45,312 nt of DNA from a virus. Numbering within the stretch: the first letter of the stretch is position 1; each line of letters starts with the position of its first letter. The position numbers and the translations under genes were made by a program. The stretch is taken from IMG/VR virus record IMGVR_UViG_3300034071_001031, positions 1 to 45,312 of that record, one strand, 5' to 3'. Shown piece after piece: positions 1 through 45,312 of this stretch. Under the pieces are notes generated by a model. The model did no database searches. It saw nothing but the letters and a program-made list of their open reading frames with translations, and was not told the origin of the DNA.

Positions 1-1209
1 GCCCATTGCCATCTTTTTCTTTAGTTGTGAAGGCTTGATACCAAGCAGCTTCGCACACCGATTGGCTAACTCATCCCTTTCAATCCCGTCTTCCAAGACT
101 GATAGGGCTTGCCCGACCTTGCCCATGGCAATCTGTTTATCCTCAATTGATTTTTTATCAAGCGATTCTGCCAGTGCTTCGGGATATGGTTTGGCTTTTG
201 ATATCAGGCTCGCAAGGTCTCCGCCAGAAACCAAGAAGGAATCAGGATCTCCGTCTGCCAGCATGACAGACTTAACTCTCACGCCAAGGCTCGCCAGCCC
301 CGCAAACGCTTTAAATGACGCCTCTCGCCCCGCTTTATCCCCATCAAATACCAAGACAGCCTCTTCGCACAGACGGCGAATGGTGGCCCCGTGGGTAGCG
401 GTAAATCCCGTGCCCAAAGGAGCAACGGCATTGGTAATCCCATTCAAGTGGCACCTGATAGTATCAATCTGTCCCTCGACAATGACAGCCTGACCCGAAT
501 CAATGATGGATCGTTTGGCCTTATCCAGCCCGTAGAGAAGCTTTCCCTTGTGGAAGATGGAGGATTCGGGGGAGTTAAGATACTTTGCAGGGTGGTTATC
601 GGTCGTTCTCCCACTGAATCCAACCAGAGTCCCCGCTTCATCTGCTATCCCAAACATAATCCGATTGGTAAAACGTAGTGTCCCATTGTCGTAGGTTAGA
701 CCCGATAGGGTATGATGATCGGTATTACCAGACAAAGCGTAGTGTTTCGGAGCAAAGCCGATCTTCCATTCCTCGCAGATCTCTTTATTAAATCCCCGTT
801 CCTTGAGGATCTTGCGGGCCTCGACCCCCTCCTTACTTAAAAGCAAACTGAAAAATTGTTGGTGGGCTTTATAGACTACTGATACCAAGCCCTTTCGTAG
901 CTTGTCGGCCTCACTCTCCTGCTCCTCTATAGCTATCCCCGCCTTGGCCCCAAGCTTACGGACAGATTCGGGGAAGTTGATCTTGTCCATCTCCATGACG
1001 AATCGGAAAACCGATCCCCCCGCCCCGCATCCGAAACAATGGTAGCTTCCCTTGTCATCATTAATAAAAAAAGAAGGAGTCCTCTCCCGATGGAAGGGAC
1101 ATAGAGCAGAGAATCGCCCGCCCCTCTGTTTCACAGGGAAGTAATCCCCTGCTAATTCAGAGAGACGGACGTTCGCCGCTATCGAAGCAATGGTCGTTTC
1201 GGAGATCAG
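1..1209 (-). CDS. dnaG: DnaG-type DNA primase (3' end beyond window)
   Basis: Synthesises RNA primers at the phage replication fork, presumably with the DnaB-like helicase at 22178-23482. The minus-strand frame stays open from about 1209 to the left edge and reads CPFHRERTPSFF followed by CFGCGAGG, the CHC2 zinc-binding domain at the N-terminus. A TOPRIM core follows, with VIVEGQIDTI (catalytic Glu) and VLVFDGDKAGREAS (metal-binding DGD). No ATG, GTG or TTG lies between the upstream in-frame stop and the zinc finger apart from a GTG that would cut into the domain. The reading ISETTIASIAANV immediately after a CTG at 1209-1207 matches the usual DnaG N-terminus. That CTG overlaps the stop of the upstream 52-aa gene as CTGA, like the ATGA and GTGA couplings elsewhere here. 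An ATT at 1218-1216 is the alternative start. Confidence 0.9.
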   Translation of the reverse strand, partial: MISETTIASIAANVRLSELAGDYFPVKQRGGRFSALCPFHRERTPSFFINDDKGSYHCFGCGAGGSVFRFVMEMDKINFPESVRKLGAKAGIAIEEQESEADKLRKGLVSVVYKAHQQFFSLLLSKEGVEARKILKERGFNKEICEEWKIGFAPKHYALSGNTDHHTLSGLTYDNGTLRFTNRIMFGIADEAGTLVGFSGRTTDNHPAKYLNSPESSIFHKGKLLYGLDKAKRSIIDSGQAVIVEGQIDTIRCHLNGITNAVAPLGTGFTATHGATIRRLCEEAVLVFDGDKAGREASFKAFAGLASLGVRVKSVMLADGDPDSFLVSGGDLASLISKAKPYPEALAESLDKKSIEDKQIAMGKVGQALSVLEDGIERDELANRCAKLLGIKPSQLKKKMAMG

Positions 1210-1364
1210 AGGCTGAATGGGGTTGGGTCTTCCTTCATCTCCTCAACGCGAGGAAGGACATACACCTTCTCACGTTCTGGTTTGCGCGGTGCTTCGATGG
1301 CAGTTACCACACACAAAAATGCGGAGACAGCCACGATGGTTGCTAGGAATGCGTAGGGTTTCAT
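1206..1364 (-). CDS. 52-aa single-pass membrane or exported peptide
   Basis: Begins MKPYAFLATIVAV, with one hydrophobic segment at about residues 4-22 and then a charged tail (PRKPEREKVY...). The segment may be a signal anchor. Its ATG overlaps the stop of the upstream 30-aa peptide (ATGA), and its own TGA overlaps the presumed CTG start of the primase. It is the last of three consecutive tiny membrane peptides. Function unknown. A similar MKP... peptide occupies the same relative position at 11990-12082. Confidence 0.6.
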   Translation of the reverse strand: MKPYAFLATIVAVSAFLCVVTAIEAPRKPEREKVYVLPRVEEMKEDPTPFSL

Positions 1365-1453
1365 TTTCTGTATTTTCTAATTTGATCGATGTTGTAGAAG
1401 ATGATGTATCCGAAAACGAATACAAACATCAGGATGAAAAATAGATCTATCAT
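1361..1453 (-). CDS. 30-aa membrane peptide
   Basis: Begins MIDLFFILMFVFVFGY and is almost entirely one transmembrane helix, with a basic end (IRKYRK). Start and stop are both in ATGA overlaps with its neighbours, so it is probably translationally coupled. An MID... peptide followed by an MKP... peptide recurs at 12079-12168. Function unknown; small phage membrane peptides can act in host takeover, exclusion or lysis, but nothing here decides between these. Confidence 0.55.
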   Translation of the reverse strand: MIDLFFILMFVFVFGYIIFYNIDQIRKYRK

Positions 1454-1566
1454 TTTTTGAATAGTTCTATGATTTGGTGGAAGATGGTTGCCGCGAAAAG
1501 CACAACCACAATCAATAGAACAATCGTGTTAACGAGAGTCCCAAAGGATTCGATTAGGTTAAGCAT
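1450..1566 (-). CDS. 38-aa membrane peptide
   Basis: Begins MLNLIESFGTLVNTIVLLI, with a single strong transmembrane segment at about residues 11-30 and an amphipathic basic tail ending ELFKK. Its start lies inside the 3' end of the upstream gene (13-nt overlap) and its stop overlaps the next start (ATGA). First of three coupled membrane peptides. Function unknown. Confidence 0.55.
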   Translation of the reverse strand: MLNLIESFGTLVNTIVLLIVVVLFAATIFHQIIELFKK

Positions 1567-1835
1567 AGATCCTCCACGTTGTAGAGTTGTCCGAGATCGC
1601 GGAAGTGCTCCAATAGTTTCCCCATTAGTTCATCCGAGATCGTGTCTTCGATATCGATGAAGAACCGATCTTCCATCTCCTTTGTTTCCTTGATGCCCAA
1701 GGTTAGTTCGATGGTTCCCGATTCATTCCATACGAATATCCTCCCCTTGTTGCGCTTCTCAGCGTGAAGGGCCGACTTGGTTATGTGTCTAAAGATCATG
1801 GTCAGCAAATCACAATCAGGTTTTTCTTCATCCAA
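1554..1835 (-). CDS. hypothetical protein, 93 aa
   Basis: Soluble acidic protein beginning MDEEKPDCDLLTMIFRHI, with an alternating strand-like middle (GRIFVWNESGTIELTLGI) and a C-terminal helix (LMGKLLEHFRDL). It overlaps genes on both sides in other frames, as is typical of this block. No family recognised. Confidence 0.65.
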   Translation of the reverse strand: MDEEKPDCDLLTMIFRHITKSALHAEKRNKGRIFVWNESGTIELTLGIKETKEMEDRFFIDIEDTISDELMGKLLEHFRDLGQLYNVEDLCLT

Positions 1836-1933
1836 TCTTTGCTGATTCCTTTCTCAGCAAGGCGACTTGTGATGGCTTTCTTCAGTTGCTTTTCGCGCTG
1901 TGATGCGCCCGACTTTTTAGTTTTCTTTTTCAT
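1802..1933 (-). CDS. 43-aa basic peptide
   Basis: Starts MKKKTKKSGASQREKQLKKA, highly basic in the N-terminal half, and ends with a short hydrophobic stretch (NLIVIC). It overlaps the upstream gene by 17 nt and the downstream gene by 34 nt. It could bind nucleic acid by charge, but no fold is recognised. Confidence 0.5.
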   Translation of the reverse strand: MKKKTKKSGASQREKQLKKAITSRLAEKGISKDWMKKNLIVIC

Positions 1934-2102
1934 GGTGTTTGTTGGATGTCCAGTTGTCTAACTGGCGGTAGGCTACCAGACGAGGAACCCATTTGACATT
2001 GTTCGTCCAATGGATGCCCAGCGCCAGTAGCGAAGGTTGCGGTTTGAATTTAAATCCCAAATTGATTTTGAGATCATGCCAGAAGTCAGGCCAATTAAAC
2101 AT
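1917..2102 (-). CDS. hypothetical protein, 61 aa
   Basis: Begins MFNWPDFWHDLKINLGFKF and is tryptophan-rich. The ATG at 2102 is preferred because it overlaps the TAA of the upstream gene; the longer open frame reaching 2282 would lie inside that gene. Contains WVPRLVAYRQLDNW. Family unknown. Confidence 0.6.
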   Translation of the reverse strand: MFNWPDFWHDLKINLGFKFKPQPSLLALGIHWTNNVKWVPRLVAYRQLDNWTSNKHHEKEN

Positions 2103-2313
2103 AGGAATCCTCCTGTCGTTGGCATTCTTCTTTGACTGCTGCCAAGTCTTCAGCATATGGGAAGCAACCCAAGTGCATACAAGCTCCGAGCACCTGTGCT
2201 GTGCCGTATTCATGGCAGAGGTTAAATAACGGGAGAGACCTGAAGGTGCGACCAGCAAGCTTGATTCCCTCCCAGAACTCAAAGTGGGTTTCCCCGCGAG
2301 CGTCAGTCCACAT
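2095..2313 (-). CDS. hypothetical protein, 72 aa
   Basis: Starts MWTDARGETHFEFWEGIKL. The chosen ATG at 2313 overlaps the 3' end of the upstream gene (its TGA lies in the sequence coding TD). Contains HEYGTAQVLGACMHLGC with two cysteines and two histidines close together, possibly metal binding. Acidic C-terminus. No family recognised. Confidence 0.6.
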   Translation of the reverse strand: MWTDARGETHFEFWEGIKLAGRTFRSLPLFNLCHEYGTAQVLGACMHLGCFPYAEDLAAVKEECQRQEDSYV

Positions 2314-2533
2314 TGGCAACCTCCAGTTTGGCTTGTTTGATGTAGCGGATAGCTTTGACAGCATCCCGAACGTCCATGCGGGTTAAGGGTTTCATGTAGG
2401 AGAGATTGTTTCGGTCTTTGAACTCCCGAAGCATATGACGGCGAAGAACCATCTCAAGGTTCGTCAGGTCACCTCCCCCGTAGGGTAGTTTTAATTTAAA
2501 CTTTGGTTTGTAGCTCTGTATTTTTGTTTTCAT
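2303..2533 (-). CDS. hypothetical protein, 76 aa
   Basis: Starts MKTKIQSYKPKFKLKLPYGG, basic, with helices around LTNLEMVLRRHMLREF and DAVKAIRYIKQAK. The ATG at 2533 fits the recurring ATGAAAAC start seen across this arm; the longer frame to 2557 has no better signal. No Shine-Dalgarno site. Function unknown. Confidence 0.6.
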   Translation of the reverse strand: MKTKIQSYKPKFKLKLPYGGGDLTNLEMVLRRHMLREFKDRNNLSYMKPLTRMDVRDAVKAIRYIKQAKLEVANVD

Positions 2534-2577
2534 GGTTATGTGTATTGTGTTAGACATTGCCCGTCATTTGACGTTCA

Positions 2578-2787
2578 ATGAAATCTTCATGGTCTATCCA
2601 CGACTTTCCTCCCGAAGAAGGGGAAGCTCCAGCGCCAGTGGCAGAGAAACCATTTGTTCCTCCGCCCTTGACTCCTAAAGAAAAGGAAGCCATCCGCTTT
2701 GCTGCCATTCGGAATCGTCCCGATAGGAAGGGACGGGGAGCCAGACGGCGAGCAGGAGAAAAGAAGTGGGCAACAAAAGGCAAATGA
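2578..2787 (+). CDS. possible small basic protein on the opposite strand, 69 aa
   Basis: Reads MKSSWSIHDFPPEEGEAP, then a proline-rich stretch, then a basic helix and tail (KEKEAIRFAAIRNRPDRKG, GARRRAGEKKW). The composition looks like a real small basic protein. It would be the only plus-strand gene in a minus-strand block. The competing minus-strand frame (2550-2792) has an ATGA overlap with its neighbour but a low-complexity Ser/Gly/Ala composition typical of a shadow. Undecided. Confidence 0.45.
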   Translation: MKSSWSIHDFPPEEGEAPAPVAEKPFVPPPLTPKEKEAIRFAAIRNRPDRKGRGARRRAGEKKWATKGK

Positions 2788-2788
2788 T

Positions 2789-3061
2789 TCATTTTGTCCT
2801 CCAGAACATCATGGTGGGTTTGTTTCGGCCCCTTGTCACCAACCTAGTAGCGAACTTTTTCCCGTGGGATCGGGCGTAACCATGAGCGCGGGCGCGCAGT
2901 AATTCCAAATTCTCTTTTGCCATTGCAGGCCAAGTGAAGGACTCTCCTACCTTCAGTCCCGAAAGCAGAACCATCAAAGGATGGATGGCGCGACTCCTCT
3001 CACTCCATTTCGGAATGAGAGGGTTCTCGTCATCAATTACGATGGAGACTTTGCGTTTCAC
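2789..3061 (-). CDS. hypothetical protein, 90 aa
   Basis: Starts with GTG (GTGA overlap with the upstream stop): MKRKVSIVIDDENPLIPKW. The middle reads LKVGESFTWPAMAKENLELL and the C-terminus is basic (HGKKFATRLVTRGRNK). The arrangement VGESF...A.A..GKKFATR resembles small phage proteins with a DNA-binding-like basic tail, but no named family can be assigned. Confidence 0.65.
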   Translation of the reverse strand: MKRKVSIVIDDENPLIPKWSERSRAIHPLMVLLSGLKVGESFTWPAMAKENLELLRARAHGYARSHGKKFATRLVTRGRNKPTMMFWRTK

Positions 3062-3390
3062 AGGTCGCGTTCGTCGTAAGCGTCCCGCATATCCCTAGCT
3101 AGGTCTGCTAGGTTATCTTCGGTGAACCTCTGGACTTCATCCCATAGGGCTTGATCTATAGCCTCTGTAAGCTCTGGATGCCCCGTGACGATGACTTTTT
3201 CTATCTGCCGCCCCTCATAGTCCACTGGCAGATCAATGCCTTCTTCCGTTTGGATTTCGGCTTTTGTGATCTCCAGACCACAGGGTTCAGGGTCTTCAGA
3301 ATCCCGAAATTCCAGATCGGCTTCGACAAAGGCATAGAACACCTTGTCACCTATGGGTATTTCTTTTTCGATTGAGATTGAGTAGCTCAC
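3058..3390 (-). CDS. hypothetical acidic protein, 110 aa
   Basis: The GTG at 3390 is chosen because it overlaps the TGA of the upstream gene (GTGA); the open frame extends further only through that gene. Begins MSYSISIEKEIPIGDKVFYA and is a strand-rich acidic protein with ITKAEIQTEEGIDLPVDYEG and a helical C-terminus (ALWDEVQRFTEDNLADLA). Common type of phage early protein without known function. Confidence 0.65.
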   Translation of the reverse strand: MSYSISIEKEIPIGDKVFYAFVEADLEFRDSEDPEPCGLEITKAEIQTEEGIDLPVDYEGRQIEKVIVTGHPELTEAIDQALWDEVQRFTEDNLADLARDMRDAYDERDL

Positions 3391-3566
3391 AGCGTCTTTC
3401 CTTTCGATGGTGCTGCTGTCACGATAGCCTTGCAAGCGGAACGTGCCGCCGCTTCGACTCTGTCGATAGTTTCCTGACTTACTCTGGAAAACTTGTGGGC
3501 GCGATTAGCCTCCGCGAATTCCAGAATGTATTTTTTGACTTTGGATTTATTAATCAGTGTGTTCAT
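3387..3566 (-). CDS. 59-aa small protein with histone-fold-like helix pattern
   Basis: Begins MNTLINKSKVKKYILEFAEA. The pattern is a short helix (KSKVKKYILEFAE), a loop containing KFSRVS, a long helix (ETIDRVEAAARSACKAIV), then a loop PSKGKTL. This is the order alpha1-L1-alpha2-L2 of minimal bacterial histone-fold proteins (for example Bd0055-type or DUF1931), ending where alpha3 would begin. It is an inference from pattern only. If correct it would be a small dimeric DNA-binding protein. It is preceded by a GC-rich hairpin (3603-3626) and coupled to the next gene by GTGA. Confidence 0.6.
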   Translation of the reverse strand: MNTLINKSKVKKYILEFAEANRAHKFSRVSQETIDRVEAAARSACKAIVTAAPSKGKTL

Positions 3567-3602
3567 GGTGTGGTGTTTTGTTTGGGGTTAAAGCAACCCA
3601 TT

Positions 3603-3626
3603 CCGCCCCCTGTCACCAAGGGGCGG
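3603..3626 (-). promoter_or_regulatory. GC-rich hairpin upstream of the 59-aa gene
   Basis: CCGCCCC at 3603-3609 pairs perfectly with GGGGCGG at 3620-3626 around a 10-nt loop that holds the GTGACA motif on the minus strand. It sits between the stop at 3637 and the ATG at 3566. No U-tract follows on the minus strand, so a simple intrinsic terminator is less likely than an RNA processing or stability element. Confidence 0.55.
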
Positions 3627-3636
3627 ATGGAGTGCT

Positions 3637-3843
3637 TTACCTAGTCTCGCCGCCAAAGGTGACAAGACTGATCGATGTTAGGATGCTATTTGATTCGGCA
3701 TCGTAGAGGTCTTCCCAAACGTGTTTTACCATATAGACATCCGAGTTATTGCTGTGCCGATAGTTGATATCGACCTTGCGGGGATCGACCCCATGATGGT
3801 CGCACATCTTCTGGATTCGATTGATGAGTTGTTGTGCGTTCAT
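3637..3843 (-). CDS. hypothetical protein, 68 aa
   Basis: Begins MNAQQLINRIQKMCDHHGVD. It is one of the few genes here with a clear Shine-Dalgarno site (AAGGAG about 7 nt before the ATG). The start overlaps the upstream stop (ATGA). Two-part sequence: N-terminal helix, then strand-like (KVDINYRHSNNSDVYMV). Function unknown. Confidence 0.65.
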   Translation of the reverse strand: MNAQQLINRIQKMCDHHGVDPRKVDINYRHSNNSDVYMVKHVWEDLYDAESNSILTSISLVTFGGETR

Positions 3844-4016
3844 TTTCCACTCCTTATTTTGCCAAGGACGCGAGAAAGTTGCCTGTTAAGGGTTTTCCCG
3901 TAATCGTCCCCGTATTTTATTGTCAGTTCATCGATGGCGGTGGCCGCGATGATGGTTAATTCTGTCAAATGTTTTGACAGAACCTCTTCTGTTTTACTTT
4001 TCGATTTGGTTTTCAT
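3840..4016 (-). CDS. hypothetical protein, 58 aa
   Basis: Starts MKTKSKSKTEEVLSKHLTEL at the ATGAAAAC-type start at 4016; the longer open frame to 4085 runs through the upstream hairpin and is rejected. Predicted all-helical with a basic end (RQLSRVLGKIRSGK). A hairpin precedes it at 4049-4072. Confidence 0.6.
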   Translation of the reverse strand: MKTKSKSKTEEVLSKHLTELTIIAATAIDELTIKYGDDYGKTLNRQLSRVLGKIRSGK

Positions 4017-4048
4017 TGTGGTTTTGTGGAGATGGTTCTCCCTGCTAT

Positions 4049-4072
4049 CCTCCCGCCCCAATTGACGGGAGG
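4049..4072 (-). promoter_or_regulatory. GC-rich hairpin downstream of the DUF932 gene
   Basis: CCTCCCG at 4049-4055 pairs with CGGGAGG at 4066-4072 around a 10-nt loop. It lies between the DUF932 stop (4088) and the next ATG (4016). Same position and shape as the hairpins at 3603, 6047 and 7789. Confidence 0.55.
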
Positions 4073-4087
4073 ACAGACGGGACAACC

Positions 4088-5128
4088 CTAGTTCGCTAGG
4101 ACGGCTTGCCTGACAGCTTCTGTGCCACGATTGAACATGGTCACACGATCAGAGCCAGCGAGCATGGCAATGAAGTTGCGCTTATGCTCCGCCGCCGAAC
4201 CAAGCTGTGAGCGGTAGACACGCGAGGCCACGCTGGCTTTGCGCCCCGTGCCGTTACCGCTAGTCCAGTATTCAGTTGCACCATTAGCGAGATCATAGAG
4301 GCTGCGACCCTTGTTTCCGATGCCATTGGCGAACAGGTCAGCAATCTCACGGGCAGCATTCATCGAACGGGTAGCGAGTTTGTTGTCTTTCGCGTCCGTT
4401 GTCATGCAAAAATATCCCGCCGCCATAGCCAGCGCGGTATTCGCATCACAAGTGTGGTTCGCGAGGTATTCCATCACCTGAACCAATTCCACGCGACCTT
4501 TGAGGATAGCGTTCAGAAGGTCACCGAGACCCTCCAGCGCAAACTCTGCATTTTTAGTATGGTAAACCTTCAGGACGTTCTGAGCCGCATCCCGCGACCA
4601 TTGGAAGGTATTCATGCAGACAATACGGATCGCGGAATCAAAAGACTCCATTGCAATCGTGCCATCATGCGAGGTGACAAAATTCAGATTGGCTTTGAAC
4701 TTGTCCCCATTGATCACCATGTCGGAGTTTCCGATATCGCAGGAGATGGAAAACTTCTTTCCACGCTCCAAGGTGCAAACCGAGGTGACGGCGCAATCCA
4801 GATCACGCAAAGCTTTTTGCATGACATTCCAGATTTCGCGGTTCGATATTACTTTGTATCCCGCTTTCGGAATGTGAAGCGGAACCAGAGCATCACGCCC
4901 TGAAAGATCGGGACGAACTTTGCGATGATCCGCCACGAGGACTTTGTAGTCTTCAAGTGTTGCCTGTTCCCCGTCCACCTGAACGTAAGCGGGGCTTTCG
5001 ATGATGTCGAAAAGCAGGGGATTCACTTCCTGATCTCCGATTGCGTTAACGTGTTGCGCGAGACCATGCCATTCTGTGCCTTGAACGCTCAGAACGATGT
5101 CATGCGGTTGCTCTATTTTGTGACTCAT
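4088..5128 (-). CDS. DUF932 / phage-plasmid-like protein (TIGR03299 type)
   Basis: 346 aa, the usual length for this family. N-terminus MSHKIEQPHDIVLSVQGTEW with the family-like TEWHGLA; later ISNREIWNVM, a core FDSAIRIVCMNTFQWS (commonly ..R.VC.NT...) and a C-terminal NKGRSLYDLANGATEYW...RNFIAMLAGS. DUF932 proteins are widespread in phages and plasmids, and their biochemical role is not established. A long upstream region (5129-5265) carries a good sigma70-type promoter, suggesting strong early expression of this and the downstream genes. No Shine-Dalgarno site; the leader ends AAAACACC before the ATG. Confidence 0.85.
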   Translation of the reverse strand: MSHKIEQPHDIVLSVQGTEWHGLAQHVNAIGDQEVNPLLFDIIESPAYVQVDGEQATLEDYKVLVADHRKVRPDLSGRDALVPLHIPKAGYKVISNREIWNVMQKALRDLDCAVTSVCTLERGKKFSISCDIGNSDMVINGDKFKANLNFVTSHDGTIAMESFDSAIRIVCMNTFQWSRDAAQNVLKVYHTKNAEFALEGLGDLLNAILKGRVELVQVMEYLANHTCDANTALAMAAGYFCMTTDAKDNKLATRSMNAAREIADLFANGIGNKGRSLYDLANGATEYWTSGNGTGRKASVASRVYRSQLGSAAEHKRNFIAMLAGSDRVTMFNRGTEAVRQAVLAN

Positions 5129-5217
5129 GGTGTTTTATTTTTCTATGTGTGGTTTTTGGTTTTTCTCATTCCTCATCTTGTCACCCTATCGGGGAAAGGT
5201 TCGGTCTGATGAAAGTA

Positions 5218-5245
5218 AAAATAGCTTGGGAAGAAAGTTTGTCAA
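5218..5245 (-). promoter_or_regulatory. sigma70-like promoter for the DUF932 gene
   Basis: On the minus strand TTGACA (5245-5240) is followed after 16 nt by TATTTT (5223-5218), with the DUF932 ATG about 90 nt downstream. The -35 is a perfect consensus and the -10 matches at four positions. The leader contains a short CCCCGATAGGG hairpin and a GTGACA motif. It is the only feature I see in the gene-free stretch 5129-5265. Confidence 0.6.
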
Positions 5246-5265
5246 CTGGTTTTTTTAAAAATAAT

Positions 5266-5676
5266 TCAAGAAAGTTTTCGGGCAATGATTCCACGGGAAA
5301 AGACGGGTTGCGGTTTGCACCTTGTCACCTTGGTGAGAGGGTATCCGAATTTGCCGCCACGTTTAAATCTGAACTTGCTTTTGTCACCTACTTGATGCCG
5401 CGCAAAATCGGCGGAAAATTCCGCTTTTGTCCCGTAGAAAATAGGTTCCCCGATCACCGCGAATCCGACAAGCAAAGCCTGACCTTTCCCCGTCCGAATT
5501 AGTCCGACACGCTGGCCGATATACGGGCGGAGGGAGTTTGTTTGTCTCGTTTCAATTGTCTTTTCCCCCGATAGGATTTGATCGGTGAAGGGTTGCACCT
5601 TGTCGTTTATGTTAATGCCCCTTGTCACCTTGTCACGGGATGCTGCCTTTGTGATGGATTGGCGGAGGGTTGCCAT
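5266..5676 (-). CDS. ASCH/PUA-like domain protein, 136 aa
   Basis: The central sequence DKVQPFTDQILSGEKTIETR, then YIGQRVGLIRTGKGQALLVG and EFSADFARHQV, matches the ASCH pattern: a K.....I..G.K..E.R motif followed by a strand with G...V and a conserved helix. ASCH domains bind RNA or act as coactivators or nucleases on modified nucleosides; the role here is unknown. The ATG at 5676 is preferred over the upstream one at 5763. C-terminus basic (KPQPVFSRGIIARKLS). Confidence 0.7.
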   Translation of the reverse strand: MATLRQSITKAASRDKVTRGININDKVQPFTDQILSGEKTIETRQTNSLRPYIGQRVGLIRTGKGQALLVGFAVIGEPIFYGTKAEFSADFARHQVGDKSKFRFKRGGKFGYPLTKVTRCKPQPVFSRGIIARKLS

Positions 5677-5772
5677 AGCGGGGAGGGAAAGAAAATCGTT
5701 TTGCGGGGCATTTAAAGCGCGAAAATCGGGCGGGACGGGGCGTGAGGATCGGACTCCGCGCACCCTGTTACC

Positions 5773-6018
5773 TTATCCGCCGAAAAGCGCAACATTCAGG
5801 TCGCGGGCCTTTGTCTGCTGTCCCGTATGCTCTACGGCTTGCCAATTGTCCCCGATTAGAACGGAAACAATATCGTGCGCGTAAACGCTCCCCGTTTCGG
5901 TGAAGTCTCCCTCTACTTCCGCCATGCGGATGTTGCCTTTGCGGTTATCCTGCATAGTCGCCAGCCACCCGTTGCGGAGGCGAAAGCGCATGCCCTTTTT
6001 GATTTCGTTTGTTTTCAT
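5773..6018 (-). CDS. hypothetical protein, 81 aa
   Basis: Begins MKTNEIKKGMRFRLRNGWLA and is a small beta-rich protein (GMRFRLRNGW, IRMAEVEGDF, SVYAHDIVSVLI). The pattern of a leading K.G....L.NG segment is common among small phage proteins with SH3- or PUA-like barrels; function unknown. Leader ends ACAAAATACAA before ATGAAAAC; no Shine-Dalgarno site. Hairpin at 6047-6074. Confidence 0.7.
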   Translation of the reverse strand: MKTNEIKKGMRFRLRNGWLATMQDNRKGNIRMAEVEGDFTETGSVYAHDIVSVLIGDNWQAVEHTGQQTKARDLNVALFGG

Positions 6019-6046
6019 TTGTATTTTGTTTGATGGGTCTCCCCGT

Positions 6047-6074
6047 GTTGCTCCCTGTCACACTCAGGGAACAA
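6047..6074 (-). promoter_or_regulatory. hairpin upstream of the 81-aa gene
   Basis: TCCCTG (6052-6057) pairs with CAGGGA (6065-6070) around a 7-nt loop containing TGTCAC. The stem extends by TTG/CAA across one mismatch. It sits between the GP88-like gene stop (6089) and the ATG at 6018. Confidence 0.5.
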
Positions 6075-6088
6075 AGGCGGGAAAGCCT

Positions 6089-6799
6089 TCAGACCTGAAC
6101 GACAAAGCCCGACAGATCGCGCCGTGCCTTGCCTTTAGCCTTCAAACCGACAACGCATCCGCGAGGGTCTAGAAAGCGCAAATCCGACTCATCCCCGTCC
6201 ACCACGGGCCTGCCTTGGAAGCTTTCGGGAAGCTTGGCCGAGGAAAAGACAATTGCCACGTTCCCGCCCGAACCGAGGATGGAAAGCGCAATCTGTCCGT
6301 TATCCTCTGACCGCGAAAATGTCAGTTGATAGTTACGGGGAAGCTTGCCTTCCAGATAAGCCGCAATCCGATTAGGATTCTTTGTGTAGTCATAGAACTG
6401 AATCGCGGGGAACCTTTCCATGATGTTAGCAAACGACCCGCAAGGGATTTTTTCCCAAGGAAGATCGCTTGTCCCGTTCAGGCGAACGCACGGAGTCATG
6501 CCAAGTTTCTCTGCTTTCTTCACAAGCCGCGAAACGTCCGCCGCGAGGGTTTCCATAAATCCCGCCCGATCCTGAACAAAGGCAAGGGTTTTCGCGATTC
6601 TCGCGCTTCTGACGTTGTCGAATGCCCCGCGCCCCGCCGTGAATAGGCAAGCCGCCGCGCAACCTTGGGAAGCGTGAGGGCAGACATTAATCGCGCCAGA
6701 CTCTTTCACGGGGGCAAGGTAAAGAATCCCCGTCAGGAATCCTTTTGCCTGACCTTTGATCGTTTTTGCGTTTGTATCGATAGAAAGAAGGGTTTTCAT
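6089..6799 (-). CDS. GP88-like phage protein, 236 aa
   Basis: Starts MKTLLSIDTNAKTIKGQAKG. It contains TGILYLAP followed by CPHASQGCAAACLFTAGRG (clustered cysteines), then ARIAKTLAF, CVRLNGTSDLPWE and IQFYDYTKNPNR. This order (Y.AP, C...S.GC...CL..AGR, R.N..SD..W, FYDYTK) is characteristic of phage GP88-type proteins. The cysteine cluster suggests metal or Fe-S binding; the activity is unknown. Its ATG overlaps the stop of the upstream gene (TAATG), so translation is probably coupled. The longer frame to 6871 lies inside the upstream gene. Confidence 0.75.
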   Translation of the reverse strand: MKTLLSIDTNAKTIKGQAKGFLTGILYLAPVKESGAINVCPHASQGCAAACLFTAGRGAFDNVRSARIAKTLAFVQDRAGFMETLAADVSRLVKKAEKLGMTPCVRLNGTSDLPWEKIPCGSFANIMERFPAIQFYDYTKNPNRIAAYLEGKLPRNYQLTFSRSEDNGQIALSILGSGGNVAIVFSSAKLPESFQGRPVVDGDESDLRFLDPRGCVVGLKAKGKARRDLSGFVVQV

Positions 6800-7137
6800 T
6801 AGTGGCAGACTCCTTTCGCGTAATCGATGGCGTGGAATTCGGGCATATCCGCGACCAGTTTGCCTAACCAAGGTTCAAACGGGCGGGATGCAATACCGAT
6901 TGCAATCGGGCCGCAATCGTAACTCTCAGAGGACATAGAGACAACGCGAGCCTTGCCTTTATTTTCCTGCACAAACTGCCAAGCCAAGGCTTTTAGCTTG
7001 TCACTAATGCGCGGGTCCGAAATAGCCGCGAGGGCATTAATAACCGCTTCTGTAGTTGTTTTCCCCGTAAAGGATACGGGCCGAAAATCGCCAAAGAAGG
7101 CGAATGTTACATGCGCTTTGTTTTGTGGTGTTTTCAT
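6799..7137 (-). CDS. hypothetical protein, 112 aa
   Basis: Begins MKTPQNKAHVTFAFFGDFRP, a strand-rich N-terminus followed by helices (TTTEAVINALAAI, DKLKALAWQFVQENKG). No family recognised. Starts in a TAATG overlap with the upstream gene, and its stop overlaps the GP88-like start the same way. Confidence 0.65.
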   Translation of the reverse strand: MKTPQNKAHVTFAFFGDFRPVSFTGKTTTEAVINALAAISDPRISDKLKALAWQFVQENKGKARVVSMSSESYDCGPIAIGIASRPFEPWLGKLVADMPEFHAIDYAKGVCH

Positions 7138-7436
7138 TAGTTGTATGGTGTTTTGGTGAGGCGTTGCGCCCCGTCCCGCCCCCGAATAAATCGGGAGCGG
7201 ATGCGGGAATCAATCGCGGGATAGTCTGCCTTGGCAACCTTGGCCGCGCATTTTGGGCAGGTAGGCAATCCGCTTTGGTCTTCAATAGAGGTATCCCAGC
7301 AAAGGAAATGCCCCTTAATTCCGCAGGCAATGCGCCCGTTTATGGATGCATGGCTATGGAATGCCCAATCCCCCTTGCCAAAGCGGGGAGACTCATCCGC
7401 ATTGCCCCCTACGGGGTAGATTTCAATTTTCTTCAT
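7137..7436 (-). CDS. zinc-knuckle-containing protein, 99 aa
   Basis: Starts MKKIEIYPVGGNADESPRFG. The CPKC of LPTCPKCAAKV with upstream FLCWDTS suggests a small zinc-binding site. The ATG at 7436 overlaps the upstream stop (ATGA) and replaces the longer frame to 7499. Tail basic (RIRSRFIRGRDG). A CCCGA/TCGGG hairpin lies within its 3' coding part near 7184-7198. Confidence 0.65.
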   Translation of the reverse strand: MKKIEIYPVGGNADESPRFGKGDWAFHSHASINGRIACGIKGHFLCWDTSIEDQSGLPTCPKCAAKVAKADYPAIDSRIRSRFIRGRDGAQRLTKTPYN

Positions 7437-7564
7437 TTGCTTTTGACCAGTTGAATGGACGAGAACCCGACAGAGGCAACGCGCCAGCCGCGAGCGCATA
7501 GCGTTTCCGCCCGTTTCAGGTCTTTCTCGTTTCGGATCTGTATCGTTTTGTATTTTGTTTTCAT
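7433..7564 (-). CDS. 43-aa hypothetical peptide
   Basis: Begins MKTKYKTIQIRNEKDLKRAE, then TLCARGWRVASVGFSSIQLV. Short alpha/beta peptide with an ATGAAAAC start at 7564. Stop overlaps the next start (ATGA). The pattern K..E.LC..GWR is seen in small phage proteins of unknown role. Confidence 0.55.
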   Translation of the reverse strand: MKTKYKTIQIRNEKDLKRAETLCARGWRVASVGFSSIQLVKSK

Positions 7565-7571
7565 GGGTGAG

Positions 7572-7760
7572 TTAGTGTTGAAAGAAACTATTGACCAGAG
7601 AAAGCCCGAAAACAAAAAGACTCAAGACCACGCACAAGGCAAAGCTTGAAGCTTCTTTAAACTCTCGGAGGATGCCCGAAACGTAGAATGACGCACGGGA
7701 TGGATTCTTGATGATGCATCGCGCATGAAGCTTGATGCGGTTTGATGGATTGTTTTTCAT
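7572..7760 (-). CDS. 62-aa membrane protein
   Basis: Starts MKNNPSNRIKLHARCIIKNP; the basic N-terminal half is followed by one transmembrane segment at about residues 42-60 (FALCVVLSLFVFGLSLV). N-in topology is suggested by the positive charges. The ATG at 7760 is chosen because upstream sequence forms a GC-rich hairpin. Function unknown. Confidence 0.55.
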   Translation of the reverse strand: MKNNPSNRIKLHARCIIKNPSRASFYVSGILREFKEASSFALCVVLSLFVFGLSLVNSFFQH

Positions 7761-7788
7761 ATGGTTTTTAGCGAAATTGTCTCCCCTG

Positions 7789-7814
7789 CTCCCCGCGACA
7801 TAAGCCACGGGGAG
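7789..7814 (-). promoter_or_regulatory. GC-rich hairpin between the 141-aa and 62-aa genes
   Basis: CTCCCCG (7789-7795) pairs perfectly with CGGGGAG (7808-7814) around a 12-nt loop. It directly follows the stop at 7827 and precedes the ATG at 7760. No U-tract on the minus strand. Confidence 0.55.
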
Positions 7815-7826
7815 ACGGGGAAGCAA

Positions 7827-8252
7827 TCAGGCGTATACGATTTCCCCAAACAAGCAACACTGAAGGAAAACGTCCCCCGTGATTGCATCGTCATTTTCAC
7901 TCACGAAGTCTTGCCAGTGGCGAGGATACTTTTCTGCCATGACTTTCAATCCCCTTTTAATAGCTGCCATGTCTAATCTTTTCGGTGCTTCTTCTGGTGC
8001 TTCCATGTCTCCCACGATCACCGCTCCACCCACGTTTAGAGGGTAATCAATATGCGGGAAAACCTCTCCCTTCATTGCCTGAAAGGTGATTTCTTTCGGC
8101 TCAACATAGTCATGGATTTCGTACCAGTAATTGCTTCCGCCCTCAAAAGCAGAGCAAAGCAATCCGCCGATGTTCTCAAAAGACACGTTTTCGGTTTTGG
8201 TAAAACGCACGGCGCAATTGCCCGTGCCCATTTCGGTGGCATTGGTTTTCAT
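7827..8252 (-). CDS. conserved phage hypothetical protein, 141 aa
   Basis: Begins MKTNATEMGTGNCAVRF. Contains GGLLCSAFEGGSNYWYEI, then a long middle, PKRLDMAAIKRGLKVMAEKY and NDDAITGDVFLQCCLFGEI. This order (CSA.EGGSNYWY...A...G...M....P.H..D....D.DA.TGDVFLQ....GE) is a frequent phage early protein of unknown function. First gene of the left minus-strand block, transcribed away from the control region 8253-8462. Confidence 0.75.
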   Translation of the reverse strand: MKTNATEMGTGNCAVRFTKTENVSFENIGGLLCSAFEGGSNYWYEIHDYVEPKEITFQAMKGEVFPHIDYPLNVGGAVIVGDMEAPEEAPKRLDMAAIKRGLKVMAEKYPRHWQDFVSENDDAITGDVFLQCCLFGEIVYA

Positions 8253-8462
8253 GCACGGGGAGAATCGGACGGGGGCAGGAGAATGTCAAAGAATATTTTC
8301 AATTAAAAAGAAAATAAGTCAAACGATTGTTTGAATAGGCTTGCCCAAGTGCGGGAATTCAAATTGAAATGAAATTTCGTTTCGATCAAACGTCCGTTTT
8401 ATTTTCGGCATGATTAAAAAAATCATTTGACAATTAATGCGGGGGAGATAGATTTGCCCCTG
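8253..8462. promoter_or_regulatory. divergent control region with inverted repeats
   Basis: This stretch separates the leftward block from a rightward gene and is AT-rich compared with its flanks. It holds three dyads: TCAAACGATTGTTTGA at 8319-8334 (6-bp arms, 4-nt spacer), CGTTTCGATCAAACG near 8380-8394 (5-bp arms), and ATGATTAAAAAAATCAT at 8410-8426 (6-bp arms, 5-nt spacer). The last directly abuts a perfect TTGACA at 8427-8432 facing right; a TAGATT at 8449-8454 could be its -10. A leftward TTGACT (8322-8317) has only a weak -10. The dyads look like operators. Confidence 0.5.
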
Positions 8463-8774
8463 ATGAACGCACACACCATCGAAAACACCACGGGCGCGGA
8501 GGTAACTGCCGCGCATAACTTCTACGTTTCAATCTATCGTGCCGAGCAGCTTTATGGCGGCCCCGAGGAAGGCGGCTGGTACTATACCCGCAACTTCCTT
8601 GAGGAGTCTGTCGGATTTTCCTGCGAGTCAGAGGCGGAGGATTATCTTGATCAGGTCGCCGAGCCTGATGCCGCGAATCGGGTGGCCGATAGTGGCGAGG
8701 ATCATTTCGCCATTCTGGAATCGGTGAAGGGCGAGAATGACGATTCCCATAAGCCGCGCCCGCATTACGAGTAA
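8463..8774 (+). CDS. conserved phage hypothetical protein, 103 aa
   Basis: Begins MNAHTIENTTGAEVTAAHNF, with YGGPEEGGWYYTRNF in the middle, a motif shared by many small phage proteins of unknown function. Acidic C-terminal half (EDYLDQVAEPD). The ATG at 8463 is preferred to the TTG at 8427, which is part of the putative -35 element. It stands alone on the plus strand and ends in an intrinsic terminator at 8795-8830. Confidence 0.75.
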   Translation: MNAHTIENTTGAEVTAAHNFYVSIYRAEQLYGGPEEGGWYYTRNFLEESVGFSCESEAEDYLDQVAEPDAANRVADSGEDHFAILESVKGENDDSHKPRPHYE

Positions 8775-8794
8775 GGCATAGCTTCCCTCTCATG

Positions 8795-8830
8795 CCCCGT
8801 CAGGCGAAAGCTTGGCGGGGTTTTTCTTTT
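8795..8830 (+). terminator. intrinsic terminator after the 103-aa gene
   Basis: CCCCG at 8795-8799 pairs with CGGGG at 8816-8820, with further CA/TG and GC/GC pairing inside, followed by TTTTTCTTTT. Good rho-independent form, 20 nt after the stop. Confidence 0.8.
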
Positions 8831-9227
8831 CGGGGTTTGCCCCTATGCTTGCGGGGTTGCTCCCCGTGGAAGGTGCGCTTTCGCGTTGCTTGCCATTGTG
8901 CGCTTACTCTGTAGACTTGGCAATACCTAGACAGCGGGCGACTAATCAAAACGCCTCTGCGGGGCGTATAAGCGGACAATCACCTATCAGGTCATGGGAT
9001 CGGGGCAGGATGGCGTGACAAGCGGGACGCAACTATCAGTGCGGACGGGGGACAGCGCACGGCGGGGACAGCCAGCCAGCCACCGATAACACGCTCGCAG
9101 ATCACAGACCCCACCACACCCGTCTCCCCCCCACCCTTCTCTTGGCGCGGGCACTGCGACTGGGAAAATACCCCCTCTCGAAAATTTTCTGTGCAAAAGT
9201 AACCCGTCAAGTAATAATTTGTAATGA
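8831..9227. other. gene-free GC-rich stretch
   Basis: No convincing gene on either strand; the open frames are low-complexity Arg/Pro/Gly shadows. It contains a 7-bp hairpin ACGCCTC-TGC-GGGGCGT near 8951-8967 and a pyrimidine-rich run around 9105-9140. It leads into the iteron block. Confidence 0.5.
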
Positions 9228-9320
9228 ACGCTACTACGCTATGGGACGCTATTTGAGCGTGGTGTAGCGTGGACGCTATCGCGCTATCCGCCCTTATATA
9301 GGGGCGGTAGAGCGTAGCGT
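9228..9320. other. candidate replication origin: ACGCTA iterons and palindrome
   Basis: ACGCTA occurs at 9228, 9236, 9246 and 9273 and inverted (TAGCGT) at 9265 and 9315, plus CGCTA at 9282 and AGCGT at 9311. Between them lies CCGCCCTTATATAGGGGCGG (9288-9307), palindromic at 18 of 20 positions. An AT-rich tract with two dyads follows at 9376-9475. Repeated short sites, a palindrome and a neighbouring AT-rich stretch in a non-coding convergent region form a classic iteron-origin layout. A cluster of repressor operators is the alternative. Confidence 0.5.
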
Positions 9321-9408
9321 TGTCTAGCCCCCACCCCCGTCTCTTCTGTTTCGGTCTTACCCCCTACCCCCTTATTTAAAGCGAACCCCGTCTTAAATAT
9401 TTTTCTCT

Positions 9409-9436
9409 GTTATAAATTCGGGGTTGGTTTTATAAC
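9409..9436. terminator. AT-rich dyad (possible bidirectional terminator or origin hairpin)
   Basis: GTTATAAA (9409-9416) pairs with TTTATAAC (9429-9436) around a 12-nt loop, perfect 8-bp arms. It lies downstream of the minus-strand gene ending at 9479 and beside the iterons. Confidence 0.4.
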
Positions 9437-9446
9437 GGGTTACTCT

Positions 9447-9474
9447 ATTAAAGGAATTGTCTCTATCCTTTAAT
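9447..9474 (-). terminator. AT-rich hairpin just after the minus-strand operon
   Basis: ATTAAAGGA (9447-9455) pairs perfectly with TCCTTTAAT (9466-9474), loop 10 nt, starting 5 nt past the stop codon at 9479. It probably ends leftward transcription, although the stem is AT-rich and the U-tract is poor. Confidence 0.5.
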
Positions 9475-9478
9475 ATGT

Positions 9479-9691
9479 CTACGGCTTATACATATTGGGG
9501 GGAACGTGTCTATGTTTCGGGGTTTTGTGTACAGGTTCGGTCTGGTTGGGGTTAAGGAAGATGTCTTCTTCTTCTGATACTAGGCATAGGTTGGAGTAGG
9601 AGTGGTTTTCTATTCTTATCTCTACTTCCTTGTCTTCCTGCTCTTTGGTTAGGGTTGCCATTATTAGTCCTGAGAGTTGTTTGTAGGTCAT
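9479..9691 (-). CDS. hypothetical protein of the MTYK-type phage family, 70 aa
   Basis: Starts MTYKQLSGLIMATLTKEQED, then KEVEIRIENHSYSNLCLV. The pattern MTYK.L...I..LT.EQ.D..V.I is common to small phage proteins of unknown function. The C-terminus is rich in His and Pro. Last gene of the leftward operon beginning at 16209. Confidence 0.7.
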   Translation of the reverse strand: MTYKQLSGLIMATLTKEQEDKEVEIRIENHSYSNLCLVSEEEDIFLNPNQTEPVHKTPKHRHVPPNMYKP

Positions 9692-9705
9692 CTGGTTGCG
9701 GGGTT

Positions 9706-9900
9706 CTACCCTTCTTGGAAGGATAGTTTTTCTTCCACGACTAGCCCGTGGTATTGGGCGTAGCTATGGGCTTCTGACCAGTTGTGGGCGTAGATCACTA
9801 TTCTATGCTTCTCTCCCTTGAAGAGGTAGATACAGGAGAAGGGGATTAGGTTTGTGGGTTCGGGGTCGATCCCGATGTACTCTAGGTATCTGTTGCTCAT
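9706..9900 (-). CDS. hypothetical protein, 64 aa
   Basis: Begins MSNRYLEYIGIDPEPTNLIP, with a strand-helix-strand pattern (CIYLFKGEKHRIVIYAHNWS, EAHSYAQYHGLVVEE). Start overlaps the upstream stop (ATGA). Function unknown. Confidence 0.65.
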   Translation of the reverse strand: MSNRYLEYIGIDPEPTNLIPFSCIYLFKGEKHRIVIYAHNWSEAHSYAQYHGLVVEEKLSFQEG

Positions 9901-10079
9901 GCTTCGGGCTTGGTCTCAATCGGCCCCAAGGGTATGGGTTGTTTGAGCATAAAGGGCCGCTGGTGGGACTTTCTGCTGGTTGGCTTGCGACGATAGCCTA
10001 CGAGGCACAAAGTGTCTCCTAGAGCATTGTAGATGGGAAGCAGCCTTCCATGCTTTAAGAGCTTGTTGATGTCTTTCAT
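9897..10079 (-). CDS. basic hypothetical protein, 60 aa
   Basis: Begins MKDINKLLKHGRLLPIYNAL, then LCLVGYRRKPTSRKSHQRP. Basic, proline-rich C-terminal half. Its ATG overlaps the stop of the 44-aa gene upstream (ATGA). Function unknown. Confidence 0.55.
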   Translation of the reverse strand: MKDINKLLKHGRLLPIYNALGDTLCLVGYRRKPTSRKSHQRPFMLKQPIPLGPIETKPEA

Positions 10080-10210
10080 TTGGATTCGGGCTTCTTCTGG
10101 TCAACTGGTTTTTTCTTCCCCCACTTGATGGAGTCGTAGTTGTCCCGATACTTCGGGCCATTCACTTTTCTTGGCCGATCTCCCTTACCGTTGGGCTTAC
10201 TGTTGCTCAA
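10076..10210 (-). CDS. 44-aa basic peptide with TTG start
   Basis: Reads MSNSKPNGKGDRPRKVNGPK, then YRDNYDSIKWGKKKP. The TTG at 10210 is supported by a GGGAG Shine-Dalgarno site 6 nt upstream and by its overlap with the HNH gene's 3' end; a GTG 15 codons in is the alternative. The motif KYR..YD.I.W is shared by small basic phage proteins. Confidence 0.6.
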   Translation of the reverse strand: MSNSKPNGKGDRPRKVNGPKYRDNYDSIKWGKKKPVDQKKPESK

Positions 10211-10811
10211 TTTTTGCTCCCTTTTTTAAGTTTTCGTGTCCCCATAATGGTCGTAGATTTTTATAATGAAAAAGCGCAGCCATTTCTTCTTCTGTGTTTG
10301 CTGAAGATATAGGAATTATATGATCTATGTGTATTTGATTAAAATTGTGCCAGCCCATACCATCTCTAAATTGGCTTTCAATATGCTGCTTTAATGTTTC
10401 CCAATCACAGCCAACCATTTGGTAAACTTTGCTTTTTTTGGTGAACTTCCGCTTTCGTAGTGCAGTATTAAATCTCCATCTTAACCTACAAGATAAAGCA
10501 TATTTAAAATTTGTTTTTCTTCTGTTGTATTGATATTTTCTTTTTCTTTCGTTTACTTTTTTTCGATTTAATTGTTCGTAAAGCCTTGTTTGATTAAGTA
10601 TTTTTTCTCTGTTTTTTTTGTAATATTCCGCTTTTCTCGCGGCAATTTTTTCTTTATTTATGGCTTCGTATTCTTTCTCTCTTTTGCTTTTTTTAAATTT
10701 AAGGTCGTGAAATTTTTCTGGAGAGACCCAATATTCGGAACCGTTTGCAAAATAATGCCAAAATACTTTTCCATCTTTTCTTTGTGTTCCACAAGATAGT
10801 TTTTTGATCAT
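10197..10811 (-). CDS. HNH homing endonuclease, 204 aa
   Basis: Metal-dependent DNA endonuclease. The C-terminal HNH core reads IHIDHIIPISSA, then LFHYKNLRPLWGHENLKKG (His-Asn-His pattern with N of NLRPL). The N-terminal part is a long, very Lys/Arg/Asn-rich helical region including several KN.EK..... repeats, typical of phage freestanding homing endonucleases. The gene is markedly AT-rich (lysine codons mostly AAA) against its neighbours, a sign of separate acquisition. It overlaps the downstream 44-aa gene's start. Confidence 0.85.
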   Translation of the reverse strand: MIKKLSCGTQRKDGKVFWHYFANGSEYWVSPEKFHDLKFKKSKREKEYEAINKEKIAARKAEYYKKNREKILNQTRLYEQLNRKKVNERKRKYQYNRRKTNFKYALSCRLRWRFNTALRKRKFTKKSKVYQMVGCDWETLKQHIESQFRDGMGWHNFNQIHIDHIIPISSANTEEEMAALFHYKNLRPLWGHENLKKGAKIEQQ

Positions 10812-10867
10812 GCTTGATATTAAAGCACAGTATTAAAACAATGTCAACACTCCTTTACCAGCCATGG

Positions 10868-11065
10868 CTAAAACTCCAATGGGTCAATAACCCATCCCAA
10901 TTGCGGATGGCGGTCTATGATGCGGCGTTGCATCCCCTTAACAAAGTCTTCTCCAGACTCCTTGATCTCGCTATCCAGCCAGTCACGGGTGGATTCCAAC
11001 AGTGTTCTTAACGTTGATTCGGCGTGGACGAGATCGTCGTTAAGCTGTGCGATAGTTGCGTTCAT
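10868..11065 (-). CDS. hypothetical helical protein, 65 aa
   Basis: Begins MNATIAQLNDDLVHAESTLR and is a long amphipathic helix, possibly a coiled coil at about residues 1-40, then RRIIDRHPQLGWVIDPLEF. Preceded by a GC-rich hairpin at about 11078-11118. Function unknown. Confidence 0.65.
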   Translation of the reverse strand: MNATIAQLNDDLVHAESTLRTLLESTRDWLDSEIKESGEDFVKGMQRRIIDRHPQLGWVIDPLEF

Positions 11066-11130
11066 GTGTAGTAGGTGGGGCGAGAGAAGGAGGAAAACAC
11101 CAGTAAAAGACCCTCTCCCGCCCCAAAAGC

Positions 11131-11346
11131 TTAGAAAGCCTCGTCTACTTCTTCTTCCTTCTTGTAAGGAGGAGAGAATTTGAGGCTGATGTAGTCCACT
11201 CCCTTTTGGGACTTCTGTTTCCAGCCTGCCACATCCAAGGCTACTCCATTGACGATGACTTTGCCTTTGTGTGTCGGGGCTTTAGGGTTATCACTTTTGT
11301 TCGGGAACAATGCTCCCGAATTATCTTTTTGTTGTTGGTTGCTCAT
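11131..11346 (-). CDS. small ssDNA-binding-like / DUF736-like protein, 71 aa
   Basis: SGALFPNKSDNPKAPTHKGK, then VIVNGVALDVAGWKQKSQKG and DYISLKFSPPYKK. This order (SG.LF.N......P...G...V.G....V..W....KG..Y.SL...P) matches a widespread short phage/plasmid family with an OB-like beta pattern. By analogy it may bind single-stranded DNA at the replication fork. Acidic tail EEEVDEAF is like SSB C-termini. Confidence 0.65.
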   Translation of the reverse strand: MSNQQQKDNSGALFPNKSDNPKAPTHKGKVIVNGVALDVAGWKQKSQKGVDYISLKFSPPYKKEEEVDEAF

Positions 11347-11351
11347 TGTAT

Positions 11352-11825
11352 TTATTTTTTTATTGCTGTTTCAGTGATTGACAGCAGATCCACTGTTGGA
11401 ACTACCGTAATCAAATCTTTTCTTTCGTGGCGTTGGTAAAGTTTATAGACCTCGGGTTGTGGGCTTCGTTCATTCTTTTTTACGGCCCCATCAATAAAAT
11501 TGACCAGATCCTCTCTGGGAACCACAAGCCAGTAGGATCTTGTTTCAAAGACAATGTAGTTGGCTTGGCCGTAAAGCCATCCACTATTTCCGTGGACGTT
11601 GCGTAGCTCGACATAGTGCATACGATCTGTTGGTTCGGGGTCTGACCGCCTCCACTTCTTCATGGCCTTAACATCGTACTTCTTACCGAAAGATTCTATA
11701 TCCCAATGCTCTTCCATGTCCTGCTTTGGAGTGGAGAATGAGGGTTTGCTAAGTTTTGTGGCAAACCTCTTTTCCGCCGACTGACCTATTTCATAGCATG
11801 TTTCCATTGAGCTATTAGACACCAT
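11352..11825 (-). CDS. PD-(D/E)XK-like nuclease, 157 aa
   Basis: Central EHWDIESFGKKYDVKAMKKW has an Asp, then DVK about nine residues later, the spacing of a PD-(D/E)XK active site. The next strands (HYVELRNVHG, WLYGQANYIVFE) fit a restriction-endonuclease-like fold, with Trp-rich and Tyr-rich segments as in small phage nucleases. Substrate unknown. The ATG at 11825 overlaps the upstream stop; a TTG at 11843 is less likely. Confidence 0.65.
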   Translation of the reverse strand: MVSNSSMETCYEIGQSAEKRFATKLSKPSFSTPKQDMEEHWDIESFGKKYDVKAMKKWRRSDPEPTDRMHYVELRNVHGNSGWLYGQANYIVFETRSYWLVVPREDLVNFIDGAVKKNERSPQPEVYKLYQRHERKDLITVVPTVDLLSITETAIKK

Positions 11826-12018
11826 GGCGCTTGAAATGTTCAAAGTTTTTTGCCAGCCAGATCATGGACTCCTTGTCGTTGCCCACATCTTCCACGTTAA
11901 CGCAGTTGTCTGAGATAACCCCGTATTCCTGCAAGACGTTAAGGACTTCTTTCTGGTCGGCAAATCGGGCCTTGATCCAGTTATCCAGTTTATTTCCAAA
12001 AGTAGGCGTAGACTCCAT
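11815..12018 (-). CDS. hypothetical protein, 67 aa
   Basis: Begins MESTPTFGNKLDNWIKARFA, all-helical and acidic, with LAKNFEHFKRHGV at the end. The ATG at 12018 is chosen; the longer frame to 12051 lies in the upstream membrane peptide. Function unknown. Confidence 0.6.
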   Translation of the reverse strand: MESTPTFGNKLDNWIKARFADQKEVLNVLQEYGVISDNCVNVEDVGNDKESMIWLAKNFEHFKRHGV

Positions 12019-12082
12019 AAAGCGCAAAAAGCCAGAATGTGGTCGTGGCAAGACAAGAAGCGATGAATAGTAGTGGTTTCAT
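11990..12082 (-). CDS. 30-aa membrane peptide (MKP type)
   Basis: Begins MKPLLFIASCLATTTFWLFA, one transmembrane helix ending YAYFWK. Starts in an ATGA overlap with the peptide upstream. Resembles the MKPYAFLATIVAV... peptide at 1206-1364 in its first residues and in gene order. Confidence 0.5.
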   Translation of the reverse strand: MKPLLFIASCLATTTFWLFALYGVYAYFWK

Positions 12083-12168
12083 TTCGGGTTGATTGAATCC
12101 TTAATTATTTTTAAAGCCACTATCGCGATAGCGATAAACATCCCATAGGCCAGAAGGTAGTCGATCAT
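12079..12168 (-). CDS. 29-aa membrane peptide (MID type)
   Basis: Begins MIDYLLAYGMFIAIAIVALK, one transmembrane helix with a basic/polar tail. Both ends are in ATGA overlaps. Counterpart of the MIDLFF... peptide at 1361-1453. Confidence 0.5.
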   Translation of the reverse strand: MIDYLLAYGMFIAIAIVALKIIKDSINPK

Positions 12169-12257
12169 ATGTCTTTATCAATGTGTTTTCCTGTCACCTT
12201 CCACCATCCAATAAATAGACAGCCGAACATTGTGTAGATTAATCCTAGTGTTTCCAT
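12165..12257 (-). CDS. 30-aa membrane peptide
   Basis: Begins METLGLIYTMFGCLFIGWWK, one hydrophobic segment at about residues 4-19, then charged VTGKHIDKDI. Its stop overlaps the MID peptide start (ATGA). Directly downstream of a strong minus-strand terminator, so it may need its own promoter or read-through. Confidence 0.5.
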   Translation of the reverse strand: METLGLIYTMFGCLFIGWWKVTGKHIDKDI

Positions 12258-12260
12258 AAA

Positions 12261-12294
12261 AAGAATAGGGAGGGGACTAATTGCCCCCTCCCTT
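12261..12294 (-). terminator. intrinsic terminator (minus strand)
   Basis: On the minus strand AGGGAGGGG and CCCCTCCCT form a 9-bp stem around a 9-nt loop, followed by ATTCTTTTT. It lies between the 46-aa gene and the membrane-peptide trio, within the operon, so it may attenuate rather than fully end transcription. Confidence 0.7.
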
Positions 12295-12320
12295 TGTTTC
12301 TGTAGTTTGAACCCGTTAGT

Positions 12321-12461
12321 CTACAGAAAAAGACACGCAATCCAGCGGCACAACCCGAAACAGTTGGGTTTATCCTGCTTCGTTTTGGGTCGCGGGGCAT
12401 ATCCAATACTCCCGTAAGGGCCGTAGACAATACCGAATCCATTGGTGTAGTAGTTGTTCAA
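12321..12461 (-). CDS. 46-aa Gly/Tyr-rich peptide with TTG start
   Basis: Reads MNNYYTNGFGIVYGPYGSIG, then YAPRPKTKQDKPNCFGLCRW. A strong AGGAGG lies 9 nt before the TTG at 12461, which decides the start. The frame's Gly/Tyr-rich sequence and CFGLC look genuine, unlike the overlapping longer frame. Function unknown. Confidence 0.55.
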   Translation of the reverse strand: MNNYYTNGFGIVYGPYGSIGYAPRPKTKQDKPNCFGLCRWIACLFL

Positions 12462-12511
12462 ATCTTCCCACCTCCTTTCTGTAAAAGAACGAAGCGGAAA
12501 TTATACCAGAA

Positions 12512-12670
12512 TTACTTGGTTCCGTAAAGTGTTACCCAAAGTAATCCCCATTGAGAGAAGCAATATCCTCCCCAGATAACTGATAGGGCGATATTTCCGC
12601 GAATGAGTTGCTCAATTGAAACAATCCCATAGCAGATACCAACTGCCCCGATCAGCCAAATGCTAGTCAT
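12512..12670 (-). CDS. 52-aa two-helix membrane protein
   Basis: Begins MTSIWLIGAVGICYGIVSIE, then QLIRGNIALSVIWGGYCFSQ and WGLLWVTLYGTK; two transmembrane segments with a short loop. Similar small membrane proteins (..IWLI...G..YG..S..QLIRGN.AL..IWGGYCF...GLL) recur in phages of unknown role. Overlaps the upstream gene by 8 nt. Confidence 0.65.
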   Translation of the reverse strand: MTSIWLIGAVGICYGIVSIEQLIRGNIALSVIWGGYCFSQWGLLWVTLYGTK

Positions 12671-12905
12671 TTTTTTCTTCTTTTGGTTGAGTGTCAGGCT
12701 CAAGCTGATCAACCATTTCCTTGACGCCGTCAAAGGTCATCAGGATGTCGGCGGTGGTTTCGTTCTTTTCTCCCTGAATCATCAGGATGTTATCAGTTCC
12801 TCCGTTAAGAAGTGTGTAGCCTTTTGCGATATATGCTTTGTCTACGCGCTCTTGGAGGGTTTCGGGGGCCAGCGGGCTGGCGGTTTTGTTTGCTTCTTCG
12901 CTCAT
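12663..12905 (-). CDS. hypothetical acidic protein, 80 aa
   Basis: Begins MSEEANKTASPLAPETLQER; the middle VDKAYIAKGYTLLNGGTDNI and LMIQGEKNETTADILMTFDG suggests a small alpha/beta fold. Acidic tail. Starts in an ATGA overlap. Function unknown. Confidence 0.65.
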   Translation of the reverse strand: MSEEANKTASPLAPETLQERVDKAYIAKGYTLLNGGTDNILMIQGEKNETTADILMTFDGVKEMVDQLEPDTQPKEEKND

Positions 12906-13117
12906 AAATTTTGGTTATCTGTAAATCGGATGAAAGTTTTTCCATCCATGTACATATGGTCGAGGTGGACGGGTTCCTTGTCAACCCTCCAAAGAAAAAA
13001 AGCCGATCCGTCACCTACTCTTTCTTTGGTGATATATCCCTCATGGTCGTGTTCAAACTCCGAATACTCCCGCCATCCGCTAACCCTCTCAAAGGTTCTG
13101 GCTAATTCAGTGCTCAT
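12902..13117 (-). CDS. hypothetical protein, 71 aa
   Basis: Starts MSTELARTFERVSGWREYSE. Strand-rich C-terminal half (SAFFLWRVDKEPVHLDHMYM). The ATG at 13117 is preferred to the TTG at 13132. Stop overlaps the next start (ATGA). Function unknown. Confidence 0.6.
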   Translation of the reverse strand: MSTELARTFERVSGWREYSEFEHDHEGYITKERVGDGSAFFLWRVDKEPVHLDHMYMDGKTFIRFTDNQNL

Positions 13118-13155
13118 AGTTAAGTCCGACAATTAAGATCGGGATTGCTTTGATG

Positions 13156-13593
13156 TCAAGAAAAAATAACCCTAACCCCAGCCTCGTCAAACATCTGGAG
13201 AGCCGCCTTAAAGGAATCAGCCCAGCGTTCGTAGCTTTCTAGATGGGCGTTAAACGGGCAATACACATCCTTGATACCAGATTGAATGATAGATGCCGCG
13301 CAATGGGCACATGGCTGGAAGGGCCAGACAAAGATAGAGTATCCAGCCAGAGGCTCCTTGGCCGACAAGATGGCATTCATCTCAGCATGGATTGTGTAGA
13401 GAAGCTTAACCTCTCTGTTGGTAATCCGATGGTGGGTGTCTTCAACCCCTCGCGGGAATCCATTAAATCCCACGGATGCTATCGTGCGGTCTGGACGAAC
13501 AATCACAGCGCCAACTTGCGATGAGGCGTCCTTGCTCCAAGTAGCAATCTCTTTTGCCAACTTGGTATACCTAGCTATCCATTTGGAATCCAT
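13156..13593 (-). CDS. deoxycytidylate (dCMP) deaminase
   Basis: Converts dCMP to dUMP and feeds dTTP synthesis during phage replication. The 145-aa sequence carries the cytidine-deaminase zinc site: HAE at residues 69-71 and PCAHC at 94-98, the two cysteines plus His being zinc ligands and Glu the catalytic acid. The N-terminal SKDASSQVGAVIVRPDRTIA and GFNGFPRGVED are diagnostic of the dCMP deaminase branch. Overlaps the upstream gene by 23 nt. Confidence 0.92.
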   Translation of the reverse strand: MDSKWIARYTKLAKEIATWSKDASSQVGAVIVRPDRTIASVGFNGFPRGVEDTHHRITNREVKLLYTIHAEMNAILSAKEPLAGYSIFVWPFQPCAHCAASIIQSGIKDVYCPFNAHLESYERWADSFKAALQMFDEAGVRVIFS

Positions 13594-13846
13594 TGTCCTG
13601 CAACTTCTTCACCATCCCACCAATCATGGTGGTTTTAAGCTTGCGCTCGTAAGCGTCCTTTGTCCTCCACATCTTTACTTCTGATACAAGAAGATCAATT
13701 GTGATTGATGGGTTTTCTCCTTGGAAAGTTGAGTATTCGGAGATTAGCTCTTTTATCTCCTCAAGCTGAGAGCAGGCGGGACATGGGATATAACTATCCT
13801 CGTCTTTTCCGTTGCTGCCATTAAGTCCATCCATCAGATCAATCAT
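13571..13846 (-). CDS. hypothetical protein, 91 aa
   Basis: Begins MIDLMDGLNGSNGKDEDSYI, then PCPACSQLEEIKELISEYST. A CPAC pair followed by a long acidic helix, with a basic helix near the C-terminus (KLKTTMIGGMVKKL). It may bind zinc; family not recognised. Confidence 0.65.
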   Translation of the reverse strand: MIDLMDGLNGSNGKDEDSYIPCPACSQLEEIKELISEYSTFQGENPSITIDLLVSEVKMWRTKDAYERKLKTTMIGGMVKKLQDNGFQMDS

Positions 13847-14411
13847 AGTATGGATCGGTCAATTTGCTAGGTGGAAATAATGCCGTCTTTAGGGGTATGA
13901 TTTTTTCGGGCATCTGGCTCCATATACGGCTTGTCTCGTAGCTTTTCTTGCACCACTTTCGATTATTGAATGTCCAATGGTAGCCCAAGATATAGGCGTT
14001 GGCCATCTGGGCATAGCGTTTGAGATCTACGGGAAGCTTGTTGGCCCGAATCTTACGCACAGATCTCATCTCGCAATCCCACTCTAGTTCAACGACTAGG
14101 CGGATATATTTATCGACATAGTCTACTCGTCTGCCAGCCAGCCACTCATCCACAAATCCAAGGGCGTCTTCTTTGGATTTGTGCCACTTTGGTCTCTGCG
14201 TCTGCTGGTCTAGGTGACAGGTCTCATGGACAAAGACATCCAGCCATGTGGAAAGCGGGCGCTTGGTGGCTATGCGTAGCTCTTTATCATCAGCCCACCC
14301 TACAGAGGTGGCTTTGCCCGTAATCAGATACTTTTGCGGAACAAAAGACAGCTTGAATCGGCGGTATTTGAGGATAGACCGACCCAGAAAGTTAATGGTG
14401 TTTTGATCCAT
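13839..14411 (-). CDS. putative zincin metallopeptidase-like protein, 190 aa
   Basis: Residues 62-66 read HETCH in FVHETCHLDQQ, a full HExxH zinc-binding motif at the end of a helix preceded by a beta segment (ELRIATKRPLSTW), as in SprT-like or other phage zincins. Downstream EWDCEMRSVRKIRAN supplies acidic residues that could be the third ligand. Probably cleaves a host or phage protein, or is a structural metal site; not determined. Confidence 0.7.
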   Translation of the reverse strand: MDQNTINFLGRSILKYRRFKLSFVPQKYLITGKATSVGWADDKELRIATKRPLSTWLDVFVHETCHLDQQTQRPKWHKSKEDALGFVDEWLAGRRVDYVDKYIRLVVELEWDCEMRSVRKIRANKLPVDLKRYAQMANAYILGYHWTFNNRKWCKKSYETSRIWSQMPEKIIPLKTALFPPSKLTDPYYD

Positions 14412-14567
14412 TTATTCCTCTTCTTCGACATCTTCTTCCTCAACCTGTTCAAATAACCTTCTGATAGGGTTGTCGCAAAATCCTTCTTCTTGTTCTGGGA
14501 ATGGCATCAGAACTCCCGTATCGTCGTAGGCGACTTTTAGATCAGCATCGAATTGGCTCTGATTCAT
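14412..14567 (-). CDS. acidic hypothetical protein, 51 aa
   Basis: Starts MNQSQFDADLKVAYDDTGVL; ends in a run of acidic residues (VEEEDVEEEE). The ATG at 14567 is preferred to a TTG at 14603 that lies inside the RusA locus. Polyacidic tails like this occur in DNA-mimic or chaperone-like phage proteins. Function unknown. Confidence 0.55.
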   Translation of the reverse strand: MNQSQFDADLKVAYDDTGVLMPFPEQEEGFCDNPIRRLFEQVEEEDVEEEE

Positions 14568-14577
14568 TTGCCCTATA

Positions 14578-14970
14578 CTACTGGCTTCTGTCCCAAACTT
14601 CAATTATGGTTTTCTCTTCTTCGCCTTTTTTCGCTTTCCTTTGCGTGACTTTGAGTTCGATCTGGTCTTCTGTATCGTCAGGGATTGCCCCGCAGTAGCG
14701 TAAAAAATCGCAATAAAATTTCGCACCACCATAGAGATTGTCGGTGTCGAGGAGTCGATTTTTTCGGACGCTTTCAATGCAGACAAGCAAGCGGCTTGGA
14801 TCTCCTTCTTTTCCCTCAACCTCTGAAAGTGGTTCATCGAAAAGAGGCGGTTGAGTGATGGTAGGCGGTGCTTTACGTTTAGTCTTAGCACCAGCCTTTT
14901 GTTTGATGATGTCTCTTCGCTCATAGACTCCTTTGCTTACTTCCACATAGCCCGCTGGTAGTTCATTCAT
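14578..14970 (-). CDS. RusA-like resolvase C-terminal half (frame B), 130 aa
   Basis: Holliday-junction resolvase-like core: VCIESVRKNRLLDTDNLYGG, then AKFYCDFLRYCGAIPDDTED and KVTQRK, matching the RusA pattern ..R.RR.D.DN...K...D.L...G...DD. The N-terminal part (MNELPAGYVEVSKGVYERRD) does not resemble the RusA N-terminus. That part (PSLN..., basic helix) is found instead in the nested ORF 14604-14924, one frame away. Starts in an ATGA-type overlap with the upstream membrane protein. Confidence 0.75.
   Translation of the reverse strand: MNELPAGYVEVSKGVYERRDIIKQKAGAKTKRKAPPTITQPPLFDEPLSEVEGKEGDPSRLLVCIESVRKNRLLDTDNLYGGAKFYCDFLRYCGAIPDDTEDQIELKVTQRKAKKGEEEKTIIEVWDRSQ
14604..14924 (-). CDS. nested ORF with RusA N-terminal features (frame A), 106 aa
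   Basis: Lies entirely inside the RusA-like gene, in the frame reached by a -1 shift. Reads VLRLNVKHRLPSLNRLFSMN, then QRLREKKEIQAACLSALKA, the usual first strand, PSxN turn and helix of RusA-type proteins. After about residue 50 it degenerates into Ser/Thr/Lys-rich sequence typical of an out-of-frame shadow. Either a -1 frameshift joins it to frame B (an A6 run lies in the overlap) or both are separate proteins. Confidence 0.5.
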   Translation of the reverse strand: MSEETSSNKRLVLRLNVKHRLPSLNRLFSMNHFQRLREKKEIQAACLSALKASEKIDSSTPTISMVVRNFIAIFYATAGQSLTIQKTRSNSKSRKGKRKKAKKRKP

Positions 14971-15110
14971 GTTTCGGGGTTTGATGATGGTTTAAGCACT
15001 AATATCACAGCCAGCGCAAACCACCAAGGACTCCAGTCCTGCCAGCCCACTAGATAGGCCGTTCCGCCGAAGACGAAGATATTCCAGATTAAGCAGAATA
15101 TGGCGTTCAT
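14967..15110 (-). CDS. 47-aa membrane protein
   Basis: Begins MNAIFCLIWNIFVFGGTAYL, then VGWQDWSPWWFALAVILVLK; two transmembrane helices separated by a Trp-rich loop. Starts in an ATGA overlap and its stop lies within the start region of the RusA locus. Function unknown; this type (…VGW..WSPWWF) recurs in phages. Confidence 0.65.
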   Translation of the reverse strand: MNAIFCLIWNIFVFGGTAYLVGWQDWSPWWFALAVILVLKPSSNPET

Positions 15111-15328
15111 GGATTCGGGATTTCATTTAAGTATTTTTCAGCCTCTTCTTTAGATCTAAAATAAGGTGCGTATTTGTAGATCCACTTAGGCCCGATACCA
15201 ACTTCTTCAAAGTTTTTCCAAAATAACCATGCTTTGTATTGAGGGTAGTAAACAGTAATTTCCTGCCATTTTTTATCTAAGTAGCGAAAGTAAGCCTCCT
15301 GTTTTACTTCTTGAATTCTGTATTTCAT
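15107..15328 (-). CDS. hypothetical protein, 73 aa
   Basis: Starts MKYRIQEVKQEAYFRYLDKK, rich in aromatic residues and lysine, with SKEEAEKYLNE near the end. The ATG at 15328 overlaps the upstream stop (ATGA) and is preferred to a GTG 9 nt earlier. It resembles small phage proteins that read Y.I.E...F....W....Y.S.EEAE..L. Function unknown. Confidence 0.65.
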   Translation of the reverse strand: MKYRIQEVKQEAYFRYLDKKWQEITVYYPQYKAWLFWKNFEEVGIGPKWIYKYAPYFRSKEEAEKYLNEIPNP

Positions 15329-15492
15329 TGCTTCCACTCATCTGCTACTTGTTTCATCGCGGCGTAATGCGAACCTTCCAGTTTGCCAGTCTTTAGCATT
15401 TTTTCTTCGGCGCGGTATTCCACTTCTTGCACGAACACGGAGATTACAAGATTGATTGTTTCGCTATCTATGTCTTTAAGTTTTTCCTTCAT
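15325..15492 (-). CDS. hypothetical helical protein, 55 aa
   Basis: Begins MKEKLKDIDSETINLVISVF; acidic, all-helical, ending KQVADEWKQ. ATGA overlaps at both ends. Function unknown. Confidence 0.6.
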   Translation of the reverse strand: MKEKLKDIDSETINLVISVFVQEVEYRAEEKMLKTGKLEGSHYAAMKQVADEWKQ

Positions 15493-15662
15493 TGCTCAAG
15501 CAATACTTCCTCTTTGAGTTTTTCGGCTTCGGGGTCAGGAGCAATGCACATCATCAATGCTTGGCGGGCTTTCTCCAACTGCCTTTCTTTCTGCTGTAGC
15601 AATACCTCAAACACATCCGCATGGACGGGATTGATGTTGGAGTAAACTCGTCCCACGGTCAT
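15489..15662 (-). CDS. hypothetical helical protein, 57 aa
   Basis: Begins MTVGRVYSNINPVHADVFEV, then a long helix (LLQQKERQLEKARQALMMCI), coiled-coil-like. ATGA overlaps at both ends. Function unknown. Confidence 0.6.
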   Translation of the reverse strand: MTVGRVYSNINPVHADVFEVLLQQKERQLEKARQALMMCIAPDPEAEKLKEEVLLEQ

Positions 15663-15901
15663 TTGATGGCCTCCCTAGCATATTTAGCTACAAGTTTTAT
15701 GAAATCGGCGCTCGGCTCATCGTTTTCAGAGTTGAGCCATGCCTCGCAGTCTTCGGCAACAAGCTCCAAGTTGCGGCGGGTCTGGTCGCGCTCGCTCTCT
15801 AGTTTTCGGCAAAGATCTGCAAGCTGATCACAGCATTCATCGTAAGGAACCCTGTCAAACTCTTGATTGCTCAAAAGTATATCTGTTTCAGATACGCTCA
15901 C
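15659..15901 (-). CDS. coiled-coil hypothetical protein, 80 aa
   Basis: Starts with GTG (GTGA overlap with the upstream stop): MSVSETDILLSNQEFDRVPY. Middle DQLADLCRKLESERDQTRRN is a heptad-like coiled coil. Typical small phage accessory protein; function unknown. Confidence 0.65.
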   Translation of the reverse strand: MSVSETDILLSNQEFDRVPYDECCDQLADLCRKLESERDQTRRNLELVAEDCEAWLNSENDEPSADFIKLVAKYAREAIK

Positions 15902-16209
15902 TTGATGATCCCCTCTTCACGGGCAATGGCCTCAATCTGGCTTACATACTCGCGGGTACAATTGAATTGTTCGGCAACAGCAGTGAAGTTCATTTCAGGG
16001 TTGGCCATGAGATAGCCAAGGATTTTGAAAGCCCGCCCCCCATTGGACATTCGCCTCTTGGTAGTCTTCTTGCGCTTGGCCCGAATACCAGTCCGCTTCA
16101 ACGCCGAAGCCATGGCATGGTAGCTTGATCCATGTTTTACGGCCAGTTCGCCAATGGTGATTTCGGGGTTTTCTTGAATTTCAGTAGGTAGAATGGTTGT
16201 ATCGATCAT
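15898..16209 (-). CDS. helix-turn-helix DNA-binding protein, 103 aa
   Basis: Two HTH-like units: ITIGELAVKHGSSYHAMASA with a basic following segment (KRTGIRAKRKKTTKRR), and MNFTAVAEQFNCTREYVSQI near the C-terminus. Probably a transcription regulator, first in the leftward operon and placed directly behind the divergent promoter pair at 16221-16258, so it may control itself and the tRNA. Coupled to the next gene by GTGA. Confidence 0.75.
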   Translation of the reverse strand: MIDTTILPTEIQENPEITIGELAVKHGSSYHAMASALKRTGIRAKRKKTTKRRMSNGGRAFKILGYLMANPEMNFTAVAEQFNCTREYVSQIEAIAREEGIIK

Positions 16210-16220
16210 AAGATTATGTG

Positions 16221-16249
16221 TTGACTTACAAACCTAGCTGTTGTTCAAT
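16221..16249 (+). promoter_or_regulatory. rightward promoter of tRNA-Met
   Basis: TTGACT (16221-16226), 17 nt, TTCAAT (16244-16249); the predicted start near 16256 is about 20 nt before the tRNA. It shares its DNA with the leftward promoter, so the two probably exclude each other. Confidence 0.5.
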
Positions 16250-16258
16250 ATCCGTCAA
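16231..16258 (-). promoter_or_regulatory. leftward promoter of the second early operon
   Basis: Minus strand: TTGACG (16258-16253), 16 nt, TAGGTT (16236-16231), with the ATG of the HTH gene at 16209. Its core overlaps the rightward promoter at 16221-16249. Confidence 0.55.
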
Positions 16259-16274
16259 CTAAGTTCTTTTAAAT

Positions 16275-16346
16275 CGCGGGATAGAGCAGTGGTAGCTCGT
16301 CAGGCCCATAACCTGAAGGCCGTGAGTTCAATTCTCACTCCCGCTA
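16275..16346 (+). tRNA. tRNA-Met (CAT)
   Basis: Cloverleaf read by eye: D stem GAGC/GCTC, anticodon stem TCAGG/CCTGA with loop CCCATAA (anticodon CAT), T stem GTGAG/CTCAC with loop TTCAATT, acceptor GCGGGA/TCCCGC, discriminator A followed by CC in the DNA. Position 1 is C and position 72 is T, a mismatch. A missing 1:72 pair is a hallmark of initiator tRNA, but the stem pairs nearest the anticodon are A-U, G-C, G-C rather than the usual three G-C. It is the only tRNA found in the window. A perfect palindrome ACCTTTGCAAAGGT starts at 16346. Confidence 0.9.
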
Positions 16347-16374
16347 CCTTTGCAAAGGTTCCACCTCAATGACA

Positions 16375-16394
16375 AAAGCCCACAGGGCTTTCTC
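16375..16394. terminator. short terminator hairpin after the tRNA
   Basis: AAAGCCC (16375-16381), loop ACA, GGGCTTT (16385-16391), followed by CTCT rightward and flanked by A's; usable in both directions. Sits between the tRNA and the HNH gene's stop. Confidence 0.5.
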
Positions 16395-16693
16395 TAACGG
16401 GTAGTTGGGGTGGTCGAAGTTTGGCGCGGTTTCTTCGGGAGCCGCGCTTTTCTTTTGCGGGTTTTCTTCTTCTGCTCTCTGTGGAACAATTTGTGGCACA
16501 CCTTGCAAAGGCAGATCAGGTCATCCAGATGGTTGAGTTCGTCCCCTTGGTGTTCGTAGGTGCGATGGTGGGCTTGGAGTTCTAGCGGGCTATTGCAAAC
16601 CCCACACCTCCACCCGAACCGCTTCTTCACAAGTCGGCTTACTTCCCTCCAGTAGGGGGTGTGCAAGTAGGCTTTGTAGGATTCTTTATCCAC
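16394..16693 (-). CDS. HNH endonuclease, 99 aa
   Basis: YLHTPYWREVSRLVKKRFGW precedes the HNH core: CGVCNSPLELQAHHRTYEHQ, then DDLICLCKVCHKLFH. Two CxxC pairs hold the structural zinc and HH...H supply the active site. A Lys/Arg-rich tail follows. The GTG at 16693 is the best start. It is a homing or packaging-linked nuclease; its place next to a tRNA and the structured RNA suggests an intruder or an anchor for local gene gain. Confidence 0.82.
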   Translation of the reverse strand: MDKESYKAYLHTPYWREVSRLVKKRFGWRCGVCNSPLELQAHHRTYEHQGDELNHLDDLICLCKVCHKLFHREQKKKTRKRKARLPKKPRQTSTTPTTR

Positions 16694-16831
16694 AGAAAGA
16701 TCTTACTCTCTTGTTGACTCTGTGCAACTCCAGTGTATTCTGTGCCTTTCCTTGCATCTGGGTGCGGTTCCATTTTGTTGCGGTTGTCTCTTTCCAGACC
16801 TCGCTTCGGAGCCGCACCCTCTTTTTTGGTA

Positions 16832-16860
16832 TTGACTTATTTTTGAACGTATCGTAGCCT
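16832..16860 (+). promoter_or_regulatory. candidate promoter of the large structured RNA
   Basis: TTGACT (16832-16837), 17 nt, TAGCCT (16855-16860), which keeps the three most conserved -10 positions (T1, A2, T6). Predicted start near 16867, just before the first helices. Confidence 0.45.
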
Positions 16861-16866
16861 CCGCAT

Positions 16867-17598
16867 GTCTGGAAAAGACAGCCGTAAGGTGGGCGCGACA
16901 TACGCCACTAAACCCCGTAACGAGGTATGCAAGGATAAAACCGCCGCACTTACGGATCAGCCATCCGTCCCATAGCCTGAACACATTGCGGCGTGGGAAT
17001 CTCTGGTTTTTGAAAGAAAAAGATATAAGTATTTCTTTCAAGCCTGACACATAAAATATACAAAAATTGTGTCAGCCAACAGAGTAAGCGCGAGGGATAA
17101 TACCCTCGGAGGTCGATTGCGGTTGTTTGAAGGTCTACTAGCGGCTTCGGAGCCTAGATCGCAATCTGTGGAATAAAGCGGAGGACTCACTCATAGGAAT
17201 GAGAATCCAATTTTGACTATGCCTTTGCCCCTGCGGGGGCGAGGTGTAGTCAATCGGTCGGATCTAGCTCAAGGAATTATTAATCCAATGACGGCGGCGT
17301 TCGGGGTTCAGGCGAAAGAGAGCCGCTATATAGGCGGGCGCACGGCTTTAGCCCGCCGAATACCCCCAAAGAAAAAAGAAGAAAAAAACATTGAACACCC
17401 CGAAGGGGATGTGGTCTATTACTCCATGAATAATTTACGGGGGAGAATAGGTTCGACGCGCCATTTAATGCGCGGACTCGGCTGCAATGCCGACTCCTCC
17501 ACCACTTTTGGAGGTGGGGAGACCCAGCATGAAAATGCGAAAGCTTCAAAGGTCGGGGGGCCAATGAAGTCCGCGCCACCCCGCCTCCAATCTCTTTT
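16867..17598 (+). ncRNA. large ornate structured RNA, GOLLD/ROOL-like candidate
   Basis: About 730 nt without a convincing gene but with many perfect or near-perfect helices on the plus strand: 16942-16947 with 16988-16993, enclosing ACGGAT/ATCCGT (16952/16963); a 10-bp stem 17010-17019/17032-17041; CTGACAC/GTGTCAG (17044/17069); CGAGGG/CCCTCG (17091/17103); GATTGCG/CGCAATC (17115/17160) enclosing a UCGG-looped stem; CTCAT/ATGAG (17190/17199); TTGACTA/TAGTCAA (17213/17247) stacked with CCT/AGG and GCCCC/GGGGC; GGCGGGC/GCCCGCC (17333/17351), whose loop can pair with AGCCG at 17321; CGCGC/GCGCG (17457/17470); TCGGC/GCCGA (17478/17489); CCTCCA/TGGAGG (17496/17509). Size, helix density and tRNA neighbourhood fit the giant phage RNAs of the GOLLD/ROOL type. 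The class itself is not proven. Confidence 0.6.
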
Positions 17599-17880
17599 AT
17601 GAAAAAACTACTACTGTTATTAACACTAGCTACAAATATTCAGGCACAAGACGGTAGCTTTTCGGGTACAGTCTTTGATTTGGATTCGGGCCGTATTCAA
17701 GTTATCAACGGATCTGTTGATTCCCCACAACCAAAGGATACCCTTCTTCAGACCATGAGGCGGATCAATGCGGAGTTAAAGGAATCAAACGCCCGTTTAA
17801 GTGCGGAGATTGCGGCCAGCCATCAGCTTGAAGAACTCCGCCGTCAGACAAGACTCCTTCAACAGATTGCCGACAAATGA
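17599..17880 (+). CDS. exported coiled-coil protein, 93 aa
   Basis: MKKLLLLLTLATNIQAQ is a Sec signal peptide (positive start, Leu-rich core, AQ-type cleavage around residue 17). The mature part has a strand region (SGTVFDLDSGRIQVINGSVD) and a C-terminal coiled coil (LQTMRRINAELKESNARLSA). It would act in the periplasm or on the surface. Stop overlaps the next start (ATGA). Confidence 0.7.
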   Translation: MKKLLLLLTLATNIQAQDGSFSGTVFDLDSGRIQVINGSVDSPQPKDTLLQTMRRINAELKESNARLSAEIAASHQLEELRRQTRLLQQIADK

Positions 17881-18524
17881 GCAATTATCTCAACGTCAAT
17901 ATACCGACATTCTTTGCCTTTGTAGACGAGGGATTCTTTTATGATTTGGAACCCAACGTCAATCGCGAAAGGCAGTTAGTCGAGGTATTTGCCTATACGT
18001 CAATCCCACAACGTTGCGGAATGTTTAGTGTGATGACGGAATACGGAAGCCAACACGCCAGAGTTCCGATCCACTATCTCCACACTGATGATGTTGGAGG
18101 GACGTTTTATCCGTTAGACTGGATACAACTCTGGGACTCAATGAGCTACTATTGCTCGGTCAATATTCTGGACTACTGCAAGAATAGAGCGGCAAACATC
18201 ATACTCAAGAACAAATCCTTTGAGTCTGCCAAGTATATGTTCACATTGGACTGGTGCTTCGGGCCTCAATATACTAGCGGCTACGGAGAAATGGCCGCTG
18301 GTCACAAATGTGGCCATGTGTTTGCGGGTGATGGGCAGTATTTCATCCAGCCCAACAATCGTGTGTTATGGATGGACGGGGGATCGTTTATCGCCAAACA
18401 ATTCCCTATGAAGCCCGACTGGAAGGTGTTTAGCCAAGAATTTAGCTGCGAACATACAGGCAGTAGATGGGTTAGTGAAAGCGAGGAGGAACTATGGTTT
18501 TACGACTTCAAAGAACAGGGATAG
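17877..18524 (+). CDS. conserved phage hypothetical protein, 215 aa
   Basis: Strand- and aromatic-rich: FFAFVDEGFFYDLEPNVNRE, then ARVPIHYLHTDDVG. Its C-terminal part is GHKCGHVFAGDGQYFIQPNN, RVLWMDGGSFIAKQFP, then WVSESEEELWFYDFKEQG. A C-terminal relic of the same family lies at 18809-18958 and another at 19880-20032, so this family has been duplicated locally. No enzyme motif recognised; a virion-associated or morphogenesis role is possible. Confidence 0.7.
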   Translation: MSNYLNVNIPTFFAFVDEGFFYDLEPNVNRERQLVEVFAYTSIPQRCGMFSVMTEYGSQHARVPIHYLHTDDVGGTFYPLDWIQLWDSMSYYCSVNILDYCKNRAANIILKNKSFESAKYMFTLDWCFGPQYTSGYGEMAAGHKCGHVFAGDGQYFIQPNNRVLWMDGGSFIAKQFPMKPDWKVFSQEFSCEHTGSRWVSESEEELWFYDFKEQG

Positions 18525-18751
18525 TAATCGCACTACTTATCAATATCGGTTGTGTTTCTTATCCACGGCCTTACCCGTGGAACTTCCCCCCAGAGGAAGA
18601 GTGGAACGCTCCGCTGGAGACAAGCTGGGTTAATCTTGTCGATAACTGGCGGAATCTGACAGCACCGCGCAATAAAGTGTGGAATCCGATTATTCGGGAG
18701 TATGAGCCTGACTTTGGTCGGGATCTTGAGGAACATGAATTGTATCAATGA
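18494..18751 (+). CDS. putative lipoprotein, copy 1 (85 aa)
   Basis: MVLRLQRTGIVIALLINIGC is a lipoprotein signal peptide with cysteine at residue 20 (INIGC lipobox). It is followed by VSYPRPYPWNFPPEEEWN, proline- and aromatic-rich, then an acidic tail. It overlaps the 3' end of the 215-aa gene by 31 nt in another frame. A close paralog is at 20002-20241. Likely a membrane-anchored periplasmic phage protein; it may be a spanin-like or exclusion factor, but neither is shown. Confidence 0.7.
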   Translation: MVLRLQRTGIVIALLINIGCVSYPRPYPWNFPPEEEWNAPLETSWVNLVDNWRNLTAPRNKVWNPIIREYEPDFGRDLEEHELYQ

Positions 18752-18830
18752 TCCAGCCTTGCTTGCGGGATTCTCGGCCATTGGCATGAATAAAATCGTG
18801 GCAAGCTCGACAACGGGCGCATGACCATCC
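18690..18830 (-). pseudogene. truncated HNH endonuclease relic
   Basis: The minus strand reads CARCRACHDFIHANGRESRK, then GWIIDTIHVPQDPD and a stop. It matches the C-terminus of the intact HNH protein at 20165-20536 (CRQCHDWLHANGKEARKAGW). The N-terminal two thirds are missing, cut where the plus-strand relic begins. Like the intact copy it overlaps the 3' end of the lipoprotein gene antisense. Confidence 0.7.
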
Positions 18831-18958
18831 AGCCAAACAACCACCTGACGTTTGTTGACTCGTCGTTCGTGATCAATACTCAGCAGTTGCCGAAGCTCTT
18901 GCTGCATGAAGTCGTTTACCAAACGGACGAGAAGCAGAATTACCGCTATGACTTCTGA
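18809..18958 (+). pseudogene. C-terminal relic of the 215-aa family
   Basis: Open frame DNGRMTIQPNNHLTFVDSSF, then VINTQQLPKLLLHEVV ... YRYDF and a stop. It aligns with GDGQYFIQPNNRVLWMDGGSF...YDF of the 215-aa protein, but diverged. It could be translated from the ATG at 18821 as 45 aa. The rest of the gene-free stretch 18752-19039 holds only short relic frames, including one starting MTSDAEKQ. Confidence 0.55.
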
Positions 18959-19039
18959 CGCCGAAAAGCAAGCACCACCATCCCCGAAGGCGTGAACAAC
19001 TACAGAAAGGTTCTAAAGAAAATCAAATAAAATACATCA

Positions 19040-19237
19040 ATGAAAACCCAAACCGTAACAACAACAGAAGAATGGCTGATCACATACACCAAAGGTGGAA
19101 AGCCCCATGAGCAGCTATTCGACATCGAAGCTGAAGCCAACGAAGCGTTTAACGCGCTGCTCCCCAGACACTCCAGAACCGTGATGCTCTACAACATCAC
19201 CACGCAAACAACCAAGACCCTGCAAAGGAGATACTGA
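19040..19237 (+). CDS. hypothetical protein, 65 aa
   Basis: Begins MKTQTVTTTEEWLITYTKGG; strand-helix-strand pattern (EEWLITYTKGGK, EAEANEAFNALLP, TVMLYNITTQTTK). It starts with the same ATGAAAAC context and A-rich leader seen in the left arm. Stop overlaps the next start (TGATG). Function unknown. Confidence 0.65.
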   Translation: MKTQTVTTTEEWLITYTKGGKPHEQLFDIEAEANEAFNALLPRHSRTVMLYNITTQTTKTLQRRY

Positions 19238-19839
19238 TGAACACCTGCCCGAAATGCGGTTCGCCGCAAGAATCACCAGAACTGGACGGAACCACAGCGC
19301 GTATTTGGTTTACCTGCGGGAGCTACGGCTACGCAGACGAACCAGAACAACTCGTCTACAGGTCAGACAAATGCCTCGTCAGAGAGGAAATTAACACCCT
19401 GCAGCGCAAGGTCGAGGAACTGCAGATCGAGTTGGATTTCGCCAACGAAGCCATCGATCAGCGGGAGCGTTCTCGCAAAGAGACCGAAACACGACTTTGC
19501 GAGATCCAAGCTGCACAGGATTATTGGCATAGCAAATGGAAAGATGCGTGTGAAAACGCCAGAATTAAACACAAACAAGTTTGTGAACTAAAGCGGGAGC
19601 GAAACAGGCTTATCGACGACCTCCAAGCCTCCACGATCCACAGTTGCGGGGACTCCTGCAGTCGCCCCATGTGTGTGTTGCGGAGGGAGAGGGATGCTTA
19701 CAAGGAGGCGTTGCAGATGTGTGTTTTTTGGGCTGAATCCATCAGCCGTAGAGTCACCGAGGACAGAGACAGCATAAATTGGACGGGACTGCAGATAGCT
19801 CGCAAGGCTCTGGCAGACATCCAAAAGGAGGCGAAATGA
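19237..19839 (+). CDS. zinc-ribbon plus coiled-coil protein, 200 aa
   Basis: The N-terminal MNTCPKCGSPQESPEL ... WFTCGS is a small zinc ribbon. Residues about 50-125 are a long coiled coil (EEINTLQRKVEELQIELDFA) and the C-terminal half has a second cysteine set (CGDSCSRPMC) and a helix. This architecture occurs in many phage proteins of unknown role. Overlaps the next start (ATGA at 19836). Confidence 0.7.
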   Translation: MNTCPKCGSPQESPELDGTTARIWFTCGSYGYADEPEQLVYRSDKCLVREEINTLQRKVEELQIELDFANEAIDQRERSRKETETRLCEIQAAQDYWHSKWKDACENARIKHKQVCELKRERNRLIDDLQASTIHSCGDSCSRPMCVLRRERDAYKEALQMCVFWAESISRRVTEDRDSINWTGLQIARKALADIQKEAK

Positions 19840-19880
19840 CCAGCGCAGAAATCAACATCGCCATCGCGCAAGCGTGTGGG
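19836..19880 (+). pseudogene. 5' fragment of a phage ABA-sandwich-type gene
   Basis: MTSAEINIAIAQACGW matches the start of a common phage family (..INIAIAEACGW...). The frame then runs into the duplicated segment at 19881 and reads out of frame to a stop at 20126. The original gene appears to have been interrupted by the duplication junction. Confidence 0.6.
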
Positions 19881-20032
19881 TGGACGGAGGATCGTTTATT
19901 GCCAAGCAATTCCCTCAGAAACCTGACTGGAAGGTATTCAGCCAAGAGTTTAGCTGCGAGCATGTCGGTAGCCGATGGGTCAGCGAAAGCGAGGAGGAAC
20001 TATGGTTCTACGACTTCAAAGAGCAGGGATAG
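19880..20032 (+). pseudogene. 3' copy of the 215-aa gene
   Basis: In frame VDGGSFIAKQFPQKPDWKVF, then SQEFSCEHVGSRWVSESEEE and LWFYDFKEQG to a stop, nearly identical to the end of the 215-aa protein at 17877-18524. No start; cut at the junction TGGACGG (18373 versus 19881). Confidence 0.8.
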
Positions 20033-20241
20033 GATTAGCATTACTTATTGCAAGTGGGTGTGTTTCCTATCCAAGACCCTATCCATGGAACTTCCCACCA
20101 GAAGAAGAGTGGAACCAGCCTTTTGAAACAAGCTGGCAAAATGCCGTAGATACCTACAAAAGGATTACCTCTCCGAAAGGGAAGGTATGGGATCCTGTGA
20201 TGCAGAACTATCAGCAAGACCTATCTTATGAACGTCGATAA
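20002..20241 (+). CDS. putative lipoprotein, copy 2 (79 aa)
   Basis: MVLRLQRAGIGLALLIASGC is a signal peptide with a stronger lipobox (LIASGC) than copy 1. VSYPRPYPWNFPPEEEWN is identical to copy 1, after which the two diverge. It retains an overlap with the truncated gene before it. The HNH gene on the other strand overlaps its 3' end. Confidence 0.72.
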   Translation: MVLRLQRAGIGLALLIASGCVSYPRPYPWNFPPEEEWNQPFETSWQNAVDTYKRITSPKGKVWDPVMQNYQQDLSYERR

Positions 20242-20536
20242 TCCAACCAGCTTTGCGGGCCTCCTTGCCGTTGGCGTGGAGCCAATCGTGACACTGGCGG
20301 CAAAGAGCCGCGAAGTATTCGTAACGGCACAGCCATTGACCAACCCTGCCCGCCTTGTGGTGGAGATCGGTTGCTTTTTTACTCTTGCAGCGTTCACACT
20401 GTGGGTGGAGGGCAAGGTACGCCTTTTTCTCCTTTGCATACTGATTGTATTCACCTTGGCGTTTTTTCGATGCAGCCCGCAACCAGTTGCCGCGCTTCAA
20501 GGGAGTTTTTGAACGAAGTGGAGTTTTTCTTGTCAT
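20165..20536 (-). CDS. HNH endonuclease, 123 aa
   Basis: N-terminal MTRKTPLRSKTPLKRGNW is a basic DNA-binding-like tail found in many phage HNH proteins. The core has CERCKSKKATDLHHKAGRVG, then YFAALCRQCHDWLHANGK, with two CxxC zinc pairs and HH...H active-site residues. Lies antisense between a lipoprotein and a plus-strand gene 7 nt from its start. A truncated copy is at 18690-18830. Confidence 0.82.
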   Translation of the reverse strand: MTRKTPLRSKTPLKRGNWLRAASKKRQGEYNQYAKEKKAYLALHPQCERCKSKKATDLHHKAGRVGQWLCRYEYFAALCRQCHDWLHANGKEARKAGWIIDVHKIGLADSSASQDPIPSLSER

Positions 20537-20543
20537 ACCTACT

Positions 20544-20732
20544 ATGATTACTTGGAACGATTACAACCAGATGAAGCCCGATACAGAGGGAATCTATCTT
20601 ATCAAAAACGACGAGTCAAACCCTCCTTTGAAGTGGGCCTGCCACTACCATCCCCACCATGGATGGAGCGGGATTGGACATATCCTTGAGCGCGTGATTA
20701 AGTATTGGAGTCCATGGCCCGATTCAAAGTAG
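20544..20732 (+). CDS. hypothetical protein, 62 aa
   Basis: MITWNDYNQMKPDTEGIYLI, then WSGIGHILERVIKYWSPWPD. It resembles small DUF551-like phage proteins (W.......P..EG.YL...... ..V..W.P.P). Starts 8 nt from the divergent HNH gene. Function unknown. Confidence 0.65.
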   Translation: MITWNDYNQMKPDTEGIYLIKNDESNPPLKWACHYHPHHGWSGIGHILERVIKYWSPWPDSK

Positions 20733-20941
20733 TCTTAACTGTCATCAATGAAGATTCCGTTACCCCATTCGTGGTTGGCCCCAGATTTCGTAGAGGAACC
20801 CCTATGCCAATGGAGGCGTTGTTCGCTGAACGTGGCGGTTATTTCTTCGACCCAGAATCTGAAGTCGAGATGGCCAGAACATGCGCTGAACAGTTTGCCA
20901 AATACATCAACCAAGCAGAAACCAAGAAAAAGAAAAAATGA
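20714..20941 (+). CDS. hypothetical protein, 75 aa
   Basis: Starts MARFKVVLTVINEDSVTPFV; strand-rich, then a helix (EVEMARTCAEQFAKYINQAE) and a polylysine tail. Overlaps its neighbours on both sides. Function unknown. Confidence 0.65.
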   Translation: MARFKVVLTVINEDSVTPFVVGPRFRRGTPMPMEALFAERGGYFFDPESEVEMARTCAEQFAKYINQAETKKKKK

Positions 20942-21129
20942 GCGATAATAATAAAACATACATTGTGTGCCATGGAGACAAAATTGTGGAGCTTCACAAA
21001 CACGGACTTAGCAAAGAAGAGGCCGAAATGGAAGCCAGCAAGCTTATGGGACAGGGGTACAAAAACGTGCGCGTCCGAATGGAAGATCCAGTCCATCCAA
21101 GCTGGCCGCTCAACTTCGACGCACAATGA
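20938..21129 (+). CDS. hypothetical protein, 63 aa
   Basis: MSDNNKTYIVCHGDKIVELH, then LSKEEAEMEASKLMGQGYKN. A short strand-helix-strand fold of the type with EEAE...A..L...G...V.V. Overlaps neighbours by 4 nt. Function unknown. Confidence 0.65.
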   Translation: MSDNNKTYIVCHGDKIVELHKHGLSKEEAEMEASKLMGQGYKNVRVRMEDPVHPSWPLNFDAQ

Positions 21130-22169
21130 ACATTGTCTTTGCCTACCACAACGGAGACGCCGAACTGGCCATGGAGTCTGCCAAGGCTATTACAGCCATG
21201 GGACTCAATATGCGTCACAAAGCCTATGTCTGTACCAAACAAGGCACTAAAGATTGCAACGCTATTATCCAAGAACTGAAAAAGTCTTTTCAAGAAGTGG
21301 ATCAGATGTTTGTCCAAGACGGGTTTGACGGATGGCCGCTTGGCCCGAACCAAATGTTTGCTGATGCGGCTGCTGCCATGTACGCCACTGGCGTACCATT
21401 TTATTTCTGGGAGCCAGATTGTGTTCCGATGAAAGAAGGGTGGGTGGATGACTTGGACACTGAATACCATAAAAAGATCGGCATCATGGGTCATCTCTAT
21501 GAAGGAGGCATGGCGTCCAATGGGAAAAATATCTACAAGATGATTGTGGGCAGCGCCGTCTATCCCCCTAACTTCTTAGACTTTTGCCCATCCGCACAGT
21601 CCTTGTCCACTTACAACTTGGCTTACAAGAATGCAGGAACGATCCCAGAACCTTGGGACGTTCGTTGCCGCTGGGACTTTATGGCCATTGGTTACAATAC
21701 TCCGCTTATCCGCACTTATTGGAAAAGTGTCAACTACCAGTGGAAGGACGGGAAAATTGTTTTCTACGCCGAAGACCCCGAAGCCCAAGCAGTTCAAGGA
21801 GTCACTTGCCCAGACCGAATTATCTCCAGCCAAGCCGTTGTCATCCACGGATGTAAAGACGGATCTCTCCATAAAATGGCGCAAGAGAGATTTCCAATGC
21901 CGTCAGATTCCACGGGATTAAATACCCCATCGAATTCGATGGGTTTAGAAGTCACAGATGGCGACTTAGCGCCCTACCCAATCCAAGTCCTATGCGAGGC
22001 CGTTGGTGTGACTACGAAGGAAAAAAGATTGCGGGCGGTCAAGCAAGCCCCGCTCAAAAAAGCGAAAAAAAAGCGGGTTATCTCTGAAGAAGAGCGCGAA
22101 CGCCGCAGGCAATCTATGTTGGTGATTTTGCAAAGAAAGCGTGAACGAAAGGCCCAATCGGCTGTCTAA
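21126..22169 (+). CDS. glycosyltransferase-like protein, 347 aa
   Basis: N-terminal MNIVFAYHNGDAELAMESAK, a strand-helix start of a GT-A-like fold. Residues about 65-105 carry GPNQMFADAAAAMYATGVPF then YFWEPDCVPMKEGWVDDLD, where EPDC stands for the metal-binding DxD and the aromatic/GW segment follows, as in phage glycosyltransferases. The C-terminal 60 residues are a basic helical tail (AKKKRVISEEERERRRQS). It may glycosylate virion or host surface or DNA. Enzyme activity is inferred. Confidence 0.65.
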   Translation: MNIVFAYHNGDAELAMESAKAITAMGLNMRHKAYVCTKQGTKDCNAIIQELKKSFQEVDQMFVQDGFDGWPLGPNQMFADAAAAMYATGVPFYFWEPDCVPMKEGWVDDLDTEYHKKIGIMGHLYEGGMASNGKNIYKMIVGSAVYPPNFLDFCPSAQSLSTYNLAYKNAGTIPEPWDVRCRWDFMAIGYNTPLIRTYWKSVNYQWKDGKIVFYAEDPEAQAVQGVTCPDRIISSQAVVIHGCKDGSLHKMAQERFPMPSDSTGLNTPSNSMGLEVTDGDLAPYPIQVLCEAVGVTTKEKRLRAVKQAPLKKAKKKRVISEEERERRRQSMLVILQRKRERKAQSAV

Positions 22170-22177
22170 CGCTTCCT

Positions 22178-23482
22178 ATGCACGAAGTCATTCACGAACC
22201 ATCGGCTGAAACAGCAATCCTTTCCTGCCTCTGTCATGCACCGACAGAGGATCAACGCGAGATTCTTTTATCAATCAAGGAGGATCATTTTTACCTACAG
22301 GAGAACAAGATCATCTTTCGGGCGATCATGCGCTGTATTGCCAAGGGGATGCAGGCCGACATCATCAATGTCAAAGGAGAGATCGAAGCTGCCAACGAAT
22401 ACGATATCGTTGGGGGTGAGCAAAAGATTGCCGAAGTGGCAACTTCGTGTGTAGCCCACAATAACTGGAAACGCTATTATCCCAAGCTGGAGGAAGCCCG
22501 ATACAGAAGATCATTGGAATACTTAGCCAACGATATGGTTCACAAGGCCAGAGACCGCGAACTAAAGATCGAAGAACTCAAGAACTGGTCTGAAACCACA
22601 GTGATGCGGGCTGACTACGAAATCGATGACGGCAACAAGCTTTCTATCGTCAATGCCCTAGATCGCGCTGCTCAGAATATCGAATCTACAATTGCTGGAA
22701 AACCATGTATTGGCATTCGCACAGGGATAACCCCATTGGACGATCTGCTAATGTTTGGCTTGCGCGGAGGAGATATGGTTGTCTTGGCGGCAAGACCAGC
22801 AGTAGGCAAGACAGCAAGCGCCCTTCAGATTGCCGAAAACGTAGCCCTCAATCAGAAAAAGCGGGTGCTTATCTTCTCATTGGAGATGACAAGCGTTGCT
22901 TTGATGGAACGCATGATCCGCTCGCGGGCGCGTGTGGGTGCTGCCGATATTCTCTCTGGTCGAGTAACCCCGCATCAAAAGCAATCTCTAGGACGGGCTG
23001 TTCAAGAAATCCAAGGCTCGGAGATTATTTGCGATGATAGCTCGGCAAAGTCTATCGGCTATCTCAAGGCTGTAGCCCGCCGCGCCCACCAAAGAACACC
23101 CCTAGACCTCATCATCATTGACTACCTTCAATTGGTCAAAGGCGACAGCAAGCGCGGTAAAGACAATCGCGTGTGTGAAGTTGAGGAGATTAGCGGGGGC
23201 ATCAAAGATATGGCAAAGACTTTAAAAGTACCAGTTTTGGTACTGGCTCAACTTAATCGCGATCCCGACAAGCGCGGAGGACGCCCAAGCCTTTCAGATC
23301 TCAAGGGTTCTGGAGCTATTGAACAAGACTCTGATATTGTTATCATGCTCCATAGTGAAGAATCCCAAGATCACGGACAAATGCCCACCATGGAATTCAT
23401 TGTTGGCAAGCATCGTGACGGCCCTACTGGTGTGGCCAATATGTATTTCAACAAAGCGATTACTCGCTTTGAGCCTGCTTAG
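22178..23482 (+). CDS. dnaB: replicative DNA helicase, DnaB family
   Basis: Unwinds DNA at the fork and works with the primase. The 434-aa sequence has the DnaB N-terminal helical domain (SAETAILSCLCHAPTEDQRE) and the RecA-like C-terminal domain. Walker A ARPAVGKT is at 205-212, SLEMTS at 234-239 is the usual DnaB motif, Walker B LIIID is at 311-315, and KGSGAIEQDSDIVIMLHSEE forms the arginine-finger/sensor region. Ends near the convergent minus-strand gene. Confidence 0.95.
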   Translation: MHEVIHEPSAETAILSCLCHAPTEDQREILLSIKEDHFYLQENKIIFRAIMRCIAKGMQADIINVKGEIEAANEYDIVGGEQKIAEVATSCVAHNNWKRYYPKLEEARYRRSLEYLANDMVHKARDRELKIEELKNWSETTVMRADYEIDDGNKLSIVNALDRAAQNIESTIAGKPCIGIRTGITPLDDLLMFGLRGGDMVVLAARPAVGKTASALQIAENVALNQKKRVLIFSLEMTSVALMERMIRSRARVGAADILSGRVTPHQKQSLGRAVQEIQGSEIICDDSSAKSIGYLKAVARRAHQRTPLDLIIIDYLQLVKGDSKRGKDNRVCEVEEISGGIKDMAKTLKVPVLVLAQLNRDPDKRGGRPSLSDLKGSGAIEQDSDIVIMLHSEESQDHGQMPTMEFIVGKHRDGPTGVANMYFNKAITRFEPA

Positions 23483-24059
23483 ACTTCCAGCAGAAATCTG
23501 GGAAGTCCAACCCTTCCCCGCCCTGTACATCAACTGGTAGGTGGACGCTCACAGCGTTATAGCATCCACAAATCCCACAAGCCTTGAGTTGCATGTCGTA
23601 AGAAGTTTTTCTGGCTCCTGCAATGTGTGGAAGCATTCCAGCTATACCCTTGCATCCCCAACATCCAGAAGTAGCTATTTGATGGGGACAGGCTGCACAG
23701 ATTTTGGCCCTGCGCTCTGCCTCTTCTTGGGAAACAAGCTCAAATTTGCCATTGATAGCAAATTGATACATTGCTTTGACCCATCGAACAATTTGCGGAA
23801 ATCCAAGGGTTTGTTTTTCTTGGGTACACGGGACGCAGTTGGAATCGCCAGCAAGTCTTTCGCAAAGATTGTTTTCTATTTGTGAAACAAAATCTATTGG
23901 AGGAGTGATTCCTTTTGAGATTAGAAGTTTCTCACAGTTGTTAACCATGTCACTCCAGTCTCCTCCACGAACTGGTTCATTGATAACTGGACAATTAACC
24001 AACCAGCCGCCTGCTGGAACACTGCTCTTTTTTTGATAGCAAAATCTTGGACTATTCAT
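23460..24059 (-). CDS. cysteine-rich hypothetical protein, 199 aa
   Basis: Contains about twelve cysteines in CxxC-like groups: CVPCTQEK, CAACPHQIATSGCWGCKG, KACGICGCY and a late FCWK. Likely binds several zinc ions. N-terminal AGGWLVNCPVINEPVRGGDW looks like an extended region. The 3' end overlaps the DnaB gene by 23 nt antisense. No enzyme family recognised. Confidence 0.65.
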   Translation of the reverse strand: MNSPRFCYQKKSSVPAGGWLVNCPVINEPVRGGDWSDMVNNCEKLLISKGITPPIDFVSQIENNLCERLAGDSNCVPCTQEKQTLGFPQIVRWVKAMYQFAINGKFELVSQEEAERRAKICAACPHQIATSGCWGCKGIAGMLPHIAGARKTSYDMQLKACGICGCYNAVSVHLPVDVQGGEGLDFPDFCWKSKQAQSE

Positions 24060-24822
24060 TGATTACAAGTTCCGCTTCGTAGGTTGAGTCTTCGGGAATC
24101 TTCATTGATTCCAGTTTGGTTGCAATATTAATCTGAATGGCATTCTGTTGATTCGGGCCTTCTGAAAAGTTGATAGATGCAGCTTCAGCAAGCTGTTTGA
24201 TGTTTCGCATCATGCCAAGAGCCTCCATGCCGTCTAGGTCTTGCGCGGCATCAGCTGCTTTAACCAACACTTTGCCAGTTAGAAACTTGATCGATTTTTT
24301 CATAGTCTCTAGTGATGCCGTGATTTCCGACATCAAGGTAGGCACACCATCGTCTTCCCAAGGGGCTGGAGATTGCTCGTTGGTAAGACGCTCACGGCAC
24401 TGAATCCAGCGTTGAGTATCGCGCCATAAACAAACAGTTGATTCACTGACCTTTAGTTCTTCGGCAATATCTTTCAGCGTCCGCCCCGAACAATACATGG
24501 AAAATCCCTTGATGCATTCAAGCCTGCGTCTCTTGTCCATCTCTTCCATTTTGGCTGGAGGCGGAACCAAGGCTATAGGTCTTTCAATATCCCAAGGATA
24601 AAGGTTTTCTTTTTCGGAATTATCTTTCCAAATTTTGACATGGTCATCCCATTTCTCACTATAGATCAACTTTTCTAGCGTAGCTTTGTGCTTGGTTTCC
24701 AAAGCCTTCATCACTTCTGGCATGTCCCTGCCAGCGGCATAAAGCCTAAATGCGTTTTGTTTTTTAAGTCGGTTTTCTGGAGCATCCCAATCACGCTCTC
24801 CGCTCTTGCGCTTTTTCTGCAT
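24052..24822 (-). CDS. terS: putative terminase small subunit / HTH protein, 256 aa
   Basis: Residues about 95-135 read SMYCSGRTLKDIAEELKVSE followed by STVCLWRDTQRW, a phage terminase-small-subunit-type HTH. Later helices (ASLETMKKSIKFLTGKVLVK, LGMMRNIKQLAEAASI) suit an oligomerisation domain. It faces the TerL gene with 28 nt between starts, so the packaging genes are divergent rather than co-directional. A pure regulator is the alternative. Confidence 0.65.
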   Translation of the reverse strand: MQKKRKSGERDWDAPENRLKKQNAFRLYAAGRDMPEVMKALETKHKATLEKLIYSEKWDDHVKIWKDNSEKENLYPWDIERPIALVPPPAKMEEMDKRRRLECIKGFSMYCSGRTLKDIAEELKVSESTVCLWRDTQRWIQCRERLTNEQSPAPWEDDGVPTLMSEITASLETMKKSIKFLTGKVLVKAADAAQDLDGMEALGMMRNIKQLAEAASINFSEGPNQQNAIQINIATKLESMKIPEDSTYEAELVINE

Positions 24823-24850
24823 CCAGATTAGTTTAGTAGAAATTTCTCAA

Positions 24851-26692
24851 ATGGCAACAGTTGATCAGGGGATAGAAAAATACGGTAGGTTGTGGTTACC
24901 CAAAGACGGACAGGCAATTACGCCGATCCGTATTGAGATGGACGCTTTCTTACAAGGTTTGACCCCAGAAGGGGGAGGATTAGGTAAGGCCCGACATTAC
25001 AGGAATATTGTTTCAGCTATTTGGCCAACTTTTCAATGGCATAGATGGGCAGAATTGAGCGCACAAGCATTTTGTAACCAGACTTATGAGGTTGATGAAA
25101 CTACGGGCAATAGATTTGTCAGAAGCGTGACGGGTCTGGCTGGCGGAACGGACTCAGGAAAGTCTTATGGAATGGCCGCATTTGCGCTTGTCAATTGGTT
25201 CTGCGATCCAATCAACACGATGACCATTGTGGTTTCTACGAGTAAAATAGATGCCAAGCAGCGTATTTGGGCAGCACTGGTCAAGATGTACCGCGAAGCC
25301 CGAAACATGGGATTAGCCTCTGGCAGGCTCATTGAGTCCATGGACATCATCAAGCTATCAGACGAAGAGGGGGCTATTATCGACCCCGAAACGGGGGTAA
25401 GTGACGCATCCTCCATCATGCTCCTAGCGGCTGGCGACGAATACAAGGATGATGCCCAGAAACGGCTTCAAGGTAAAAAAAATCGTCGTATCGTGTTGAT
25501 AATAGACGAGTTACAAGACTGCTCTGCATCCGTAATCAACGAAGCCGTCTGGGGGTTCAAGGGCGCACAAGAACTCTATATCGTCGGCGCTGGGAACCCG
25601 TCTTCCATCTTCGATCCACACGGAAAATTTTGCGAACCTATCAAGGGCTGGATGAGCGTGGATGAGGAAACCCCCAACTGGAAGATACGGGTGGCTGGTA
25701 TTGAGGGCGTGTGCATCCGATTTGACTCTGAAAAAGACAACCCTAACCAGCAATCCTTCGATGCTGGCAAGGGACTGCGCTATCCATTCCTTCCAAAACC
25801 CAATGATGTGGCTTTGGCCCGAAAAGAGCTTGGAGAGCTTAATCCTCAATATTGGAGAAAGTTTAGAGGATTCTGGCCTCCAGCAGATGCCGATGATTCC
25901 ACGATTGTCTCTGATATTCTACTGGCTCGTCATGGGGCTTTGGACAAGCCAATATGGGACGGAACCCCGAAAGATATCGCGGGTATCGACCCAAGCTACA
26001 CAGAGGGAGGCGACAGGTTTGTCTTCACTCATCTCAAGTATGGGCGACTAATCTCTGGGAAGTGGGCAATAGCTGTTGAAAAACAGTATGTCCTGAACCG
26101 AAGGGCTGGGTCTCAGGAAGACTTTCAATACGAGATGATCCAGCAAATCCATGACCTGTCTCTGAAATTGGGTATACCAAATCAATGGATGGGCGTTGAC
26201 GCTTCGGCTGGTGGTATTTTTTGGTCTATTGGAGAACGAGAACTTCTAAAAGGTTGGCATGCAGTAAGTTTTGCGGGAGCGGCGTCAGATCTCCCTGTCA
26301 GCGCCCAATACGCCATGAGAAACGAGGCTACTGGAAAACCCCAAGTCGGCAAGGAATTGTTCCACAACATGGCTTCCGAACTCTGTTTTGCTGCTCGTTA
26401 TTTCTTGGAATGCGAGCAACTTAAGGGGATTACGCCCGATTTGGCTTGGGAGATGACTCAGAGAAAATATGTGCGCCGAACCCGAAAGATCATCATTGAG
26501 TCCAAGACCGACATGAAAAAGAGGATTGGAAAGTCTCCCGATTTATTTGACTCATTTGCAGTAGGATTGTTTGTTGCCCGCAAGGTATTCGGGGCCATGG
26601 CTGGAAGTGAGGCGATTGAAGAAAAGAATCGGCTCAACAAAGAATCATTCAAGAAACTCAAACAGTCCTTGACTCTAAAGAAGAATTGGTAG
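24851..26692 (+). CDS. terL: terminase large subunit
   Basis: ATP-driven DNA packaging motor and nuclease. 613 aa. Walker A GGTDSGKS at 98-105, Walker B VLIIDE at 215-220, and a C-terminal nuclease domain with AGIDPSYTEGGD, GVDASAGG and DLFDSFAVGLF supplying acidic metal ligands. The start MATVDQG is preferred; the longer frame to 24806 adds non-conserved residues overlapping the divergent gene. Confidence 0.93.
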   Translation: MATVDQGIEKYGRLWLPKDGQAITPIRIEMDAFLQGLTPEGGGLGKARHYRNIVSAIWPTFQWHRWAELSAQAFCNQTYEVDETTGNRFVRSVTGLAGGTDSGKSYGMAAFALVNWFCDPINTMTIVVSTSKIDAKQRIWAALVKMYREARNMGLASGRLIESMDIIKLSDEEGAIIDPETGVSDASSIMLLAAGDEYKDDAQKRLQGKKNRRIVLIIDELQDCSASVINEAVWGFKGAQELYIVGAGNPSSIFDPHGKFCEPIKGWMSVDEETPNWKIRVAGIEGVCIRFDSEKDNPNQQSFDAGKGLRYPFLPKPNDVALARKELGELNPQYWRKFRGFWPPADADDSTIVSDILLARHGALDKPIWDGTPKDIAGIDPSYTEGGDRFVFTHLKYGRLISGKWAIAVEKQYVLNRRAGSQEDFQYEMIQQIHDLSLKLGIPNQWMGVDASAGGIFWSIGERELLKGWHAVSFAGAASDLPVSAQYAMRNEATGKPQVGKELFHNMASELCFAARYFLECEQLKGITPDLAWEMTQRKYVRRTRKIIIESKTDMKKRIGKSPDLFDSFAVGLFVARKVFGAMAGSEAIEEKNRLNKESFKKLKQSLTLKKNW

Positions 26693-26708
26693 ATTCTATT
26701 TAGCATTT

Positions 26709-27071
26709 ATGGCTCAACTACCGATTGCCGAAGCTGATATCTGTATTTTTCAGGGGGCAACATTTAATCAAACTTTGTTTTATGAGACTGGAGAACCTTC
26801 GGCTCCAGTCAATCTTTCTGGCTATACAGCCAAGATGCATATTCGGTCAAAGCCTGAATCAAAAGCACTAATCCTTGAACTATCTACGAGTAATGATAGA
26901 ATCGTCTTGAATGAATCTACGGGATCTATTAGGTTGTTTATTTCGGCGTCTGACTCGGCCCTCCTCTCGGTCTGTGATAAAGCCGTATATGACCTTGAGC
27001 TTACAACAGGGGCCGTCACAACCCGCATTCTACAAGGCAACGTAATTATTTCTCCAGAGGTAACCCGATGA
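26709..27071 (+). CDS. tail/baseplate-type structural protein, 120 aa
   Basis: ADICIFQGATFNQTLFYETG, then VNLSGYTAKMHIRSKPESKA matches a phage structural domain (D....QG..F.....Y....G.PV.LSGYTA.M.IR), like baseplate-upper-type N-domains. A paralog with the same order is at 29798-30166. Overlaps the next gene by 4 nt. Confidence 0.7.
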   Translation: MAQLPIAEADICIFQGATFNQTLFYETGEPSAPVNLSGYTAKMHIRSKPESKALILELSTSNDRIVLNESTGSIRLFISASDSALLSVCDKAVYDLELTTGAVTTRILQGNVIISPEVTR

Positions 27072-27391
27072 GCAAGATTTGTATACCCATTCCTTCCAGC
27101 AGCGTTATTGGCGTTTCCTCAACTCCAATCAATACTCCAAGCATTAATATTCTTCGTGTTGAGCCATCAATCACGGGTCTTACTGGAGGCGCGGCCACAG
27201 ACCTTGACTCTCTAAATACGGTCAGCGGAACATACGCTGTTGGTATTGTGGTATTTGTGGTAATTGCAGGAGTTCCAGCCATCTATCAACTAACCAATGG
27301 CACTGACGCCGAAAACGAACCATTTGTCATTCGTCCCAACGACTATGATAGCCAGACTGGAACAAAGCGTGTTTGGAAACGATTAATGTAA
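27068..27391 (+). CDS. hypothetical structural protein, 107 aa
   Basis: Ser/Ile/Pro-rich N-terminus (MSKICIPIPSSSVIGVSSTP); a central GTYAVGIVVFVVIAG and a C-terminal QLTNGTDAENEPFVIRPNDY typical of tail-fibre-associated short proteins. Likely virion. Confidence 0.6.
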   Translation: MSKICIPIPSSSVIGVSSTPINTPSINILRVEPSITGLTGGAATDLDSLNTVSGTYAVGIVVFVVIAGVPAIYQLTNGTDAENEPFVIRPNDYDSQTGTKRVWKRLM

Positions 27392-27392
27392 A

Positions 27393-29801
27393 ATGAAAAT
27401 CATTCTCTCACTTATTATCAGTGGAGCCTTGGTTGTTTCTGGCTTCGGACAAACCCGCAATGTGTTGGTTGGAACAAATAATACTGTTGTTCAGCCAACC
27501 AATTTTTGGAGCGCCGATGCCTCTAATGCTCGTTCTGGCCTTGGGCTTGGTAGCGCGGCCACAAATCCCGCATCCGCATTTCAGCCTTCTTCTTCCGCCC
27601 TTTCAAATATTGTCAGTGGAGATGGTTCTTCTCTGAGCAATTTGGCGGCATCCAATATTGTTGGAGTACTGACTCTTAGCCGTGGAGGAACATCAGCCAC
27701 AAACGCAGAATCAGCAAGGTCTAGTCTCGGCCTTTCATTCTCCGCTCTTACAAACACCAACTCATCTACATTTCGCAGCGCGATTGGGCTTTCTGCTGCT
27801 TGGTTAACCAATACTAGCATTACAAATTTTAGGTCAGATATTGGACTTGGCTTGAGCGCACTCACAAATACCAATATTGTTAATTTTAGAAGCGCAATTC
27901 TTCCAAGTTATTCTGGAAATACCAATAAGGTTCTAGCAGTAAACTCCAACGGAACTGACATCGAATGGGTTACCCAGACTGGTGGAGGATCAATAACTTC
28001 TGGAATTATCGCTATTACAAATGGCGGAACAGGAGCAACCAATGCCGCCCAAGCAAGAACCAACTTGGGATTAGGCGCAACAAATATTGTTCAGTTTCGC
28101 AGATTAGAAGTTTTGTCTGGAACTAATGCAAGTATTTGGCTGCAAGATGAAAGTCGAATTGAGGGCGATGGTGTTTTGTATTTAAATGCTGGAGAATTAT
28201 TTTTAGAAGTTGCTCCTGAATTTGGTGGAACAAACGCCAATTTCTTACAAGCTACTACTCGCACCAATCTTGGCCTCGGAGCCACATGGCTTACCAACAC
28301 CAACGTCACAAATTTCCGCACGGCGATTGGGTTGGGTTCATCCGATTCGGTTCAATTTGACGAAGTGTTTTCGCAAAGTTTTGAAGCTACGGCGGGCGGC
28401 ACTAATTATATCCGATTTAATAGTGAGTCAATAAGTTTTGGAACCCCCTCACTGGCAGCCACCACCCGCACCAACGTCGGACTCCCGCTCGCCGCCCTCA
28501 CCAACACAAACAATGCCAGCTTCATACAGGCCGTTCTTCCGTCCTATACTGGAAATCAAAGCAAGGTTCTTGCCTTAAATTCCAGCGCCAATGGCCTTGA
28601 GTGGGTTGCTGGAGGATCTGGACTTGCTATTCCGATTGCTATTGTAAACGGGGGCACTGGGGCAACCAACGCCGAAACCGCAAGAACAAATCTTGGATTG
28701 GGCGCTGCTTGGTTGACTAATACGGTTTTGACAAGTTTTAGAACTGATATAGGGCTTGGAGCCGCAAATGCCGTTACATTTGGTTCTGCCAATATTTTGG
28801 GAGCACTATCTGTTACTGGTGCTGTTACTTTTGGAGAGCCAGCACAAACTAGAACAAATCTTGGGTTGGGCGCAACATGGTTAACTAACACTAACACTAC
28901 AAATTTTCTAACAGCAATTAAAGCAGAATCAATGTGGAACACTGCGCTAACTACTTTTAATTCCTCAAATGAAACAAATTATATAACTGGAGGAGGAAAA
29001 AAATTAATTGCAAGTGTTTTTATTAATACATTACTTACAAACTTAACATTATGGTTGCCAAATACAAATGAATCTAATTTTGGAGATATTGTAACTATTA
29101 ATATTAACTCCGCATACAGCGCAGCGTTTGATCTTCAAATAAAAGCAATAGTTCCAAACTTTGGAACTACTAACTCACTAGAGACAATCACAAACTCTGA
29201 CACATCAAGGCATTATGAATATCAACCACTAACTGGTTGGACAGAAATATTTCCAGAAGTGGTTTATGATAACGGAGCAACAATGAAAATTAATAAAAGA
29301 TCTTCCCCAACAGTTGCTGGTTTAACAATAAATGGAACATTATATGGATTAAAAACCAATGTTGGCCCATTTGAAGGTGTTGGTAATTTCTTTGCTTCAA
29401 ACAATACAACACTAAGTAACGAAACTCTTTTCCGTGTTGGCTTGGCCGAAGCAACAAATCGTTCGGCTCAATTTGGATTCCGTGTGGCCCGCACTAACAA
29501 TGGAGGTGAAGGATTCGCTGTGTTCAGCGTTTTTGGATACAATGCCCTTATGATGATCGGGCCATCCGATCGCTCGCGCACAAACACCGCAACCAATGCA
29601 GGTATTGAGGCTGATATTTTTTCTATTTCACCGACCAACAAAGTAATGACTCTCATTACCACCAACACAGGAGCCATGCAAATGCATCGTCCGATTGGGT
29701 TTAATACCAATGCTTCCGCTCCAACAAATACAACCAACGTTGTTGGATGGATTGAATTTTATGTCGGAACCAATTCTGTAAGAGTTCCCTACTATCAATG
29801 A
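27393..29801 (+). CDS. tail-fibre-like repeat protein with signal peptide, 802 aa
   Basis: MKIILSLIISGALVVSGFGQT reads as a Sec signal peptide. The mature part contains about ten repeats of the form ARTNLGLGATWLTNTNVTNF, with a shorter variant RSDIGLGLSALTNTN, characteristic of long trimeric fibres. The region 28900-29440 is distinctly AT-rich. C-terminal RVPYYQ ends a beta-rich domain. Probably host-recognition fibre; a signal peptide on a fibre is unusual. Confidence 0.75.
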   Translation: MKIILSLIISGALVVSGFGQTRNVLVGTNNTVVQPTNFWSADASNARSGLGLGSAATNPASAFQPSSSALSNIVSGDGSSLSNLAASNIVGVLTLSRGGTSATNAESARSSLGLSFSALTNTNSSTFRSAIGLSAAWLTNTSITNFRSDIGLGLSALTNTNIVNFRSAILPSYSGNTNKVLAVNSNGTDIEWVTQTGGGSITSGIIAITNGGTGATNAAQARTNLGLGATNIVQFRRLEVLSGTNASIWLQDESRIEGDGVLYLNAGELFLEVAPEFGGTNANFLQATTRTNLGLGATWLTNTNVTNFRTAIGLGSSDSVQFDEVFSQSFEATAGGTNYIRFNSESISFGTPSLAATTRTNVGLPLAALTNTNNASFIQAVLPSYTGNQSKVLALNSSANGLEWVAGGSGLAIPIAIVNGGTGATNAETARTNLGLGAAWLTNTVLTSFRTDIGLGAANAVTFGSANILGALSVTGAVTFGEPAQTRTNLGLGATWLTNTNTTNFLTAIKAESMWNTALTTFNSSNETNYITGGGKKLIASVFINTLLTNLTLWLPNTNESNFGDIVTININSAYSAAFDLQIKAIVPNFGTTNSLETITNSDTSRHYEYQPLTGWTEIFPEVVYDNGATMKINKRSSPTVAGLTINGTLYGLKTNVGPFEGVGNFFASNNTTLSNETLFRVGLAEATNRSAQFGFRVARTNNGGEGFAVFSVFGYNALMMIGPSDRSRTNTATNAGIEADIFSISPTNKVMTLITTNTGAMQMHRPIGFNTNASAPTNTTNVVGWIEFYVGTNSVRVPYYQ

Positions 29802-30166
29802 CCAATTACTGGAGACTTGAGAGAGATATTGACATCGTCCAAGGAAAAACATGGACGGCAAAATTTCGTTATCTAACAAAGTCATGCAAGGGTAAGTCTA
29901 CTGTCCCAGTCAATCTTTCTGGATACGGGGCAAACATGGTTATTCGTGAGTGCGCCAAGGATAGTGCTACATTGCTCACGTTGACTTCTGGAAACGGGAT
30001 TACGCTTGGAGGAACCGCTGGCACTATCGAAATTGAAATCACCGCCACACAGGCTGCAAATCTTACAGCAGGAGACAACGTCTACGAAATCGAACTATAC
30101 CAAGGCTATACCTATATTGCATTCGCCACTGGTAAGGCCAAGGTCTATCAGGAGATTGCCCGATGA
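29798..30166 (+). CDS. tail/baseplate-type structural protein, paralog, 122 aa
   Basis: [40 protein letters not shown], then a Thr/Gly-rich second half ([15 protein letters not shown]). Same family as 26709-27071. Overlaps the preceding and following genes by 4 nt. Confidence 0.7.
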
Positions 30167-32982
30167 GCCAAGAAGTCATTGAGGTAACAGAGAGGGAGAT
30201 TGAGGTTATAGAGATTGTGGAGCGCGGCCCCGCTGGGCCTACTGGCCCGCAACCCGATATCAACTATGAGGTAGTTTCAAGCGCCCGAACCCTAGAAGCA
30301 GCAGACCTTATAGCTGCCGATACATCTGGAGAGGCGTTTACTCTTACTTTGCCAGCAAACCCAAGTAATGGTGATGCGGTAGATATCTTCGACTTTTCTG
30401 ATACTTTCGACACCAACAATCTGACCATCGCCCGAAACGGAACAAAGATTGAGGGAATTGAAGAGAATTTAGTATGTAACGTCGAAGGAGCTTACTTCAC
30501 GATGATCTACACGGGGGCTACCCGTGGATGGCAGATTCTTCCGCGCTATGGCACTTCTGGCGGTGCTGGAGAATCCACGCTTACCACAACTGGTGATATG
30601 CTCTATCGGGCTACAGGCGTCAATGCCAGACTCCCAATCGGAACCGCAGGACAAATTCTCAAGGTTAACTCTGGAGCCACTGCCCCCGAATGGGGAACCA
30701 TTTCTACTGCACCCAGCGGCCCCGCAGGAGGAGACCTCACAGGAACCTATCCTAATCCGACTTTAACTACTTCAGGTGTCGGCGCGGGAACCTACACCAA
30801 AGTTACTGTTGACACCAAAGGACGAGTTACTACTGGAGCTACAGCCACTCCAGCAGATATTGGAGCGGCGGCGTCAACCCATGCATCAACCCACGCAGAT
30901 GGTGGATCGGATTCTATCCAACCATTTACTGGAGTAAGATTTGATACAGTCAGCCCCGATGGAACTCCTTCGGTTGGTCAGATGGTCTGGAACGATAATG
31001 ACGGAACGGTTGACATGCTCCTCAAGGGAGGAAATGTCAATATGCAGATTGGGCAATCCTCCATCCATCGCGTCTACAACGATTCAGGCGCGTCTATAGC
31101 AAAAGGTAAGGTTGTTTATATCTACGGATCTCAGGGCCAAAGAACGACTGTTCGTTTGGCCGACAATGACGGCGACACAACTTCTGCCAGAACATTCGGA
31201 TTCACCGCTGAAGCTATTGCCGATGGTCAGTCTGGTTTCGTTATTTCTGAAGGTGTTTTGAATAACATCTCTACAAGCGGTTTTGCTGATGGAACCATAC
31301 TTTGGCTTGGAGATGATGGAAACTATGTCGGAACTAGGCCAACCCAACCAGAGCATGGAGTATTTTTGGGTGTGGTAGTCAAGGGCAACAGCGTTGGGGC
31401 AGGATCTATCTTTGTCAAAGTTCAAAACGGACAAGAACTTGATGAACTCCACGATGTGTTGATTACAAGCGCGTCTGCTGGACAGGTGCTGGCCCGAAAC
31501 ACAGGAAATACTCTTTGGGTCAACAAAACTTTGGCAGCGGCGGATGTAGGTGCAGCAGCCTCTTCCCACACCCACGTTGTCGCAGACGTAACAGGCGCAG
31601 CCGCCTCTGGCTCCATCACCACATCGGGCCTAACCCAAGCCACCGCGAGAATTTTGGGAAGGACGACAGCCAGCACAGGCTCCATCGAGGAGATCCAAAT
31701 CGGATCGGGCCTTTCGCTGTCGGCGGGGGAGTTGTCGGCTACGGGCGGAAGCGGCGTCACCGATGGCGACAAAGGCGACATCACCGTCAGCGCATCGGGC
31801 GCGACATGGACGATTGATTCGGGCGCAGTCGGAACGGCCAAGCTCGGCGGCGACATTACGACAGCGGGCAAAGCCCTGCTCGATGACGCGGACGCAGCGG
31901 CACAGCGGACGACCTTGGGCCTCGCTGCCTCGGCCACGACCGACACGACCAACGCCAGCAACATTTCCAGTGGGACGCTTGCTGTGGCGCGTATGGGCAG
32001 CGGGACGCCGAGTGCGTCGAACTTTTTGAGGGGAGATGGTAGCTGGCAGACGGTAAGCGGCGGCGTTTCGGCCATAGCCTCCAGCGCCTCACAAGTCCTT
32101 GCCGTCAGCGGCTCCGACTTGGCGGGCGTGGACGGCAACACCATCGACTCGGCAGACCCTTTCATCAAGTGGAACGACACCGCTGCGCGTTTGGAATACG
32201 CCAACCCGCTCTCGCGGCCCAGCGGGGCAATGTATGTCGGGCTGGCTCCGACTACTACGGCGCTGGGAAGTGATGCCGTAAATTTACAAGGCTCAAGATT
32301 AGCGGCAACGTCAGTGGCCTCTGGCGCTAATTCTGTTGCTATTGGCAACAGCTCAAGGGCTGGCAACGGCCAAGCGGTTGCCATTGGTTCTGTGGCGGCG
32401 GTCACTGGAAACAATGGAATTGCAATAGGTCGAGATTCGGGCGCGGCGGGCAACGATTCTTGCGCGCTTGGTCGAGGCGCAAGCTCAAGTCAGGCGAGCA
32501 GCGTGGCTATTGGTTTCAATGCGACTGCATCTGGCGTTAATTCATCTGCTGTCGGAACGCTTGCTACCGCAGACCTTCGCGCACAGTTTGCCACGTTGCC
32601 GTTCAACGCGGTCTATTGGGGCGGCAGCACAACAAACGCGACCGCCACCATCCTCAACTTAGACACCACCGCCACCTCGCGCTTCACCATCGCCGCCTCC
32701 ACCGCGCTCGCCGTAGACATCCTCTTGGTCGCCCGCCGCTCGGACACGCAGGACAAATGGCTTGTCGCCCGCCGCTTCCTTGGCATCCGCCGCGATGGCA
32801 GCAACAACACCGCGCTCATCGGCAGTGTGCAGACCCTCGGCGTTGATCAAAGCGCAGGCTCGCCAACATGGACTTTCGCGCTGACCGCCGACGATACCAA
32901 CGAAGCCTTGCAACTGGAAGTCACGGGCGCGGCCTCCGAAACCGTTCAATGGCGGGCCACAGCAATCTATCGCGTTGCTTAA
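30163..32982 (+). CDS. large tail-fibre protein with collagen-like and YadA-head repeats, 939 aa
   Basis: N-terminal helical, then GPAGPTGP, then a beta domain ([20 protein letters not shown]). Repeats follow near [22 protein letters not shown]-terminal part contains [30 protein letters not shown] and [12 protein letters not shown], the YadA-head left-handed beta-roll. A domain around 31080-31440 ([20 protein letters not shown]) is likely another beta module. GC content rises sharply after about 31550. Host-binding fibre. Confidence 0.8.
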
Positions 32983-32983
32983 T

Positions 32984-33526
32984 ATGAACACCGAAACCAT
33001 CTACAACGTCCTCCTCGACCAGCCTCGCCAGATTGACGGCAGGACATGGCACGGCTTCAGCTACCAGATAACCCGCGATGATAGCGGCAAGATCGAAGTG
33101 CGCGAGCATGGCTGGCCGACGAAGCTGACCATTTACGAAGCGGACGGCCCCGAACTCGATGCGCTGGACGAGGCTACGGTTAAGGCCGCTATTGAGGCCG
33201 CGCTGCCCGCGGATGAGAGCTATGTGATTCCGCCGCCGCCTGTGCCGTTTGTGGAGACTTTTACGGCAGAGCAAGTGGTCGCCAAGTATTTCTCCGCCTA
33301 CCAGATCGCCGCCCTGCAACGCTTGGAAATGGCCCTCATGCAAGCAGGCAAGCCCCTCGGCGTGAAGATGACCGCCGCGAAGACATGGCTTGAAGGCGTC
33401 ATGCTTTCTTGGGCCGCGAACCCAACACCCGCACCAGCGGAGTCTTTCGGCGTGCCGCAGGCGACCTTTGCGGAGGCCAGTGCGGAGGCTGTGGCTGACC
33501 TCAATACCCCAAACCCCGAATCATAA
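32984..33526 (+). CDS. fibre-associated hypothetical protein, 180 aa
   Basis: MNTETIYNVLLDQPRQIDGR, then YQITRDDSGKIEVREHGWPT. The middle is Pro-rich (VIPPPPVPFVETFTAEQVVA) and the C-terminal half helical (YFSAYQIAALQRLEMALMQA). The ATG at 32984 follows the fibre stop by 1 nt. GC-rich like the preceding fibre C-terminal part. Possibly a fibre-assembly chaperone. Confidence 0.6.
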   Translation: MNTETIYNVLLDQPRQIDGRTWHGFSYQITRDDSGKIEVREHGWPTKLTIYEADGPELDALDEATVKAAIEAALPADESYVIPPPPVPFVETFTAEQVVAKYFSAYQIAALQRLEMALMQAGKPLGVKMTAAKTWLEGVMLSWAANPTPAPAESFGVPQATFAEASAEAVADLNTPNPES

Positions 33527-33741
33527 TGGCATTCCTATCCGCATATTATCCCCAGCCCGTAGTGGCAGGAACCACCGCAGGAACCTATGCGGAGGGAGAC
33601 GATGCTGCCTTCAAGGTGGGATCGGATGACATTGAGATCACTAGTGCGGCCAAGGGGATTATCTTTCGGGATTCCAATGGGGTCAGACGCCGACTCAGAG
33701 TAGACACAGACGGAACCCCGCTAACAGAGGTATTACCATGA
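33526..33741 (+). CDS. small structural protein, 71 aa
   Basis: MAFLSAYYPQPVVAGTTAGT, then AAFKVGSDDIEITSAAKGII. Beta-rich small phage structural protein. Stop overlaps the next start (ATGATG). Function unknown. Confidence 0.65.
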   Translation: MAFLSAYYPQPVVAGTTAGTYAEGDDAAFKVGSDDIEITSAAKGIIFRDSNGVRRRLRVDTDGTPLTEVLP

Positions 33742-34445
33742 TGAAGAAACTAGCACTTACACTTGTATTCGGGATTCTGGGAGTCGGGGTCTATGGCCAG
33801 ACAATCAAGAGTCTGGGGTACAACACGACCAATGGGCAGGTGGTTTATAGCGGAACGAATTTGCTGGAGTTTGCTGACAATGTTCAATTTCAGAATGTTT
33901 GGGCGCGAGGCAACTTTGCTGTTAGGAGCGGCACGAATGATCCGATAGTTTATATAGGGGACGATTTGATTGAAACATCTGTTCCCATTGAATTTTTAAC
34001 TAACGCGGCGTCATTAACCCGCACCAATCTCGGTCTCGGATGGAGCGCGTTGACTAATACCAACGCTTCAAATTTCCGAAATGCTATTGACCTCGGAACA
34101 AACGATTCTCCTAGGTTTGGAGCAGTAAACGTGATTGACACTATATTTTCTTTTGGACAGACCTTAATCAGTGGAGGTTCAATTTCGGTTAATAATTCTA
34201 ACAGCCAAGGCGTTTCAATGAATCCTGCTGGTTATACGGCTGGAAGTATCAATATTGTGAGTGGTGTAGGAGGTAATACAAATGCGATTACTTTTAGTGC
34301 TGCCGCAGCCGCAGCAACCCGCACGAATCTTGGAATCGGCAATGGCATCACCACCAACCGCACTTTTGTCTCCTACAACGGAACTAACTACACCACGAAC
34401 TCCGTGACCATATCCAACGGGATCATAACTGGCTGGACACAATAG
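33738..34445 (+). CDS. second fibre-like protein with signal peptide, 235 aa
   Basis: MMKKLALTLVFGILGVGVYG is a signal peptide. Two repeats of the LTRTNLGLGWSALTNTNASN type, shared with 27393-29801, and NGITTNRTFVSYNGTNYTTN near the end. A shorter relative of the 802-aa fibre; the start is either of two in-tandem ATGs. Confidence 0.72.
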   Translation: MMKKLALTLVFGILGVGVYGQTIKSLGYNTTNGQVVYSGTNLLEFADNVQFQNVWARGNFAVRSGTNDPIVYIGDDLIETSVPIEFLTNAASLTRTNLGLGWSALTNTNASNFRNAIDLGTNDSPRFGAVNVIDTIFSFGQTLISGGSISVNNSNSQGVSMNPAGYTAGSINIVSGVGGNTNAITFSAAAAAATRTNLGIGNGITTNRTFVSYNGTNYTTNSVTISNGIITGWTQ

Positions 34446-34472
34446 ACATAATAACCTAAACTCTTTAATTCA

Positions 34473-36743
34473 ATGGCTTCTAACGGTAACGCAGAATTGG
34501 AAAATCTACCAGAAAGTGGTAGTCCCCCGAAAAAACGCATCAAATCATCTGATAGCCTTGTCTCTATTGCAGACAAGTATATCGAACAAGACGAGGATGC
34601 GGCATATCTTCGGGCGCGGGCGCAAGCCCTAGTCAATGGAGAAGCCCCCTACGATGCCGAAGAATTAAAATCCAAAGGACTGACCCATGTGGTCAATGCT
34701 AATTTTGGGGAAGCAAATGCCATCATGGAAGCCGCTTTGGCTCCGTATATCGAACTACAGAACGGGGTTCCTCGTATTGCTAATGTCGTTATGGATTCTT
34801 ATCAGGGCGACTCCAATGAGGACTCCGAAATCATCTCTGAAGAGTTTGACTGGATGCTTAAAGAATGGAGCGATCATGCCTACAACATGCAACTTCTTTC
34901 CCGTGAGTTTGTGGGTGACGGGGTTGGTGTTGCTATGTGGCCCGACGAACGCTCCATCTTCTGGGAGCCTTGCGGCCTTAAAGACTTCAAGGTGGCCCGC
35001 GATACCAAGGTATCAGATGAATCTATTGAGGTCGCCATCGTCCAACGCTCCATGAGCGTGAGCGAACTTTACCGCTATATCCGTAACCCAAAAGCCGCAA
35101 AAGAATTGGGATGGAATCTCAATGCAGTTAAACAAGCTATTTGGAAAGCTTCCACCAAGCGGGATCAATGGAAGAACTACACCGCCCACTGGGAAGATTT
35201 TGAGCGCGAAATCAAAGAGAATGATCTTTACGCTGGAGAGTCGGCATACCATCGCGCTCAATTGATTTACGGATACAACCGCGAATTCGACGGCAAATTC
35301 ACCCAGCTTATCGGTTCCCGCGACTCTTCGGATTTCCTCTATGAGCGTTACAGCCGTTATGGAAATGTAAACCAGTGCTTTGTTATTTTTACCTATGGAG
35401 TCGGACAAGGAACCTTCCACACGATTCGTGGACTGAAGCAAAAGATCTATAACCAGATCCAGATTTCCAATCGTGTTCTTTGCCAGTCTGCCCAAGCTGC
35501 TATTACAGCAGGACTCATTCAGTTACAGGGTGACGCCGAAGCTATCCAAGACTTTCAATATATTGAGGTTGGGCCTTATACGTTCATCCCTAGTGGGTTG
35601 ACCCCGATCCAACTTCAACCTCCTTCTATTGCAACTCAGGGTCTCCCTGTTTACAACCTAATGAGCCAAGTGTTGCAGAACAACACAGGCAGCTATCGCT
35701 CACGCCAAACAGGATCAGATGGTCAGGCCCGTTCTGCTACAGAGGTTGTACAGCAGGCCCGCCAAGAATCGACATTGAACGCCGCAGCATTAGAGCTTTT
35801 TTACACTCCGTATAACAAGCTGCTTACCGAGCAATACCGTAGGGCTGTAAATCCTCTTCTTACCGCCAATGACAAGGGCGGGCAACTTGCTCTTGAGTTT
35901 CGCAGGCGTTGTGCTCGCAGGGGAGTAAGCGTCGAGCGTATGCGCCAGTTCCTTAAAGTCACAGCCTTCCGTGCCATGGGTGACGGAAGCCCCGTAATGA
36001 CCGAAATGGCATCCAAACAACTTATGGAGCTTTATTCCTTGATGGATGAAAAGGGCAAAGAAAACACTCTTCGTTCTGTCATCGCTGGCATCTCTGGTGT
36101 GGGTTGGCAAAAAGTTAATCTATTCGTCTCCGATAAAGGCCCGCGCCGTACCATCGATTACGATATTGCTAATCTTGAGAATGGAAACCTCCGTCAAGGT
36201 ATCCAGCAAATGGTTCACGATAGCCAGAACCATGCTGTGCATATTGAGGCTCATATCCCGATGATTGCCGAGATTATTGAAGCACATCGTCAGCAGCAGA
36301 TGGCCGATGAGCAGGCAATGCAGATCCTTCGTCCCGCCGCAGACCACGTTACAGAACATCTTGTCTTGTTTTCTAATAACAGCTTCAGGGCGCAGGAAGT
36401 TCGCGAACTCAAGCGCCAACTCCAGAATCTTACGGCTTACATCGATGAACTTGAGCAACAGGTCATCAACCGTATGATGGCTCAACAAAGCCAAGCGCAA
36501 GAACAGGCCATGCAGCAAGCGCCTCAAGGACAGATTGATCCACGTTCCGAAATGGAACTTCAAAAAGCGCAACTCAAGTTAGCCGAAATGCAGGAAAAGC
36601 GGATGATGAACCAAGAGACCCATCAGCAAAAGATGGAAACAATCCGCCAACAGATGGCTCTGAATGATCTTAAAACCCGCAGTTCTATTCTGGAGAAAAC
36701 CGCCAGACCCGCAGGCCGACCCCCGATGGCTACAACGGCGTAA
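34473..36743 (+). CDS. portal protein, podovirus type, 756 aa
   Basis: Forms the DNA entry ring at the capsid vertex. Recognised by length, gene order (between fibre genes and scaffold) and portal features: MQLLSREFVGDGVGVAMWPD, YNREFDGKFTQLIGSRDSSD, QIQISNRVLCQSAQAAITAG, and a C-terminal coiled coil (HQQKMETIRQQMALNDLKTR) forming a barrel-like tail. Confidence 0.88.
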   Translation: MASNGNAELENLPESGSPPKKRIKSSDSLVSIADKYIEQDEDAAYLRARAQALVNGEAPYDAEELKSKGLTHVVNANFGEANAIMEAALAPYIELQNGVPRIANVVMDSYQGDSNEDSEIISEEFDWMLKEWSDHAYNMQLLSREFVGDGVGVAMWPDERSIFWEPCGLKDFKVARDTKVSDESIEVAIVQRSMSVSELYRYIRNPKAAKELGWNLNAVKQAIWKASTKRDQWKNYTAHWEDFEREIKENDLYAGESAYHRAQLIYGYNREFDGKFTQLIGSRDSSDFLYERYSRYGNVNQCFVIFTYGVGQGTFHTIRGLKQKIYNQIQISNRVLCQSAQAAITAGLIQLQGDAEAIQDFQYIEVGPYTFIPSGLTPIQLQPPSIATQGLPVYNLMSQVLQNNTGSYRSRQTGSDGQARSATEVVQQARQESTLNAAALELFYTPYNKLLTEQYRRAVNPLLTANDKGGQLALEFRRRCARRGVSVERMRQFLKVTAFRAMGDGSPVMTEMASKQLMELYSLMDEKGKENTLRSVIAGISGVGWQKVNLFVSDKGPRRTIDYDIANLENGNLRQGIQQMVHDSQNHAVHIEAHIPMIAEIIEAHRQQQMADEQAMQILRPAADHVTEHLVLFSNNSFRAQEVRELKRQLQNLTAYIDELEQQVINRMMAQQSQAQEQAMQQAPQGQIDPRSEMELQKAQLKLAEMQEKRMMNQETHQQKMETIRQQMALNDLKTRSSILEKTARPAGRPPMATTA

Positions 36744-36752
36744 TATTTATAC

Positions 36753-36779
36753 TAGACAAATTTAAAATCTGCGTATAGT
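36753..36779 (+). promoter_or_regulatory. candidate promoter
   Basis: TAGACA (36753-36758), 15 nt, TATAGT (36774-36779), 12 nt before the next ATG. The spacing is short. It may drive the head-protein genes. Confidence 0.45.
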
Positions 36780-36791
36780 TAGATCTTATTA

Positions 36792-37079
36792 ATGGATTGG
36801 ACAGATCAAGATGCTGGTGAATGGGCGAGGGCATGGTCGTTGCCCATTATGCAGAAGGGGCTTAAATTCATCTCCAAGCGGGTTCGTCCGAAGCGGAGCA
36901 GTAGTCCTGTGGCACAAGGTTTCGATTTGTCGCCAGTGTTCATTAAGAGCGCGGGTTTTTACGAGGGCAGTCAAGAGGTTATGGATCTCATTGAAACTCT
37001 TGGTTATGGACAGGTAAATAAACCTAAATTTGACTTGCCAGAACCCTTTTCCCATATAACTTCAGAAGAAACCAAATAA
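36792..37079 (+). CDS. hypothetical protein, 95 aa
   Basis: Begins MDWTDQDAGEWARAWSLPIM, then KGLKFISKRVRPKRSSSPVA, basic in the middle, acidic tail. Between portal and scaffold, so likely head-related. Function unknown. Confidence 0.65.
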   Translation: MDWTDQDAGEWARAWSLPIMQKGLKFISKRVRPKRSSSPVAQGFDLSPVFIKSAGFYEGSQEVMDLIETLGYGQVNKPKFDLPEPFSHITSEETK

Positions 37080-37087
37080 TATAACTT

Positions 37088-38422
37088 ATGGCTAATATCC
37101 TTAATTCCGCCCTTACGGGTGACGCAGACTTTGCTGGAACCATTTTTGGAGGCGCTAATGCCGAACCAGCCCCCGAAGCTCAACCCAATGAAACTCCAGC
37201 GCCCGAAACCCAAGAGCCAGATGTCAAGCCCGCAGCCGAAACCCCGAAAGAGGAAGCTTCTAAAGAAGAGAAAAAAGCTCCCATCAAAGCGGAACCCAAG
37301 ACCGAAAAGAAACCCAAGGCCACCAAGGAAGAAGCGGAGAAGGTAGTTTCAGATATTACCAAAGAAGTGTCTTCGGAGGCCACTACAGAGAAATCAAATG
37401 AAAATACTTCAGAGGACGATCTCCCTGTCAACCCCCACTTTGCCGATAAGCCCGTAGCGGACAAGCCCGAAGGTGATGATTCCGAGAAGGGAATCTCAAG
37501 CTGGAAGGAGATCAAAGGCGAAATGAAAAAAGCCCGTGAAGAGCGGGATCGTCTCAAGGCCGAATTGGAAGCCACCAAAGAGAAGGTGGGTAAGTATGAA
37601 GGAGAGACCGTTAAAACCCTTCAAGAAGAGCTTGAGGCTTACAAAACTCGCATGGCAGAGCTTAATCGCGAGCTAAAGACCGCAAACTTTGAAAGAAGTC
37701 CCGAATACGTTGAGACTATCAAAAAGCCTCTAAGCGGCCTCCAAGGCGATTTGAAAGCCATTGCAGAAGCCAATGACGCCGACTTCTCCAAGCTGTGGCA
37801 AGCACTGACTGAGCCAGACGCCCGTAAGCGTATCGATTCTCTGGAAGACCTTACCTCCGACTTCAAGCGCATGGAACAACTTTCCATCGTCAAAATGGCC
37901 GATAAATACCATGAGTTGGCCCAATACCATCAAAGGTTCCAACAAGAAGCCGAGACCCTTGCAGAGGCAGAAGCTGCCCGTAAGGCCCAATCTGAACAGG
38001 AGTTTATTGAGAACGACCTACGACTCCAGAAGGCTTTTACAGCCAAGACTTGGACTAATCTGGAAGACCGATACAATTTCCTCCAAGAAATCGACGGACA
38101 GGATGATTGGAATAGCCATATCCGCAATGCCAAGAAAAACGCCGCAGAGACTAATTTGGATCGCTTGAGCGTCGAAGACCGAAGCGCCATCCTCGCACGG
38201 GCTGCTGTTGTCCCCTTCCTAGAATCGGCCATCAACCACTATACAACCCAGATGGAGCGGGTGAATGCCGAAAAAGACAGCAAAATCAAAGAACTCCAGA
38301 CTCAACTAGAAGGTCTGGTTGGCGCTACGCCGTCCCTTGGCAAGGCCACCGAGACCGAAGCGGATTCCGATGATGAAGATGCTGACAGTCTGATGAACTT
38401 CGGAAAATCTATATTCCGTTAA
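37088..38422 (+). CDS. scaffolding protein, 444 aa
   Basis: Guides capsid assembly. A Pro/Glu/Lys-rich N-terminal half (APEAQPNETPAPETQEPDVK), then a long charged coiled coil (EEIKGEMKKAREERDRLKAE type, about residues 140-200), and further helices to a LMNFGKSIFR end. Position just before the major capsid gene and composition support the call. Confidence 0.82.
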   Translation: MANILNSALTGDADFAGTIFGGANAEPAPEAQPNETPAPETQEPDVKPAAETPKEEASKEEKKAPIKAEPKTEKKPKATKEEAEKVVSDITKEVSSEATTEKSNENTSEDDLPVNPHFADKPVADKPEGDDSEKGISSWKEIKGEMKKAREERDRLKAELEATKEKVGKYEGETVKTLQEELEAYKTRMAELNRELKTANFERSPEYVETIKKPLSGLQGDLKAIAEANDADFSKLWQALTEPDARKRIDSLEDLTSDFKRMEQLSIVKMADKYHELAQYHQRFQQEAETLAEAEAARKAQSEQEFIENDLRLQKAFTAKTWTNLEDRYNFLQEIDGQDDWNSHIRNAKKNAAETNLDRLSVEDRSAILARAAVVPFLESAINHYTTQMERVNAEKDSKIKELQTQLEGLVGATPSLGKATETEADSDDEDADSLMNFGKSIFR

Positions 38423-38426
38423 AGTC

Positions 38427-38455
38427 TTGACTCAAATTTGATTATTTGATAAAAG
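38427..38455 (+). promoter_or_regulatory. promoter with near-leaderless transcript
   Basis: TTGACT (38427-38432), 17 nt, TAAAAG (38450-38455). The predicted start lies at or near the ATG at 38462, so the next gene may have almost no 5' leader. Confidence 0.4.
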
Positions 38456-38461
38456 TCTAAG

Positions 38462-38680
38462 ATGCAACCTTGGGATACATTTATTAAGGGATCTACCAAT
38501 GCGCTTGGAGGATCTAGTGTTGCAGCCGTAGATCCATCAACTGGTGGAAAAAATGTTCCAAGAAAATTTACAGACAAAGAAGTTTTACAAGTTCGTAGAC
38601 AGATTGATAATAAATTAAGATATGGACAACCCGTATCTGACGAAGAAAAAGCTTTTGCTAGAAAAATTGGCGCTATCTAA
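38462..38680 (+). CDS. hypothetical protein, 72 aa
   Basis: MQPWDTFIKGSTNALGGSSV, then NVPRKFTDKEVLQVRRQIDN. AT-rich codon use unlike the flanking head genes. Gly/Ser-rich N-terminus, helical C-terminus. May be a head-decorating or internal protein. Confidence 0.65.
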   Translation: MQPWDTFIKGSTNALGGSSVAAVDPSTGGKNVPRKFTDKEVLQVRRQIDNKLRYGQPVSDEEKAFARKIGAI

Positions 38681-38689
38681 ATTTCGCTA

Positions 38690-38716
38690 TTGACAATTTT
38701 GGAAATATATAATAAT
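38690..38716 (+). promoter_or_regulatory. promoter of the major capsid gene
   Basis: Perfect TTGACA at 38690-38695 and perfect TATAAT at 38708-38713. Spacing to that TATAAT is only 12 nt; an overlapping AATAAT gives 15. The position immediately before the capsid leader supports strong late expression. Confidence 0.55.
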
Positions 38717-38891
38717 TTCCCACTAAGACTGAAGTCTGAGTTGGTCGCAGACACCTCGCTGGCGGGTTAGCGCCTTCAAAATTTGTAGCCGTAAATCTCT
38801 GGTCGCGGCCCAGAAACTCAACCGATAAACGGGCATCCTATGCCTTGATATCAAAACTAACCCTAAAACCAAATAGAAATAAACAACTAAT
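38717..38891 (+). other. long structured 5' leader of the capsid gene
   Basis: About 170 nt between promoter and ATG, without a gene. Dyads include AGACT/AGTCT near its start and CGCT/AGCG around GGCGGGTT, and it ends in an A-rich stretch without Shine-Dalgarno site. May act in stability or translational control. Confidence 0.45.
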
Positions 38892-40121
38892 ATGTCAGCA
38901 CAAACTGCTACTACTTGCGAGGCTATCAATGATAATTTCCAGCGCGAGACTGGACGTATCGCCCTTGGTACTCATCGCTTGGGTCTGTATAAAGACCCCT
39001 ATCTGCGTTTTGTCACCCAGTCGGCTTTCCCCGACAACATGGGCAAAACGATCACCAACACCATCGCCCAGCGCACGGTTGCCACTGGCAGCGGCTGGGA
39101 AGTCATCGGCGTCACTGGCGAAGCTGGTCAGGACAACTCCTGCTTGGCTCCCGTCAAGAAAGTCGGCTACGCCTTCGATCAGAAGACCTTTTCGCTCCGC
39201 CATCAGGCGATTGAGTCGGATTGGATCTGCTTGGAAGACGTTCGCACTTCGGCTTTCCCGATTGATGATGTCAACAACTACATCAAAATCCTTGCCGACA
39301 ACGTCAACAAGGAGTGGATTGAGCGTTACGACAACGACTACTATGAGGCTGTTACCAAGGTTTCCGTCGAGGCTGGCCTCGCTGAGACCGCTGGTTCCAC
39401 CTTTGGCTCCTTGCCGAACCCCACCTCCGTCCTTACGGTTGGTGTCCTTCGCGAACTCTATGACCGCCTCTACCAGAACAACGCTGGTGATGACGGTGAT
39501 GCGGTGACCGATGACGGCTCGCCTGTGTTCAACGTGTTTGCCGAACGCGCCACGATTGAAAACCTGATCAAACTCAACGAAGATGTCCGTCAGGATATCC
39601 GTTACAGTGATCGCGTTAACGATCTGCTTGGTGCCAACGGCTCCTCGCTCCTGCCCAAGAAGGCTTACGGTGGATTCGTCTTCCATAGCCGCCCGTTCCC
39701 GAAGCGTTTCAACGATGACGGCGCTGGTGGTTATACCGAAGTTGCCCCGTATATCGCTGCCTCTGGCGCGGTTAAGGGAACGAAGTATATCATCAACCCC
39801 GCCTACAAGGCTGCGAAGTATACCTCCACGGTGATCTTCCATCCGAAGGCTGTTGAGTGGCTCGTCCCGAACCCTAACCTCAAGGTTGGCAAGCTTGTCT
39901 ATGATGCTCAGAACTATCGCGGAGACTTCCGCTGGATCAACGAGTACGACAAGAACTGCAACCCTGACAAAAACAGTGGTTACTGGCGCGCTAAGATGGC
40001 CTGTGCGGCGAAACAGATCTTCCCTGAGTTTGGGTATTATCTGCTTCACTTGCGCTGCAATCTGGCTGGCGACCTCGTCGCTTGCCCTAGCGGCTCTGGC
40101 TACGGTTACCTCGCGGGCTAA
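38892..40121 (+). CDS. major capsid protein, 409 aa
   Basis: Main shell protein. It sits after the scaffold and is supported by MSAQTATTCEAINDNFQRET, then FVTQSAFPDNMGKTITNTIA, KVGYAFDQKTFSLRHQAIES and DNDYYEAVTKVSVEAG, a HK97-like capsid E-loop and P-domain pattern, and a C-terminal YNPAYKAAKYTS-type region (INPAYKAAKYTSTVIFHPKA). Highly biased codons (e.g. CGC, GGC, CTC) fit high expression. Confidence 0.86.
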   Translation: MSAQTATTCEAINDNFQRETGRIALGTHRLGLYKDPYLRFVTQSAFPDNMGKTITNTIAQRTVATGSGWEVIGVTGEAGQDNSCLAPVKKVGYAFDQKTFSLRHQAIESDWICLEDVRTSAFPIDDVNNYIKILADNVNKEWIERYDNDYYEAVTKVSVEAGLAETAGSTFGSLPNPTSVLTVGVLRELYDRLYQNNAGDDGDAVTDDGSPVFNVFAERATIENLIKLNEDVRQDIRYSDRVNDLLGANGSSLLPKKAYGGFVFHSRPFPKRFNDDGAGGYTEVAPYIAASGAVKGTKYIINPAYKAAKYTSTVIFHPKAVEWLVPNPNLKVGKLVYDAQNYRGDFRWINEYDKNCNPDKNSGYWRAKMACAAKQIFPEFGYYLLHLRCNLAGDLVACPSGSGYGYLAG

Positions 40122-40144
40122 TTAGTTAGTCTCTATTCATCAAG

Positions 40145-40174
40145 GCTTGCCTTGGAGTAAAATCTAAGGCAAGC
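40145..40174 (+). terminator. hairpin between capsid gene and acidic protein gene
   Basis: GCTTGCCTT (40145-40153) pairs perfectly with AAGGCAAGC (40166-40174), loop 12 nt. It is followed by TCTATGAGGAGAG, not a U-tract, so it may trim or stabilise the capsid mRNA or reduce read-through. GAGGAGA then serves the next gene as Shine-Dalgarno site. Confidence 0.6.
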
Positions 40175-40197
40175 TCTATGAGGAGAGAATAACTATT

Positions 40198-40440
40198 ATG
40201 AAAATCGAAATACCTGAAGGCTATACCCTACCCGAAGACGTTCAAGATGGCGGGACTCTAGAAGAACTCGTCACCTTTAAAGTCGAAGGCGAATACCTTG
40301 TTCCTACCATGATTGCTGGCGTCGAGATCGCGGCTGAAGAGGCCGAAGACGAAGATGAGATGGAGGATGAGGCCGCTGACGAGATGGAAGCTGCCGCTCC
40401 GATGGCTGGCATGGGTGAGCGCATCATGGGCATGGCTTAA
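40198..40440 (+). CDS. acidic small protein, 80 aa
   Basis: MKIEIPEGYTLPEDVQDGGT, a Glu/Asp-rich middle (AAEEAEDEDEMEDEAADEME) and a GMGERIMGMA end. Clear Shine-Dalgarno site (GAGGAGA). Likely head-associated or scaffold-like. Confidence 0.68.
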   Translation: MKIEIPEGYTLPEDVQDGGTLEELVTFKVEGEYLVPTMIAGVEIAAEEAEDEDEMEDEAADEMEAAAPMAGMGERIMGMA

Positions 40441-40459
40441 AGGACGGAGACCATAGGCT

Positions 40460-42103
40460 ATGGCTCTCCCTACTTTAGATGCGGTGTTTGCTTCGGCGGC
40501 GGATCAGCCCCGAAGGTATATGCTTGCCAAGTGGCTAGTAGGTGAAAAAGGAGAAGTTGCTGGGCCATCTAGTGTTTTGGTTTCGGGTGCTGGCTCAAGT
40601 TCCATAAATGGAACCTATACTGAACGTGGAACATATAACGGAAAACCATATTACAATATAATTGGAGAGCCAGACGATTTTAGTAATTTAGCAATATTTT
40701 TTGATGGTTTAGTTTGGAAAATAAGAGATGAAACTCAAACGAATCGTTATATATCAGAAGAAAACGTTGCATTTCCTTGGCTTGATTTAGAGTGGGATGC
40801 TGAGGAGGGACTTTTTCCAGCCCCAACCGTCACCGAGATTCCCGCATCCAATCCTATTGCCAATTATATCACCCTCCCAGAACGCTATCTCTGGGCCAAA
40901 ATTGCCGTAGCCGCAGGCGCACCTAGAAGCGAAGCAGACTACATCTCTCTTCCCAAACAGTATGCGTGGAGTGATATCTATAACTCTGTTGCGGGGTTGA
41001 TTCCTCCATCTAGTGTTTTGGTTTCGGGCGCGGGCACTACCTCATCTAATGGCACTTACACCTTGAGCGGCCAAGAAAATGGTAAGAATAGATATGTTTC
41101 TGGATCAAACGTCATTAATTGGGACGGATCTAATTGGCTAATTTATGAATTTGTTGAATTGGAAGACGTTGCATACATCTCTTCAGATGATGTAGAGTTT
41201 CCTTGGCAAGTAACAACTTGGTCTGAAGCTAATGGTTCTGTCCCAAATCCTACTGTCACCAAAATCCCGCAACCAACCCCGAACCATACCGACTGGAGTG
41301 AGAAACAAGCCTTGGGGCATATTGCCGCCGCCTATCGTGGGGACACGGCTAACCCCGCAAACCTAGCCACCTATATTGACTGGCCTTGGCGCTATCAAGT
41401 GGCTTCCATCATTGATGGTTTTTATTTTTCTTTCTCTAAGGTTTCTCTTTTGTTGCACATGGATGGTGAAGAAGACTCGCAAGCCTTTATTGATTCCTCC
41501 TTAAATAATCTTGATTTGACAGCTTATGGAAATGCCAAGATTAATACAACTACTAAGAAGTTTGGAAGCGGATCTGCTTCTTTTGATGGTGATGGGGATT
41601 ATATTTTGGTTTCACAAGACCCCTCTCTTGATATGGGAACCGAAGATTTTACAATAGAATATTGGGCTTATTTAACCGAAAATACTAAACAGTATCCAGT
41701 TCACATAGCAACAACATCATCTTATCAACAAGGAGTATTTGGTATGGGGTTTAATAGATCCGATTATCTAAATAAAATATGGGTGTTTTATGATGCAGCA
41801 GAAGCTGACTTTTTCCATCAATCAGAAGAGCTTAGTCTTAATCAATGGTATCATATTGCAGTAACCAGAAAAAAAACAATCTGGAGAGCGTTTGTCAACG
41901 GCATTCAATTTGGATATACTGAAATAAACCAAACCAATACTGTAAATTTAGCGTTAGGTGGAGCAATGGGTATTGGTGGCAGTTCATGGGATGGTGAAGA
42001 ATCATTTACCAATGATTATATTGATGAACTAAGAATAATTAAAGGTATTGCCATATATACTGGAAACTTCACCCCATCAACAGAGGCCTTTCCCAATCAA
42101 TGA
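40460..42103 (+). CDS. repeat-containing LamG/concanavalin-like adhesin, 547 aa
   Basis: Two copies of a 100-residue unit with SSVLVSGAGSSSINGTYTER and LVSGAGTTSSNGTYTLSG, then a LamG-type C-terminal domain (SLLLHMDGEEDSQAFIDSSL, SASFDGDGDYILVSQDPSLD, FTIEYWAYL, WYHIAVTRKK). Probably receptor-binding or tail-tip protein. The second half is AT-rich. Confidence 0.78.
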   Translation: MALPTLDAVFASAADQPRRYMLAKWLVGEKGEVAGPSSVLVSGAGSSSINGTYTERGTYNGKPYYNIIGEPDDFSNLAIFFDGLVWKIRDETQTNRYISEENVAFPWLDLEWDAEEGLFPAPTVTEIPASNPIANYITLPERYLWAKIAVAAGAPRSEADYISLPKQYAWSDIYNSVAGLIPPSSVLVSGAGTTSSNGTYTLSGQENGKNRYVSGSNVINWDGSNWLIYEFVELEDVAYISSDDVEFPWQVTTWSEANGSVPNPTVTKIPQPTPNHTDWSEKQALGHIAAAYRGDTANPANLATYIDWPWRYQVASIIDGFYFSFSKVSLLLHMDGEEDSQAFIDSSLNNLDLTAYGNAKINTTTKKFGSGSASFDGDGDYILVSQDPSLDMGTEDFTIEYWAYLTENTKQYPVHIATTSSYQQGVFGMGFNRSDYLNKIWVFYDAAEADFFHQSEELSLNQWYHIAVTRKKTIWRAFVNGIQFGYTEINQTNTVNLALGGAMGIGGSSWDGEESFTNDYIDELRIIKGIAIYTGNFTPSTEAFPNQ

Positions 42104-42384
42104 GCATTGAAGATATTCCAAGGCGTAGAGGCATGGAGCGTGGAGTAAAGCTCACGATGAGCGAGTTGATTGCGGGCATTGCCCTGATGGTCACCTTGTT
42201 TTCGGCGCTTAATGGATGGGTTGTCCTGCCAGAGCAGATGCGGTCTATCCAAGCCAATGATGCCAAACAGGATGCGCGGATTGAAATGATCAACAAGGAA
42301 AACCAAGAGAGATCTGAGACCTTGGCGCGAATTGACGAACGCACAAAAAGAATCGAAGATTACTTGAAATCCAAGGGATTCTAG
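42100..42384 (+). CDS. membrane-associated coiled-coil protein, 94 aa
   Basis: A transmembrane segment at about residues 22-44 (ELIAGIALMVTLFSALNGWV) and a C-terminal coiled coil (DARIEMINKENQERSETLAR, then IDERTKRIEDYLKSK). Layout like XhlA or phage holin-associated proteins. Overlaps the previous stop by 4 nt; first of the lysis cassette. Confidence 0.68.
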   Translation: MSIEDIPRRRGMERGVKLTMSELIAGIALMVTLFSALNGWVVLPEQMRSIQANDAKQDARIEMINKENQERSETLARIDERTKRIEDYLKSKGF

Positions 42385-42400
42385 TCTAGCTTTAAAACTT

Positions 42401-42685
42401 ATGAAATCATTCTTCACTTATCTATTCGGGGTTCCCGCCAAAATTTGGAGCTTCTATGCTCCGATCCTTCGTGAACTCTTTGTGGATGCCGCCGCATCCC
42501 TATTACCTCTCGCTCTGGATATTGTTCGCGAGTTGGCTGATTCCAGCAAAACTGGTTCACAAAAACGCGAAGCTGCCGTAAAAAAGCTTACCCAAGCTGC
42601 TCTTCGCAATGGTATTGATGCTTCCGAGTCCCTGATCCGCTTTACCATTGAATCAGCGGTTCAGCGCGTGAAGGTGGAGGAATAA
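42401..42685 (+). CDS. holin-like protein, 94 aa
   Basis: MKSFFTYLFGVPAKIWSFYA, then RELFVDAAASLLPLALDIVR and a basic/helical half (SQKREAAVKKLTQAALRNGI). One or two weak hydrophobic helices; resembles the LLH-type phage holin pattern. Confidence 0.6.
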   Translation: MKSFFTYLFGVPAKIWSFYAPILRELFVDAAASLLPLALDIVRELADSSKTGSQKREAAVKKLTQAALRNGIDASESLIRFTIESAVQRVKVEE

Positions 42686-42689
42686 TCAA

Positions 42690-43049
42690 ATGAAAGATAA
42701 AATCCTAGCATTTTTGGTCTCTAAATCTGGCGGCATCATCACCCCGCTTATCGCCATGGCTGTGGCGGCGGTTGTTTCTAAGCTCGCCATGATTGATCCC
42801 AAGTTGGCTGAATCCGTAGACCAAACAACCCTCACAGGATTTGTTGTAGCCCTCTTGATCTCCATGGTTAATTACTTCACCAATGAAGTGAATGTCAGGG
42901 GCGTTAAGAAGATTCAAGCCTTGGTCAATACAGATATGGATGGCGTGGCTGGGCCTGTAACCTACACCGAAGTCCGCAGGGCTATTGAGGTGCCTGCTGC
43001 CCGCAAGCCAGCCCGCAAGCCCGCCTGTAGCCGCAAGAAACGTCTGTGA
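42690..43049 (+). CDS. holin-like membrane protein, 119 aa
   Basis: Two transmembrane helices (about residues 14-34, ITPLIAMAVAAVVSKLAM, and 46-64, TLTGFVVALLISMVNYFT) with short loop, then a basic C-terminus (RKPARKPACSRKKRL). It sits just before the endolysin genes, consistent with a holin. Confidence 0.65.
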   Translation: MKDKILAFLVSKSGGIITPLIAMAVAAVVSKLAMIDPKLAESVDQTTLTGFVVALLISMVNYFTNEVNVRGVKKIQALVNTDMDGVAGPVTYTEVRRAIEVPAARKPARKPACSRKKRL

Positions 43050-43225
43050 AACCTCTTTCCCATGAAGTCCTCAAAGCAATACTCGTCCCAGTCCCGCCCA
43101 AAGAAGATCGCAGAAGTTTCTTTGTCCGTCTATTCGGTTCCCTCCGATTCTTTACCAAAGTCAAGCGGAGCGATGCTGGAAAGGCAGGCATCACCATCGG
43201 AGTCCGAGGTGGAGCGGATTTCTAG
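43046..43225 (+). CDS. 59-aa basic protein, GTG start
   Basis: MKPLSHEVLKAILVPVPPKE, then DRRSFFVRLFGSLRFFTKVK and a glycine-rich end. The GTG overlaps the preceding stop (GTGA). Moderately hydrophobic and basic, role in the lysis cassette unclear. Confidence 0.6.
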   Translation: MKPLSHEVLKAILVPVPPKEDRRSFFVRLFGSLRFFTKVKRSDAGKAGITIGVRGGADF

Positions 43226-43228
43226 GAA

Positions 43229-43942
43229 TTGGGACATTGGACGCAGAGTCTGCAAATGGTAGATTGGAGAAGTGCCGCCGTGTGGCAATTGATCCTGAAA
43301 CTACTTGGGCTAGAATTAAAAGATGGCCCAGCGCCGTCCTTGCCGAACTTGCCATCCGAATCCAAGGCGAACTCAGCGCCAGAGCCGAGCGTTCCCGTAG
43401 CGCCGAAAAAGAAAGAACGCCCCGCAATCGAAAAGCTCGTTGAGATTGCATTGTCTCAAGTCGGAGTTAAGGAAGTTGGGGGCAACAATAAAGGAGCCAA
43501 GATTCGGGAATACCAAACTGCAACCAGCTTAAAACCAGCAGCTTGGCCATGGTGCGCTGCCTTTACATCGTGGATAATTCGCGAATGGCTCAAAGATCCA
43601 GAAGTTGTCAAATGGTTGAATCTCAAACTTCTCACTCCAGAGAAATGGAGACCCAAGACGGCAGCGGCATTTGGATATATTGAATGGGCTAAATCCCGCC
43701 CTGCAACTACCAAGATTTTAACCGAGAAAGCCAAGCCACAAGTTGGAGATTTGGTGGTTTTTGATTTCTCGCATATTGGCATTGTGGTTAAGGTTGGTGA
43801 GAAAAACTTCCAGTGTGTAGAGGGAAATACAAACGGCAGAGGAACCCGCGATTCAAAATCTGGGGATGGTGTTTGGCTAAAGACTAGAACATCCTCATTG
43901 GTAAGGAATTACATCAGAATTAATCCATCGAAAGTTCAATGA
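43229..43942 (+). CDS. CHAP-type endolysin, 237 aa
   Basis: Cleaves the host cell wall. The catalytic domain runs from about residue 70: IEKLVEIALSQVGVKEVGGN, then AWPWCAAFTSWIIREW with the active-site Cys, and DLVVFDFSHIGIVVKVGEKN with the His, then CVEGNTN, as in TIGR02594/CHAP lysins. N-terminal ~65 residues are Pro/Lys-rich linker-like. Start at TTG 43229; an ATG at 43256 is the alternative. Confidence 0.85.
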   Translation: MGHWTQSLQMVDWRSAAVWQLILKLLGLELKDGPAPSLPNLPSESKANSAPEPSVPVAPKKKERPAIEKLVEIALSQVGVKEVGGNNKGAKIREYQTATSLKPAAWPWCAAFTSWIIREWLKDPEVVKWLNLKLLTPEKWRPKTAAAFGYIEWAKSRPATTKILTEKAKPQVGDLVVFDFSHIGIVVKVGEKNFQCVEGNTNGRGTRDSKSGDGVWLKTRTSSLVRNYIRINPSKVQ

Positions 43943-44094
43943 AGGACGAGGCAAAACCCCGCAAGAAAAAAGTCTACCGCAAGCCCGAAGTAAAATCTTG
44001 CTACTATTGCGGATCAAATAATATTGAACAAATCCACGTTGCCCATGTCGGAATAATCAAGACATGCCGCAACTGCAAAGAACAAATCGATTAA
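43939..44094 (+). CDS. zinc-ribbon peptide, 51 aa
   Basis: MKDEAKPRKKKVYRKPEVKS, then CYYCGSNNIEQIHVAHVGII and KTCRNCKEQID. Two CxxC pairs form a zinc ribbon after a basic N-terminus. ATGA overlap with the endolysin stop. May be a small regulator. Confidence 0.65.
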   Translation: MKDEAKPRKKKVYRKPEVKSCYYCGSNNIEQIHVAHVGIIKTCRNCKEQID

Positions 44095-44098
44095 GTCT

Positions 44099-44362
44099 AT
44101 GGCCGTCCACGACGAAAGACTCCAAAAGGTCTTGGACAAGCTATCGAAAGATCTGGTTGAATATTTCGATTCTGGGTTTATTGTGGCCACATTTGAAGAG
44201 GGACAGGAAACAAAGAATGCCTTTATCAAGTTTGGCAATGACTACGCCATTGAAGGACTCGTCTCCAACATCCATGATATCCTTTACGGGCAAGCAGAAG
44301 AAGATGACGATGATGACGATTTGGATGACGGTGATTTGAAGAAGATCATCAAAGACTCTTAA
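44099..44362 (+). CDS. acidic hypothetical protein, 87 aa
   Basis: MAVHDERLQKVLDKLSKDLV, then FIVATFEEGQETKNAFIKFG and a polyaspartate tail (AEEDDDDDDLDDG). Function unknown. Confidence 0.65.
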   Translation: MAVHDERLQKVLDKLSKDLVEYFDSGFIVATFEEGQETKNAFIKFGNDYAIEGLVSNIHDILYGQAEEDDDDDDLDDGDLKKIIKDS

Positions 44363-44363
44363 T

Positions 44364-44585
44364 ATGGCCAATGGATTACTATCCTTCAGCTTGCCCGAAG
44401 AACAGGTTGAGTTTGAGCAAGCAGTTAAGGCGGGTGATATGTATTGCGTTCTTAATGACCTTGATAACGAGCTACGCAATCATCTCAAGCACAATGCTTA
44501 TCCTCATTGGAATAACGCTACTGTTGAAGAGATTCGCCAAATTTTGAACGATTTGATGGATAGTAGGTCTATCCATTTTAACTAA
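44364..44585 (+). CDS. conserved small phage protein, 73 aa
   Basis: MANGLLSFSLPEEQVEFEQA, then DMYCVLNDLDNELRNHLKHN. It has the pattern LSFSLPEE..EF..A......... L.DLD..LR.....  seen in many phage proteins. Function unknown. Confidence 0.75.
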   Translation: MANGLLSFSLPEEQVEFEQAVKAGDMYCVLNDLDNELRNHLKHNAYPHWNNATVEEIRQILNDLMDSRSIHFN

Positions 44586-44595
44586 ACCACAATAC

Positions 44596-45198
44596 ATGAC
44601 TACATTCTATATCTGTGGCCCCATGAGGGGCTATCCAAAACTCAACCATCCTGCATTTTTTGAAGCCGAAGAAACATTGCTTAAAGCTGGACATCAAACC
44701 ATCAATCCAGCAAGGATGGATCAGCAGCTAGGGCTAGATCCCCACAACTCCCAAATGGACAGCAAGTTCATTGAGGACTGTGCCCGAAGGGACATTGATG
44801 CGGTCTTTGAATGCGACGAGCTTGTATTGCTTCCCAAGTGGGAGAAGTCCAAAGGAGCCAGAGCGGAGGTCGCCGTAGCCCAATGGCTAGAAAAACCCTT
44901 GCGTCTCTACCCATCTATGGTTAGATTGGACAAAGAAGATGTGTGCGACATTGCCAAGCGCCTTACTTCCTATGATCGCCAAACCGACTACGGAAGTCCG
45001 ATTGAAGACTTTACCAAACAAGCTAAAATGTGGGGAGCTATCCTTGGAACCAATGTGACCCCGCAACAAATCGCCATGTGCATGATTGCGGTAAAACTTT
45101 CCAGACTTACCAACTCACCCCGTCATAGGGATAGCGTGGCTGATATCTGCGGATATGCGCGGTGTTTAGATCTCTGCAACCAAGCAACCTCTCTATGA
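44596..45198 (+). CDS. DUF4406-like/DUF6378-like fusion protein, 200 aa
   Basis: N-terminal MTTFYICGPMRGYPKLNHPA and AEETLLKAGHQTINPARMD match the nucleoside 2-deoxyribosyltransferase-like DUF4406 family (ICGPM.G......F..A...L...G....NP). The C-terminal half AKRLTSYDRQTDYGSPIEDF then AVKLSRLTNSPRHRDSVADI matches DUF6378. The two usually occur as separate proteins in phages. Confidence 0.75.
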   Translation: MTTFYICGPMRGYPKLNHPAFFEAEETLLKAGHQTINPARMDQQLGLDPHNSQMDSKFIEDCARRDIDAVFECDELVLLPKWEKSKGARAEVAVAQWLEKPLRLYPSMVRLDKEDVCDIAKRLTSYDRQTDYGSPIEDFTKQAKMWGAILGTNVTPQQIAMCMIAVKLSRLTNSPRHRDSVADICGYARCLDLCNQATSL

Positions 45199-45312
45199 GC
45201 AAAAACATCGCAATCCTTTCGGATTTTCATTGCGGCCACAAGGCTGGACTGACCCCGAAAGGCTACCTTCCAGAAGAGCCTGCTGAAGAACGTGCTCGCT
45301 GGATCAACGCAA
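45195..45312 (+). CDS. calcineurin-like metallophosphoesterase (partial)
   Basis: Starts MSKNIAILSDFHCGHKAGLT; the DFHCGH is the first metal-binding motif (D.H.G). Overlaps the previous stop by 4 nt and runs off the right edge. Confidence 0.8.
   Translation, partial: MSKNIAILSDFHCGHKAGLTPKGYLPEEPAEERARWINA

Follow-up and report, generated by a model that had tools for sequence, protein, structure and literature searches.

A structured non-coding RNA of about 0.5 kb in a group of phages and its candidate same-strand antisense partner

Layout of the locus

The window analyzed here is a stretch of 45,312 nt (IMG/VR record IMGVR_UViG_3300034071_001031, positions 1–45,312), within which the region 16867–17598 was examined. 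A sequence-only reading had proposed a single structured RNA of 730 nt in this region, placed next to a tRNA-Met. The tRNA-Met gene is located at 16275–16348. Further along the plus strand, a sigma-70-like promoter (TTGACT-N16-TATTCT, 16714–16741) precedes a predicted small RNA (16746–16827, start approximate). The predicted promoter of the big RNA, P2 (16832–16866, plus strand), comprises TTGACT (16832–16837), TTGAAC (16843–16848) and TAGCCT (16855–16860), with a GTC at 16867. The big RNA itself occupies 16867 to about 17365 on the same strand, its 3' end being approximate. It is followed by the phage promoter P3 (TTGAAC-N17-GTCTAT, 17391–17419, plus strand), which serves the downstream unit.

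P3 is a member of a recurrent class of sites. The spacing between TTGAAC and GTC[TA] over all loci was sharply distributed, with 138 distinct sites at N17, 28 at 18 and at most 16 at the other spacings tested. In the window, the class recurs at 44544 (+), 11843 (−) and 2578 (−). An ATG often lies only 6–12 nt downstream of TTGAAC-N17-GTC[TA]A sites, suggesting leaderless mRNAs. The TTGAAC-N17/18-GTC arrangement of P2 was kept in the lineages examined, including those without the small RNA, and P2 usually also carries TTGAC and TANNNT hexamers. The promoter proposed earlier at 16832–16860 overlaps P2, and its sequence is conserved in relatives.

Because P3 belongs to the phage promoter class, the big RNA is taken to end before it, near 17365. 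Judged from its promoter, the sequence beyond about 17390 forms a transcription unit of its own and is not part of the big RNA. The idea of one 730-nt RNA was thus abandoned, as P3 divides the stretch into the big RNA, about 0.5 kb long, and a separate leader. No clear terminator was found between the big RNA and P3, so that transcripts may read through into the downstream unit.

Two structured elements lie beyond P3 on the plus strand, outside the big RNA. The first (17439–17504) is a tRNA/tmRNA-like domain of 65 nt with a 7-bp acceptor stem (GGGGGAG/CTCCTCC), GGTTCGAC and, in the window, an ACCA end; it has no anticodon or tag frame (fold z = −3.5). Clearer homologs with a GGATTCGACG motif and a T-arm were found at L047:3091–3156 and L048:4195–4259. 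The same region holds a tRNA-Met in L045 and a homing-endonuclease-like gene in L017. The second element (17508–17591, z = −2.8) has a closing stem of 10–12 bp and a GNRA-type hairpin, and it directly precedes the next start codon. In different relatives, it stands just before two unrelated genes (ORF93 or an MNRQEAI protein).

Structure and distribution of the big RNA

On the basis of the A1, A2 and A3 alignments and of the covariance models R1 and R2, 16867 to about 17365 (+) encodes a conserved, structured non-coding RNA. The proposal of a large structured RNA on the plus strand, with a predicted promoter of its own and a structure conserved in related phages, was thereby supported. The whole stretch folds better than shuffled sequences (z = −5.4). 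The reverse strand gave a similar value (z = −5.55), so folding energy alone cannot set the strand. The big RNA was assigned to the plus strand because G-U pairs far exceed A-C combinations at the proposed pairs (54 versus 4 and 38 versus 13), together with the covariation.

In the 5' domain, helix H1 (16888–16892 with 16905–16909) closes a loop with a conserved ATA, and helix H2 (16916–16920 with 16950–16954) encloses the invariant core GGTATGCAAGG..CCGCC. Both showed changes on both sides in 5/5 pairs. Helix H4 (16969–16973 with 16993–16997) was paired in 100% of cells, with both-side changes in two pairs. A pseudoknot candidate between GGRU (16933–16936) and AUCC (16963–16966) was paired in 33/33 sequences; its sole varying pair is A-U or G-U, and it counts as weak evidence because it is mostly invariant.

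The middle domain contains helix Ha (17091–17096 with 17103–17108), paired in 100% of cells, with both-side changes from CG to AU and from GC to CG; its counterparts are CCAGA/TCTGG in L045 and CCAGC/GCTGG in L116. Helix Hb (17115–17121 with 17160–17166), with an inner GGC..GGAGCC hairpin, was likewise paired in 100% of cells and changed on both sides in three pairs. In L116 and L045, its strands are unrelated in sequence yet complementary. The stacked stem Hd (17214–17252; TGACTA, CCT, GCCCC and their partners) contributes to the covariation of this domain and is retained with different letters in L045, L048, L116 and L015. The folding energies were −18.3 kcal/mol for the hairpin 17115–17166 and −27.2 kcal/mol for the stacked stem 17213–17253.

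These compensatory changes were well above those in shuffled controls. For 33 distinct sequences of the 5' domain, 95.7% of the proposed-pair cells were standard, and 67 double-change cells were counted; shuffles gave 20.8 ± 4.7, and slid controls did not exceed 11. The 20 sequences of the middle domain gave 95.4% standard cells and 38 double-change cells, as compared with 5.9 ± 2.3 and 9, respectively. The shuffle comparison overstates independence in both cases, because the sequences are related and the counts are not independent events.

The helices named in the sequence-only reading (17010–17041, 17115–17166, 17213–17253 and 17333–17357) are all present and fold as described, although not all belong to the conserved RNA. 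The 10-bp stem 17010–17041 exists, but the stems at 17010–17080 sit in a lineage-specific insert of two hairpins (17007–17083) that is restricted to the closest relatives. At this site, other lineages carry either a short hairpin (CCAGAG/CTCTGG) or a long one that differs from the insert. In the window, L028, L030 and L110, whose RNAs are otherwise near-identical, it is occupied by the short stem or by one of two unrelated long inserts. The 3' hairpin (GGCGGGC/GCCCGCC, 17333–17357) is considered accessory because it is absent from L045, L048, L083 and L116. Hairpins have thus been exchanged or lost between lineages at 17007–17083 and at 17289–17359. The loop of the 3' hairpin can form 7 bp with AGAGCCG near 17321, and relatives retaining that segment retain some such pairing (−8 to −11 kcal/mol). 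The pseudoknot suggested earlier can therefore form, but it competes with a GCGGC/GCCGC helix and is a possibility only.

Model R1 was built on window positions 16880–17001; the E-values of the models are rough. R1 scored the four divergent loci L116, L121, L045 and L048 at 88–96 bits. Model R2, made without these four, placed them where R1 predicts (E = 3e-7 to 2e-4). R2 also matched an unrelated terminator at a different place in L126 with 27.6 bits, and its matches in the four loci therefore count only alongside those of R1.

Relatives were collected as 80 IMG/VR loci via the protein encoded at 17877–18524, and alignment of their intergenic regions revealed a conserved but mosaic non-coding region. 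A scan of IMG/VR for the invariant core (GGTATGCAAGGRTNANNCCGC) gave 45 contigs; a looser pattern returned the identical 45, and R1 added L057. R1 found a single copy per record in 10 of the 12 larger contigs and none in two (70 and 73 kb). The site is syntenic, with a leftward wHTH gene and other genes on one side and rightward ORF215, DnaB and terminase genes on the other. The tRNA-Met invoked earlier as context is indeed nearby, but it is a neighbor only in the window, L028, L029 and L112, lies downstream in L045, and is not conserved.

No match to the RNA was found in cultured phages and plasmids. Five matches to the core of about 21 nt in bacterial and archaeal genomes were attributed to chance, R1 giving 17–24 bits on the core alone or nothing. 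A tblastn search of 50,697 phage records (E 1e-5) gave no match to the terminase large subunit (window 24806–26692), and the identity of ORF215 to phage records did not exceed 37%. This indicates a phage group without a close cultured relative.

Loci of the L013 type were considered as carriers of a divergent big RNA and rejected, since a minus-strand gene is found there instead. In L013, L026, L036, L040, L053 and L022, which have no big RNA, this gene lies between the HNH gene and P3. It has a conserved RSN[RK]TNW motif. A role as replication initiator was not supported, the only match being a weak one to NUMOD4 in one of its two forms. These loci also carry an element of about 220 nt with compensatory inverted repeats (ATGAAACAAG/CTTGTTTCAT versus ATGAACACTG/AGTAGTGTTCAT), perhaps another structured RNA.

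The upstream small RNA and its predicted pairing

The predicted small RNA consists largely of a 12-bp hairpin (16760–16819) followed by a U-run (16820–16827; fold z = −6.1), a combination that resembles a large-loop intrinsic terminator. The hairpin, GGGTGCGG/CCGCACCC or GGGCGGGG/CCCCGCC followed by a T-run, was found in 29 loci representing 22 distinct loop/target pairs. In all of these, promoter, 12-bp hairpin, loop region of about 40 nt and U-run lie between the HNH gene and P2. Relatives keep TTGACA/T and a TANNNT-type −10 element in the promoter, with differing spacer letters.

Within the loop region, the candidate antisense segment TTGCGGTTGTCTCTTTCCAGAC (about 22 nt, 16778–16799, plus strand) is the complement of the big RNA's 5' end and co-varies with it. 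In 22/22 distinct pairs, this complementarity covers about the first 25 nt of the big RNA, with sequences that are lineage-specific. Mean duplex energies were −34.5 kcal/mol with the loop's own target, −23.0 kcal/mol with targets of other lineages and −20.2 kcal/mol for shuffled loops. When 12 upstream bases were included, target nucleotides 1–8 were paired in 21–22 of the 22 cases, whereas the base preceding GTC was paired in three. Such a sharp edge at GTC is expected if transcription begins there; weaker loop pairing was also seen further upstream of it.

Because the loop and its target are non-overlapping sequences of one strand, their complementarity is not automatic and must be selected. 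Whole-locus searches for complementarity yield chance segments of similar ungapped score. A single match is therefore insufficient, and the weight lies on position, register and co-variation. The big RNAs of L030 and L031 are 97% identical in the core and 58% in the target, and those of the window and L003 are 96% and 62% identical, respectively. Near-identical cores with unrelated loop/target pairs imply that this cassette either is swapped or evolves more quickly than the remaining sequence. Searches for the hairpin gave nothing in the most divergent lineages (L045, L047, L048, L083, L088, L116 and L121), nor did the pattern used detect it in L105. This implies that antisense control is not required for every member.

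Interpretation and relation to known RNAs

Taken together, the comparisons make it probable that the locus is a two-RNA module, in which a new, stand-alone class of phage RNA of about 0.5 kb, absent from Rfam, is placed under same-strand antisense control. Transcription of the big RNA would start from a phage-type promoter at the point where the leftward and rightward genes diverge. A host-type promoter upstream on the same strand would yield the small RNA of about 80 nt, ending in its large-loop terminator. The loop of the small RNA would pair with the big RNA in two blocks, at nucleotides 1–8 and about 15–26. This pairing would open the big RNA's own 5' hairpin of the GUC..GAC type, which is discernible by eye in most lineages. 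It may act negatively, either by preventing the big RNA from folding as it is made or by tagging it for cleavage. The level of the big RNA might thereby be set by genome dose and infection phase, as in ColE1 RNA I/RNA II or P1/P7 c4.

Alternatively, both parts could belong to one long RNA starting near 16745, with the upstream hairpin as its 5' domain and the loop pairing in cis with 16867–16892. The big RNA would then work alone, as an elaborate scaffold or oligomer akin to GOLLD and ROOL. The shared strand, the separation of only about 90 nt and the covarying complementarity fit such a molecule. We nevertheless regard it as unlikely, because the hairpin ends in a U-run like that of an intrinsic terminator, and the TTGAAC..GTC promoter in between is kept in lineages that have no hairpin.

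The big RNA might also be the 5' part of the downstream mRNA, a cis-acting leader that controls this mRNA through antitermination or attenuation and is switched by the small RNA. Its fixed place upstream of the rightward genes and the absence of a clear terminator before P3 would suit this role, but P3 supplies those genes with a promoter of their own, and the distance to P3 ranges from 267 to 575 nt with inserts. Some close relatives without the big RNA retain both P3 and the genes behind it, a point in favor of a stand-alone module. A leader thus seems quite unlikely.

A replication primer appears improbable. In this reading, the big RNA would act as a preprimer at the phage origin in the manner of RNA II, with copy number controlled by the small RNA as by RNA I. 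A structured RNA with predicted antisense control, an A-rich tract at 17366–17388, the divergent junction and a DnaB gene about 4 kb away are compatible with this role. Against it, the cumulative GC skew minimum at the RNA is only local, with global minima elsewhere in three contigs, and the big RNA is absent from close relatives. That the region is no RNA gene, but codes for protein or is a repeat region at the DNA level, is scarcely credible: open frames of 99–129 aa span it, but, as the earlier judgment of no convincing gene had it, they lack a Pfam or other family match and are broken by indels in relatives, and the compensatory pairing is strong, with its G-U excess on one strand.

Comparison with Rfam 15 gave only tRNA matches in the window and none in the 14 phage loci tested. 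The GOLLD, ROOL and group I/II intron models matched the region neither at the gathering threshold nor at E up to 10, the tmRNA models gave no match at the gathering threshold, and the Rfam C4 model did not match it either. By covariance model, the big RNA is thus not a GOLLD, ROOL, intron or tmRNA member, and membership in GOLLD or ROOL, which its size and context had brought to mind, was not borne out for the window or the related loci. ARAGORN found no tmRNA; the only tmRNA matches (17475–17533) were sub-threshold and outside the big RNA. Phage group I/II introns are similar in being large structured RNAs with HNH endonuclease genes nearby, but the big RNA has its own predicted promoter and no interrupted gene. 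It lies between leftward and rightward genes, and relatives without it keep intact neighbors.

Among known RNAs, GOLLD and ROOL come closest in kind, as non-coding RNAs that are likewise large, elaborate and phage-borne. GOLLD assembles into a 14-mer RNA nanocage and ROOL into a homo-oligomeric nanocage. They too are sometimes near a tRNA-Met; GOLLD env-38 sits downstream of one (PMC12286853). The big RNA differs in being smaller (about 0.5 kb) and unmatched in Rfam, in lacking a conserved tRNA neighbor and, in most lineages, in having a dedicated candidate antisense small RNA. Phage ICP1 carries an abundant non-coding RNA of about 800 nt (PMC7567579), likewise large, ORF-less and in no need of a tRNA; sequence comparison with it was through the search of the phage collection, which gave no RNA match.

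The predicted regulation resembles two known systems. ColE1 RNA I pairs with the 5' part of the structured RNA II of about 0.5 kb, and its specificity varies between types. RNA I is transcribed from the strand opposite RNA II, which makes the complementarity automatic. Here, a similar pairing of a small RNA with the 5' part of a structured RNA of about 0.5 kb is predicted, but between two separate same-strand sequences that must co-evolve. The c4 RNA shares a strand with its target and is encoded ahead of it. In P1 and P7, the complementary stretches of this antisense RNA are probably in loops, and its specificity differs between the related phages (PMC12197685). The locus described here shares with c4 a loop that is complementary to a downstream same-strand target and changes between types. 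The target of c4 is the ant mRNA, whereas that of the small RNA would be a structured non-coding RNA. From these analogies we infer that control by the small RNA would be negative and type-specific, the latter in view of the joint changes of small RNA and target from lineage to lineage.

To our knowledge, GOLLD, ROOL and similarly large phage RNAs have no established job. The big RNA would be a further large phage RNA class, unrelated to these two, with a partner that predicts a specific, testable interaction. Its natural variants differ mainly in the partner interaction, and deletion or swap of the 22-nt loop would open a direct route to function of a kind that is not available for GOLLD or ROOL. 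More tentatively, a rapidly diversifying same-strand antisense partner may set the activity of the big RNA, such that the phages form RNA-defined compatibility (superinfection) groups. If so, an incoming phage would have its big RNA silenced by the small RNA of another phage only when the two are of the same type.
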